A stretch of 53,960 nucleotides of DNA from Hydrogenovibrio sp. (GTDB lineage Bacteria; Pseudomonadota; Gammaproteobacteria; Thiomicrospirales; Thiomicrospiraceae): NCBI GenBank assembly GCA_015484555.1, contig WFMZ01000045.1:1-53960 (forward strand). The letters run 5' to 3'. The notes below the pieces were generated by a model. The model was not told where the DNA came from. It did not search any database and saw only the letters and a program-made list of their open reading frames with translations. The stretch's first letter is position 1, and each line of letters begins with the position of its first letter. Shown here one piece after another: positions 1-53,960 of this stretch. The position numbers were made by a program, and so were the translations under genes.

Positions 1-64
1 AAAGGATAAATGTAAAGCCTCATAGTCAGATGGCGTTAGGTAAAATAACTTGGTTGTCCAGACA

Positions 65-165
65 AGACCGCGGAAACGACATGACTTTAAAACGCCGCAA
101 GAACTGATGGAACCCATTCTTGCAAATCATTTAAACAGTGTTGCGCTTGCTCATGCGAGCTTATT
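65..165 (+). pseudogene. IS30-type transposase C-terminal remnant
   Basis: One frame reads TRPRKRHDFKTPQELM and then a short tail ending in NSVALAHAS. This resembles the C-terminal end of IS30-family transposases, which carry an RPRK...TP.E signature just before the stop. The same frame has a TAA shortly upstream (near base 42), and no further transposase sequence is visible to the left edge, so this is a decayed fragment or one broken by a frameshift. It lies upstream of the multicopper oxidase gene. Identification rests on one motif, so confidence is moderate. Confidence 0.5.
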
Positions 166-202
166 AACTTCTGCTATTTACCTTCTGCCCATACTTATTA
201 TC

Positions 203-230
203 TTTACCTTTGCCCTAGTAATCCTATAAT
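203..230 (+). promoter_or_regulatory. Candidate sigma-70 promoter of the multicopper oxidase
   Basis: TTTACC (203-208) and a perfect TATAAT (225-230) are separated by 16 bases, about 34 bases before the ATG at 264. No convincing CueR-type dyad was recognised in the spacer. Confidence 0.4.
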
Positions 231-263
231 AAAAGTAAGCACTTAATCCATAAAGGCAAGCCA

Positions 264-1724
264 ATGAAAAGACGCACTTTCCTACAACATTCCTTAGGCG
301 GACTAGCTGGCCTAGCACTTCCTGTTTCCGCTTTGGCTTATCATAACAATAGCTTTCAATCTCATGCTTATTCACGCAAGCCTTTTGCTCTACCGCCTTT
401 AGATGAAGGAAAGTGGGTGAATGGCAAGCGTGTCTTCAACCTAACCTTACAAAAAGGTGAGTCAAAAATATTGGACGATACCACCACAGAAACAATCGGT
501 ATTAACCAAGCTTTTCTGGCGCCGGTTCTACGCTTTCAAAAAGGTGATACCGTTAAAATGCAGGTCACTAATAAGCTAGAGGAAGAAGCAGCACTTCATT
601 GGCACGGTATGATTTTACCCGCCTCTGAAGATGGCGGCCCTCACCAAGCCATGAAGCCAGGTAAAAAATGGGTCGCTGAGTGGAAAGTATTAAATGAACC
701 TGCCACCTATTTTTATCATTCTCACACCCATAACCATACGGGTGAACAGGTTTGGAAAGGGCTTGCGGGACAAATGCAAATCGTAGATGAATCTCAAGAT
801 AAGGCACTTAATCTTCCGCACGAATATGGAATAGATGATTACCCTATAATCATTCAAGACAGGCAATTTGAAGAGTCGGGCGAGTTCTTTTACAGCAATC
901 AACGCATGCATAAAATGAATGGCATGCACGGGGACACTATTTTAGTCAACGGCGCCATTAATTCAGAGCTAAAACCGGGTACCACTTCAGTTCGTTTACG
1001 CTTGCATAATGGTTCAAATGCTCGTTTTTATGATTTGGTGTTCAGTGACCAACGTGCTTTTAATATAATTGGTACAGATGGAGGTTTATTAGAAAAACCC
1101 ATTACCATCAACCGAATTCGTCTTGCACCTGCTGAACGTGCCGAAATTATCGTTGACCTTTCTGATAGAAAACCCCTTACCCTTGTCAACTTAAGAGGCT
1201 ATGGCAACGTATCAGATAGCCGCAACATGACCGTCATGCACTTTAACTCGACCCAATCTAAGAAGGTAAAGCCGTTTAAAATACAGCCACTCGTGACATT
1301 ACCCAACTGGTCAGATGTCGCCATCGCACAAACCCGACCCATGAATTTAGAAATGCACATGGGACCACAAATGATGTTTACCTCTGGCGGGTTTACCATC
1401 AATGGTGAAGCGATGGATATGGATGTGATTAATGAAGAATTAAAAGCCAATACCTTTGAAATATGGGAACTGAAAAACAACAGCGATATGCTCCACCCTT
1501 TTCATGTTCATAACACTCAATTTAAGATATTAGATAAAAATGGCATTCAGCCACACCCATGGGAACAAGGGCTAAAAGATACGGTGACGGTTCATGATAA
1601 TGAAGTGGTCAGAATTTTATTCCCCACTGGCCCTTACCAAAATAGTGAAGTGCCTTATATGTACCATTGCCATATTTTAGAACACGAAGATGCCGGTATG
1701 ATGGGGCAGTTTACGACAACTTAA
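264..1724 (+). CDS. Tat-exported multicopper oxidase (CueO/CopA-like)
   Basis: Three-cupredoxin copper oxidase, probably a periplasmic cuprous oxidase or laccase-like enzyme. The N-terminus MKRRTFLQ followed by a hydrophobic stretch ending near ALA (residue 25) is a twin-arginine signal, as usual for enzymes folded with copper in the cytoplasm. All four copper motifs are present: HWH (about 112-114), HSH (152-154), HPFHVH (411-416) and HCHILEH with a following Met (468-479) for the type 1 site. There is an extra His cluster, HTHNH, around 154-158. At 486 residues it is of normal family size. It is transcribed alone and converges on the GGDEF-EAL gene. A copper-chelating peptide operon lies 3.5 kb away, which suggests copper detoxification, but that link is inferred. 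Confidence 0.92.
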   Translation: MKRRTFLQHSLGGLAGLALPVSALAYHNNSFQSHAYSRKPFALPPLDEGKWVNGKRVFNLTLQKGESKILDDTTTETIGINQAFLAPVLRFQKGDTVKMQVTNKLEEEAALHWHGMILPASEDGGPHQAMKPGKKWVAEWKVLNEPATYFYHSHTHNHTGEQVWKGLAGQMQIVDESQDKALNLPHEYGIDDYPIIIQDRQFEESGEFFYSNQRMHKMNGMHGDTILVNGAINSELKPGTTSVRLRLHNGSNARFYDLVFSDQRAFNIIGTDGGLLEKPITINRIRLAPAERAEIIVDLSDRKPLTLVNLRGYGNVSDSRNMTVMHFNSTQSKKVKPFKIQPLVTLPNWSDVAIAQTRPMNLEMHMGPQMMFTSGGFTINGEAMDMDVINEELKANTFEIWELKNNSDMLHPFHVHNTQFKILDKNGIQPHPWEQGLKDTVTVHDNEVVRILFPTGPYQNSEVPYMYHCHILEHEDAGMMGQFTTT

Positions 1725-1734
1725 ATAAGAAAAA

Positions 1735-4700
1735 CTAGCCTTCAAGTAATTCTTTAGGATCCCAGCTATCTTTCCATGCCAGCACTTTAGGTGCCGGCAT
1801 GGGTTTAGACACGCCATAACCCTGAATATACTCACAACCCATTTCTTTAAGCTCTCGGCCAATTTCAAAGGTTTCTACCCCTTCTGCCACTGAATGTAAT
1901 TCAAAAGATTCTGCCAAACCAATCACTGAGTCGACTAATTTCCAATCCCCTTTATCAACCAGCATATCGCGCACAAAAGATTGATCAATTTTAACGGTTT
2001 GAACAGGTAGATGGCGCAAATAGGTCAAGGATGAATGCCCTGTTCCAAAGTCATCTAGTGCAATGCTAAAGCCTAATTCGATGCACATTTCCATCATTCG
2101 AATCGCTTTATCAATATTCAATAAACTGGCTGTTTCTAATATTTCTAGCTCAATATAAGGGCTCACATTAGGGTACTTGATGGTCAAATCCACTAAGAAA
2201 GGAATTAAGGTAGGCGATAAAATAGCCTCGCCTGCAATATTGACACTAATATTGGTCGTATAGCCTGCTTGAGACCAAGTATCATGTTGCTCAAAAGCGG
2301 TTTTGATTACCCAAAAATCAATGGATAATGAGATAGGCTTACCCTCTGTTTGTGGCAGAAAGGTAACGGGTGGCAACACACCATTCTCAGGATGATTCCA
2401 ACGAATTAAGGCTTCATACCCTTCAACCTTTCCCGTTTCCAAAAGCACTTTAGGCTGATAAAACAATTCGAACTGTTCATCTTCTAACGCATATTTAATT
2501 TCATTCAGGTTATTTGATTGCGTTTGGATTAAGGCATCTTCTTCCACATCAAAGAAGTGATATCTATTTCTGCCTAATCGCTTGGCTTCATACATAGCTT
2601 GGTCTGCTTGACGGACTAATGCATCGCCTTCTTGTTCACCTGCTCCAGAAAGCGCAATACCAATACTGGCACCAATACTGACATCGCTTCCTAACCAAGG
2701 AAAAGGTCGATTCAATGAGAGGAGTAATCGGTTTAAATACTCAGTTAATAACGTTTTACTACGAATATTACCTAACAATAAAATGAACTCATCGCCTCCT
2801 ATTCGGGCAACCGTATCTTCTTCTCGCAAGTCTTGGCGAATTCTATTCGCTATTTCAATCAGAACTTTGTCGCCACTATCGTGACCATACTGATCATTAA
2901 TTGGCTTAAACCCATCTAAATCAACAAAACAAACTGCTAGGGTTGTTTTTTTTCGTTTAGCTCGTGCCAGGGCGATACCTAAACGGTCAGATAGCAGAAC
3001 ACGATTTGGTAGCTGTGTTAAAGCATCATAGTGCGCTAGATTCTCTAGTTTCTCTTGATGTTTAACTTCTCGGGTAATATCTGAGAAAATACCTACATAG
3101 TTAGTTATCTCGCCCTGTGCATCCAATAAAACAGATATCTTAGTTTCTGCAATATAAAAGCCTCCATTCTTCTGACGGTTCCACAATTCACCAGACCACT
3201 CTCCCTTGGACTGAATAGCTTCCCAAAAGAAGGCATAAAACTCAGGAGGCTGCTTACCAGAAGAAAGTATTTTAGGGTTTTTGCCGATTACTTCACGCTC
3301 TTCATAGCCGGTAATTTCAGTAAAAGCAGGGTTTACTTTTAAGATATTAGAATTTTCATCACAAATCATAATCCCATCATGGGTGGATAAGAATACACGA
3401 GCATATAACCCTAGCTGAAGCTCTCCATTTTTACGTTCGCTATCATCAACAATATAACCGTACAATAAACTCGGTTCGCCAGTTTCTTCATCTTTCTCAA
3501 CACGCGTGTAATTAAATATCCAGCGAACCTCTCCGCTAGACAACACAATACGATAAGACTGCTCCCAGCTGTCATCACCGTTTTTTAAATGTTCGGACAC
3601 CTCTTTCGCCACCCTGTCTAAATCTTCAGGGTAAACGATCGTCGCGTACCTAAAGTCTTTATCCATTAAGGCTTTGCTAGAATAACCAAAAATAGGCTCT
3701 ACATTGTCTGATGCATAGGTAATGCTCCAATGCTCATCAAGCGCCCAGCTAACCAAGGCAACGGGACCGCCTGAAAATAAATCTCTTTCTCGCCTTAACT
3801 TTTTCTCTAAGCGCTTACGGTGTGAAATATCGTGCGCCATACCCAACAAGCCCTCGGCATTGGTTTCGGGCAGATCCACACCCATTTTAATAATCTCATA
3901 AATACCAGATTTATCTGCACTCTGTGTATCAAAATGCAGCTTCGCTTCTAACAGATGCATGCCTTCCACTTTTTGAGCTAAAGCTAGCTGATCATCTGCT
4001 ATGATTTCTTTCGCTAAATCAGTATCAACCAATTCATAATCGGTTTTACCTATGATGTTATTTGAAGAAATACCTAGGTATTCTTCAAACAATTTATTAA
4101 CCGTAACATAAACGCCTGCTTTATCTTTAACCCAGACCAGTGCAGGCATCTTATCGATTAACTGTTTTAAAAAGCTTTTTTCAGAAATTAGGTTTTGCTC
4201 TGCTCTTTTACGTTTAGAGATATCAATTTGCAGACCGGCAAGCTTAACGGGCTCACCGCCATCAAACTGAATCACTCTGCCAACTGACTGGAACCATACC
4301 CATTCCCCCGATCTTTTCTTCATACGGTATTCACAGTCAAAACTGTCTGTTTTACCTTCTAGGTGAGCTTGAACCGCCCCCATGACAACGTCAACATCTG
4401 TTGGGTGAATCCGTGTCTGCCATTCTAAAAAGTCATTAATTAAATCTGTATTTTCATAGCCCATCAAGCTTTTCCAAGCACATGAAAAATAAACTTTATT
4501 AGTGGTTAAATCCCACTCCCATAAACCATGGTCTGATGAAGCAAGTGCTTTGTTTAAATTATGACTTGCAGCGGTTAAAAAATTAAGTGAGGTATCTGGG
4601 TCTGACTCTGTGCCCAATAACGCAATTTTAGAACTGATAATATCGGTAAATAGGGTTAAAAATAAAATATGGTTTTCTGAAACTGGCCTATCTTGTTGGT

Positions 4701-5130
4701 AAATTTCAAATCCCAATCCACCCCAAAGTTCTTTATTTTGATAAATAGGCACGAGCATGATAGATTTTAAATCACTATCTGATAGGCAAGAAGATAACTT
4801 AGCGGTCAGTTTTTTAGCCGTTACCTGAATGCTTGTTCCAGCTTCAAGAGATGATTGCCAGCCCAGCGTATGCCAGTCAGCTAAAGAAAGCGTGGTTAGA
4901 AAAGGGGTGTTCTCAGCTTGAAAACTAGAGTGCGCAATACACTCTAGTAAACTTAAAGTTTGGGTAGGAGCTTCTTCGGTGTGTAATTGAAACAGGCAAG
5001 CTTGATCAGCTTGAACAATACCTAGAATATCGCCAAAGAGATCAGGCAGAACTTTACTTAAAGCAAAAAAACTTTCTGATTCCATGCTCTGCTTTAATAT
5101 AGCCAGTTGATGCTTTGCGATCGCGCCCAC
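1735..5130 (-). CDS. GAF/PAS sensor with GGDEF and EAL domains (cyclic-di-GMP enzyme)
   Basis: A 1131-residue cytosolic signalling protein. Residues 1-180 resemble a GAF-like sensor. Four PAS/PAC segments follow at about 200-310, 320-440, 450-565 and 575-695. The GGDEF diguanylate cyclase domain (about 700-860) has an intact GGDEF at 778-782 and an RxxD inhibitory site (REED, 769-772) exactly five residues upstream. The EAL phosphodiesterase domain (about 875-1120) keeps EAL at 906-908 and DDFGTG at 1026-1031. Both halves therefore look catalytically complete. The start is GTG at 5130, supported by AGGAGGG a few bases upstream. It begins 107 bases after the hvfC stop on the same strand. No transmembrane segment is seen. 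Its signal and target are unknown. Confidence 0.93.
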   Translation of the reverse strand: MGAIAKHQLAILKQSMESESFFALSKVLPDLFGDILGIVQADQACLFQLHTEEAPTQTLSLLECIAHSSFQAENTPFLTTLSLADWHTLGWQSSLEAGTSIQVTAKKLTAKLSSCLSDSDLKSIMLVPIYQNKELWGGLGFEIYQQDRPVSENHILFLTLFTDIISSKIALLGTESDPDTSLNFLTAASHNLNKALASSDHGLWEWDLTTNKVYFSCAWKSLMGYENTDLINDFLEWQTRIHPTDVDVVMGAVQAHLEGKTDSFDCEYRMKKRSGEWVWFQSVGRVIQFDGGEPVKLAGLQIDISKRKRAEQNLISEKSFLKQLIDKMPALVWVKDKAGVYVTVNKLFEEYLGISSNNIIGKTDYELVDTDLAKEIIADDQLALAQKVEGMHLLEAKLHFDTQSADKSGIYEIIKMGVDLPETNAEGLLGMAHDISHRKRLEKKLRRERDLFSGGPVALVSWALDEHWSITYASDNVEPIFGYSSKALMDKDFRYATIVYPEDLDRVAKEVSEHLKNGDDSWEQSYRIVLSSGEVRWIFNYTRVEKDEETGEPSLLYGYIVDDSERKNGELQLGLYARVFLSTHDGIMICDENSNILKVNPAFTEITGYEEREVIGKNPKILSSGKQPPEFYAFFWEAIQSKGEWSGELWNRQKNGGFYIAETKISVLLDAQGEITNYVGIFSDITREVKHQEKLENLAHYDALTQLPNRVLLSDRLGIALARAKRKKTTLAVCFVDLDGFKPINDQYGHDSGDKVLIEIANRIRQDLREEDTVARIGGDEFILLLGNIRSKTLLTEYLNRLLLSLNRPFPWLGSDVSIGASIGIALSGAGEQEGDALVRQADQAMYEAKRLGRNRYHFFDVEEDALIQTQSNNLNEIKYALEDEQFELFYQPKVLLETGKVEGYEALIRWNHPENGVLPPVTFLPQTEGKPISLSIDFWVIKTAFEQHDTWSQAGYTTNISVNIAGEAILSPTLIPFLVDLTIKYPNVSPYIELEILETASLLNIDKAIRMMEMCIELGFSIALDDFGTGHSSLTYLRHLPVQTVKIDQSFVRDMLVDKGDWKLVDSVIGLAESFELHSVAEGVETFEIGRELKEMGCEYIQGYGVSKPMPAPKVLAWKDSWDPKELLEG

Positions 5131-5237
5131 TTTACCCTCCTTTTTTAGACCTTAAAACTATCCAGAAACTATACTACTTTCTCAGTTAAAAAAGCCGATT
5201 TTACTTGATAAATTGACTCGCTTTAATAAAAAATAAT

Positions 5238-6059
5238 TTAACTAAGAGGAGATAGAATATTTTGCGCCAATAATGCTTCTAAAACCTGTTCGGAAAAGCC
5301 TTGCAAAGACTCCACTGGCTCACCCATTTGTTCTGCCATTTCACTTAGCACAACCCAGAGCGTTTTATCTTCAGCATTCATAATGGCATTTAATAGCTCG
5401 TATAAAATAGGCGATAGCGCCATAAATTGCACCGCGTCATCATCATCTCGGTAAACCAGTAAAGTGGTTACCCAGTCAGGTTTATCCAGGTTCATAGAAT
5501 CCACATCAATGCGATGCACAGGCCATTCGTAAGCTAAGGGCCAGGCAACGGGCGAGAGCTCATAAATCTGTTGCCAATCTAATGTTAACCCTATCGGATT
5601 CAAAGGGCCTTCGGCTTCGTCTATCCCTACGGCTAGTTCTACCCACTCATAATGTGCCAGTTCTAATAGATAGGCAGGATCACTGTCTAAAGGGGTAAAT
5701 TCTGACTGACAAAAGCTTAAAAACTCCTGACCTAGCTCATGAAATAAAGGCGTTTTAGAACTGTGTTTTTGCAGATACTCACGGGTTATTTCATGCCAGC
5801 GTTCATCCCCAACAATGCTCTTCAAAACAGGAAATAAATTAGAAAAGAAGTCGAACAAGTTGTTATAAAACAAGCTTGAATAGGCTTCTAACCGCCTTTC
5901 TTCAATAGGCAAGCTGACCACCCCTGGCGATTTTAAGGGTTGGAAGTGATTATTTTCAGGGTCTCGAATATGTTTTGACAAAGCATACTGTAAGTTTTGA
6001 AAAGCTAAGTATTTCGACGCTGTGTTTTGTTCGGGTTGTACTATTGGGTTACTGTCCAT
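5238..6059 (-). CDS. hvfC: HvfC/BufC-type RiPP maturation partner (DUF2063)
   Basis: A 273-residue partner protein of the MNIO enzyme. In this family it is thought to bind the precursor peptide and present it to the iron enzyme. The DUF2063 hallmark EERRLEAYSSLFYNN followed by FPVLKSIVGDE is present at about residues 53-85. The ATG at 6059 overlaps the end of hvfB by 11 bases, implying translational coupling. An upstream TTG at 6101 is a less likely start. Residues 43-49 (KSPGVVS) are encoded by a copy of the interspersed repeat described elsewhere, just before the conserved block. It is the last gene of the operon, and no clear terminator follows. Confidence 0.88.
   Translation of the reverse strand: MDSNPIVQPEQNTASKYLAFQNLQYALSKHIRDPENNHFQPLKSPGVVSLPIEERRLEAYSSLFYNNLFDFFSNLFPVLKSIVGDERWHEITREYLQKHSSKTPLFHELGQEFLSFCQSEFTPLDSDPAYLLELAHYEWVELAVGIDEAEGPLNPIGLTLDWQQIYELSPVAWPLAYEWPVHRIDVDSMNLDKPDWVTTLLVYRDDDDAVQFMALSPILYELLNAIMNAEDKTLWVVLSEMAEQMGEPVESLQGFSEQVLEALLAQNILSPLS
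5916..5936 (-). repeat. Interspersed repeat copy inside hvfC
   Basis: On the minus strand it reads TTAAAATCGCCAGGGGTGGTC. This matches the intergenic repeat core with four A residues in place of five. It lies in frame in hvfC and encodes KSPGVV. Confidence 0.8.
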
Positions 6060-6885
6060 ATCGAGCCTGCCATTTTTGCTGTGCTTGACGAATTTGTTCA
6101 ACTTCTTCCATCAGCACTTCCATAGGGGGAATATTAAAATCCCTTTCTAGCAAGGTAGGCTGTAGGCCATGCGTACAATACGTTTTATCGAGCAAATCCC
6201 ACACTTGTGGTTTAACATCTTGACCGTGAGTGTCTATTTTTAAATCGTCCGCTTCATCAAAGTGCCCTGCCATGTGCAGATACATCATGCGTTCGGTTGG
6301 CATAGCCTTCATAAAGGATTCTGCATTATATTGGTGATTAATACTATTTACATAGGTGTTATTCACATCAAACAACAGCCCACAATCGGCTTCGGACACC
6401 ACGGCATTTATAAACTCAGCTTCCGTTAATTCATTGGTTAACAGGGCATAATAAGACACATTCTCCATGCCAATAGGGCGTTCTAAAATGTCTTGTACTT
6501 GCTTGATTCGGTCGGCCACATAATGCACGGCTTCTTCGGTAAAAGGAATGGGCATCAAGTCATATAAATGCCCTGTATCCCCACAATAACTTAGGTGTTC
6601 GGTATAGGCCTTAACCTCATGAAAATCAAAAAACGTTTTCATCTCTTTCAGGTAGTTGACATCTAAAGGGGAAGGCCCGCCAATATCCAGCGATAAGCCG
6701 TGGCAAACCAAAGGATAACGTTCGGACAGAGTGCGAAGCTCACGGCCCAAGCGGCCGCCAAAATGAAGCCAGTTTTCGGGTGCGACTTCTAAAAAATCTA
6801 TTTCAAAATCTGGGTTGGTGATGATGGCTTCAAAAAATTCTCTTTTTAAGCTTAACCCCACACCAGAAACGCATTGGTTCATCAT
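6049..6885 (-). CDS. hvfB: HvfB/BufB-type MNIO peptide maturase (DUF692)
   Basis: A multinuclear non-heme iron-dependent oxidase of the DUF692 family, 278 residues, TIM-barrel fold. Members oxidise cysteines of EGKCG-type or related precursors to copper-binding heterocycles (oxazolone/thioamide or thiooxazole). Family blocks are visible: DFLEVAPENW (30-39), CHGLSLDIGG (61-70), YTEHLSY (94-100), GMENVSYY (139-146), LLFDVNN (170-176), YLHMAGH (202-208), DTHGQ (218-222) and LLERD (245-249). These supply the conserved His, Glu and Asp iron ligands. The start ATG at 6885 overlaps the hvfX stop as ATGA, and the 3' end overlaps hvfC. Function is assigned from family knowledge plus the adjacent precursor gene. 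Confidence 0.93.
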   Translation of the reverse strand: MMNQCVSGVGLSLKREFFEAIITNPDFEIDFLEVAPENWLHFGGRLGRELRTLSERYPLVCHGLSLDIGGPSPLDVNYLKEMKTFFDFHEVKAYTEHLSYCGDTGHLYDLMPIPFTEEAVHYVADRIKQVQDILERPIGMENVSYYALLTNELTEAEFINAVVSEADCGLLFDVNNTYVNSINHQYNAESFMKAMPTERMMYLHMAGHFDEADDLKIDTHGQDVKPQVWDLLDKTYCTHGLQPTLLERDFNIPPMEVLMEEVEQIRQAQQKWQARYGQ

Positions 6886-7487
6886 AGTTCACTACCTGGT
6901 TTCATATAATGTTTTCTTATAAAGTAATCAACACTGACGTACTTCCCGCCGCCTAAAAATAACAAGGCAACCAACATCAGTAAATAAGTTACCGCCCATT
7001 CTACGCCATTATTGCTCATCACGAAATGCCCATGTTCCGTCAACAAAGTATAGTCGCCTTGTGTTTGTAGTAATTCTTTTGCGGTGTGAAGCCTTTCTAA
7101 AGCCGCTTCAGCTGTTGCAGAAGCCCACGGAGACTGTAAGTCATGTACGGCTTGCCAACCATTATGCCAGTGAACCTGGGTAATGGCGACCAACATAGTA
7201 AAGATAAGCGGTATTGAAATCCAACGTGTACCTAGTCCGAATATTAACAGCACAGCCCCGCCTACTTCAGCAGCCGTTGCTAAAAAAGCCAGTAATTCAG
7301 GAAAGGGAAGCCCTAGTCCCCATTCTTTATTGCCAAACCAATTCACCACACCTTCAAAACCATTCACTTTATTCATGCCTGCCACCCAAAATACAGGGGC
7401 GAGATAAAGCCTTAGCCCTAAAGAGGCAATAAAGTTAAATGACTGCACCGAATCCATCATTAACTGCAATGTACGTAAAAGGTTCAT
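6882..7487 (-). CDS. hvfX: DoxX-family membrane protein of the copper-RiPP operon (HvfX-like)
   Basis: A 201-residue integral membrane protein of the DoxX family. Hydrophobic spans are visible around residues 20-40, 60-85, 90-105 and 165-180, with a motif-like LAPVFWVAGMNKVNGF near the first span. DoxX proteins regularly accompany MNIO copper-RiPP operons; their role (copper or electron handling, or transport) is unsettled. A good AAGGT ribosome site precedes the ATG at 7487. Its stop overlaps the hvfB start. It lies downstream of a terminator-like hairpin that separates it from the precursor gene. Confidence 0.85.
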   Translation of the reverse strand: MNLLRTLQLMMDSVQSFNFIASLGLRLYLAPVFWVAGMNKVNGFEGVVNWFGNKEWGLGLPFPELLAFLATAAEVGGAVLLIFGLGTRWISIPLIFTMLVAITQVHWHNGWQAVHDLQSPWASATAEAALERLHTAKELLQTQGDYTLLTEHGHFVMSNNGVEWAVTYLLMLVALLFLGGGKYVSVDYFIRKHYMKPGSEL

Positions 7488-7519
7488 AGTCAGTACCTTC
7501 TTTGTTAATTTTTAAGGAT

Positions 7520-7543
7520 AAAAAAAGAGGCTTAAAGCCCCTT
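7520..7543 (-). terminator. Terminator/attenuator between precursor and maturase genes
   Basis: Read on the minus strand: AGGGGC, a five-base loop TTTAA, GCCTCT with one G-U pair, then seven T residues. It sits between the hvfA stop (7570) and the hvfX start (7487). Partial termination here would give more precursor transcript than maturase transcript. Confidence 0.7.
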
Positions 7544-7569
7544 CATTTAAAATAAAAATGGGGGTTGAA

Positions 7570-7977
7570 TTACTTATTCATACCACCACACTTTCCTTCC
7601 ATTTTCTTGCTAGATTCTTTTTTCATTGATCCGCCACACTTACCTTCCATCTTGCCAGATCCTTTCATTGATCCGCCACACTTACCTTCCATCTTGCCAG
7701 ATCCTTTCATTGATCCGCCACACTTGCCTTCCATCTTTTTCGCAGATTCTTTTTTCATAGAACCTCCACACTTACCTTCCATCTTTTTCGCAGATTCTTT
7801 TTTCATAGAACCTCCACACTTACCTTCACCACATTTCCCTTCCATGGCTACTTGCTGATACCCAGCATCCATTTTCTTAAAACCAAAAGCAGTTTCAGCA
7901 ACTGCACTGCCGGATACGGTTGCGACTGCGACTGCGCCAGCCATTTTTAAAAAGTTTCTTCTCGATTGTTTAGCCAT
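7570..7977 (-). CDS. hvfA: Copper-binding RiPP precursor with seven EGKCG repeats and a Tat-type signal
   Basis: A 135-residue precursor of the bufferin/oxazolin (HvfA) type. Residues 1-27 form a signal peptide with a textbook twin-arginine motif, SRRNFLK (5-11), a hydrophobic core and a likely AVA-ETA cleavage site at 27/28. The mature region is lysine- and glycine-rich and contains seven EGKCG units. Its only cysteines (49, 54, 70, 85, 100, 114, 130) all lie in these units, separated by SMKKESAKK- or SMKGSGK-type linkers. I choose the ATG at 7977 because GGAG precedes it at good spacing; the TTG at 7987-7989 in the same frame lies within that site. In related systems the cysteines are modified by HvfB/HvfC and then bind copper. 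It is followed by a terminator and the maturation genes. Confidence 0.9.
   Translation of the reverse strand: MAKQSRRNFLKMAGAVAVATVSGSAVAETAFGFKKMDAGYQQVAMEGKCGEGKCGGSMKKESAKKMEGKCGGSMKKESAKKMEGKCGGSMKGSGKMEGKCGGSMKGSGKMEGKCGGSMKKESSKKMEGKCGGMNK
7582..7842. repeat. Tandem repeat array inside hvfA
   Basis: Near-identical 48- and 42-base units (16 or 14 codons), each ending in an EGKCGG-coding block, lie head to tail and give the seven-cysteine core. The two SMKGSGK units are almost identical in DNA sequence, as are the two SMKKESAKK units. This suggests recent duplication or unequal recombination. Confidence 0.9.
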
Positions 7978-8027
7978 GGGACTCTCCAAATAATATTAAT
8001 TATTAGCTTGTTTATATTTTATATTGA

Positions 8028-8042
8028 GCCGTTTTAAACGGC
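8028..8042. promoter_or_regulatory. Perfect dyad upstream of hvfA (candidate operator)
   Basis: GCCGTTT-T-AAACGGC is a perfect 7+1+7 inverted repeat, 51 bases before the hvfA ATG, in an otherwise AT-rich leader with no T-run after it. It could be a regulator site. No ECF sigma or metal-sensor gene is present nearby to pair it with. Confidence 0.35.
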
Positions 8043-8159
8043 CATATTCGTAATCTTTTTATAATACTCTCTATATAAGACCTTTATTATTATTTTTTCT
8101 TTCATAAAAAGGTAAACTTAATTTTTTATAAACCCATTATCTTTACTTATAAACTTGAT

Positions 8160-9260
8160 TTATAGATCTCCTCCAGTAATTTCATTGTAAATTCTGCGCG
8201 CATTATTCTTAGCCGCCTGTTCAAAAACAGGACGGTCTTTATACTTAGATTGGTCTATCTTTTCTGCCTCTGCAACGTGACCACCTTCATCAGCTATTTT
8301 TTTAATGCCTTTTTGTAAATAACGGAAATAATCATAAGTTTGCTTTTTAATCGTCGCCATATCAGTTGGCGTGCCATGCCCAGGAATAACGACTGCATCT
8401 GCAGGAATTTCTGCCATCATTTTTTCAAACGATTCCATCCAGTCGAAGCTGTTAGTGTAATTAAACATGACGGGCATACGCTCATTGAAAGCTAGGTCGC
8501 CCGATAAAAATAAATTTTTACTCGGAATATAAACACTGGTTGAGGCCGGTGTATGACCTGGACCAAAATCAATTAATTCAAAACTTTCGCCATTCCCCAC
8601 ATCAATAGTCTTTCGTCCATCAAAAGTAGTAAATTTATCCGTCACATTTCGAGCTGAACTGGTAATTTCTTTACCCACTCGCTCTCCCCACTCACGCTTT
8701 TCTTTTTTAAAGGCTGCATCAAAAATATCATTCGCCTGGGTGCTGGAATAGAGGTTTTTCACCCCCACATCGACCCAATAGCTAGCGCCTAAATAAGCAT
8801 GCCCTTGGTTGTTTTCGACAACTAACCACTTCACGGGTTTATTGGTAATACGTTTAATTTGTTGGTGAGCACTGTAAGCAACGGCTGGGTTAGCACCGGC
8901 ATTAAATACAAGTACGCCTGACTTAAAAATAATAAAACTAATATTATTGTTTAACCCAAAATTGGCTGGGTTGTGCCAAATTTGACTCCCTACGATGGTG
9001 TAAACACCCTTCATCACTTTAGTGGCTTGTGGAAGCGGTAACTCTTTACCAATGTACCCATGGGCTTTAATCGTTTTTTCAACATCTTTGGCATAGGCTT
9101 CAGCCGCCTGAGCAGAGATCTCCCCGCCTGGCTGCCAAGATATTTCTTTGGCCCAGGCTTCAAACCCGGCAACATAAGGATCTTCATCTGCTTGAACGGG
9201 CGAGATAAACATGGCTGCTAATAGTGGCAATACAAAAAGTGTTTTATTTTGAACGGTCAT
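8160..9260 (-). CDS. Exported metallo-beta-lactamase-fold protein with degenerate zinc motif
   Basis: A 366-residue protein with a Sec signal (core about 7-20, likely cleavage VQA-DED near 24). ATG 9260 is preferred because GGAGG stands five bases upstream. The fold is recognisable from PVKWLVVEN (142-150), DFGPGHTPAS (231-240), FLSGDLAF (251-258) and VIPGHGTPTD (291-300), giving the late ligands His236, Asp255 and His295. Where the family has HxHxDH, this protein has ENNQGH (149-154), so three of the four residues are replaced. It may bind a single metal or be non-hydrolytic. It is on the same strand as the copper-RiPP operon, ending 182 bases upstream of hvfA, so co-function is possible but unproven. 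Confidence 0.8.
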   Translation of the reverse strand: MTVQNKTLFVLPLLAAMFISPVQADEDPYVAGFEAWAKEISWQPGGEISAQAAEAYAKDVEKTIKAHGYIGKELPLPQATKVMKGVYTIVGSQIWHNPANFGLNNNISFIIFKSGVLVFNAGANPAVAYSAHQQIKRITNKPVKWLVVENNQGHAYLGASYWVDVGVKNLYSSTQANDIFDAAFKKEKREWGERVGKEITSSARNVTDKFTTFDGRKTIDVGNGESFELIDFGPGHTPASTSVYIPSKNLFLSGDLAFNERMPVMFNYTNSFDWMESFEKMMAEIPADAVVIPGHGTPTDMATIKKQTYDYFRYLQKGIKKIADEGGHVAEAEKIDQSKYKDRPVFEQAAKNNARRIYNEITGGDL

Positions 9261-9381
9261 CACAACCTCCGGTTGAAAAATAGACAACTAATAAAATAGG
9301 CCTTACTTAAGGACCTATACAACAAAGACCGAGTATATCGTTTTAAATGACACAATATCTAAACCGTCTGGTTAATAATAC

Positions 9382-10485
9382 TTAATTTTTATCCAAGACG
9401 TCGGAATGTTTTAGTGCATACACATCAAAAATGGTAATGGCAATCGCTGCAATGACGGGGCCAAAAAACAAACCTATAATACCAAAATGAATCAAGCCAG
9501 CAAAAGTAGCTAACACCGTAATTAAAGTATGATTTGCTACGGCTAAATCAGCTTCTGCACCTTTTAAGCTTGAAGCAATTTTTTTAATCATAACAGGCCT
9601 TAAAACATTATCAATAATAAAACCATTCACCACTGCACCCATAAAAACAATTAATCCTGCAGAAGCTAATTCACCTTGGGCGGCCAAAACTAAAGCCACT
9701 GGAATCCACACTAGTGCAGAACCAACAATAGGAATAAAAGAGGTGACCGCAATCGCCATCCCTAAAAATAGCCCGGGCAAACCAACCAACCAAGATAACA
9801 AGGCAAAACTCACTCCTTGCATAAGAGCGATCCCTAAAACCGATAACAGTAAAATAGTGGATAGATTAGCAAAACGAGAAGCTATCATATTGTCATAGGT
9901 ATTCTCTAACGGCGACAATATTGTTAAATGATGAACTATTTTTCGACCATCTCGATAGAAAAAAAATAAAGCAAATACTGCCAAGGACATAAATGTTAAA
10001 AAAGAGGCTGTACTACCAAAGACGCCCTGAACGAGAAATATAACGGCATTTTGTGAAAACTGAATTATTTCACGAGAATGTGATTGAATTTGTTCAAACA
10101 AAGCTGCCTGAGTGTGTTCTGGCAAGGGGATAAGATGAATTAAATTTTGATCTAAAGCCTGGAAAGTTTCTGGCGTTTGAATATTTAGCCAGTTTTGCAC
10201 CTCGCCATAAATTTGACCTACTTGTAGTCCCACCTCAAGTAATAAATAAGTCACTGGCGCAATCACCGTCGCAAAAACTAGTAGACTGACCAAGGCAGCA
10301 GCATAATCTTCATTGTTTTTTACCTTCGGCAAAATTTTCAAATAAACACTAAAGGTGGCAGTTGCCAAAATTAGTGCGAAGAATAAAGCTTCCAAAAAAG
10401 GTGAAAATAACCATATCAGCCCAACCACCGCAATCAATAATAAAACCCCTAAAAACTTTTCTTCTAACCTTTGATTTGTCTGCAT
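9382..10485 (-). CDS. AI-2E family transporter (PerM/YdiK-like permease)
   Basis: An integral membrane protein of 367 residues with about eight hydrophobic spans, including FLGVLLLIAVVGLIWLF near the N-terminus and a long helical pair around VFALFFFYRDG. The conserved AI-2E block is seen in IAVTSFIPIVGSALVWIP and in GPVIAAIAITIFDVY near the C-terminus. Family members export or take up varied small solutes, and the substrate cannot be told from sequence. The ATG at 10485 is chosen over an upstream TTG at 10506. It is divergent from ppnN, with only about 46 bases for both promoters. Confidence 0.88.
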   Translation of the reverse strand: MQTNQRLEEKFLGVLLLIAVVGLIWLFSPFLEALFFALILATATFSVYLKILPKVKNNEDYAAALVSLLVFATVIAPVTYLLLEVGLQVGQIYGEVQNWLNIQTPETFQALDQNLIHLIPLPEHTQAALFEQIQSHSREIIQFSQNAVIFLVQGVFGSTASFLTFMSLAVFALFFFYRDGRKIVHHLTILSPLENTYDNMIASRFANLSTILLLSVLGIALMQGVSFALLSWLVGLPGLFLGMAIAVTSFIPIVGSALVWIPVALVLAAQGELASAGLIVFMGAVVNGFIIDNVLRPVMIKKIASSLKGAEADLAVANHTLITVLATFAGLIHFGIIGLFFGPVIAAIAITIFDVYALKHSDVLDKN

Positions 10486-10531
10486 AACCGAGTATCCTAA
10501 AAACAAGCATAATTTAAAGGCTAAATCTTAC

Positions 10532-11911
10532 ATGAAACTTGACCTAAAAAAAGTAGTAATTCGTCCCGCTGGTAGTATGCAGATATTATCTTATAAAGAA
10601 GCCTCTCAACTTTGTGATGAGTCTAACGAAGGTTTAAATGAGATTTTTAGACGCTGTACGTTGGCGGTATTAAATACAGGCAGTAAAGAAGATGATGCCG
10701 ATGTTTTGTTGGCAGCCTTTAAAAACTACCAAGTGCATGTGCTGGTAAAAGGCCGAGGCATTCAATTAGAATTTGAACACCCACCCCAGCAGGCATTTGT
10801 TGATGGCGAAATGATTATGGGTGTGCAGGAACATTTATCTGCCGTCTTGCGTGACCTACTTTATGCTAAAAACCAAATATTAGACAACCCTAGCTTCAAT
10901 CTAAACCACAGCCAAGGTATTACCGATGCCGTCTTTCACCTTGCCCGCAATGCGGGGCTAATGAAAAGCGACCGTGACCCAAACATAGTGGTTTGCTGGG
11001 GAGGGCATTCCATTTCTTTAGATGAATATAAATATGCCAAGCATATTGGCTATCAGCTGGGCCTTCGCTTATTTGATATTTGTACAGGTTGTGGACCTGG
11101 CGCCATGAAAGGCCCTATGAAAGGTGCCGTGTTAGGCCATAGAAAACAACGTTCTTATAAACCCCGTTTTATTGGTTTAACAGAACCTGAAATTATCTCT
11201 GCCGAAGCACCAAATGCTATCGTAACCGAGCTGTCTATTCTGCCTGATATTGAAAAACGGTTGGAAGCCTTTGCCCGTATTGGCCATGCTATTGTCATAT
11301 TTCCAGGTGGCGCGGGCACAATGGAAGAAATCTTATATATATTAAGCGTTTTACTTCACCCTAAAAATAAAGACCTCCCCTTTCCCATTATTTTAACCGC
11401 ACCACTTGGCAGCCAAAATTACTTTAAGGCGGTATTGGTCTTCATTAAAAATGCACTCGGGCAAGAAGCTTGCAACAAACTGAAACTTATTATTGATAAT
11501 CCTATCGAAGTGGCAAAGCAAGTTAAAGAAGGCATTCAACAAGTACGTGACTTTAGACGTGCTTCAAAAGATGCCTATTACTTTAACTGGAACCTACATA
11601 TTCCTTTTGAATTACAACAACCTTTTTGCCCAACACATGACCGTATTGCCCAACTTAATATTAGCCAAACACAACCAGCCCACGAACTGGCCAGTACGCT
11701 TAGAAAGGTATTTTCTGCCATTGTCGCTGGTAACGTTAAGTCAGAAACTATTCAAGCTATTAAGCAACAAGGTGTGTTTAAAATTCAAGGTGATGCTGAC
11801 ATCATGCACAACATGGATTTGCTATTGCAATCGTTTGTCAAACAACGCCGCATGAAGTTGGGTACCGAGCATTACGAGCCTTGTTATGAAATCATCACCC
11901 ATTCTGTTTAG
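10532..11911 (+). CDS. ppnN: Nucleotide 5'-monophosphate nucleosidase PpnN (LOG family)
   Basis: A 459-residue protein matching the long PpnN/YgdH form: an N-terminal domain, a central LOG Rossmann domain and a C-terminal extension. The nucleoside-binding LOG signature FPGGAGTMEEIL lies around residue 255, with a TGCGPGAMKGPMKGA segment near 190. It cleaves purine and pyrimidine 5'-nucleotides to the base and ribose 5-phosphate, and in E. coli it is controlled by (p)ppGpp. The ATG at 10532 has only a weak AAAGG upstream. It is a monocistronic plus-strand gene ahead of the helicase gene. Confidence 0.92.
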   Translation: MKLDLKKVVIRPAGSMQILSYKEASQLCDESNEGLNEIFRRCTLAVLNTGSKEDDADVLLAAFKNYQVHVLVKGRGIQLEFEHPPQQAFVDGEMIMGVQEHLSAVLRDLLYAKNQILDNPSFNLNHSQGITDAVFHLARNAGLMKSDRDPNIVVCWGGHSISLDEYKYAKHIGYQLGLRLFDICTGCGPGAMKGPMKGAVLGHRKQRSYKPRFIGLTEPEIISAEAPNAIVTELSILPDIEKRLEAFARIGHAIVIFPGGAGTMEEILYILSVLLHPKNKDLPFPIILTAPLGSQNYFKAVLVFIKNALGQEACNKLKLIIDNPIEVAKQVKEGIQQVRDFRRASKDAYYFNWNLHIPFELQQPFCPTHDRIAQLNISQTQPAHELASTLRKVFSAIVAGNVKSETIQAIKQQGVFKIQGDADIMHNMDLLLQSFVKQRRMKLGTEHYEPCYEIITHSV

Positions 11912-11992
11912 CCTCTTCTCAAGACGCCTAAACCTTCTTTAAAAATAACGGGTATAATAGCAACTATTATATTTTAGCCAAACAGACCCGAT

Positions 11993-13255
11993 ATGACCTT
12001 TGAAGAACTTGAGTTAGACACAGAATTGTTGGCCGCCATCGCGGAGCTACATTATCACAAGCCAACCCCTGTACAGGCTGAAACCATTCCATTAATGTTG
12101 ATGCGACAAGACGTTTTAGCCTGTGCGGCAACTGGCACGGGTAAAACTGCGGCCTTCATATTGCCCGCCTTGCAAATGTTGTTAGATGAACCTCGTCACA
12201 GCACTATTCCTCGTGTGTTAATTTTAGCACCAACGCGTGAGCTGGCATTTCAAACGCACAAGGTGGTGAAGCAACTTTCAACGCATTGCAGAGCGACTTC
12301 CCAAATTATTACCGGTGGCTTCTCTTCAGATCAGCAAATGGAAAAGCTTCAAGATCCTATCGACATTCTAGTGGCTACCCCCGGGCGTTTGCTTAATATT
12401 ATGAGCAAAGATTTTATCGATTTATCAGAAGTAGAACTGGTCATCATTGATGAAGCCGACCGTATGTTAGATATGGGTCAAGGACCTGATGTAAATGCAC
12501 TATTAGAAGCCATTCCTGAAAACTTCCAAGGCGCTTGTTTTTCAGCTACCTTAGCAGGAACCGGTATTGAACGTTTTACTAGCGATATTTTAGATGACCC
12601 TGCTTTGGTCGAAGTAGATGCGCCTAACCAACAGTCCATCAACGTACAACAGCAGGTTATTTTTGCAGACAGCAAAGCCCACAAACAGGCTTTATTAAAA
12701 GCACTTATTACCGATGAGAGTTGCCAAAGTGCTTTAGTATTTTGTAATACCAAAGAGCGCGCAATAGAATTAGATCTCTGGCTACAATCTCAAAAAATAA
12801 CCAGCACCGCTTTACATGGCGATTTAATTCAAGCCAAGCGCCTAGAAAAAACCAAAAAGTTTATGTCGGGTAAAGTGAAAGTATTGGTTGCCTCAGACAT
12901 TGCCGCCCGTGGCCTAGACATGCTAAACATTACGCATGTTATTAACTACGACCTTCCACACCGTGGCGATATATACATTCACCGTATTGGGCGTACGGGT
13001 CGTGGTCAACAAATGGGCGTGGCGTATAGTTTAGTCGAGTCGCACGACATTCCTAAGCTAAATCGTATTCAGTATCATGTGCAAGCCAAGTTACCCGTTA
13101 ATACCTTGCCTGGGCTAGAAGCAAAGACCAAAGTCGGTCAGCCAATTAAAGCACACAAGAAACCGCATAAGAAAAAGCTGGCTCAAAAGGCCAAGAAGTC
13201 GAGCAAAAAGCCTTCTAAAAAGAAGAAGACTAAAAAGGTAAGACCCGCCTCTTAA
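11993..13255 (+). CDS. srmB: DEAD-box RNA helicase (SrmB-like)
   Basis: A 420-residue ATP-dependent RNA helicase with the complete motif set: Q motif FEEL...PTPVQ, AATGTGKT (I), PTRELA (Ia), TPGRL (Ib), DEAD (II), SAT (III), DIAARGLD (V) and HRIGRTGRG (VI). After the core the tail (about 385-420) is very rich in lysine, as in SrmB/RhlE-type helicases involved in ribosome assembly or cold adaptation. The SrmB label is by overall resemblance; RhlE is the main alternative. A TATAAT at 11953-11958 may be its promoter. A strong hairpin terminator follows. Confidence 0.88.
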   Translation: MTFEELELDTELLAAIAELHYHKPTPVQAETIPLMLMRQDVLACAATGTGKTAAFILPALQMLLDEPRHSTIPRVLILAPTRELAFQTHKVVKQLSTHCRATSQIITGGFSSDQQMEKLQDPIDILVATPGRLLNIMSKDFIDLSEVELVIIDEADRMLDMGQGPDVNALLEAIPENFQGACFSATLAGTGIERFTSDILDDPALVEVDAPNQQSINVQQQVIFADSKAHKQALLKALITDESCQSALVFCNTKERAIELDLWLQSQKITSTALHGDLIQAKRLEKTKKFMSGKVKVLVASDIAARGLDMLNITHVINYDLPHRGDIYIHRIGRTGRGQQMGVAYSLVESHDIPKLNRIQYHVQAKLPVNTLPGLEAKTKVGQPIKAHKKPHKKKLAQKAKKSSKKPSKKKKTKKVRPAS

Positions 13256-13281
13256 TCGTTTTTTTACCAATGCTATAAACT

Positions 13282-13323
13282 AAAAAGGGACGCTGTTAAT
13301 ACAAACAGCCCCCCCCTTTTTTT
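13282..13323 (+). terminator. Rho-independent terminator after the helicase gene
   Basis: GCTGTT-aataca-AACAGC (13292-13309) is extended by AAAAAGGG pairing with CCCTTTTT, with a run of eight C residues and seven T residues on the 3' side. The flanking A-run means it may also serve the convergent EI24 gene on the minus strand. Confidence 0.75.
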
Positions 13324-13347
13324 GTGCCCAAAAATAACTAGATAAGC

Positions 13348-14109
13348 CTAGCTAATCTGGTCAGACTCTAAAGATAACTGCTCAAAGTAATAATGCGATA
13401 AAGCAATCACCGCCAACACGGGTGCAAAGAGACTAATCACAGGAAAAACACTTAAGCCAAACAGTATCGCCACGACTCCGCTTGGCTCCCAATTTGTCAC
13501 CCCTTTTAGTTTTTGAAACAAAGCTTCTGGTAAAATAACCTGCCCGACATCTAACACCACAGAATAACGGAAAAACAAAAATCCTATCAACCAAAACCAT
13601 ACAATATTAATCAGAGGGATAAACAACAAAGGCAAGGTAATAATCAACAATAACAACATCAACAAAGCAAACTTAATCACCTTCCACAACATACCAAGCA
13701 TCGAGCCATGACCTTTATAGTCAGTATCAGGATAATGCTTATCATGAATCACTTTCACAATAGAGTCCGTCATAAAACCGGTAATAATCATCGCAAAAAT
13801 CAATACCAAATAACTGCTCAAAATAACGCCTATTACGCCAGCAATAATGGCAATACTTAGCCCAATAAACCACAGTATCATCCCGCCAATTAAAGGAATA
13901 GTACCAATTGTTGTTTCAGCTTGTGCTTCCCAGCTTTGGTAGTCTTGCACCATTGGGCTTTGGGTGACTAGGTCGCTGGTAAAGAAAAGGCCAAATAAAC
14001 CATAGCCTAGCAAAGATACCATCACCAATCCCACGGCAAAAGGAATAAATAAACGTATTAAAATAGCTGGCTCTTTTAAGTCCAATAAGGTTTTCCACAA
14101 CAAATTCAT
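13348..14109 (-). CDS. EI24-domain membrane protein (CysZ-like)
   Basis: A 253-residue membrane protein with about five hydrophobic segments and the EI24 pattern, including a long central hydrophobic pair around IIAGVIGVILSSYLVLI and FALLMLLLLIITLPLLFI. CysZ, a sulfate transporter, belongs to this superfamily, but the resemblance is loose and transport is not proven. GGAGA spaced five bases from the ATG at 14109 supports that start; the earlier ATG at 14121 lacks a ribosome site. It is a single gene, convergent with the helicase. Confidence 0.75.
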   Translation of the reverse strand: MNLLWKTLLDLKEPAILIRLFIPFAVGLVMVSLLGYGLFGLFFTSDLVTQSPMVQDYQSWEAQAETTIGTIPLIGGMILWFIGLSIAIIAGVIGVILSSYLVLIFAMIITGFMTDSIVKVIHDKHYPDTDYKGHGSMLGMLWKVIKFALLMLLLLIITLPLLFIPLINIVWFWLIGFLFFRYSVVLDVGQVILPEALFQKLKGVTNWEPSGVVAILFGLSVFPVISLFAPVLAVIALSHYYFEQLSLESDQIS

Positions 14110-14244
14110 AATGTTCTCCATCGCATTGAAAGGGGCTTACAATTGATTCCAATTAAGCTATGAAAAAGAGCTATCTAACCCTTTTCCAAGCCGTATTTAA
14201 GCGCTACTTAGAGGCCTTTATATAACCTAAGGTATCTCTCTTCA

Positions 14245-14661
14245 TTAAGCGTCCACAATCTCGTAGTCATGAGACATTTCAACCGTTGCTTCTAGCATTT
14301 TAGACACTGAACAATATTTTTCAGCAGAAAGGTTAACGGCTCTTTCTACTTTCTTTACATTTAATTCTTTACCGGTAATTTTAAAGTGTACATGAATCTT
14401 AGTAAAAACAGATGGTGTACCTTCTGCTCTTTCTGCTTCTATTTCCACTTCACAGTCAGTCACAAGCTCTGGCTGGCTCTTTTTTAACATCATCACGACA
14501 TCAATAGAAGTACACCCGCCTAAACCCATTAGCACCATTTCCATCGGTCTGGGCCCTGAATCTGCACCACCAACTGAAGCGGCTGCATCCATAATAACGT
14601 TATGCCCCATTTCACTGGTTGCTTCAAACGCCATGCCGCCTTTCCATTTTACTTTAATCAT
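14245..14661 (-). CDS. OsmC/YhfA family peroxide-type protein
   Basis: A 138-residue OsmC-fold protein. The family's two reactive cysteines are present: Cys in GLGGCTSIDVV (about residue 50) and Cys in EKYCSVSKML (about 117). Such proteins reduce organic peroxides; the YhfA branch is less characterised. Its ATG overlaps the methyltransferase stop as ATGA, with GGAAG upstream, so it is translationally coupled to the restriction-modification genes although functionally unrelated to them. Confidence 0.88.
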   Translation of the reverse strand: MIKVKWKGGMAFEATSEMGHNVIMDAAASVGGADSGPRPMEMVLMGLGGCTSIDVVMMLKKSQPELVTDCEVEIEAERAEGTPSVFTKIHVHFKITGKELNVKKVERAVNLSAEKYCSVSKMLEATVEMSHDYEIVDA

Positions 14662-15902
14662 AATGACTTCCTTTCTATAATATTTAATAAACTAATTAAA
14701 CTTTTTCCCATTGCAAATGCCAAGTTAACAGGCACCGCATTCCCAATTTGCTTATATTGATTTGTGCTCGACCCACTAAAACTCCAGTCATCAGGAAAGG
14801 TTTGTATCCGAGCATACTCCCTAACGGTGAGAGGCCTAGTTTCTTCAGGATGGCACCTTTCTGTTTGCTTCTGAGCCGGCGCACAAGTAAGCGTTAAGCT
14901 GGGTTCAGCCCACGATAGCCTTCTTGCCACACCAGTCTTTCCACCACCTAAATAATAACTTTTTTGCATATACTCTCTTTGCAAGTCATCAGGCAAATCT
15001 CGCCAATAACCACCTGCAGGAACTTTTTTTAAAATTTCTTCTTTTCGTAAAGGGTATTTTTGTCCTTCCGATATAGGTACGTCACAAGAGTATAGTTCAC
15101 TCTTTTTTAGTGCATCTTTTACCGTTAAGACTTTTCCATAAGGTGAAGGCCAATGGAAGCCATCAGCAACATCTTTCAAGTCATTTCTAATGCCAACTAG
15201 CATCAACCGTTCTCTTTTCTGAGGAACCTTATAAAACATGGCTTTTAATACTTTGGGATCAATTAAATGATACCCCAGCTCTGAAATTACCTCTTTAATT
15301 GTTTCCAAAGTATGACCATTATTATGTGAAAGCAAGCCCTTTACATTTTCGGCTAAAAACACTTTAGGCTGGGTTTCCTTGACAGCTCGGGCAAACTCAA
15401 AAAATAAAGTTCCTCGAGTATCTTCAAATCCTAACTTATTACCAGCATAAGAAAATGCCTGACAAGGAAAACCACCAGACAAAAAATCAATCCCTTTAAA
15501 CCTTTTAAAATCTACCGCGGTAATTGAGCCTTCAACAATATTCCAGTCGGGGCGGTTAAATCGTAATGTTTGACAGGCATTTTTATCTAACTCATTTAAA
15601 AGCTCGGCTTTAAACCCCGCTTGTTCTAAGCCCAAGGCCAAACCACCTGCTCCTGCAAATAGTTCTATCGAACTAAACGGTCTTATCGGCTGAATATTGG
15701 TTTGTTTATCCCAGCTTGACTCAGACAACCAATTTATAACTTCAAATTTTTTCAAGTCTTTATATCGATACTGACTAGCACCCTTAGTGTTGTTTTTTAC
15801 AGGCTTTAATTTTCCATTTTTCTCCCAAGAGGAAAGTGTCCTCTTAGAAATAGATAGGATGTCTGCAACCAAAGATGCATTCACGTAAGTATTATCAGAC
15901 AT
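14658..15902 (-). CDS. DNA (cytosine-5) methyltransferase of a type II R-M system
   Basis: A 414-residue C5-cytosine methyltransferase. Visible motifs in order: IELFAGAGGLALGL (I), GGFPCQAFSYAG with catalytic PCQ (IV), ENVKGL (VI), QKRERLMLVGIR (VIII), RPLTVREYARIQTFP (IX) and QIGNAVP (X). A target-recognition region lies between VIII and IX. Residues about 8-50 (LVADILSISKRTLSSWEKNG onward) look like a MerR/helix-turn-helix segment, as in methyltransferases that repress their own operon. The ATG at 15902 overlaps the endonuclease stop by eight bases (ATGTCTGA); an in-frame ATG at 15923 is the alternative. By partner identity the site is probably GGWCC or GGNCC. Confidence 0.92.
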   Translation of the reverse strand: MSDNTYVNASLVADILSISKRTLSSWEKNGKLKPVKNNTKGASQYRYKDLKKFEVINWLSESSWDKQTNIQPIRPFSSIELFAGAGGLALGLEQAGFKAELLNELDKNACQTLRFNRPDWNIVEGSITAVDFKRFKGIDFLSGGFPCQAFSYAGNKLGFEDTRGTLFFEFARAVKETQPKVFLAENVKGLLSHNNGHTLETIKEVISELGYHLIDPKVLKAMFYKVPQKRERLMLVGIRNDLKDVADGFHWPSPYGKVLTVKDALKKSELYSCDVPISEGQKYPLRKEEILKKVPAGGYWRDLPDDLQREYMQKSYYLGGGKTGVARRLSWAEPSLTLTCAPAQKQTERCHPEETRPLTVREYARIQTFPDDWSFSGSSTNQYKQIGNAVPVNLAFAMGKSLISLLNIIERKSL

Positions 15903-16638
15903 CAAAATTGTCAAACCCTTCATACTTCTTAAATGCCAAAAGATATAAACTTTTTAATAAATTATCTGATACTTCATTTAACTCTTTAACTACTGAATTT
16001 TTTTCACTATCCAAATTCAGCCCATCAACCACCTCTTTTATCACCACAGGAAGCACTGAGCACAGAGCTTTAAAAGCCGTGCTATCGCCTGTCACTAACT
16101 CATAAAACTTATCTATTGAAAGACGTTTAATTCTACGGTTATCGTACTTCTTTTTATCCAAGCTAATCTTCCAGGTAATATCTTGGCTCTGTTTCGCAAT
16201 AACTTCGACCAACATACAAATTGCTTCGGAATTTTCTAAAAGCGTATTTTGCATTTTCATATACGTTTTTTGTGAAGATGATGAATTCATCGTATTATGT
16301 TTGTTTTTCATCTCAACAAATATATTTTCACTTTCATTGATAATGTCAAATCCTTCACTAGGAACAGACCAGTTTTCACCAATATATTGAAAGATATTTT
16401 GGTGAAAATAACCAATTTGATTCGTGTTAGATTTATCAATTTGGCGAAGCGCTTCACTTTTTACCACATCTTCTATATCTACTGAGTAGATTAATGAATC
16501 AAAGGTTAGTTTAATTGGGTCTATAATATTTTTATTGAAAGATTTTAAATCTATTTCAAACCGGTATTGCTCCACAGTATTTTTTACATGCAGAAACAAA
16601 TCTTCATCACTTATAAAATGTAAACCGTACTTATCCAC
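15895..16638 (-). CDS. Type II restriction endonuclease, Eco47II family
   Basis: A 247-residue endonuclease recognised by the segment FVEMKNKHNTMN followed by a run of serines, typical of the Eco47II/Sau96I-type family (GGWCC or GGNCC cutters). Asp98 with Glu109-Met-Lys111 fits a PD-(D/E)XK nuclease core. The start is GTG at 16638; its Shine-Dalgarno AAGGAG overlaps the trpC stop codon seven bases away, so it is coupled to the trp operon. No separate controller gene is visible. The endonuclease is read before the methyltransferase. The family call comes from memory of the motif, and cleavage specificity is inferred. Confidence 0.75.
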   Translation of the reverse strand: MDKYGLHFISDEDLFLHVKNTVEQYRFEIDLKSFNKNIIDPIKLTFDSLIYSVDIEDVVKSEALRQIDKSNTNQIGYFHQNIFQYIGENWSVPSEGFDIINESENIFVEMKNKHNTMNSSSSQKTYMKMQNTLLENSEAICMLVEVIAKQSQDITWKISLDKKKYDNRRIKRLSIDKFYELVTGDSTAFKALCSVLPVVIKEVVDGLNLDSEKNSVVKELNEVSDNLLKSLYLLAFKKYEGFDNFDV

Positions 16639-16645
16639 TTTTAAA

Positions 16646-17467
16646 TTACTCCTTAAAAAGTTCCGCTAGCTTTTCGCCGGGGTTGTCTGCGCGCATAAAT
16701 GTTTCGCCTACCAGGAAACCATTCACTGAATGGCCGCGCATTTTTTCGACATCTTCTTTGGTTAGAATACCACTTTCTGTAATAACGATACGGTCATCTT
16801 TAATCATATCCAGCATTCTAATAGTGGTTTCTAAGGAGACTTCAAAGCTGTGTAAATCACGGTTATTAATACCAATCATAGGCAGTGGCAGCCTTAAAGC
16901 GCGCTCCATTTCTTCTTCGTTATGCACTTCAATTAAAACGTCCATGCCTAACGTTAAGGCTGTCTGAGTTAGCTCGTACATTTGTGCATCACCAATTGCC
17001 GCGGCAATCAATAGAATACAGTCTGCACCAATGACTCTGGCTTCATAAACTTGGTAATCATCTATGATAAAGTCTTTGCGGATAATCGGAATATCCACCG
17101 CTTCACGCACTTGGATTAAGTAGTCGTTTGAGCCTTGAAAGAAGTCTTTATCAGTCAGTACTGACAAACAAGCGGCACCATTTGCTTGATAGCTTTTGGC
17201 AATTTCAACTGGGTCGAAAGGGTCGCGTAAAATACCTTTGCTAGGCGAGGCTTTTTTAATTTCTGCAATGACGGCTGACTTGCCTGCGTCTAATTTTGCT
17301 TGCATGGCATCGACAAAACTTTTTGCTTGAGTCGATTCGGTCGACATCATTAAAGCTTTTTGCTTCATTTCACGTAAAGAAATTTTTTCACAGCCTTGCT
17401 GAATTTCTTCTAACTTTTTGAAGATGATTTTTTTTAAAATATCGGGGGTTTGATGTTTCTGTGTCAT
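16646..17467 (-). CDS. trpC: Indole-3-glycerol-phosphate synthase
   Basis: A 273-residue monofunctional TrpC converting carboxyphenylamino-deoxyribulose phosphate to indole-3-glycerol phosphate. The barrel motifs are clear: [13 protein letters not shown] (catalytic Lys and Ser), [45 protein letters not shown] and ITESGI. The ATG at 17467 is used; an upstream TTG at 17473 gives two extra residues. It is separated from trpD by a 138-base gap containing the large inverted repeat, which may lower its expression relative to trpEGD. The endonuclease gene follows at once. Confidence 0.95.
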
Positions 17468-17530
17468 ATTCAAGCTTCTTCAATTAGTAGGTTATATTAA
17501 TATTAGGAGTAGTTAAAGCCAGTATCGACC

Positions 17531-17588
17531 TTAAAAATCGCCAGGGGTGGTCTGTACAAATACCACCCCTGGCGATTTTTGCCTTTCA
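17531..17588. repeat. Interspersed inverted repeat, paired copy, between trpD and trpC
   Basis: AAAAATCGCCAGGGGTGG (17533-17550) and its perfect reverse complement (17563-17580) flank a 12-base spacer. The right arm continues with GCCTTTCA, shared with the copy near 23968. An 18-bp stem ending in a T-run could act as a hairpin terminator or stabiliser in either direction. It interrupts the trp operon. Confidence 0.9.
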
Positions 17589-17605
17589 CGGGCTTTTTAA
17601 ATGGC

Positions 17606-18625
17606 TTAATTGCACTGTTGTGTTTTAGCAATAAAGCGTATCATTAGTTGTTTGACATCTCCGCTTGCAATCAAGCTCTGTGCAGATTTTATGCCCGCTT
17701 CAAAAGTGCTTGCCTTGCCCGCCACATAAATAGCGGCACCTGCATTTAAGCACACAATATCAAGTGCGGCGCCCGCTTGGTTATCAAATACAGATTGAAT
17801 CATTGCCAAACTATCTACGGCAGATGTCACGGCTAAACTGTCTAGTGAATCATAGCGCATATTAAAATCAGTTGGATCTACTTGCCATTCAGTTATATTG
17901 CCCTGCTTTAATTCAGCGACAAAGGTTTTGCCTGTCATTGAAATTTCATCCAGCCCTACATCGGCATGCACGATCATGACGTGTTGTGAGCCTAAGGCTT
18001 TTAATACTTCTGCAAAAGGTCGACACAGGCTGGCATCATAGACACCAATAATTTGAGCGGGTGCGCCAGCTGGGTTGGTTAAAGGGCCTAGCATATTAAA
18101 AATGGTGCGTACAGCTAGCTCTTTACGCACGCCAATAACATGCTTCATGGCGCTATGATGAGCGGGGGCAAACATAAAGCCAACACCGGTTTGCTCAACA
18201 CATTCTGCTACTTGTTCACAACTTAACGTTAGGTTCACACCTGCCGCTTCCAGTACGTCTGCACTGCCTGACTTACTGGAAATAGAACGGTTACCATGTT
18301 TGGCTACTTTTGCGCCCGCAGCGGCGACTACAAATGCAGAAGCGGTGGAGATGTTAAAGGTATTTGCCCCATCGCCCCCTGTGCCACAGGTATCCACTAG
18401 GTTTGTTGTGTCGGCAATATGCACGCCACTGGCTAGTGAACGCATTACTTTAACCGCGGCGGTGATTTCTTCGGTGGTTTCACCTTTCATACGCAAGGCA
18501 ACTAGGATGGCTGAAATTTGAGCATCGGTGGCTTGCCCAGTCATTAAAGCGGTCATCACACCCGTCATTGCAGATGAACTTAAATCTTGATTATTTAAGA
18601 GATTTTCCAGTGCAGATTTCAACAT
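17606..18625 (-). CDS. trpD: Anthranilate phosphoribosyltransferase
   Basis: A 339-residue TrpD that joins anthranilate to phosphoribosyl pyrophosphate. Key motifs: DTCGTGGDGANTFNIST (PRPP and substrate loop), KHGNRSISSKSGSADVLEA, FMFAPAHHSAMKHV, RTIFNMLGPLTNPA and HADVGLDEIS. The ATG at 18625 has AAGG seven bases upstream and lies nine bases after trpG. Downstream, the inverted repeat separates it from trpC. Confidence 0.97.
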   Translation of the reverse strand: MLKSALENLLNNQDLSSSAMTGVMTALMTGQATDAQISAILVALRMKGETTEEITAAVKVMRSLASGVHIADTTNLVDTCGTGGDGANTFNISTASAFVVAAAGAKVAKHGNRSISSKSGSADVLEAAGVNLTLSCEQVAECVEQTGVGFMFAPAHHSAMKHVIGVRKELAVRTIFNMLGPLTNPAGAPAQIIGVYDASLCRPFAEVLKALGSQHVMIVHADVGLDEISMTGKTFVAELKQGNITEWQVDPTDFNMRYDSLDSLAVTSAVDSLAMIQSVFDNQAGAALDIVCLNAGAAIYVAGKASTFEAGIKSAQSLIASGDVKQLMIRFIAKTQQCN

Positions 18626-18634
18626 AATTGAACC

Positions 18635-19243
18635 TTACCCTTTGTTATCTTGTGAATGCTGTTTGTGTTGTTCTAAAAAGTTTTTTAGCATGTTAATGCC
18701 TTGCTCGGTCAAAATAGATTCTGGGTGAAACTGCACGCCTTCAATTGCTAAGGTTTTATGCTTTAGTCCCATTATTTCATCAAACTCCCCGGCTTCCGTT
18801 TGTGTCCAAGCGGTCACTTCCAAGCAATCTGGAAGCGTGGCTTTATCGACCACCAAAGAATGGTAACGAGTTGTCGTGACTGGATTAGGTAAGCCCACAA
18901 AACAGCCGGTGTCTTCATGAAAAACAGGAGACGTTTTGCCATGCATCACGGTTTTAGCACGCACGACCTCTCCACCAAAAGCTTGCCCAATAGATTGATG
19001 CCCCAAGCACACGCCTAAAATAGGTAACTTGCCCGCGAAATGCTTAATGGCTTCAACCGAAATACCTGCTTCCGCTGGCGTACAAGGGCCTGGCGAAATA
19101 ACCAGGTAGTCTGGGTTAAGTGCTTCGATGGTGTCGATACTAATTTGGTCGTTACGAAACACCTGTACGTCTTGCCCTAATTCGCCAAAATATTGCACCA
19201 AATTAAAGGTAAAGGAATCGTAATTGTCTATCATCAATAACAT
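18635..19243 (-). CDS. trpG: Anthranilate synthase glutamine amidotransferase subunit
   Basis: A 202-residue class I glutamine amidotransferase. DNYDSF lies at the N-terminus, the nucleophile Cys is in [12 protein letters not shown], and the catalytic His-Glu pair is in VQFHPES near the C-terminus. It supplies ammonia to TrpE and often doubles as PabA. It sits ten bases after trpE and nine before trpD. Confidence 0.96.
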
Positions 19244-19253
19244 AGTGGTTTCT

Positions 19254-20759
19254 CTATCTATGGCGGTTGTTTGGGTTATTAGTTTGTAAACCGTTGGTCA
19301 CAAATTCGGCGGCTTTAAAAATAGCGCGCCCCTTGTTCATGGTTTCATCCCATTCTGATTGCGCAACGGAATCGGCAACAATGCCGGCACCCGCTTGTAC
19401 AAACAATTTATTGTCTTTAATCACTGCGGTACGAATCGCGATAGCGGTATCCATATTACCATTCCAGCCTAAATAACCAACGGCACCAGCATACACACCT
19501 CGTTTTACGGGTTCAATTTCATCAATAATTTCCATGGCTCGAATCTTAGGGGCGCCCGACACCGTCCCAGCAGGGAAGGTGGCACGCAATACGTCCATGG
19601 CTTTCAGACTAGGCGCAACTTGGCCATTTACATTTGAAACAATATGCATGACGTGTGAATAACGTTCCACAATCATTTTTTCAGTTAGCTCAACACTGCC
19701 TACTTGGGCAATGCGCCCAACATCGTTACGACCTAAATCAATTAACATTAGGTGTTCGGCCAACTCTTTCGGATCGGACAATAAATCAACTTCTAACTGC
19801 TGGTCTTGTTCTGGGGTTGCACCTCTTGGGCGTGTACCGGCAATAGGACGAACGGTGACTTGCTGTGCTTCTAAACGCACTAAAATTTCAGGCGATGAGC
19901 CGACAATTTGAAAGTCACCCATGTCCACAAAAAACATATAAGGCGAGGGATTTAGATGACGTAATGCTCGGTATAAATCAATCGGTTTTTCTTGAAAGTC
20001 TACACTCATTTGCTGAGAAATAACCACTTGCATGGCATCGCCAGACAAGATGTATTCTTTAATTTTACCCACTGCCTGTTTAAAGGCCGCTTCGCCAAAG
20101 CTAGATTGGAAATCTGCTTCTTGAATATTGGCTTCGGCAGGCAAGTCCGTTAACACGGGCATAGGCTGACGAATAAGGTCAGCAATTTCATCAATACGTT
20201 TTTCAGCCATCTCTAAAGGGTTTTTCTGTGATAAGTCTGCATGCACAATCACGTGTAACTGGCCGCTTAGGTTATCAAACACCACCAATTCTTCAGACAC
20301 TAACAAGACAATATCGGGCGAACCAATATCATCTTGTGCTGGGCCACCTTGCTGTAGCTTTTCTTCTACATAGCGAATCGTATCGTAGCCAAAGTAACCG
20401 ACTAAGCCGCCACTGAAAGCGGGCATGCCTGGTTTTTCATAAACCTTAAAGCGGTTTTGAAAAGCTTCTATCCAAGCTAAAGGGTCGTCACTTATTTGTT
20501 GTTCTACTAAGGTTTCACCATCAAACACACTAATTTGATTACCTTCTACCACCAATTTTTTCTGGCAAGGCAACCCAATAATAGAATAACGCCCCCATTT
20601 ATCGCCCCCTTGAACTGATTCAAATAAGTAAGACAAGGGCTGCCCTGCTACCTTATGGTAAACACTTAAAGGGGTATCATAATCTGACAAGATGGTTCGC
20701 ATGACGGGCGTCGTCTTGTAGCCTTCTGCGATTAATCTAGATAAATGAATGTCATTCAT
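19254..20759 (-). CDS. trpE: Anthranilate synthase component I
   Basis: A 501-residue chorismate-using enzyme. The N-terminal regulatory region has [15 protein letters not shown], where the ES element belongs to the tryptophan-feedback site. The chorismate domain has [77 protein letters not shown] and [10 protein letters not shown]. It is the first structural gene of the trp operon, preceded by a 189-base leader with a candidate leader peptide and attenuator. Confidence 0.97.
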
Positions 20760-20786
20760 GGATTTGACTCTTCTCGTATGAGGGGT

Positions 20787-20830
20787 AAAAACTTTGCTTA
20801 ACCGACTGAAACAATCTACTAGGCAAAGTT
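20787..20830 (-). promoter_or_regulatory. Candidate trp attenuator hairpin
   Basis: On the minus strand AACTTTGC and GCAAAGTT form a perfect eight-base stem followed by further T residues. Inside the loop, GATTG-TTT-CAGTC can form a second small stem with one G-U pair. The first arm overlaps the end of the leader peptide, so ribosome position there could control folding. Confidence 0.5.
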
Positions 20831-20884
20831 GTTATTTGTTTTTAAGCTTATAAATTTCAAGACGAACCACCTGCACCACGCCAT
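20819..20884 (-). CDS. trpL: Candidate trp leader peptide
   Basis: A 21-codon frame reads [11 protein letters not shown] and ends TNNNFA-stop, with tryptophans at positions 3 and 6. It lies 59 bases before trpE and directly overlaps the first arm of a hairpin. Trp codons in a short leader before such a hairpin are the hallmark of transcription attenuation. A weak promoter candidate (TTGAAG, 16 bases, TAACGA at 20933-20906) precedes it. The ribosome site is poor and the two Trp codons are not adjacent, so this remains a candidate. Confidence 0.5.
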
Positions 20885-20948
20885 TAAACGAGCACCAAAA
20901 AGGCTTCGTTAAGGTTAGGAACAGGTGCTTCAAAAAGTTCATTACGGC

Positions 20949-21632
20949 TTACTTAGCTTCTAAGTAGTTAGGTAATTCCATAAATGAATCCATCACCACA
21001 TCAGGATTGTAATCACGAATATCTTCACCGTGGTTATAGCCATAGGTCATGCAAAAAATATTAAATTCTGCCGCACGAGCCGCTTTAACGTCAGAACGAG
21101 AATCGCCCAACATTAAACAATTTTTAGGGTTAGCGCCTAATTGCTTTGCAGCATGCAGTAATGGCATTGGGTGAGGCTTCTTTTCGGCACAGGTATCACC
21201 AGATACCACTAATTCCATTAGGTCGAATAACTGCTTATCTTTTAGTAAAGGAGTCGTAAAGGCTTCGGCCTTGTTGGTCACGCAAGCTACGCGATAGCCA
21301 TTGTCTTTCATCCAAGCAATACCTTCCAACACGCCATCATAAACGGCTGAACGCTGAGAGTTATTGTGCTTATAAAGTTCTAAGAAAATAGGGTAAGCTC
21401 TGTCCATTAGTGCTTGTTCTGGCATGCCTTCAACGGCATTTACCAAGGCACGTTCTGTTAAACGTTGTACGCCATTACCTACCCAGTTACGTACGGCATC
21501 AAGACCACGTACTGGCATATCTAGTTGCTTCATCATTTCATCAACACAGTAAGTCAAATCTGGCACACTGTCGATTAAGGTTCCATCTAAATCTATTAAG
21601 ATTAATTCTGGCTTAATTTTAGGAAAAGTCAT
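20949..21632 (-). CDS. gph: Phosphoglycolate phosphatase
   Basis: A 227-residue HAD-superfamily phosphatase. LIDLDGTLIDSVPDL gives the DxD nucleophile motif, VACVTNKAEAF motif II, KKPHPMPLL motif III and MLGDSRSDVKAA motif IV. It removes phosphate from 2-phosphoglycolate, made by DNA repair or by Rubisco oxygenation. The rpe-gph-trpE order is widespread in gammaproteobacteria. The catalytic set is complete. Confidence 0.94.
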   Translation of the reverse strand: MTFPKIKPELILIDLDGTLIDSVPDLTYCVDEMMKQLDMPVRGLDAVRNWVGNGVQRLTERALVNAVEGMPEQALMDRAYPIFLELYKHNNSQRSAVYDGVLEGIAWMKDNGYRVACVTNKAEAFTTPLLKDKQLFDLMELVVSGDTCAEKKPHPMPLLHAAKQLGANPKNCLMLGDSRSDVKAARAAEFNIFCMTYGYNHGEDIRDYNPDVVMDSFMELPNYLEAK

Positions 21633-21679
21633 CGTTTTCTCTCTTTTAATTGGGTTGTTTTATCGTTTTATTAAACGAC

Positions 21680-21703
21680 AAAACGCCAGCATAAGCTGAC
21701 GTT
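21680..21703 (-). terminator. Hairpin between rpe and gph
   Basis: AACGTCAGC-TTAT-GCTGGCGTT on the minus strand (one G-U pair), followed by a short T-run. It is a moderate terminator or attenuator after rpe. Confidence 0.55.
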
Positions 21704-21726
21704 TATAAGCCTTAATACAATTAAGA

Positions 21727-22431
21727 TTAAGCTTTCGCTAGCTCTTCACGCATTTGTGCAATAACCGTATCATAACGGTTTGCATCAGATGAATTGGCTT
21801 TGCCAAAAATACCTGAACCTGAAACGAACGTATCACAACCTGCCGCCGCAACAGCTGCAATGTTTTCAACCTTAACACCACCGTCAATTTCTAAACGGAT
21901 ATCACGGCCAGAAGCATCAATTAGCTTGCGCGCCATTTTTAGCTTTTCAAGTGCTTGTGGAATGAAAGACTGTCCACCAAACCCTGGGTTAACAGACATA
22001 ATTAAGATCATGTCAATTTTATCCATAACATGCTCTAGGTAATCTAAAGAAGTCGCTGGGTTAAACACTAAGCCTGCTTTAAGACCTGCATTTTTAATTA
22101 GCCCTAAATCACCATCAACGTGCTCTGATGCTTCTGGGTGAAAAGTAATAATATCTGCACCGGCAGAAGCGAAGTCGCCAATAATACGGCTAACAGGCTT
22201 GACCATTAGGTGGACATCAACAGGCGCTTTCACGTCTTCACGAACCATGAAGTTCTTTAAAGACTCACAAACCAAAGGTCCAATGGTTAAGTTAGGCACA
22301 TAGTGATTGTCCATTACATCGAAGTGAACCATATCTGCACCGGCGGCGATAACGTCTTTAACATCTGTTCCCAGTTGAGCGAAATCTGCTGATAAAATCG
22401 ATGGAGCAATCCAATTTTCTTTCTTAGCCAT
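21727..22431 (-). CDS. rpe: Ribulose-phosphate 3-epimerase
   Basis: A 234-residue TIM-barrel epimerase interconverting ribulose 5-phosphate and xylulose 5-phosphate. Motifs: [63 protein letters not shown] and [12 protein letters not shown] with catalytic aspartates. It feeds the pentose phosphate route that shares transketolase with the cluster at 24944-32267. The ATG at 22431 is preceded by AAGG. Confidence 0.96.
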
Positions 22432-22588
22432 GTATTCATTCCTTCCAATAGTTTAATAATTTTTTAAATTTTAACAGAGGCGCCCTTTTTAATCTATTTA
22501 TTAGCTCATTTTTCACTAACATTTAAAGGGGTTATTTGTGATAATAGATTTCTATTAAACATAAAACTACCTTAGAGAGACCACAGAG

Positions 22589-23041
22589 ATGAAACATTAC
22601 CCTGGAATTAAACCTGTTAAGCGTGCTATTCGCATGGCTGAAGTCATTGGCCTCATTTTAATTGCCATTGCAACCATCTTTGCTGGCGTCATTGAACTCA
22701 TCAATATGGTCAGTAATATGGCCGTTTCACTAGGCGATTTACTACTGATGTTTTTATATCTAGAAATTTTAGCGATGGTGGCTATTTATCTTGATTCTGG
22801 AAAGCTACCCATTCGCTTTCCGCTCTATATCGCTATTATTGCTTTAGCTCGCTACCTAATCCTAGACATGAAAAATCTTGAAAGCTTAGAAATGCTTGCC
22901 ATTGGTTCAACCATGCTATTGATTGGGTTCACCGTCATTATTATTCGATATGGTCATTTAAAACTGCCTTACACCGACAGCAAGTGCTTAGAAGAAAACC
23001 TTGCTAGCGACCTTGACCTACCGATAAAAAAGAAAATTTAG
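22589..23041 (+). CDS. psiE: PsiE-family small membrane protein
   Basis: A 150-residue protein with four hydrophobic spans (about 20-40, 50-70, 80-95, 105-125) and the conserved PsiE core LEILAMVAIYLDSGKLPIRFP. PsiE is phosphate-starvation-inducible in E. coli, with unknown molecular role. GAGAG and AGAG precede the ATG. It lies 11 bases before purC and is probably co-transcribed with it. Confidence 0.82.
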   Translation: MKHYPGIKPVKRAIRMAEVIGLILIAIATIFAGVIELINMVSNMAVSLGDLLLMFLYLEILAMVAIYLDSGKLPIRFPLYIAIIALARYLILDMKNLESLEMLAIGSTMLLIGFTVIIIRYGHLKLPYTDSKCLEENLASDLDLPIKKKI

Positions 23042-23052
23042 GACTAATAACT

Positions 23053-23940
23053 ATGAACGCCTTATTTGAATCAACCTTAACCAGCTTACCTTTAATCAAC
23101 AAAGGTAAGGTACGTGATCTTTATGATGTAGATGATAAACATTTATTAATTGTGACCACTGATCGTATTTCGGCATTCGACGTGGTATTACCCACCGCTA
23201 TTACGGGTAAAGGGCGTATCTTGACAGAAATGGCTCAGTTTTGGATGAAGAAAAGCGAATCTATTTTGCCCAACCAACTGGCGGACGACCTGCAACTTTC
23301 AGATATTTTAACCACCGAAGAAATTCAAGAAATTGATGGCCGAGGCATGATTGTTAAAAAGTTAAAGCCTTTGCCTATTGAAGCCATTGTCCGCGGTTAT
23401 ATTGTTGGTTCTGGTTGGAAAGAATATAAAAAATATGGCACTATTTGTGGCATTGTATTACCTGCTGGCTTAAAGAAAGCCGAAAAACTACCTACCCCTT
23501 TGTTCACCCCTTCAACCAAAGCAGAAGTGGGCGACCATGATGAAAACATTGCTTATGAAGAAGTGGAGAGGTTAATTGGTAAAGACCGTGCTACTAAAAT
23601 TCGTGATTTAAGTTTAGCGCTTTATAACATGGCATCAGAGTTCGCACTAGAACGCGGCATTATTATTGCCGACACTAAGTTTGAATTTGGTGAAGATGAT
23701 GAAGGTACTATTCACCTAATTGATGAAGCGTTAACCCCTGACAGCTCTCGATTTTGGCCTTCTAAAACTTACAAAGTAGGTCACAATCCAGCCAGTTTTG
23801 ACAAGCAGTATATTCGCGATTACCTAGAAACCCTACACTGGAATAAACAAGCCCCTAGCCCAGAATTACCTCAAGAAGTGATTGATGGTACCCTTGCAAA
23901 GTATCTTGAAGTCCAAGCAAGATTAATGGAAAATGACTAG
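23053..23940 (+). CDS. purC: SAICAR synthetase (purine biosynthesis)
   Basis: A 295-residue enzyme that joins aspartate to CAIR. Motifs: GKVRDLYDVDDKHLLIVTTDRISAFD is split across the ATP loop at about 17-45, EAIVRGYIVGSGWKEY and LPTPLFTPSTKAEVGDHDENI lie mid-protein, and IADTKFEFG and DEALTPDSSRFWP sit near the C-terminus. Length fits the longer (about 295-residue) bacterial/yeast-like PurC subtype rather than the 237-residue E. coli type. Repeat copy B follows its stop. Confidence 0.95.
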   Translation: MNALFESTLTSLPLINKGKVRDLYDVDDKHLLIVTTDRISAFDVVLPTAITGKGRILTEMAQFWMKKSESILPNQLADDLQLSDILTTEEIQEIDGRGMIVKKLKPLPIEAIVRGYIVGSGWKEYKKYGTICGIVLPAGLKKAEKLPTPLFTPSTKAEVGDHDENIAYEEVERLIGKDRATKIRDLSLALYNMASEFALERGIIIADTKFEFGEDDEGTIHLIDEALTPDSSRFWPSKTYKVGHNPASFDKQYIRDYLETLHWNKQAPSPELPQEVIDGTLAKYLEVQARLMEND

Positions 23941-23963
23941 GCTATTATGTCTCCATTAACAAG

Positions 23964-23993
23964 CAGACCACCCCTGGCGATTTTTGCCTTTCA
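23964..23993. repeat. Interspersed repeat, single copy, between purC and bioD
   Basis: CCACCCCTGGCGATTTTT at 23968-23985 is flanked by CAGA on the left and GCCTTTCA on the right. Both flanks match other copies, giving a 30-base shared unit. No inverted partner is seen. Confidence 0.85.
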
Positions 23994-24019
23994 AACTCCC
24001 TTAAAGCCAAACGCTTAAC

Positions 24020-24682
24020 ATGGGTGGCTTATTTGTTACTGGCACAGATACAAATGTAGGCAAAACATTTGTTACCTGTTGCTTAATGGAAACATTGAAA
24101 GCCCACCAAAGCAAAACTGTATACGCTCGCAAGCCTATCGCTTCTGGTGCGATTCGCTTTACTGCCCAAAAGCTTATTTCTGAAGATGCAATGTTGCTCA
24201 AGAAATCTTCTAGTAATGGAGACACCTTAAATGATATTTGCCCTTATCTATTTGAAGAAGCTATTTCCCCTGCTCGTGCCATTAAACTCAACCAACAAGA
24301 TATCTCCTTAACTGACCTAGCCAAGGCTTGTCAGTTTCCAAACGATAGCATTGGTATTATTGAAGGTGCGGGCGGGTTTTATTCGCCTTTAACCGGCACC
24401 CAGTTAAACAGTGATCTAGCCATTAAGTTAAAGTGGCCTGTCATCTTGGTGGTGAGCAACCAAATAGGGTGTTTAAACCAAGCATTGTTAAGTATTTTAG
24501 CCATTAAATACAGCCAACTTGAGTTGCTAGCTGTGATATTAAACGATACGACGGTAAATACCGATTCTGACAACTACACAGATCTTTGCGAGTTAGTTAA
24601 AGAACCTTGCTTACATCTTCCTTACCAGGCTAATAAGCGCCCTTATGCTATCGATTCGCTATATCACCTTCTTAATCTTTAA
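24020..24682 (+). CDS. bioD: Dethiobiotin synthetase
   Basis: A 220-residue ATP-dependent enzyme that closes the ureido ring of dethiobiotin. The P-loop GTDTNVGKTF is at the N-terminus, RKPIASGA carries the substrate Lys, and IIEGAGGFYSPL is the family signature. No other biotin gene is in the window. No ribosome site is evident before the ATG. It converges with a small minus-strand membrane gene, with 24 bases of 3' overlap. Confidence 0.93.
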   Translation: MGGLFVTGTDTNVGKTFVTCCLMETLKAHQSKTVYARKPIASGAIRFTAQKLISEDAMLLKKSSSNGDTLNDICPYLFEEAISPARAIKLNQQDISLTDLAKACQFPNDSIGIIEGAGGFYSPLTGTQLNSDLAIKLKWPVILVVSNQIGCLNQALLSILAIKYSQLELLAVILNDTTVNTDSDNYTDLCELVKEPCLHLPYQANKRPYAIDSLYHLLNL

Positions 24683-24877
24683 AAACACCAGCAATAAAAA
24701 CATTCCCACCAGCATAAATAATAAAGCCACCGGCCAAATTAAAGGCAACAACTCCCAGCCTTGTGCTATCACAACTGTTTGACCTGCCAGATTTTCAGCC
24801 AAGACATAACCCTCTATCACATAGTTGCTATACACCCACACAATTGCCATTAAGGCTAATACCAATAAAACACACAT
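24659..24877 (-). CDS. Small two-helix membrane protein, unknown
   Basis: A 72-residue protein not recognised as a known family. It has a hydrophobic N-terminal helix (MCVLLVLALMAIVWVY) and a second helix around ALLFMLVGMFLLLVFL, with a short lysine-rich end. The ATG at 24877 is backed by AGGAG at good spacing; longer upstream frames run through a terminator hairpin. It is transcribed in the same direction as fba but after its terminator, so it may rely on read-through. Confidence 0.6.
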   Translation of the reverse strand: MCVLLVLALMAIVWVYSNYVIEGYVLAENLAGQTVVIAQGWELLPLIWPVALLFMLVGMFLLLVFLKIKKVI

Positions 24878-24893
24878 ACTTTTCTCCTGACAT

Positions 24894-24921
24894 AAAAAAA
24901 CCCGAGACAAGCTCGGGTTTT
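24894..24921 (-). terminator. Bidirectional terminator after fba
   Basis: CCCGAG-acaag-CTCGGG flanked by seven A and four T residues. On the minus strand it ends in seven T residues, just past the fba stop. Confidence 0.88.
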
Positions 24922-24943
24922 GACTATTCAATAATCTTAGAGA

Positions 24944-26008
24944 CTATTTAACAGTTTGGTTTAACTCACCAGAAGCATAACGCGCTTGCATCGCTTCTAA
25001 ACCAACAGACTTGATTTTTGAAGCATGACCTGCACAACCGAAAGCTTCAAAACGTGACTTACAAATTTCCATCATTGCATTTTCAGCTGCATTGTAGAAC
25101 TTGCGAGGATCGAAGTTAGCAGTATTTTCCACTAGGTACTTACGGATAGCACCCGTAGACGCCATACGTAAATCAGTATCGATGTTTACTTTACGAACAC
25201 CATACTTGATACCTTCAACGATTGCTTCAACAGGTACGCCGTAAGTTTGACCCATATCACCACCGTAGTTATTGATTGTTTCCAACCACTCTTCTGGAAC
25301 AGAAGAAGAACCGTGCATAACGATATGAGTATCAGGAATACGCTCGTGGATTTTACGGATTTGATCAATCTTAAGAACATCAGCACCAGGCTTAGAAGTA
25401 AATTTGTAAGCGCCATGAGAAGTTCCTACCGCTACTGCTAAACAGTCAACGTTAGTATCTTTAACAAACTGAGCTGCTTCTTCAGGGTCAGTTAATAGAC
25501 TATCCATATCAAGCTTCTCATCAGAACCATGACCATCTTCTTCACCCATCATACCCGTCTCAAGAGAACCTAAACAACCCAGTTCACCTTCAACAGAAAC
25601 ACCACCGGCGTGTGCAATAGACACTACTTCAGCAGTGATTCCAGCGTTATATTCATAAGATGCGGGTGTTTTCATGTCAGCTTCTAAAGAACCATCCATC
25701 ATCACTGATGTGAAACCAGACTGAATAGCGCGTAAACATACGCCTACATCAGAACCGTGATCCTGGTGCATAACGACGGGGATATGAGGATACATTTCAC
25801 ATGCAGCTTGAATCATGTGGCGAAGCATTGGCTCACCAGCATACTTACGTGCACCAGCAGAACCCTGAAGGATAACCGGAGAATCACAAGCATCAGCAGC
25901 ACGCATAATCGCACGAACCTGTTCCATGTTGTTTACGTTAAAAGCAGGCATACCGAAATTATTTTCAGCAGCATAGTCCATCAATTCACGAAGTGTAATC
26001 ATCGCCAT
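24944..26008 (-). CDS. fba: Class II fructose-bisphosphate aldolase (Calvin-type subclass)
   Basis: A 354-residue zinc-dependent aldolase. [10 protein letters not shown] gives Zn ligand His residues, [13 protein letters not shown] a conserved block, [13 protein letters not shown] and [13 protein letters not shown] further ligands, and [10 protein letters not shown] the phosphate site. It resembles the class II form shared with Calvin-cycle operons (CbbA-like). It serves glycolysis, gluconeogenesis and possibly carbon fixation; no Rubisco is in the window. It is the last gene of the tkt-gap-pgk-pyk-fba array. Confidence 0.94.
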
Positions 26009-26150
26009 TTTGCGTGACTCCTCTATTTGTTTATAAAAATATTGTTAAGGCCAACTCAATTAAGTGCTAGCCTACGAAAAAAAATTTGAATTATTTTACC
26101 AAGCTTTTACCAACTTAAATAGCTTTTTAAACCTTGGTAAGGTGAAACTA

Positions 26151-27593
26151 CTAAGGAAGTTTAATAATTTCCATCTGGTTAGTCCCACCATTCTGGCCAC
26201 TTAATCGACCTTTGGTCAATACAATTCTATCACCCGATTTTGCCACACCATGTTTTTTGATATTTTCAATCACTAAGCTTCTGATATTTTCTTCATCAAG
26301 ATCACCGTAGTTAACCGATGTTGGGTAAACACCACGGTACAAAGTAACCTTACGGCGTGTGTCTAAGTGTGGTGTCATGGCAATAATAGGGATACCAGAG
26401 CTGATACGAGACATTAATAAAGGCGTATTACCCGATTCAGTTAAAGCCACAATACATTTCACATCAAAGTGGTTAGCAGCATACATTGAAGCCATTGCAA
26501 TGGTTTCATCTACTTCTGTAAATATTTCATCAATACGGTGAGTTGACTGACGAGAAGTACGAGATTTTTCTGCTTCACGTGCAATATTTGCCATGGTTTT
26601 AATCACTAAGCTAGGGGAATGGCCCGTTGCAGTTTCACCTGAAAGCATCACGGCATCTGTTCCATCCATTACCGCATTAGCCACGTCAAATACTTCCGCA
26701 CGAGTCGGGATAGCATTTTCAATCATGGTTTCCATCATCTGTGTTGCGGTAATCGTGACACGGTTTAACTGACGTGAACGCTTAATCATTTTCTTTTGTA
26801 GTGCAGGTAGCTGAGCATCGCCCACTTCTACACCCAAGTCACCACGAGCAATCATAATCACGTCTGACGCTAAGATAATACTGTCTAGCGTAAAGTCATC
26901 TGCAACCGCTTCAGCACGCTCTACTTTAGAAACGATGCTACAAACCAAACCTGCTTTTTCAGCCAAAGAACGACAAAGCTCTACATCATCAGCAGAACGC
27001 GGGAAAGATAAAGCTAGGTAGTCACACTGAATTTCAGCAGCAGTCACAATATCTTCTTTATCTTTTTCAGTTAACGCTGCAGCAGATAAACCACCACCTA
27101 GTAAGTTAATACCTTTGTTGTTAGACAGTTTTCCGCCGACAATAACCGTACAGTTAACACGTTCACCAACCACTTCATCAACTTCAAGTACAACACGACC
27201 ATCGTCTAATACTAGGTGGTTTTTAGGCTTAACGTCGTAAGGCAAACTTTTATAGGTTAGACCGACTTCTAAGTCGTTCCCTTTCGCGATATCAACATTA
27301 TTATCTAATGAAAACTTAGCACCCACCTTTAAAACGACAGATTCATTTTCAAAACGACCGACACGAATTTTAGGGCCTTGCAAGTCAACCAAAACACCCA
27401 CTTCACGATCTAGCTTGGCAGACAAGTCTCTAACTTGCTTTGCCCGTAAAACATGGTCTTCTGCAGCTCCGTGAGACATGTTCATACGAACCACATCAAC
27501 ACCAGCTTTAATCATTCGTTCTAATTCACCTGGTCTATCTGTAGCGGGACCCAGTGTTGCAACAATTTTTGTTCTTCTGATACCTGAAGGCAT
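26151..27593 (-). CDS. pyk: Pyruvate kinase
   Basis: A 480-residue enzyme. RTKIVATLGPA is at the N-terminus, RMNMSHG holds the conserved substrate region, VDLQGPKIRVG starts the B domain, MIARGDLGVEVG and ITATQMMETMIENAIPTRAE carry the Mg and phosphate-transfer residues, and the C domain is complete. It lies 142 bases upstream of fba and 237 bases after pgk, on the same strand. Confidence 0.96.
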   Translation of the reverse strand: MPSGIRRTKIVATLGPATDRPGELERMIKAGVDVVRMNMSHGAAEDHVLRAKQVRDLSAKLDREVGVLVDLQGPKIRVGRFENESVVLKVGAKFSLDNNVDIAKGNDLEVGLTYKSLPYDVKPKNHLVLDDGRVVLEVDEVVGERVNCTVIVGGKLSNNKGINLLGGGLSAAALTEKDKEDIVTAAEIQCDYLALSFPRSADDVELCRSLAEKAGLVCSIVSKVERAEAVADDFTLDSIILASDVIMIARGDLGVEVGDAQLPALQKKMIKRSRQLNRVTITATQMMETMIENAIPTRAEVFDVANAVMDGTDAVMLSGETATGHSPSLVIKTMANIAREAEKSRTSRQSTHRIDEIFTEVDETIAMASMYAANHFDVKCIVALTESGNTPLLMSRISSGIPIIAMTPHLDTRRKVTLYRGVYPTSVNYGDLDEENIRSLVIENIKKHGVAKSGDRIVLTKGRLSGQNGGTNQMEIIKLP

Positions 27594-27773
27594 TGAATTT
27601 TATTTCCTTAAGTTTGAATAAAGCACTATCAATATAGGCTTAGTTCACTATGCAAGCTAGAAAGCAAGACGTCTCGCGAAACAAACTAACACGAATTGTG
27701 TAATTTATTTACCGAGCCATCCTCTTGTCTTTCCAAAACCTTTTGGCAGCCAATCATAGTGGTTTAATTTAAC

Positions 27774-27797
27774 CTCTGCTTAATAAACTAAGCAGAG
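27774..27797. repeat. Perfect hairpin between pgk and pyk
   Basis: CTCTGCTTA, six-base loop, TAAGCAGAG, followed on the minus strand by a second near-palindrome (GGTTAAATTAAACC). There is no T-run, so it is more likely an mRNA 3' stabiliser or protein-binding site than a terminator. Confidence 0.55.
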
Positions 27798-27830
27798 AGT
27801 CGTTTTAGTCGATATTAACCTGAAGTAAAA

Positions 27831-29042
27831 TTACTTCCCGCCACATCCACCACAGCAGTTAGATGAAGAAGCCGCAGCGGCTTCTAGCATTTCTACTGCG
27901 GGTAACTTCTTACCTTCTAGGAACTCCAAGAAAGCCCCTCCACCCGTAGAGATATAAGAAACTTTATCTGCGATATCATACTTATCAATCGCAGCTAAAG
28001 TATCACCACCACCGGCAATAGAGAATGCTTTGGACTCAGCAATGGCTAAAGCAATTGCTTTGGTTCCGCCACCGAATTGATCAAATTCAAATACGCCCAC
28101 AGGACCATTCCAAACAACTGTGCCAGCGTTTTTGATAACGTCAGCCAATTCAGCTGCTGATACTGGACCAATATCAAAAATCATATCATCATCTTGAACA
28201 TCCACTATAGGCATCGTTGTTGCCATAGCAGATTCTGAAAACTCTTTCCCACAAACTACATCAATGGCTAATGGAATAGCCGCATCACGATTGTTCATAA
28301 TGTCATTTAGCTTATTACAAGTAGGAATTAAATCAGTTTCAGATAAAGACTTACCAACGTTATAGCCAGCAGCTTCGATGAATGTGTTAGCGATGCCACC
28401 ACCGACAACCAATTGATCAACAATCTCAGAAAGAGACTCCAAAACAGTTAGCTTTGTTGATACTTTAGACCCTCCAACGATAGCAACCATTGGACGTGCC
28501 GGGTTATTTAGCGCCTTACCTAAAGCCTCTAATTCGCCGGCTAATAAAGGACCTGCACAAGCAGTATCAGCGAAAGCGCCTGCACCGTGTGTAGAAGCTT
28601 GCGCTCTGTGAGCTGTACCAAACGCATCCATTACATAAACATCACATAGTGCCGCGTATTTCTTAGAAAGTGTTTCATCATTTTTCTTTTCGCCAACGTT
28701 GAAACGAACGTTTTCAAGCAGCACCACTTCACCAGCAGCAACTTCAACACCATCAAGATAATCTTTCACCAAACGAACGTCTTGACCTAGCTTAGCAGAC
28801 AAGTCTGCGGCAACAGGCGCAAGAGAGAATTCTTCAGCAAACTCACCTTCTGTAGGACGACCTAAGTGAGACATTAACATCACTTTAGCGCCCGCTTTAA
28901 CCGCCGCTTGAATGGTTGGCAATGAAGCGCGAATACGCGCATCAGAGGTTACTTTACCATCTTTAATCGGTACGTTTAAATCTTGACGAATAAGAACTGC
29001 TTTACCAGCAAGTTCCAGGTCAGACATCTTAATTACAGACAT
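27831..29042 (-). CDS. pgk: Phosphoglycerate kinase with cysteine-rich tail
   Basis: A 403-residue kinase. [24 protein letters not shown] and GGSKVSTKL cover the N-lobe, and WNGPVGVFE and [17 protein letters not shown] end the C-lobe. After LPAVEML the protein continues with an alanine/serine stretch and ends NCCGGCGGK (Cys396, 397, 400), an extension I do not expect in bacterial PGK. It lies between gap and pyk, with a hairpin on either side. Confidence 0.95.
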
Positions 29043-29083
29043 GTGAAATCCTTTTTATTTTTTGAGAAATCATTTTAAAAATT

Positions 29084-29116
29084 GGGTTTTCAACCCAGTA
29101 CTTTAAAAGTGCTGGG
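29084..29116 (-). promoter_or_regulatory. Overlapping alternative hairpins between gap and pgk
   Basis: GGGTT-ttc-AACCC (29084-29096) and CCCAGTACTT-taa-AAGTGCTGGG (29094-29116, one G-U pair) share three bases, so they cannot form together. On the minus strand the smaller one is followed by AATTTTT. This suggests processing or attenuation between gap and pgk. Confidence 0.45.
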
Positions 29117-29184
29117 CAGAAAACACAATTAAGGTTTTCGAAGACAATCAAATGCTTCAAACCACGAAGGCTTGAAGCCAATGA

Positions 29185-30201
<1,017 letters not shown>

Positions 30202-30278
30202 TTAGACAAACCCTATCGCCTGCCTAGTTTAAAAATTTGAACAGCCTTCTTTAATTAAGAGAAGACCGATTAAGTAAT

Positions 30279-32267
30279 TTACTTACCTAAAACCTTGTTT
30301 GCAACTGCAACCACGTTTTCAACCGTGAAACCGAACTCTTTAAATAGTTCGTCAGCAGGTGCTGATTCACCAAAAGTAGTCATACAAACTGCCGCCCCAT
30401 CCAGACCGATATACTTGTCCCAAGGTTGCTGAACACCTGCTTCAATCGCAACACGTTTAACACCTGGCAATAATACTGAATCTTTATAAGCTTGATCTTG
30501 TGCATCATAAGCACAAGTAGAAGGCATAGAAACAACGCGTACGCTTGCATCCATTGCTTCAGCAGCTGCAACTGCCAACTGTACTTCAGAACCAGAAGAC
30601 ATAAAGATAATATCAGGGGTACCCGCACAATCTTTCAGTATATAGCCACCCTTCTCAATATCTTTAATTTGCTGCTCAGTACGCTCCATAGGTGTTAGGC
30701 TCTGACGAGAGAACACTAATGCTGTTGGTGCATTACCACGCAACATTGCCAATTTCCAAGAAACGGCAGACTCAATTGCATCACAACCACGCCAAGTTTG
30801 GAAACCTGGAATAACACGCATCGTAGCAAGCTGCTCAACAGGTTGATGAGTAGGACCATCTTCCCCAAGACCAATAGAGTCATGAGTATAAACATAGATA
30901 GTACCAATCTTCATTAGAGCAGACATACGTAAAGCATTACGCATATATTCCATAAACATGAAGAAAGTTGCACCGTAAACCTTGAAGCCACCATGAAGAA
31001 CCATTCCATTCATCATGTGCGCCATACCAAACTCACGAACACCCCAAGAGATGTAGTTACCATCAGCATTAGTAGGCGTAACTTTAACAGTTCCAGACCA
31101 GTTTGTTAGGTTAGAACCGGTTAAGTCAGCAGAACCACCAAACATCTCTGGCAGTAAAGGACCCATTGCTTCAATCGCGTTTTGAGACGCTTTACGTGAA
31201 GCAATATTAGGCATATCAGCTTGAGTCTTAGCGATAAAGCTATCCATTTCAACTTCGAAATTAGCGGGTAAAGTACCTGCCATACGACGGTCAAATTCAG
31301 ATGCTTCTGCTGGGAAAGCTTTTGCGTAAGCCGCGAACTTGTCGTTCCATTCTGCTTCATCAGCAGCGCCTTTTTCTTTGTGGTCCCAACCAGAATAAAT
31401 ATCTTCAGGAATAACGAAAGGCTCAGCAGTCCAACCTAGGTTCTCACGCGTCAACTTAATTTCTTCATCACCTAAAGGCGCGCCGTGACAGTCGTGAGTA
31501 CCACTTAGGTTTGGAGAACCAAAACCGATAGTTGTTTTAGTACAGATTAAAGTAGGCTTGTCAGTAATAGACTTTGCTTCTTCGATGGCTTTGTTAATTG
31601 CTTCAGAATCATGCCCATCAACGTCAGGAATAACGTGCCAGTCATAAGAAACAAAACGCCCTGGAACACCTTTCTCCATCCAGTCACCAATATGACCATC
31701 GATAGAGATATCGTTGTCATCCCAAAATGCAATTAGCTTACCAAGACCTAAAGTACCGGCCATTGCAGCTGATTCATGAGAGATACCTTCCATTAAACAA
31801 CCATCGCCCATGAACACATAAGTGTGGTGATCAACAATAGTATGGCCAGGCTTATTGAACTGAGACGCTAAAGTACGCTCGGCAATTGCCATTCCTACTG
31901 CGTTTGTTAGCCCCTGCCCTAGTGGACCTGTCGTTGTTTCAATACCATCTGCATAACCATATTCAGGATGACCCGCTGTTTTAGCGTGAAGCTGACGGAA
32001 TTGCTTGATATCTTCCATACTTAAATCGAAACCAGAAAGGTGCAATAAAGAGTATATCAACATAGAACCATGGCCGTTTGATAAGATAAAACGGTCGCGA
32101 TCCACCCATTTAGGACTAGCAGGGTTGAATTTCAGGTGATCATTCCATAATACTTCAGCAATATCTGCCATACCCATTGGTGCGCCTGGGTGTCCAGATT
32201 TAGCTTTTTGAACAGCGTCCATACTTAGTACGCGGATCGCGTTTGCAAGTTCTCTACGAGTTGACAT
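30279..32267 (-). CDS. tkt: Transketolase
   Basis: A 662-residue thiamine-diphosphate enzyme. [31 protein letters not shown] and [12 protein letters not shown] (ThDP motif start) lie in the N-domain. [31 protein letters not shown] and the C-domain follow. It serves the pentose phosphate pathway and would serve a Calvin cycle. It is the promoter-proximal gene of the tkt-gap-pgk-pyk-fba array, with AGGAG upstream of the ATG. Confidence 0.97.
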
Positions 32268-32472
32268 AAGTAACTCTCCTCAGTTTAAAAAATTTGGGTT
32301 TATTAAGCTAGCTTGACTTCTATTAACAATTTTTCTGTTAAAAGATTCTTGAAGGTCAAAGTAACCATTACATAAAATTTGGAGGAGTATTATCGTATAA
32401 ATTGGACAATTCATCAAGTTTTCTTGTTGATTGCTCAAAGCCCTTTATGACGACAGCCTCCTACCTTAAATG

Positions 32473-32497
32473 AAAAAGCTCAACAACATTGAGCTTT
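32473..32497 (-). terminator. Terminator after the RND efflux operon
   Basis: AAAGCTCAA-tgttg-TTGAGCTTT on the minus strand, running into TTTTT. It lies 31 bases past the permease stop and 206 bases before the tkt start. Confidence 0.85.
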
Positions 32498-32527
32498 AAG
32501 CGAAGCAAACGAAACTGACAAGCCAGC

Positions 32528-35500
32528 TTAATTCACTTTAAGTGCTTTCCTTTTCTGCATTTTCTCGACAAAACCTTCATACAAAGATAAAACACTGGGA
32601 ATAACCAGTAAGATTAAAAGCGTAGAAAAAGCCAATCCAAAGGCTATCGACACCGCCATCGGAATCAAAAACTGCGCTTGCAACGAGGTTTCAAACAATA
32701 AAGGGCTTAAGCCCGCAATAGTTGTCATAGAGGTTAATAATACTGCTCTAACACGTTGAACCGAGGCCTCTTCCAGCCCTTCATTGATACCCATACCTTC
32801 TTCTCGTAGACGCTTATAAAAGCTAACCAAGATAATGGAATCATTTACCACAATACCGGACAAACCGAAGAAACCAAATATAGAAAGGATAGTCATATCA
32901 ATACCCATCCACCAGTGTCCCATAATTGCGCCAATCAAACCAAAAGGAATGGCCAGCATCACCACTAAAGGCCAACCATAGGAACTAAATACCCAGGCAA
33001 GCACAATATAAATAGTTATCAGGCCTATCAGCATCCCTATTTTCATATCAGAAAAGGTTTTTCTCTGGTTTGCACTTTGCCCTTCTAGGGAATAATCTAA
33101 ACCATATTTAGCGGCTAGCTTAGGCAAGATAGTTGCCTCTAATTGCTCTAAGATTAAATTAGCATTATTAACAGAAGAATCTACCTCCCCCGTTACTGTA
33201 ATCGCTAAATGGCCTGCAACATGACGAACCACATCAAAGCCCTGTTGGTTATGCCAAGTTATCACCGAGTTCAAACTCACTCTTTTCCCATCTGGCGCGA
33301 CCACATTCATATCTGATAATGTTGCTACCGTTGCCTGCTCCGCACGGGAAGATTGCAATCGAACTTCTATTTCATCTTCACCTTCTGTATAAATTTGAAC
33401 CAACTTCCCTGAAAAGGCATCCGATAGCTGCTGTCCAATAGAAGCATAGGTGAAGCCCAAGCTCTTTCCTGTGGGTGTAAGCTCATATACTAGCTGATCA
33501 CGACCATAAGGTAGGTCATCTTGCACACCACTAACCCCTTTAACCTGTGAAATAACTTCTTGCAACTCTAAAGAGGCCTTTTTCAATTCTCTCGGGGCAA
33601 TACCTTTTAATCGAATATCTAGATCACTACCAGGCGGACCCGTTTTAGGCTCTTCCACTGTCATCACGTCTAGTCCAGGCACTCGACCAGACTTCTCTTT
33701 CCACAACCGAATAAAATCTGCATTACGCGCTGCACGTTGGTCTGGTTCGGTCAACTCTATATTAATAGAAGCGAAATTGGGGCCTTTTTCTCGCCCTGTT
33801 TCGTTGTAATGTACCACTGCCACCTTAACCATACCCGGATCAAGCTCTTGCTCTGTTTCTAACATAGCTTGGTACATCTTCTCAACATACTTCGCACTCA
33901 CCTCAGCAGGAGTCCCCGCCACAAAACTTGCATTTGCAACCAGGCTGGTCGATTCAGGAGAAGGGAAAAATACAAACGATAAACGCCCTCCCACTAACAA
34001 GCCAATAGCAAAGATCATCATTGCCAAGGTTGAGCCAATGGTAATGGCTCTATGAGTGAGTACCCAGCGGATAATATTTCGGAATTGATGTTCTCGCAAA
34101 TAGTCTATTTTTTGATCTAAACGATGGCGTAAAGAATTTTCTACCACTGGCTTAACATGGCTAAAAGCATGCTTTAAGTGCCCTGGTAGAATAAAAAAGC
34201 TTTCAATCAATGATGCGATAATGACTGAAATAATAACCAAAGGAATGGCAAACATAATATTCCCCATTTCACCACCAATTAGCATCAAGGGAGCAAAAGC
34301 AGCAATGGTTGTAATTGAAGCCGCAGTAACAGGTGCAAGCATTCTATGCGCTCCGCCCTCTGCCGCTTCTAACGGCGGTTCTCCTCGTTCAAAATGGGAT
34401 AGAGCATCTTCGCCCACCACAATGGCATCATCAACAATAATCCCTAGCGCCATAATCAAGGCGAACAAGCTCACCATATTGATACTACCACCGCTTAAAT
34501 ACATGATCATCAAAGTTGCTAAGAATGAGACAGGGATACCCATTGCCACCCAAAAGGCAACTCGGCCGTTCATAAATAAATAGAGAATAAGTACGACTAA
34601 GACCAGACCACTCAATCCATTGCTCACCAACAACATAATACGCTGATTCACTAAAGACCAAGTCTCACTATAGACCTTTAACCGTACTCCTTTGGGTAAA
34701 TTAGGTTTTACTTCTGCCAACCAATTTTGCATTATTTTAGATGATTTAAGGGTATCTCCATTCTCCGAACGTTTTAAACGCAACTCTATCGCTGGCGAAC
34801 CATCCACCATTAAATAAGGAAAATCTTTAACCGGACGTTTTGAAATTTTTCCAAGGTCACCAAGGGTCGTATTTTCAGTACCATTCGCCACCACTGAAAT
34901 ATGAGAAAATCCCGCTTCTGAACGACGCTGCTGAATAGCGCGAATATCGACAATGGACTCGTTATCTCCAATTGAACCTGAAGGTAAATCTCGGCTATTT
35001 TCGGCTATTTTCTTGGCTATTTTATCTAAGGTTAAATCATGTGATTCTAGCTTATCTTGTGAAACCTCAATCGCCATCTCTTCTTTAGGTAAGCCTACAA
35101 AATCAACCTTATCAATCCCGCGCTGTAACAACTGCTGCTCAAACTGGCGAGCCAAGGTTTTAAGCTCCTGTAAGCTAGCACCTTTTGCAATGATTAACAA
35201 ACGCGCAACAGGTTCATAACGTAATATACGTTCAATAATGGGTTTTTCGGAATCTTTTGGCAAACTACGCAACTCACTCACTCGCTGATTAATAATATCC
35301 AGCGAATCAATCATATTGGTTCCCTCTTTAAACTTTAAGGTTACATTAGAAACCCCTAAAGAAGAAGTGGATGTCATGTCATCTAAGTTATCCACATTTC
35401 TTAACACTCGCTCCACCGGATCGGTAATCGAGCGCTCAACATCCTCTGCGTTAGCACCTGGCCACACAATTTGTACTTTTGCATAATCTAATTCAAACTT

Positions 35501-35638
35501 AGGGAAAAACTGTACATTCATTTTAGACAGGGCAACCAAGCCCAATAAAATCATAATGAGCATCAATAGATTAGGCGCAACTTTATGGCGTGCAAAAACA
35601 CCAATAAGGCCTGTTGATTTAAATTTTTCAGTAGCCAT
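32528..35638 (-). CDS. RND-family efflux permease
   Basis: A 1036-residue inner-membrane proton antiporter of the AcrB superfamily. It shows the twofold pattern: a first hydrophobic helix near residue 20, a large periplasmic loop beginning FFPKFELDYAKVQIVWPGA, a first block of six helices (about 335-560), a second loop, and a final helix block after about 870. GIIVDDAIVVGEDAL holds the proton-relay Asp pair in helix 4. Substrate is not evident, and the metal-pump methionine signature was not seen. Its ATG overlaps the adaptor stop by one base (TAATG). No outer-membrane channel gene is present nearby. Confidence 0.92.
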   Translation of the reverse strand: MATEKFKSTGLIGVFARHKVAPNLLMLIMILLGLVALSKMNVQFFPKFELDYAKVQIVWPGANAEDVERSITDPVERVLRNVDNLDDMTSTSSLGVSNVTLKFKEGTNMIDSLDIINQRVSELRSLPKDSEKPIIERILRYEPVARLLIIAKGASLQELKTLARQFEQQLLQRGIDKVDFVGLPKEEMAIEVSQDKLESHDLTLDKIAKKIAENSRDLPSGSIGDNESIVDIRAIQQRRSEAGFSHISVVANGTENTTLGDLGKISKRPVKDFPYLMVDGSPAIELRLKRSENGDTLKSSKIMQNWLAEVKPNLPKGVRLKVYSETWSLVNQRIMLLVSNGLSGLVLVVLILYLFMNGRVAFWVAMGIPVSFLATLMIMYLSGGSINMVSLFALIMALGIIVDDAIVVGEDALSHFERGEPPLEAAEGGAHRMLAPVTAASITTIAAFAPLMLIGGEMGNIMFAIPLVIISVIIASLIESFFILPGHLKHAFSHVKPVVENSLRHRLDQKIDYLREHQFRNIIRWVLTHRAITIGSTLAMMIFAIGLLVGGRLSFVFFPSPESTSLVANASFVAGTPAEVSAKYVEKMYQAMLETEQELDPGMVKVAVVHYNETGREKGPNFASINIELTEPDQRAARNADFIRLWKEKSGRVPGLDVMTVEEPKTGPPGSDLDIRLKGIAPRELKKASLELQEVISQVKGVSGVQDDLPYGRDQLVYELTPTGKSLGFTYASIGQQLSDAFSGKLVQIYTEGEDEIEVRLQSSRAEQATVATLSDMNVVAPDGKRVSLNSVITWHNQQGFDVVRHVAGHLAITVTGEVDSSVNNANLILEQLEATILPKLAAKYGLDYSLEGQSANQRKTFSDMKIGMLIGLITIYIVLAWVFSSYGWPLVVMLAIPFGLIGAIMGHWWMGIDMTILSIFGFFGLSGIVVNDSIILVSFYKRLREEGMGINEGLEEASVQRVRAVLLTSMTTIAGLSPLLFETSLQAQFLIPMAVSIAFGLAFSTLLILLVIPSVLSLYEGFVEKMQKRKALKVN

Positions 35639-36894
35639 TATTTACCCACCACAGAGATATGCAAACCAGAAATAGCATTGGGCAGATGGGTTAACACAAC
35701 ACTTTCACCCTCTTTTAACGCCCCCTTAACCAGCACCCAGTTTTGTCCATCTTGATAGACTTCGCCTAACACTTGAATAAGTCGAGATTGAAGCACACCG
35801 TCTACGGCAAGATATATTTTATTCGAACCATATAAAGCAGAAAATGGCAGCCTAGAAGCCATTTCAATTTTTGGCCCCTTTAAACGAATTTTAGCCAAAT
35901 CACCAGGACGCAATACCTGTAATGATTCTGGCAGGCTAAAATAGGCATTTAAACCGCTCGCTGAAGAACGAGCAGACAGGCGGTTTAATGGCAAAACATA
36001 AACCTTCTTACCCTCCGTAAAGGTGGCAAACAATGTCTTACCCGACTGAACCGCTTGATAAACCCCTAACACCTTGCTTTTAGGAATTTTAGCTTTCAGC
36101 TCCAGTGAATCCAGCGAATAATAAGAAAGTAAAGGTGTACCAGTAGACACCGTATCTCCTACCGACACATCTACAGCTGAAACCCGCCCGTCAAAAGGTG
36201 CGATGACGACACCCCTCTCTGCATTTAAGTCTACTTTATTAAAATTTGCTTTACTTTTAGCCAACCTAGAGGTTAATTGAGACACCTTTAATTTATTTTC
36301 AGAAACCTGCAATTCTGCATTAATAACCGCTAATTCTTGACGAACAACAAGCTCTTTTACTTTATCAACAACAGAAGCCGAGGCAAGTTTCTTTTTGACT
36401 AGCTGTTTATTACGATTTAAATCTTTTCTTTTTAAGGTTAACAATGCCTTTTCATATTTCAGGTTTTTTTGAAACGAACTGAATGCCAGTGACTGAAGCT
36501 TTAGTTGAGCTTGTGCATCAATTACATCTGCTTTAGCTATTTGCACAGGAATCTCTAAATCTTCTTTTGACAGTGCCAATAACTTCTGCCCTAGTACAAT
36601 ATGACTACCATCTTGTACAGTAACCAAGCCGACTTCTCCTGATACTGGTGATGCGATGGTGACAGACTTATTAGACTCTACTGTGCCATACAACACCTGC
36701 TCTGGATACACATTTTCTAAAGTAACCGCCATGACCCGAACAGGCCAAATTCTTTGCTTTACTTCAATAGGTACTGGCACCGGCTTAGTTGCTTTTAAGA
36801 ATGCAACAGCAACTAAGGAAATAACCACAATAGCCAACCCTATCAAGCCATTCTTAGTGCGAGCACTTAAACCTAAAGATATTTTCTTAATCAT
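35638..36894 (-). CDS. RND periplasmic adaptor (HlyD/MFP family)
   Basis: A 418-residue membrane fusion protein. An N-terminal anchor helix (about 16-34) is followed by a lipoyl half (SPVSGEVGLVTVQDGSHI), a lysine-rich coiled-coil hairpin (about 120-220), the second lipoyl half (VIAPFDGRVSAVDVSVGD) and a beta-barrel. It links the permease to an outer-membrane channel encoded elsewhere. AGGAA precedes the ATG at 36894, and it is the first gene of the pump operon. Confidence 0.92.
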   Translation of the reverse strand: MIKKISLGLSARTKNGLIGLAIVVISLVAVAFLKATKPVPVPIEVKQRIWPVRVMAVTLENVYPEQVLYGTVESNKSVTIASPVSGEVGLVTVQDGSHIVLGQKLLALSKEDLEIPVQIAKADVIDAQAQLKLQSLAFSSFQKNLKYEKALLTLKRKDLNRNKQLVKKKLASASVVDKVKELVVRQELAVINAELQVSENKLKVSQLTSRLAKSKANFNKVDLNAERGVVIAPFDGRVSAVDVSVGDTVSTGTPLLSYYSLDSLELKAKIPKSKVLGVYQAVQSGKTLFATFTEGKKVYVLPLNRLSARSSASGLNAYFSLPESLQVLRPGDLAKIRLKGPKIEMASRLPFSALYGSNKIYLAVDGVLQSRLIQVLGEVYQDGQNWVLVKGALKEGESVVLTHLPNAISGLHISVVGK

Positions 36895-37007
36895 ATTATT
36901 TCCTATAAAAATCTTATTTTAGTCATTCAATCAAACCTGAATATCTCTAAACCACTACTTAAAGAGAAGATGAAATCTCGCTATTTAAATACCTACCCAA
37001 AAGAAAA

Positions 37008-37033
37008 TGAAAGCCAAAAATCGCCAGGGGTGG
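37008..37033. repeat. Interspersed repeat, single copy, between cca and the RND operon
   Basis: TGAAAGCC followed by the AAAAATCGCCAGGGGTGG core (37016-37033), with one base different from the extended consensus. A degraded partner (CATCATCCTGGA) may follow at about 37048-37060. Confidence 0.82.
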
Positions 37034-37086
37034 GTGGTGTCTAAAAACATCATCCTGGATAGGCCACTATAAATCCAACTAATTAG

Positions 37087-38340
37087 TTAACTTTTTAAAG
37101 CCTCGGCAATATTTTGCAATCTCACCAACTCAATTGCCTTACCTATTTCAACGCCCTTAACACCCGTTGCCAATATCGCTTTATTATCCACCTGCCGAGC
37201 AACCTCTGCCAAAGCTAACCAAGCTGAAGCTTGAGGATAATCCACTTCTTCAAACCCCATCCGACCTTTTGCATCAGCCTCACAAACCAATAAAACTCGT
37301 TTAAACAAGTCATCATTTTTAAGCCCCAAACAAGCGGTAATAACTTTTAAGTACACATCTGGCTCTAAGCTAGCCTGCAACTGCCCCTCAATCTTACCCT
37401 TCTTAAACCCCTTATGGATTAAGCCATGGAATTCCGTCGCTTTTAAAGCTAAGGCTTCAATGCTTTTAGGCAGCTTATAGTCTGCACACCAAGCCTTAAC
37501 CAAAGGCACGCCTGCCAGCTCATGCCCGGGATGACTTGGCCAAATCTCTTTAGGCGTTAGTCCTTTACCCAAGTCATGTACCAAGCTTGCAAAGCGAATG
37601 GCAACATCATCAGACAAAGTCGCCGCAGTATCCAACACCATCATACTGTGCACCCAGACATCCCCTTCAGGATGAGGCTTAACAGGTTGTGTTACACCTC
37701 TTAAACGATAAAGCGCAGGAAATAAAACTTCAACCGCCCCCACCTCGTTCAATACTTCAAAGAAAATAGAAGGCTGGTCGGTTTTTAATGCTTTCACCAC
37801 TTCTTGCCAAACACGCTCGGGCGTTAAGTGGCTGACTTCACCAGAGGCGACCATCTCGCGCATTAGCTGAAGCGTCTCATCTGCAACGCGAAAACCTAGG
37901 CCATGCAATTTTGCAGCAAATCGAGCTACCCGTAAGACTCGTAAAGGGTCTTCTTCAAAGGCAGGAGAAACATGGCGCAACCATTTATCTTTAATGTCTT
38001 GCTGACCATGATAAGGGTCAATAATATTGCCCTGATTATCTTGAACCATCGCATTAATGGTTAAGTCTCGGCGAATTAAATCTTCTTCTAAAGTAACGGA
38101 TCTATCAAAATTAACCTCAAAGCCATGATAACCATGGCCTTTTTTGCGTTCCGTTCTGGCCAAAGCATACTCTTGCTTGGTTTTAGGGTGCAAAAATACC
38201 GGAAAGTCTTTTCCTACCTGCTGAAAACCTTGGTCAAGCATCTCTTGTGGCGTGGCGCCAACCACTAACCAATCTTGATCGTAAACAGGAATACCAAGTA
38301 TTCCATCTCTAACTGCTCCGCCAACTAACCAAGTTTCCAT
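37087..38340 (-). CDS. cca: CCA-adding tRNA nucleotidyltransferase with HD domain
   Basis: A 417-residue class II CCA enzyme. GGAVRDGIL and DQDWLVVG (catalytic DxD) are at the N-terminus, RRDLTINAM and [15 protein letters not shown] form neck motifs, and the C-terminal HD domain ([11 protein letters not shown]) gives phosphohydrolase activity, as in E. coli-type Cca. It adds and repairs the 3' CCA of tRNA. It is a single gene upstream of the RND operon, whose terminator lies well beyond. Confidence 0.96.
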
Positions 38341-38412
38341 TTATTACCCCAGACTTTCAACTTTTTTTGAAAGTAAATTAAGTCGAATCTATTCGTTCAT
38401 TATAGCTTAAAC

Positions 38413-38441
38413 AAAAAAGGCCATCATTAGATGGCCTTTTT
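38413..38441 (-). terminator. Bidirectional terminator after the NDUFA9-like gene
   Basis: GGCCATC-atta-GATGGCC flanked by six A and five T residues, just past the stop at 38463 on the minus strand. Confidence 0.88.
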
Positions 38442-38462
38442 ATCATATTTCATTTACGGGTA

Positions 38463-39431
38463 TTAAGCCAAATCTTGCTCGTCTCTACCAGCTTCCTGTC
38501 GGTAGAAGTTATAGCGACATCTCATCCCTGGGTCAATCACATACTGAACCAATGCTTGTTCAATGCTAATTGGCTCAAAACCATATAGAGATGAAAAACA
38601 ATCCTGACTCACTAAATCGTCTTTTAGAGCATAAACCAAGGTATTACTGACTGACTTTATCGGGGCAAGACGGCCTAAATATGCCATTGTTTTAGCACCC
38701 AAACTACACATTGGAATCACAATACCAGGCTTTTTATCTTTAATCGCCACAATCAATTTAGCCAAGTCTTTCAGCCTTAAACACTCTTCACCGACACAAA
38801 CTTTCTTTTGACCAAAAGCAGATTCATCTGCAATACAACCCACAAAAGCTTTTGCAAAGTCTTGCACGGCTAAAGGCTGTACTGTCACCCCTGAATTAGC
38901 AACTGGCAAGATACCCATAATATTTAACTGCTTACTGAACAAGGAAGTGGTTTCGTCTCCAGCCCCTATTAACATGCCCGGCTTCATCACGGTTACCGAA
39001 GCATTTACCGTAGACAGCATAATGGCATCTGCCTTTCCCAATTCGTTTAAAAAAGAGTTGCCCTCTTGTGTATCATCAGCACCCAGCTGTGAAAGCATCA
39101 TAATACGCTCCACCTTCGTGACTTCCACCGCTCGCTTAATTTGCTGCGCCATTGCCGGTAACTCAGTAACGGGTAAGTTTTCAGTTTTAGCTGTCGTATC
39201 GGCAAACAAGTTTAAAACAATATCTGCATCGGCAAATAAGGTTTCTAGTACCTGACCATTAAGCTCTTTATGCTCAACCAACTTTGTATTTGGAAACAAT
39301 AATAAATCTCTATGACGTTCCGCTCGGCGAACAACCACACTAGCTTCGTAGCCTTGCTTAGAAAGCTCATTTAATACTGAACGCCCAACAAACCCTGATC
39401 CACCTAATACAACAACCTTTTTACCTAGCAT
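38463..39431 (-). CDS. NDUFA9-like atypical short-chain dehydrogenase
   Basis: A 322-residue NAD(P)-binding Rossmann protein. VVVLGGSGFVGRSVL is the dinucleotide loop; RIMMLSQLGAD, then PGMLIGAGDETTS, follow the pattern of the complex I NDUFA9-like subfamily. The usual YxxxK catalytic pair is not evident, so it may bind a cofactor or quinone-type ligand rather than act as a typical dehydrogenase. It is flanked by terminators and transcribed alone. Confidence 0.8.
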   Translation of the reverse strand: MLGKKVVVLGGSGFVGRSVLNELSKQGYEASVVVRRAERHRDLLLFPNTKLVEHKELNGQVLETLFADADIVLNLFADTTAKTENLPVTELPAMAQQIKRAVEVTKVERIMMLSQLGADDTQEGNSFLNELGKADAIMLSTVNASVTVMKPGMLIGAGDETTSLFSKQLNIMGILPVANSGVTVQPLAVQDFAKAFVGCIADESAFGQKKVCVGEECLRLKDLAKLIVAIKDKKPGIVIPMCSLGAKTMAYLGRLAPIKSVSNTLVYALKDDLVSQDCFSSLYGFEPISIEQALVQYVIDPGMRCRYNFYRQEAGRDEQDLA

Positions 39432-39649
39432 GCTTATCCCTTAAATTCTAAACCTATTTCAAGTAAAACCACTTATTAGCCACTCAAAAAACAGGACAGT
39501 AGAATAAAGAAAACAGGCCTTAAGGTCAAGATAATTAAGCACTCTTATCCGATCATGCCTCATTATTTGAATAAAAATAGCTAAACTTTAAGGGTCTGGT
39601 AAAATAGCGTTAAAATTTTAATCAGCCTCTTATATGAGCAGGAACTCCC

Positions 39650-39946
39650 ATGTCAACGACTGAAGTATCGGCCTACAAAACTCACAAAAAGAATGAACTA
39701 TTTTTATTCATCCCTAAAGAAAAAGACCTAAAAGACCTGCCTAATGAATTATTGGTCATGTTTGGCGAGCCTAAGCATGTCTTTGATTTTAGCTTAACCG
39801 AAGAAAAAGTAATGCCCCGCTCTGATGCCAAAGAAGTAATTACCGCATTAAAAACAAAAGGGTATTACATTCAAATGCCGCCTGGCGAAATTGAAATGGC
39901 AGGCAACATGGCACCACCACCAGAAAGATTAGACAATATATTTTAA
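39650..39946 (+). CDS. YcgL-domain protein
   Basis: A 98-residue small cytosolic protein of the YcgL family: KKNELFLFIPKEKDLKDLP, then LLVMFGEPKHVFDFSLT, and YYIQMPPGE near the end. Molecular function is unknown. AGGAAC precedes the ATG. The sod gene follows 81 bases later, with its own ribosome site. Confidence 0.85.
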   Translation: MSTTEVSAYKTHKKNELFLFIPKEKDLKDLPNELLVMFGEPKHVFDFSLTEEKVMPRSDAKEVITALKTKGYYIQMPPGEIEMAGNMAPPPERLDNIF

Positions 39947-40027
39947 TTGTTCAAATAAACAACTTAAATCTCGTATAATTTAAAAGATTAAATCGTTTAA
40001 AAACCCTAACTATAACAAGGAAATAAC

Positions 40028-40636
40028 ATGGCTTTTACTCTTCCAGAATTACCTTATGACTATGATGCGCTTGAAGTATCTATTGATGCTCGTACCATGG
40101 AAATTCACCACACAAAACACCATAACACTTATATTACTAACTTAAATAATGCGATTGCAGACACAGAGCATGCAGATAAATCTTTAGATGAATTAGTAGC
40201 CAGTGCTGGGTCCATTTCTCCGGCTGTTCGTAACAACGGAGGGGGGCATTGGAACCACTCTTTCTTCTGGGGCATCATGACAGGAGATAGCATGGGCGCA
40301 CCAACAGGTGCTTTAGCCGATGATATTAACGCTACCTTTGGTAGCTTAGATAATTTAAAAACCAAGATTAATACTGCTGGTGCCACTCAATTTGGTTCAG
40401 GCTGGGCATGGTTAACAGTTTCTGAAGACGGCAAGTTAGAAGTGTCTTCTACCCCTAACCAAGATAACCCTTTAATGGATGTTGCAGCCACTAAAGGTTC
40501 ACCTATCTTAGGGTTAGATGTTTGGGAACATGCTTATTACCTACGTTACCAAAATCTACGCCCTGCTTACATGCAAGCTTGGTGGGATGTGGTTAACTGG
40601 GACAAGGTTTCAGAGCTTTACGATGCGACTAAATGA
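40028..40636 (+). CDS. sodA: Superoxide dismutase, Mn-type by second-sphere residues
   Basis: A 202-residue Fe/Mn superoxide dismutase. Metal ligands are His in HHTKHHNTY, His in [11 protein letters not shown], and Asp and His in [12 protein letters not shown]. Two positions that distinguish the metals, glycine before the HWNH block and Gln in TPNQDNPL, are of the manganese type. Iron or cambialistic use cannot be excluded. AAGGA lies before the ATG, and a terminator follows at once. Confidence 0.92.
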
Positions 40637-40660
40637 ACTTAGCGTGTTATAAATAAAAAG

Positions 40661-40683
40661 TCCTCGCTATGCGGGGATTTTTT
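40661..40683 (+). terminator. Terminator after sod
   Basis: TCCTCGC-tat-GCGGGGA with one G-U pair, followed by six T residues. Confidence 0.88.
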
Positions 40684-40707
40684 ATGCCTACAAAGCAAGT
40701 AAAACGC

Positions 40708-41781
40708 CTAATTTAAAATAGAAACCGACTTAATCGCAGCAATCCATTCACTAGCCTCTTCTAAGGCCAGTTGCTTTACCGACCGCTTGGTTATTTGCGC
40801 TAATAAAGGCCAGGGCTCATCTTTAAGCCTAAGTCGAACCAAAACACTAAATTCATTAAAATCACTAATATCTTCAATGGTTACTGGCAAGTGATTCAAC
40901 ATAGAGGTTAAAACAGGCTTTTCTTTCATCAAGCTCACTTGATTAGCTGAAATAACCACTCGTAAAGTTTCACCCACCGCCTTATCTAAATAAGAAATTG
41001 ATAACTTCGCCGACCCCACTTTTAAGCAAGACAAACCATCTTCTAGCACATGAGAATCCAACACGGCAGATAACACCGAACGAGGATCTTGATTTTGATA
41101 TAAAGGTGAATGGGGTTGATTTAAGGCCTGCTCAATACTTTCAATAGAAGCTATTTTGCCCTCTGCCATAAAAATAACCGTATCCGCCAAACGCACCACT
41201 TCATCTGATGAATGTGTGATATATAAGATAGGAATCTTAATTTCATCTCTTAGGCGTTCTAAATAAGGAAAAATTTGTTGCTTGGATAAGCTGTCCAGAG
41301 AAGCCATCGGCTCATCCATCATCAAAATATTAGGCTGACCCAATAAAGCTCGCCCTATCGCTACCCGCTGTTTTTCGCCCCCAGATAAAGTCTGTACATC
41401 TCTGACCAGCAAGTGCGCTAAGTTAAGCCATTCAACCACTTGCTCGAAGTGAATATGATGAGGTTTCGTGGCACGCTTTAAGCCATACCTCAGGTTATTT
41501 TCTACATCTAAATGAGCAAATAAACTAGATTCTTGAAAAACATAACCCAATTTTCGCTGGTAAACAGGCAATGACTTACCGTCTTTTAACCATAACTTAC
41601 CTTGAAAAACCACTTCACCTTTGGCTTCATTTTCAAAGCCAGCCAAGGCTCTTAAAAAACTGGTTTTACCACAACCTGAATGACCAAATATAGCCGTCAA
41701 GCCCGTTTCAGGAATCTCAAACAAACCTGTGTCTAGTTGAAATCCACCACGAGTAAGCGATAAATGCCCTGTTAAGCTCAT
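40708..41781 (-). CDS. modC: Molybdate ABC transporter ATP-binding protein
   Basis: A 357-residue ATPase with Walker A GHSGCGKTS, signature LSGGEKQRVAIGRALL, Walker B ILMMDEPMASLD and switch His in YITHSSDEV. The C-terminal part (about 285-350) fits a molybdate-binding TOBE domain. Its ATG overlaps the modB stop as ATGA. It powers uptake of molybdate for molybdenum cofactor enzymes, none of which is in this window. Confidence 0.95.
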   Translation of the reverse strand: MSLTGHLSLTRGGFQLDTGLFEIPETGLTAIFGHSGCGKTSFLRALAGFENEAKGEVVFQGKLWLKDGKSLPVYQRKLGYVFQESSLFAHLDVENNLRYGLKRATKPHHIHFEQVVEWLNLAHLLVRDVQTLSGGEKQRVAIGRALLGQPNILMMDEPMASLDSLSKQQIFPYLERLRDEIKIPILYITHSSDEVVRLADTVIFMAEGKIASIESIEQALNQPHSPLYQNQDPRSVLSAVLDSHVLEDGLSCLKVGSAKLSISYLDKAVGETLRVVISANQVSLMKEKPVLTSMLNHLPVTIEDISDFNEFSVLVRLRLKDEPWPLLAQITKRSVKQLALEEASEWIAAIKSVSILN

Positions 41782-42467
41782 CCTACTTTTACCTCTAATC
41801 GCCTATTCACGCCATATACAATACTTAACACCAGTAAACTCATCACCAACATAATGGCCGATAAGATATGTGCCTGTGAATATTCAAGCGCCTCAACATG
41901 ATCATAAATGGCAATAGAAACCACTTGTGTGACACCAGGAATATTACCCCCTAGCATCAAAATAACGCCAAATTCTCCTACCGTGTGCGCAAAAGCTAAG
42001 GTTGCCCCCACCAAGTAATGTCTACGCGTCAAAGGCAGGGTAATGCTAAAAAATTGATCCCACTTACTGGCTCCGAGCGAAGCTGAGGCTTCAATAGGGC
42101 GTTTGCCCATCAGCTCAAAACCATGCATTAAAGGTTGAATGGCAAATGGAAGGGAGTATAAGAAAGACCCTATCACTAAACCGGTCATTGAAAATGTCAA
42201 AGGTGAAAACCCCATAGAAGCCCATAGCTGACCCACAGGCCCATCAGGCCCCATCGTCACCAACAAATAAAAACCTAGTACCGTCGGTGGCAATACTAAG
42301 GGCAAGGCCACGACAGCTTCTAATACCGCTTTCTTAGCACCCGTTATTTTGGCCAACCATAAAGCCAAAGGTGTCCCTAAAATAATTAATAAAATGGTGG
42401 TGTAGGTCGCCACTTGCAAGGTAATCCAAAGGGGTTGATAGTCTAAATTTAGAATCAAATCTAACAT
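41778..42467 (-). CDS. modB: Molybdate ABC transporter permease
   Basis: A 229-residue permease with about five hydrophobic spans and the EAA-loop motif EASASLGASKWDQFFSITLP that docks on ModC. AVVALPLVLPPTVLGFYLL is the family's typical second helix. Start and modA stop overlap by one base (TAATG). Confidence 0.95.
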   Translation of the reverse strand: MLDLILNLDYQPLWITLQVATYTTILLIILGTPLALWLAKITGAKKAVLEAVVALPLVLPPTVLGFYLLVTMGPDGPVGQLWASMGFSPLTFSMTGLVIGSFLYSLPFAIQPLMHGFELMGKRPIEASASLGASKWDQFFSITLPLTRRHYLVGATLAFAHTVGEFGVILMLGGNIPGVTQVVSIAIYDHVEALEYSQAHILSAIMLVMSLLVLSIVYGVNRRLEVKVG

Positions 42468-43258
42468 TATTTAACGCCCTTCTGAGGCAAATCATAGCCT
42501 GCTTTTTGTAGCTGAACTTGTACTGCTTCAGAACGAAAAAAATCTAAAAACTGTTGCACCTCTGAACTTTTTTTACCTTTCAAAACAACTGCTTGCTGAA
42601 TAATAGGACTGTATAAACTTTCATCCACATCTTTAAAATGTCCTTTTACGGAATGGGTCATTAAATAAGATTTTGCAAGCAACCCTATTTGCGCATTACC
42701 CGTCGCTACATAATGAAAAGTTTTACCCACATTTTCACCCAAGGCTAGTTGATGGCTTTTTAGCAGCGTTCGATACAAACCATAATGCTCAAGTACCTGC
42801 TTCGCTGCACGACCATAGGGTGCCGACTTAGGGTTGGCGATCGCAAAATATCGTAACTGTGGCGAGGTAACTACCAACTTAGCCAAGTCCGTTGAAAAGT
42901 AGCCTGTACGAGACCAAACGACCAGCTTACCTTTCACATAAGTAAAACGAGAGTTAGGTTCTATTAAACCAGCCTGCTCTAAGAGTTCCGGTCGACGAGC
43001 ATCTGCCGCAAAAAATAAATCATAAGGCGCACCCCGTTTTATTTGAGCATACAACATCCCTGTTGCCCCATTCGACAAATAGACAGGAATACCGGTTTGC
43101 TTCGTAAATTTTTGACTAATTTGTTTTAACGTGGCCAGAAAATTAGCCGATACAGCAAGGTGAATAGGTTTTTGTTGCGTGGCCGCGTTCGACAAGGAAG
43201 GGAAAAATAACCCACTCAAGCTAGCAAGCAATAGTAAGGTACAAGACAACCTTTTCAT
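42467..43258 (-). CDS. modA: Molybdate-binding periplasmic protein
   Basis: A 263-residue substrate-binding protein with a Sec signal (MKRLSCTLLLLASLSGLFF, likely cut after SNA near residue 25). The mature start HLAVSANFLATLKQI is the ModA signature. Family residues for oxyanion binding include Ser in VYLSNGATGMLYAQI. It is the first gene of modABC. Confidence 0.95.
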   Translation of the reverse strand: MKRLSCTLLLLASLSGLFFPSLSNAATQQKPIHLAVSANFLATLKQISQKFTKQTGIPVYLSNGATGMLYAQIKRGAPYDLFFAADARRPELLEQAGLIEPNSRFTYVKGKLVVWSRTGYFSTDLAKLVVTSPQLRYFAIANPKSAPYGRAAKQVLEHYGLYRTLLKSHQLALGENVGKTFHYVATGNAQIGLLAKSYLMTHSVKGHFKDVDESLYSPIIQQAVVLKGKKSSEVQQFLDFFRSEAVQVQLQKAGYDLPQKGVK

Positions 43259-43296
43259 TATCCACTCACCACTAGCAACATCAAACTAAGCCAGCT

Positions 43297-43875
<579 letters not shown>

Positions 43876-44493
43876 TTAAAGCGCTTCTGGGCAAAACAAA
43901 CCATAACGAACTTGTGCCGTGGTTTTTTCTTTAACGCAGTGCCAACCTTGCTCTACTAACAGGCTTGGCCAAGCAGAATGCTTTTCTTGCTCTAAATATA
44001 ACCTACCCGCTTTAGGTTGAATATAACCATTTTTAAAAATTAGCTCTAAAGTAGGTTCCATTAAATTCAAACCAAAAGGTGGATCTAAAAAAATAAGGTC
44101 AAAGGAAATTTGGCTCGCCTGGCTTAACCACGACAAGGCATCAACAGGGTGAATAGATAGCCCTTCCACTTTCAACATTTGTTGATTACTTAACAATTGT
44201 TGTTGATTACGCACATTCTTTTCCAGCATCACCACTGGCATGGCACCTCTGGATAAAGCTTCAAAGCCTAAAGCCCCCGTGCCAGCAAAAACATCTAAAC
44301 AAGACCGACCAGCCACATCAAACTGCAACCAATTAAAAACCGTCTCGCGAACACGGTCGGAAGTTGGCCTTAAACCGTCGGCAAGTAAAACGGGCAACTT
44401 TCTCCCCCGAAAGTTACCCCCAATAATACGGACTTGACCAGTTTGTTTAGCCGAATTTGCTTGCCCCGTTTTTTTCATCACTCGCTTTGCCAC
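43876..44493 (-). CDS. rsmD: 16S rRNA (guanine-966-N2) methyltransferase
   Basis: A 205-residue SAM-dependent enzyme. RIIGGNFRGRKLPV opens the domain, RPTSDRVRETVFNWL is the family hallmark, LDVFAGTGALGFEALSRGA binds SAM and LIFLDPPFG is the catalytic DPPF. The GTG at 44493 is used; an ATG five codons on is possible. It lies 75 bases ahead of coaD. Confidence 0.94.
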   Translation of the reverse strand: MAKRVMKKTGQANSAKQTGQVRIIGGNFRGRKLPVLLADGLRPTSDRVRETVFNWLQFDVAGRSCLDVFAGTGALGFEALSRGAMPVVMLEKNVRNQQQLLSNQQMLKVEGLSIHPVDALSWLSQASQISFDLIFLDPPFGLNLMEPTLELIFKNGYIQPKAGRLYLEQEKHSAWPSLLVEQGWHCVKEKTTAQVRYGLFCPEAL

Positions 44494-44702
44494 AACCTAT
44501 TCCATTCAACATAAACTTTAACGCCATTATAGCGTGTCTTTCCTACAATTAAAGCCAACTTACCCTATCACTTATCACGCCACCATAATAGAACTTGTTG
44601 TACAAACCTTCACTTTATCGTTAAAATCGTTCCTAAACGACCTAACCAAGAAAATAGCCAACAAAATGGCTGACATCGTAATAGAAAAGGGCAGAAAATA
44701 AC

Positions 44703-45827
44703 ATGAACATCACGATTCTCGGTACCGGCTTTGCCGCACTCACCTCTATTAAACAAGTTCGTAAGCAATCACCCAGTGCAACCATCACCGTCATTGCCCC
44801 TAAAGCAGAGATGTTATATTTTCCTAGCTTAATTTGGATTCCTGCTCGCCTTAAAAAAGGCACCGACTTAATTGTCGACCTAACTAACTTTTTTAAGCGG
44901 CAGCAGGTTAATTTTATTCAAGCCAAGGTTCAAAATGTGAGCAATCAAGGTCGTTTAGTAGAAACCTCAGAGGGTAACTTTGAAAATGACGGACTCATTA
45001 TCGCCACTGGTGGACGTTTTATTAAGAAGCTACCAGGTATTGAACATGCCATTACACCTTGCGAAGGCATTGCAGCAGCGGAAGCCATTCGTGACAAACT
45101 AGACAGCATGAGTGGCGGCACTATTGCCATTGGCTTTGGAGGCAACCCAAAAGAGCCTTCTGCCATGCGTGGCGGCCCTATGTTTGAATTTTTATTTGGG
45201 CTAGATACGCTATTACGTCGTCAATCAAGACGTAGTAATTTTAAAATAATCTTCTTCAACCCTATGCCAAAGCCAGGGAAACGTTTAGGCGATAAAGTAC
45301 CTGATGCGGTTCTAAAGCTAATGGCTAAAAAAGACATTGACACCCATTTAGGTCACAAAATGGTTCGATTTGAAGAAAATAAAGTGATCACCGAAGGTGG
45401 CGAAATTGACGCCGACTTAATCTTATTCATGCCAGGCATGACCGGACCAGCATGGTCACAAAACGCTGACCTAGTTAAATCCGAAGGAGGCTTATTAAAA
45501 GCCAATGAATTCTGTCAAATAGAAGGCTTAAAAGCCACTTATGTCGCGGGCGATTCAGGCAGCTTTCCAGGACCAGATTGGCAAGCCAAGCAAGCTCATG
45601 CAGCTGACTTACAAGCTGTATCAGCAGCCAATAACTTGGTAAAAGAATTAAACGGAGACACTAATTTTGAAGTTTTTAAGCATGAGTTAGTGTGCATTAT
45701 TGACACGCTTTCCCACGGCATTTTAATTCACCGAACTGAAAAAAGAACCATCCTTCTTCCACCTTGTCGTCTACTACACTTTGCTAAGCTTATGTTTGAA
45801 AAGCTTTATTTACGTGGATATCGTTAA
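44703..45827 (+). CDS. SQR/FCSD-like FAD-dependent oxidoreductase, atypical cysteines
   Basis: A 374-residue two-dinucleotide-fold flavoprotein related to sulfide:quinone reductases. ITILGTGFAALTSI is the FAD loop, GLIIATGG the second motif and ATYVAGDSGSF the C-terminal FAD motif. A C-terminal stretch (about 345-370) could attach to the membrane. Cysteines are at 120, 271, 331 and 355. The segment that in SQR carries the middle redox Cys reads AMRGGPM (154-160), so the canonical sulfide-oxidising trio is incomplete. The substrate may differ. It is a single gene, followed by a repeat pair. Confidence 0.78.
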   Translation: MNITILGTGFAALTSIKQVRKQSPSATITVIAPKAEMLYFPSLIWIPARLKKGTDLIVDLTNFFKRQQVNFIQAKVQNVSNQGRLVETSEGNFENDGLIIATGGRFIKKLPGIEHAITPCEGIAAAEAIRDKLDSMSGGTIAIGFGGNPKEPSAMRGGPMFEFLFGLDTLLRRQSRRSNFKIIFFNPMPKPGKRLGDKVPDAVLKLMAKKDIDTHLGHKMVRFEENKVITEGGEIDADLILFMPGMTGPAWSQNADLVKSEGGLLKANEFCQIEGLKATYVAGDSGSFPGPDWQAKQAHAADLQAVSAANNLVKELNGDTNFEVFKHELVCIIDTLSHGILIHRTEKRTILLPPCRLLHFAKLMFEKLYLRGYR

Positions 45828-45841
45828 ATAAGCATGATAGG

Positions 45842-45892
45842 CCACCCCTGGCGATTTTTAACTTTGAAAAGCTTAAAAATCGCCAGGGGTGG
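45842..45892. repeat. Interspersed inverted repeat, paired copy in opposite layout
   Basis: CCACCCCTGGCGATTTTT (45842-45859), 15-base spacer, then AAAAATCGCCAGGGGTGG (45875-45892). Relative to the trpD-trpC locus, the two halves face the other way (T-ends inward). It lies between the SQR-like gene and the YaiI gene. Confidence 0.9.
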
Positions 45893-45939
45893 GTCTTAAC
45901 AAAACCCTTCAATAACAACTATAAAACATAAGGACTGTT

Positions 45940-46392
45940 ATGAAAATTTGGGTCGATGCGGACGCCTGCCCGGTGGTCATTAAAGAGATTTTATTTAAAG
46001 TCGCCAATAGAGTGCCCATTGAAACTACCTTAGTGGCTAACCACGGTATGGCTATTCCGCCGTCAAAATACATTGACTTTGTACAGGTACCACAAGGGTT
46101 TGATGTCGCTGACAATGAAATTGTAAAACGACTAAAGCCAGAAGATATTGTGATTACACAAGATATTCCGCTGGCTGCAGAAGTGGTTGAAGCAGGTGCG
46201 ATTGCCATTAACCCACGGGGAGAAATCTATACCGAAAACAATATTCGGGCACGGTTAAGTATGCGAGATTTTATGGAAACCATGCGTTCTAGTGGCGTAC
46301 AAACAGGAGGCCCTGCTGTATTTTCGATGCAAGACAGGCAAACTTTTGCCAACCAACTTGACCGAATTTTAGCAAAGCGTAATCTAATTTAA
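45940..46392 (+). CDS. YaiI/YqxD (DUF188) family protein
   Basis: A 150-residue protein with the family start [17 protein letters not shown], the central [11 protein letters not shown] and [13 protein letters not shown], and the end [20 protein letters not shown]. Related to PIN-like nuclease folds, but no function is established. AAGGA precedes the ATG. Confidence 0.9.
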
Positions 46393-46441
46393 CCTGGAAT
46401 CACTCACTAGTATAGTCAGCGAACTTGCAAACAAACTTAGA

Positions 46442-47785
46442 TTACTGTGGTTTACCCACCATCACCGTCAACATTTTATCTTGATGAATTTTCCGATGCC
46501 AAGCCTTTAAAATATCTTGTTTAGTGACCTTTTCAATTCGATCAGGAAAAGTATCCAAATAATCTAAAGGCAAGTCATAAAAGCCAATCATAGAAATATA
46601 GCCCAAAATTTTGCCATTGTTATCCATTCTTAATGGAAAGCCACCAATTAAATTATCTTTAATTTCTTGCAACTTTTCATCACTAAAATCTTTCATAAAT
46701 GACGCTAAGGTTTCTTTAACAACCTTGTCTGCTTCTTTAGCGGTACTATTTTTAGTTGATAAACCAATAACAAAAGGCCCAGGGACTTTCATTGGTGCAA
46801 AATAACTGTAAACACTATAAACCAAACCACGTTTTTCTCTAACTTCTTGCATTAATAAGGCACTAAAACCACTACCGCCTAAAATATGGTTACCCACAAA
46901 TAAAGGCAAGTAATCCTTATCTTTTCGGTCTATGCCAATTTGAGATAGCGAGTAGTACGTTTGACTCGAATCAAATTGAATGGTTTCACTTTTTGCCTGT
47001 GTAAGAGGCTTGGGAAAAGATAAAGGCTTGGGTTTATGTCCTTTTGCCAATTGCTGAGTGACTTGTTCTGCTATGTTCTTAGCTTGCTGAAGTTTAACAT
47101 TACCTACAATACTGATCACAGCATTTTGTGCAACGTAATAAGTTTTATAAAACTGAGCTAACTTAGCCGCATCTAAAGACGCAATACTTTGCAAAGTACC
47201 TGATGGGCTATGAGCATACGGATGCTCACCATATAAACTTTTCCACATAGCTTTAGAGGCCAAAGCAGCTGGTTTTGTTTCTGCTTGCTCTAAACCCAAT
47301 CTTAAGCGTGCTTTTTCACGTTCCAATATCGACTTTTTAAACCGGCTATGAGAAACCACATCGGTAAAGGTCTTTAGTGCCGATTTTAAAATTACTGGTC
47401 GTGTTAAGCTTCGCATAGAAATGCTCGCTGAATCTCGTCCTGAACTAGAGCCAAAGCTAACGCCTATCGTATTAAATTTTTCAGATATTTGGTCTTCTGT
47501 TAACTTGTTAGTGGCCGTGCCTATTAAGCCAGAGGTTAAGCTGGAAACACCCCATAACTTGCCATCTCGTGCCGAGCCCGCATCAAATTGCACTTCAATA
47601 TCAACCATCGGCAATTCAGGTGCATACACATACATGACCTTGCTACCCGAACTGGTGTGCCAGGTTTGAATATCCAACTTTGCCAAAGCATTGGTTGAAA
47701 ATAATAGGCTAAGTGCCATCAGTATCCCAGCACTGACAAAAGTGTTTAAACGAGTAGAAAAAGTAATTTGATAAGTTATGCTCAT
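46442..47785 (-). CDS. M16 peptidase-like subunit lacking the zinc motif
   Basis: A 447-residue exported pitrilysin-fold protein (signal helix about 15-35). Where M16 enzymes have HxxEH, this one reads LTSGLIG in the equivalent place after GSARDG, so it is probably non-catalytic. It retains the C-terminal glycine-rich GGSGFSALLMQEVREKRGLVYSVYS block used for substrate contact. It overlaps the active partner by one base (TAATG), which points to a two-subunit periplasmic protease, as seen in other bacterial M16 pairs. Confidence 0.88.
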   Translation of the reverse strand: MSITYQITFSTRLNTFVSAGILMALSLLFSTNALAKLDIQTWHTSSGSKVMYVYAPELPMVDIEVQFDAGSARDGKLWGVSSLTSGLIGTATNKLTEDQISEKFNTIGVSFGSSSGRDSASISMRSLTRPVILKSALKTFTDVVSHSRFKKSILEREKARLRLGLEQAETKPAALASKAMWKSLYGEHPYAHSPSGTLQSIASLDAAKLAQFYKTYYVAQNAVISIVGNVKLQQAKNIAEQVTQQLAKGHKPKPLSFPKPLTQAKSETIQFDSSQTYYSLSQIGIDRKDKDYLPLFVGNHILGGSGFSALLMQEVREKRGLVYSVYSYFAPMKVPGPFVIGLSTKNSTAKEADKVVKETLASFMKDFSDEKLQEIKDNLIGGFPLRMDNNGKILGYISMIGFYDLPLDYLDTFPDRIEKVTKQDILKAWHRKIHQDKMLTVMVGKPQ

Positions 47786-49161
47786 TATCTTAAGGCTCCT
47801 GATGGCATCGCCATATTTTTAGAACTAGCCTGTTTGCCATTGGGCAGTAAAGTACCGACGGTAACTTTATCTGGGTTAAAATACTTATTCGCAACGGCTT
47901 GAATATCTTTTGGTGTCACCGAGCGTAAGCTTTTAACCCAGTTGTCAACCGTTGATAAGGGTAAGCCTGTGCTAGATAAAGTGCCTAAAATCATCGCCTG
48001 TCCCTGAATAGAGTCCTGTCCAAAAACATAGGCGGCCTCCTCTTGTGCCAAGACCCTATCCAGCTCTTGTTGAGAAACAGGCTGATCTTGGAGTTTTTTA
48101 ATCGCTTTCCAAATTGCTTTTTCTGCTTGTTGGGTAGTGACCCCTTTTGAGGGGGTCATTTGAAATATAAACAAGGTTTGCAAGCGACTGGTGCTTTGAT
48201 AAGAGGTGCTAACACCTGCGAGGAGTTTAGATTCACGCACTAATGACTTAGGTAACCTAGCCGAATCATCTCCATCTAACACGCTACTTAATAAGCTTAA
48301 AGCAAAGGCTTCTTTCCTCTCAGCATCTGTTTTAGCCGTTACTAAAGTAGGCACATGAAAGCCCATCATGACAGAAGGCAGCTTAGTCGTCCCTTTATAG
48401 ACCATGCGCCTTTCCCCTTCTTGCAGCATCTCTAGCTGAGGCTTAGGGGGCACTAACTTACTGGAATTATGAACACCGTAATATTTAATGGCCCATTTTT
48501 TAACCTGCTTAGGATCTACATCACCAACAACCACTAAGGTTGCATTATTGGGTGCATACCAACGCTGATACCAGCCCTCTAGGTCTGGTAACGTCCAACT
48601 CTTAATATCTTGCATCCAACCCACTACTGGGTGGTGTGGCGGACTATTCACAAAGGCCATCGCGTTGAATTGTTCTGATAACTTACTATTTGGGTTATCT
48701 TCTGTTCGCCAGCGTCTTTCTTCAGTCACAACATCTCTTTCTTTTTGAAAATCTTTGTCATCTAACTGCAAGTTACGCATTCGATCCGCTTCTAACTTCA
48801 TCACCGCCTCTAAATGTTGCTTGCCCACCATTTGATAGTAGACGGTGTAATCTGAACTAGTAAAGGCATTTTCTTGTCCGCCCATTTTAGAGACACGTTG
48901 TGAAAACTCTCCATCTTTATAAGCTTTTGTACCTTTAAACATCATGTGTTCAAGCATGTGAGATAAACCGGTAATACCATTGTGTTCATAGTTAGAGCCT
49001 ACACGATACCAAACTTGATGAACAACAACGGGCGCTCTATGATCTTCCTTCACCACTACTTTTAAACCATTTTTTAATTCAAACGTTGTTACAGCTGACC
49101 AAGCAGAGGCGCTGACTAATAAGCCACCCACTAGTATTATTTTTTTGAGCATTTCTCGCAT
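47785..49161 (-). CDS. M16 zinc metallopeptidase (catalytic subunit)
   Basis: A periplasmic pitrilysin-family protease of about 458 residues. GLSHMLEHMMFKGT carries the inverted zinc motif HxxEH, and VVTEERRWR supplies the distal Glu ligand. The signal helix is LKKIILVGGLLVSASAWSA. I prefer the ATG at 49161 (MREMLKK) because AAGGGTG lies nine bases upstream; the frame is open back to an ATG at 49215. It is paired with the inactive subunit downstream, and divergent from ftsY. Confidence 0.9.
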   Translation of the reverse strand: MREMLKKIILVGGLLVSASAWSAVTTFELKNGLKVVVKEDHRAPVVVHQVWYRVGSNYEHNGITGLSHMLEHMMFKGTKAYKDGEFSQRVSKMGGQENAFTSSDYTVYYQMVGKQHLEAVMKLEADRMRNLQLDDKDFQKERDVVTEERRWRTEDNPNSKLSEQFNAMAFVNSPPHHPVVGWMQDIKSWTLPDLEGWYQRWYAPNNATLVVVGDVDPKQVKKWAIKYYGVHNSSKLVPPKPQLEMLQEGERRMVYKGTTKLPSVMMGFHVPTLVTAKTDAERKEAFALSLLSSVLDGDDSARLPKSLVRESKLLAGVSTSYQSTSRLQTLFIFQMTPSKGVTTQQAEKAIWKAIKKLQDQPVSQQELDRVLAQEEAAYVFGQDSIQGQAMILGTLSSTGLPLSTVDNWVKSLRSVTPKDIQAVANKYFNPDKVTVGTLLPNGKQASSKNMAMPSGALR

Positions 49162-49299
49162 TGAACTATTCACCCTTAATTTCACTATTTGAAGCGCTGA
49201 CCACATCTTATTCATTCAAAGTTTACTGTTTATTTCATTTATAATACCTTATATTAATTCAATCTGTTTGAACGAAACATGAATACATAAGGAACAACG

Positions 49300-50415
49300 A
49301 TGTTCAGTTTTTTAAAAAAGAAAAAACCACCCGAGCAACCTAAAACAGAAGTACCTCTTTTAATTGAGGATGTTTTGCTTGATAGTGACATCGAAAGCAT
49401 TCCCTTACCTGAAGCAGATAATACCACTGAAGGCATTGAACGGGCCAATACAACAGATGCCGTAGAAAAACCTACTGAAAGCTTTTTTACCCGTTTACGA
49501 AAAAGTTTAAGTAAAACGCGCGGCAACTTCAGTGAATCTATTGCCCGCTTAGTGGTGGGTAAAAAAGAAATTGATGATGATTTACTAGAAGAGCTAGAAA
49601 TGATCTTACTCTCTGCCGATGTAGGGATTGAGGCCACCGAAAAGGTCATTCAAAACTTAACAGAACAAGTCAGCCGTAAAAACTTAAAAGACCCTGCCTT
49701 ATTAATTAGCACCTTAAAACAACAACTACAAACGATTTTAGCGCCTATTGAAGCACCCTTAATTCCTGAGCATACGCCTGGCTCACAAGAAACTAAAACC
49801 CCATTTGTTATTTTAATGGTTGGCATTAATGGAGTGGGTAAAACCACTACCATTGGCAAACTAGCTAAAAAGTTTCAAAATGAAGGTAAGTCAGTCATGC
49901 TGGCTGCAGGGGATACATTTAGAGCCGCCGCTGTGGAGCAACTTCAAGCTTGGGGCGAACGTAACAACGTACCTGTTGTTGCACAAGATACGGGTGCAGA
50001 TTCTGCTTCAGTTATTTTTGATGCTATTCAATCTGCTACTGCCAAAAATATTGATATCTTAATTGCTGATACCGCTGGGCGATTGCACACTCAAACTAAC
50101 TTAATGGATGAGCTAAAAAAAGTAAAACGTGTTATTCAAAAAGTCGACGCTTCTGCCCCACATGAAATCATGCTAGTGATTGATGCTGGTACTGGACAAA
50201 ATGCGATTAACCAAGTAAAACAGTTTAATGAAGCCGTTGGACTAACCGGCTTAACCTTGACCAAATTAGATGGCACCGCTAAGGGTGGTATTGTGTATGC
50301 ATTGGCAGAAACGATTCCTATCCCTGTTCGCTATATTGGTGTGGGTGAGTCCATCAATGACTTAAGAACCTTTAATGCAAAAGAGTTTTCAGAAGCTATT
50401 TTTGATAGCCAATAA
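49300..50415 (+). CDS. ftsY: Signal recognition particle receptor FtsY
   Basis: A 371-residue GTPase. An acidic A-domain (about 1-75) precedes the N domain and the G domain: GINGVGKTTTIGKLAK (G1), DTFRAAAVEQL (G2), DTAGRLHT (G3), TKLDGTAKGG (G4) and the closing GVGESINDLRTF. It docks ribosome-SRP complexes at the membrane. The short acidic region is at the small end for gammaproteobacteria. ftsE/ftsX do not follow here; two unrelated genes do. Confidence 0.96.
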   Translation: MFSFLKKKKPPEQPKTEVPLLIEDVLLDSDIESIPLPEADNTTEGIERANTTDAVEKPTESFFTRLRKSLSKTRGNFSESIARLVVGKKEIDDDLLEELEMILLSADVGIEATEKVIQNLTEQVSRKNLKDPALLISTLKQQLQTILAPIEAPLIPEHTPGSQETKTPFVILMVGINGVGKTTTIGKLAKKFQNEGKSVMLAAGDTFRAAAVEQLQAWGERNNVPVVAQDTGADSASVIFDAIQSATAKNIDILIADTAGRLHTQTNLMDELKKVKRVIQKVDASAPHEIMLVIDAGTGQNAINQVKQFNEAVGLTGLTLTKLDGTAKGGIVYALAETIPIPVRYIGVGESINDLRTFNAKEFSEAIFDSQ

Positions 50416-50423
50416 GCATTGCA

Positions 50424-51182
50424 ATGAAACTACCTAAAACCAATAATCCTCAAGAAGCCAGTGCCTTTAAAAAAGGCTACCGCCAGGCCATTGATGAAAA
50501 ATCGTTAGCAAATATGCCTTCGACCATTCGAATAGACACTAAGTTAAAGCAACTTTTTGAAGCCGGTTGGGAGCAAGCTCAAGAAGACCTTGCCTTAGAA
50601 GAAGAAGCCGACAATGCCCCCCAATGGAATAAACGATTTATTTGGATAACCATCATGGTACTAGGGGGGCTAATCACCGCGCTTTCCATGATTAATAATT
50701 TTGAAAAAAATCGCAAAGCAAAAGAACCTATCGTACAACAACCAATCCTCCATTTTAATAAGCATTCTCTTAGCATTCTATCTGAAGAAGAAAGAAAAGA
50801 TCTCGAGCTAAACCGCCAAGAACAAACCCTCATTCACTACCAAGATTTAAATAGTAGTAAAAACTTACTGAATGCTAATATTAAAGCAAAGCTACTTTCC
50901 GAACAGCCTAAACAGGTAATCTATAAATGGGAAACAACGCTTCCTAAAAAAATACGGAATCTAAAACTAGCACTTAACATATCAGACTTTCAAGGTGATA
51001 TCCAAGTAAAGTGGTTACAAAAAAATCAGGTTATCCAAGCCTACAATTTAAATATTAGCTCCGGAAACTATCTAAAACCCATTCCATTAAGCAGTCGTTG
51101 GCAAGGAGAATGGATTTTGCTAATCACTAACTTACAAAATAAAGCACTTATTAGGCAAAGGTTCTTCTATGTTCACCCTTAA
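50424..51182 (+). CDS. Membrane-anchored DUF2914-like protein
   Basis: A 252-residue protein. A cytosolic N-terminus (about 1-70) with two KKGYRQAIDE / LFEAGWEQAQED-type helical segments precedes one transmembrane helix (about 72-92), and then an extracytoplasmic domain. The C-terminal stretch WQGEWILLITNLQNKALIRQRFFYV resembles the DUF2914 end (split here only for description). The function is unknown. It starts nine bases after ftsY and overlaps the next gene by 14 bases. Confidence 0.65.
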   Translation: MKLPKTNNPQEASAFKKGYRQAIDEKSLANMPSTIRIDTKLKQLFEAGWEQAQEDLALEEEADNAPQWNKRFIWITIMVLGGLITALSMINNFEKNRKAKEPIVQQPILHFNKHSLSILSEEERKDLELNRQEQTLIHYQDLNSSKNLLNANIKAKLLSEQPKQVIYKWETTLPKKIRNLKLALNISDFQGDIQVKWLQKNQVIQAYNLNISSGNYLKPIPLSSRWQGEWILLITNLQNKALIRQRFFYVHP

Positions 51183-51867
51183 TAAAATATCAAAAACACT
51201 GTTTATCATCAGTATTTTAATATTACTAAACGGGTGTTCTAGCAACCCACCAAAAAAAACTCACGATAATATTTGCCATATTTATAATTATGATTCTGCC
51301 TGGGAAAAAGCTGCCAGACACTCTGCCAATAGGTGGGGAACACCCGATTACATATTAATGGCTTTCATTCACCAAGAATCTCGATTTAAAAGTGATGCTC
51401 AACCAAGCAGGCCTTACGCCTTAGGCTTTATTCCATTATTTAGGAGCTCTTCCGCTTATGGTTATTCGCAAGCTCAGAATCCCGCTTGGTATGACTACCA
51501 AAAGGCGACGGGAAACCGAGGGGCTAAGCGAACCAGTGTTCAAGACTCTTTAGACTTTATTGGTTGGTACAATTATCAATCACATAAACGCAACCACATT
51601 AACCGAACAGATGCTTACCATCTTTATTTAGCCTACCATGAGGGTAATGGGGGCTATGCTCGAAAAACTTACAACAAGAAACCCTGGCTACTAAAGGTCG
51701 CTAAAAAAGTTCAAAAACGTGCCTACCGCTATAAACAACAACTCAAAAATTGTTCAAAGTACCAAAAAATAGAGCATCGAAAAGAGCACCCTTCTAAAGA
51801 AACCCGTCAAAAAGTGAGCCAATCCAAATCTAACCATTCTTGTAATGCACCTTGGCCTTATTGCTAA
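51169..51867 (+). CDS. Lipoprotein with SLT (lysozyme-like) transglycosylase domain
   Basis: A 232-residue probable outer-membrane lipoprotein: signal helix TLFIISILILL and lipobox LNGC (Cys23). FIHQESRFKSDAQPS provides the catalytic Glu of the SLT fold, and GYSQAQNPAWYDYQ and YLAYHEGNGGY are later SLT motifs. The basic C-terminal tail (about 190-232) is low-complexity. It may cleave peptidoglycan. The start overlaps the DUF2914-like gene, suggesting co-expression. Confidence 0.85.
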   Translation: MFTLNKISKTLFIISILILLNGCSSNPPKKTHDNICHIYNYDSAWEKAARHSANRWGTPDYILMAFIHQESRFKSDAQPSRPYALGFIPLFRSSSAYGYSQAQNPAWYDYQKATGNRGAKRTSVQDSLDFIGWYNYQSHKRNHINRTDAYHLYLAYHEGNGGYARKTYNKKPWLLKVAKKVQKRAYRYKQQLKNCSKYQKIEHRKEHPSKETRQKVSQSKSNHSCNAPWPYC

Positions 51868-51878
51868 ATTCTAGGCAT

Positions 51879-51901
51879 AAAAAAAGGCCTTCCGGCCTTT
51901 T
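51879..51901. terminator. Bidirectional terminator between the SLT lipoprotein and fabB
   Basis: AAAAGGCC-ttcc-GGCCTTTT with extra A residues to the left; it serves both convergent genes. Confidence 0.88.
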
Positions 51902-51923
51902 CTTAATGACTTAACAGCTGATG

Positions 51924-53144
51924 TTAAGCCTTATATTTCTCAACAATAACAGAAGCATTAGTTCCACCAAAGCCAAAACTATTACTCATGAATCTTTCCA
52001 TTCCTGCATCTTCAATTAACTTAGTCACGATAGGCATGCCTTCGCACTCTTCATCTAGGTTATCAATATTAATTGAAGGGGCAATAAAATCATGCTCTAG
52101 CATGCATAGGCTATAAATAAGTTCATGAACACCAGCAGCACCCAATGAGTGACCTGACATTGACTTAGTTGAACTAATTTTAGGAACATCCGCCCCAAAT
52201 ACTTCACGAATAGCAGCCGCTTCTTTAGTGTCACCTACCGGTGTAGAAGTGCCATGAGGGTTAATATAATCAATCTTACCCTCCACGGTTTCCATCGCCA
52301 TTTTCATACAACGTACCGCGCCTTCTCCAGAAGGAGCAACCATATCATAACCATCAGAGTTAGCACCATAACCAGTAATTTCACCGTAAATTTTGGCACC
52401 ACGAGCTAAAGCATGTTCTAGCTCTTCAACGACAACCATACCACCACCACCAGCAATAACAAAACCGTCTCTATCAGCGTCATAAGCACGTGAAGCCTTA
52501 GTCGGATTATCGTTGTTCTTAGTAGATAATGCACCCATTGCATCAAACATTACAGACATCGTCCAGTGTAGCTCTTCACCACCACCAGCAAACACAATAT
52601 CTTGCTTACCTAGTTGTATTTGCTCTACCGCCGTTCCAACACAGTGAGCTGATGTTGAGCAAGCCGAACTAATTGAATAATTAATGCCTTGAATCTTAAA
52701 AGGGGTGGCCAAACAAGCCGAAACAGTTGAACCCATTGTACGAGTCACCATATAAGGACCCACGCGCTTCACACCTTTTGTCCGAGCTATTTCAACCGCC
52801 ATTGTCGAATTAGAATTAGATCCACCGCCAGAACCCGCAACCAAACCAACACGAGGATTAGAAACCTGCTCTTCTGTCAGACCTGAATCCTTAACAGCTT
52901 GTTCCATTGCAATATAAGCATAAGCGGCTGCATCACCCATAAAGCGCAACTGCTTACGACCAATCAGTTCTTTAAAGTCTAAGTCTTTAACCGCGCCATG
53001 TATTTGAGAGCGCATGCCATTTTCAGCATACTCTGGCGCAAAGACAATTCCTGACTTCCCCTTTTTAAGAGAATCAGTTACTGCTTCTTTATCGTTTCCT
53101 AAACTAGAAACAATCCCTATACCTGTAATTACAACTCTTTTCAT
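51924..53144 (-). CDS. fabB: Beta-ketoacyl-ACP synthase I
   Basis: A 406-residue condensing enzyme of unsaturated fatty-acid synthesis. Active-site Cys is in [12 protein letters not shown], the His pair is in [12 protein letters not shown] and [12 protein letters not shown], and FGFGGTNAS closes the protein. Its ATG overlaps the fabA stop by one base (TGATG). FabA plus FabB is the anaerobic unsaturated fatty-acid route of gammaproteobacteria. Confidence 0.97.
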
Positions 53145-53659
53145 CAGAAAGCATCCGTATTTGTAAATAGACCTACTTTTAAGTCTTTAGCTGAATAAAT
53201 TTCTTTGCCATCTACATAGAGGTAGGCATCGCCAATTCCCATATATAACTTACGTTTAATCACTCGCTTCATATTGATCACATACTCAACTTTCTTGGCT
53301 GTCGGTAAAACTTGACCATAGAATTTTACTTCACCACAACCTAACGCACGACCACGACCTGGACCACCCGTCCAACCCAAGAAGAAACCAATTAGCTGCC
53401 ACATAGCATCTAAGCCTAGACAACCCGGCATAACAGGGTCATTTTTAAAGTGGCAATCAAAAAACCAAAGATCTTCTGTAATATCTAATTCTGCTCGAAT
53501 CTCACCTTTACCGAATTCCCCGCCTTCTTCAGACATATGGGCTACTCGATCAAACATCAACATAGGAGGAGCGGGTAACTGCGCATTGCCTTCACCAAAC
53601 AAACCGCCATCGCCACTTTTGAGTAATTCTTCTTTTGTAAAACTTGATTGTTGTGTCAT
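53144..53659 (-). CDS. fabA: Beta-hydroxydecanoyl-ACP dehydratase/isomerase
   Basis: A 171-residue hot-dog enzyme that introduces the cis double bond of unsaturated fatty acids. [20 protein letters not shown] carries the catalytic His and the helix Asp. It is first in the fabA-fabB pair and downstream of the rRNA operon end. Confidence 0.97.
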
Positions 53660-53866
53660 CTCTAACTCGGTAAATAAAATATGAACAAATATTATACCTG
53701 CGCAGAAAAGCGATTACAAACTACCCACCCCTTAAATAGCAACAAGATTAATATTTCGCAAATATCTATAGTGAAACTACTTAGTAAGTTAATCCTTTGC
53801 TGTATAGATAGCATCTAAAAACTTCAACACTCTCCTCTAACACTCTCTAATCCCTAAATTTTGAGC

Positions 53867-53900
53867 AAAAAAAACCGCTATCTAATTAAAGATAACGGCT
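53867..53900 (-). terminator. rRNA operon terminator
   Basis: Minus strand: AGCCGTTATCT, six-base loop, AGATAGCGGTT, then a run of T residues (two G-U pairs). It lies 12 bases past the 5S end. The stretch from 53660 to 53866 shows no gene; it holds the fabA upstream region. Confidence 0.85.
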
Positions 53901-53912
53901 TTCAGAATATAA

Positions 53913-53960
53913 GCTTGGGGATGACCTACTCTCACATGGGAACTCCCACACTACCATCGG
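53913..53960 (-). rRNA. rrf: 5S ribosomal RNA, 3' part
   Basis: The minus strand reads CCGATGGTAGTGTGGG, then ATGTGAGAGTAGG and ends near CCCCAAGC, the conserved 3' half of 5S rRNA. The gene continues beyond the right edge, so an rRNA operon is transcribed leftward into the window. The exact 3' end is uncertain by a few bases. Confidence 0.9.

Follow-up and report, generated by a model that had tools for sequence, protein, structure and literature searches.

The window analysed here, a 53,960-nucleotide stretch from Hydrogenovibrio sp. (contig WFMZ01000045.1), contains an hvfA-type precursor gene followed on the same strand by hvfX, hvfB and hvfC (Table 1). The HvfA-type context assumed in the first-pass annotation was borne out, since the MNIO maturase HvfB, HvfC (scanned as 5241-6065; NF050145, 226 bits, cut-off 142) and HvfX all exceed their curated cut-offs. 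In two genomes, hvfA-hvfX and hvfB-hvfC lie on separate contigs (L105 and L106 versus L073 and L077).

Table 1. Positions of the hvf genes, precursor segments and regulatory elements in the window.
Feature	Position	Strand	Basis or remark
hvfC, DUF2063/RRE partner protein	5238..6059	-	ATG at 6059
hvfB, MNIO maturase	6049..6885	-	NF003818, 419 bits, cut-off 360; PF05114
hvfX, DoxX-like membrane protein	6882..7487	-	NF050144, 223 bits, cut-off 80
Terminator-like hairpin between hvfA and hvfX	7524..7544	-	9-bp stem plus T run
hvfA-type precursor gene	7570..7977	-	ORF; 135 aa, stop codon included
Seven-unit EGKCG array, proposed modification sites	7585..7842	-
FGFKKMDAGY segment, just past the proposed cleavage site	7858..7887	-
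Signal peptide, residues 1-27	7897..7977	-	Sequence; TIGR01409 match at 7897-7965
Tat motif SRRNFLK, residues 5-11	7945..7965	-	TIGR01409 and PF10518 over cut-off
Promoter-like element TGAAAGAAA-N13-GGTCT	8078..8104	-	100 nt before hvfA

Anatomy of the precursor and its gene

The precursor gene starts with an ATG at 7977, preceded by GGAG, and its product matches the HvfA-family domain NF050137 (23.4 bits, cut-off 19.5). It stays below the cut-off of the NCBIfam HvfA equivalog NF050188 (24.9 bits, cut-off 95), as does the non-Tat EGKCG precursor L008 (75.4 bits), and it gave no match at E <= 1 to PF10048 (DUF2282), the domain that defines Buf1. The product runs from MAKQSRRNFLKMAGAVAVATVSGSAVA through ETAFGFKKMDAGYQQVAM into the EGKCG units, and its N-terminus reads MAKQSRRNFLKM...AVA, with signal peptidase cleavage proposed between AVA (residues 25-27) and ETAF. 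The hydrophobic core and AVA previously noted after SRRNFLK are both present, the stretch between the motif and AVA being weakly hydrophobic. Seven EGKCG units in tandem, with all the cysteines inside them, had also been described; the number of units and the confinement of the seven cysteines stand, and the tandem arrangement applies to the first two units only, which are directly adjacent, the rest recurring every 14 or 16 residues. A DNA pattern for the EGKCG unit occurs seven times genome-wide, always within hvfA, and the reversed pattern does not occur. Since two of the 42-nt repeats are identical and the other copies, of 42 or 48 nt, are 62-79% alike to them, the number of repeats appears to be recent and prone to change.

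An AlphaFold2 model of the precursor, calculated from a shallow alignment of eight rows, has a mean pLDDT of 48 and contains the signal helix only, with no strand, which speaks against the earlier suggestion that the peptide is exported already folded. A folded beta-helix, published for a type with 17-residue repeats in the accessible part of that literature, was considered for the window's precursor and rejected on the same model.

Hairpin-plus-T-run sites number four on both strands of 7400-8300, against 0.3 in shuffles, and the hairpin between hvfA and hvfX (-12.6 kcal/mol, z -2.7) would fit a surplus of precursor over enzyme. A similar hairpin follows 14 of the 27 Tat precursors compared below, the window's included, as a raw count with no shuffle control. 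The promoter-like element before hvfA is the single match to its pattern in the window, with none in 100 shuffles. The form GAAAnRA-N14-GGTCT precedes 19 of the 27 Tat precursors at 47-104 nt, at one fixed spacing and against a mean of 0.014 in single-letter shuffles, and 5 of the 100 others. This bipartite arrangement resembles an ECF sigma promoter, and the window's element is possibly an ECF sigma site; a near match, GAAAGTT-N14-GGTCT, was found by eye upstream of the Buf1 gene of the same genome. A metallo-beta-lactamase-fold gene (8160-9260) lies upstream on the same strand and was not found at the loci of 40 relatives.

The Tat-type signal and its distribution

The reading of SRRNFLK as a Tat motif was confirmed by two models, TIGR01409 TAT_signal (22.8 bits, cut-off 16.7) and Pfam TAT_signal PF10518 (24.9 bits, cut-off 22.7). 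A Tat-type signal on the precursor is thus well supported as a prediction, in the place where the HvfA/EGKCG group would have a Sec-type signal. When the genome was scanned with TIGR01409 at E <= 0.01, five matches were obtained, the precursor being the best and the other four being SoxY, a sulfide dehydrogenase flavoprotein, a molybdopterin oxidoreductase and a Rieske protein; TatC is also present in the host (223.6 bits).

The set of relatives comprised 93 genomes, including the window's own, 57 of the same family of sulfur-oxidising bacteria (Thiomicrospiraceae, members of which include Thiomicrorhabdus, Hydrogenovibrio and Thiomicrospira) and 35 of the same class. Of 369 class genomes in a wider draw, 80 had the pattern EGKCGEGKCG; a phylum draw of 398 genomes gave 31, every one of them from the window's own class. 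The three draws pooled gave 120 genomes with the pattern, 111 of them classified and nine unclassified owing to a contig edge or an unfetched sequence, in a sampling that is blind to the type of signal. The first-pass annotation had proposed counting RR motifs across EGKCG precursors, and in this sample an RR.FL signal was found in 18 of 19 family genomes and in 0 of 92 classified genomes outside the family. Likewise, 27 of the 28 family genomes with an hvfC over cut-off carry an RR.FL precursor. The sole family exception in both samples is G023, whose non-Tat precursor (L023) has a signal of quite different sequence with no decayed RR. The Tat signal on EGKCG precursors is, therefore, a lineage trait, restricted to the family within the sample, and nearly all hvf clusters found in the family carry a Tat-signal precursor. 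Tat-type EGKCG precursors outside the family were sought among named genomes with the Tat N-terminus, which gave at least ten loci; of those listed, seven belong to the family and three are unrelated Tat proteins, so that rare cases outside the family may exist.

For comparison, 27 RR.FL precursors were set against 100 others from 94 genomes and 49 families counting that of G023, or 48 without it. The 129 distinct precursors included 21 of Tat type, 96 without RR.FL, six whose N-terminus was lost at a contig edge and six further regex matches (L123, L184, L186, L187, L206 and L208) in which the RR lies upstream of the likely start; the 100 consist of the 96 and six more, minus L125 and one frame of L128 that offer no usable start. 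Two precursors, L190 (MSRRSTLKP) and L151 (ARRNKLKP, in a disturbed frame), have the RR and lack the F of the motif, and no RR.FL appeared upstream of L151 and L185 on reading further 5'. The contig of L125 begins with adapter-like sequence, presumably a sequencing adapter, followed by the precursor, and its start is probably an assembly artefact.

TIGR01409 matched 27/27 RR.FL precursors and Pfam TAT_signal 22/27, and each matched 0/100 of the others. Because RR.FL was the criterion by which the 27 were chosen, their matches amount to a confirmation of the motif; the independent test is the absence of matches among the 100. The two arginines are encoded by five different codon pairs across the 27 Tat precursors. 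Tat signals typically have a less hydrophobic core, and the best 14-residue hydrophobicity is 1.44 in the Tat precursors (n=27) versus 1.87 in the others (n=100), with a p value of 1.5e-11 that should be taken as indicative, since related sequences are not independent. The earlier proposal that signal and repeats together mark a distinct branch holds for the signal, whereas the repeat number and cysteine placement are ordinary: exactly seven units occur in 15/100 non-Tat and 2/27 Tat precursors, and every cysteine lies within EGKCG in 56/100 and 17/27, respectively. Past the cleavage site, F-x6-8-GY (FGFKKMDAGY in the window) is found in 25/27 Tat and 88/100 other precursors; it persists despite the change of signal and is a candidate recognition element for HvfC/HvfB.

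Three Tat-type precursors (L071, L074 and L080) have repeats that are mostly QGNCG or similar instead of EGKCG, so the residue preceding the cysteine is shifted. EF-hand calcium-binding motifs occur in 16/100 non-Tat EGKCG precursors (the A3 set), a type described in the available portion of PMC12452194.

The other MNIO cluster of the same genome (contig 63; L104, 5253-5576) encodes the DUF2282 bufferin Buf1, MDNSKLEARRMFLKSAVVVV..., whose signal contains ARRMFLK. With the NCBIfam Tat model this protein fell short of E 0.05, so that its link to Tat is one of motif evidence. Among 78 DUF2282 precursors, a part of the matches, L104 alone has RR.FL in its signal, while two from genus g49 have KR.FL (L238, MTDKRTFLK; L254, MTDKRAFLK). 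The other two DUF2282 precursors of the family have Sec-like signals, a term used here for signals without a Tat model match.

Origin of the signal and possible routes of export

In the HvfB tree (53 rows), the 27 rows of the family form one clade with a support of 100/100, and G023 falls inside it among Tat rows, beside G014 (94/84) and on a starred four-row branch. The tree as found requires two changes of signal type, and it is best fitted by a single gain of the Tat signal that G023 later lost; one change suffices in 1% of bootstrap trees. Forcing the 26 Tat rows into a single clade costs 2.06 log units, and a single gain with G023 outside the Tat rows is not rejected (AU p 0.418). The replacement of Sec by Tat probably took place a single time, at an early stage of the family to which Hydrogenovibrio and Thiomicrorhabdus belong. 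Co-evolution of HvfC with the Tat signal was also considered, with little effect seen: at matched HvfB identity, HvfC identity is 0.360 in Tat/non-Tat pairs versus 0.383 in non-Tat pairs, so HvfC has diverged little beyond expectation and gives little sign of having changed together with the signal.

The anatomy of the precursor, its gene neighbours, the conserved Tat motif and its restriction to the family within the sample lead us to a reading that we consider probable, namely that the window encodes an EGKCG copper-binding RiPP precursor whose Sec signal was replaced by a Tat signal, with modification by HvfBC in the cytoplasm and subsequent export through Tat. In the cytoplasm, HvfC and HvfB would convert the Lys-Cys sites of the precursor into 5-thiooxazoles, while the Tat signal would hold the peptide off the Sec route until modification is complete. 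TatABC would then move the modified peptide to the periplasm, where signal peptidase would cut after AVA and the mature peptide could buffer Cu(I). A folded cargo, the usual reason for Tat use, is not evident, because the predicted model of the precursor is disordered, and the little co-evolution of HvfC and the non-Tat G023 among Tat rows also count against this reading, as do the failed preliminary attempts to use Tat in lanthipeptide display (PMC5686179).

The c-region of the window's precursor (SGSAVA) has no basic residue and hence no Sec-avoidance signal, a further point against Tat-dependent export. This favours the alternative that the signal is Tat-like yet promiscuous, with export by Sec and an RR motif of little effect, as do the small cargo, predicted to be unstructured, and the existence of one non-Tat member in the family. 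Nevertheless, the retention of RR.FL in all but one of the 28 family genomes, with changing codons, and a hydrophobicity below that of the non-Tat homologues make Sec export improbable in our judgement. The RRxFLK motif might instead serve for docking of HvfC and not for export. According to PMC13419390, HvfA is modified less when its signal is removed, and the Sec signal is described as acting at the same time as the leader; part of the enzyme recognition may, by analogy, reside in the signal here as well. However, the F-x6-8-GY common to both types sits outside the RR motif and the Tat model matches none of the 100 other EGKCG-kind precursors, so that docking as the role of the motif seems very improbable.

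Tat could also be used as a neutral habit of a lineage that exports its sulfur-oxidation proteins by this route, the swap having brought no timing advantage. SoxY and the sulfide dehydrogenase among the other TAT_signal matches are such proteins, the molybdopterin oxidoreductase may be a third, and the small HvfC co-evolution signal agrees with this possibility. The conservation of RR.FL argues for the use of Tat and for no particular benefit, and nothing separates a neutral habit from a timing role; all in all, we regard the habit as rather unlikely, though clearly less so than Sec export. Beyond the favoured reading of Tat export after cytoplasmic modification, Tat may have been recruited more than once to solve the RiPP timing problem, so that modification or copper binding precedes export, the ARRMFLK in the unrelated Buf1 bufferin of the same genome being the second case, an idea that we advance tentatively and with more doubt than belief. 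If true, nature would be using a trick that lanthipeptide engineers speculated about and failed to make work: in the portion of PMC5686179 (2017, on lanthipeptide display) that was accessible, Tat was speculated to prolong the contact between precursor and enzyme, and preliminary attempts failed.

Comparison with known systems

The words 'Tat', 'twin' and 'twin-arginine' do not occur in the main text of PMC12452194, PMC12668002 (journal version PMC13097082), PMC12538549, PMC13419390 and PMC12636315. A literature search joining bufferin or RiPP with Tat or twin-arginine, and the genera with RiPP, returned no report of a Tat signal on such a precursor, subscription papers lying mostly outside its reach, and the accessible MNIO/RiPP literature yielded no description of a natural RiPP as a Tat substrate. 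Besides PMC5686179, two papers that bring together twin-arginine export and RiPP precursor peptides mention Tat in different contexts. The landscape paper, in its available sections, predicted signals by SignalP 6, cited as predicting all five types, and reports Sec and lipoprotein signals. Premature export of Sec-signal RiPP precursors is raised as a problem in PMC12452194, which calls for some mechanism against it, and a natural branch with Tat in place of Sec and the same enzymes makes this problem testable.

HvfA/oxazolin, FonA (fontiphorin), MmrA and NedA likewise have EGKCG repeats, an adjacent MNIO with a DUF2063 partner and often a DoxX protein, and the F...GY segment is shared by the window's precursor and the non-Tat EGKCG precursors. 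In this group, the EGKCG cysteines are converted into 5-thiooxazoles, according to the portion of PMC12668002 available. The Sec signals that the first-pass annotation named for HvfA/bufferin-type precursors are indeed those published, some being of lipoprotein type, in the accessible descriptions: Sec signals are given there for HvfA and the EGKCG/oxazolin group, and a lipoprotein signal for NedA, whereas the window's branch has a Tat signal. The bufferins Buf1 (DUF2282) and Buf2 are also signal-bearing copper RiPPs, made by an MNIO together with a DUF2063 partner. Sec-dependent export is reported for them, whereas the window's precursor is of Tat type and has no DUF2282 match.

SoxY and Rieske proteins, as classical Tat substrates, have the same n-region motif as the window's precursor. 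They are folded or cofactor proteins, whereas the window's precursor is a short repeat peptide that is predicted to be disordered.
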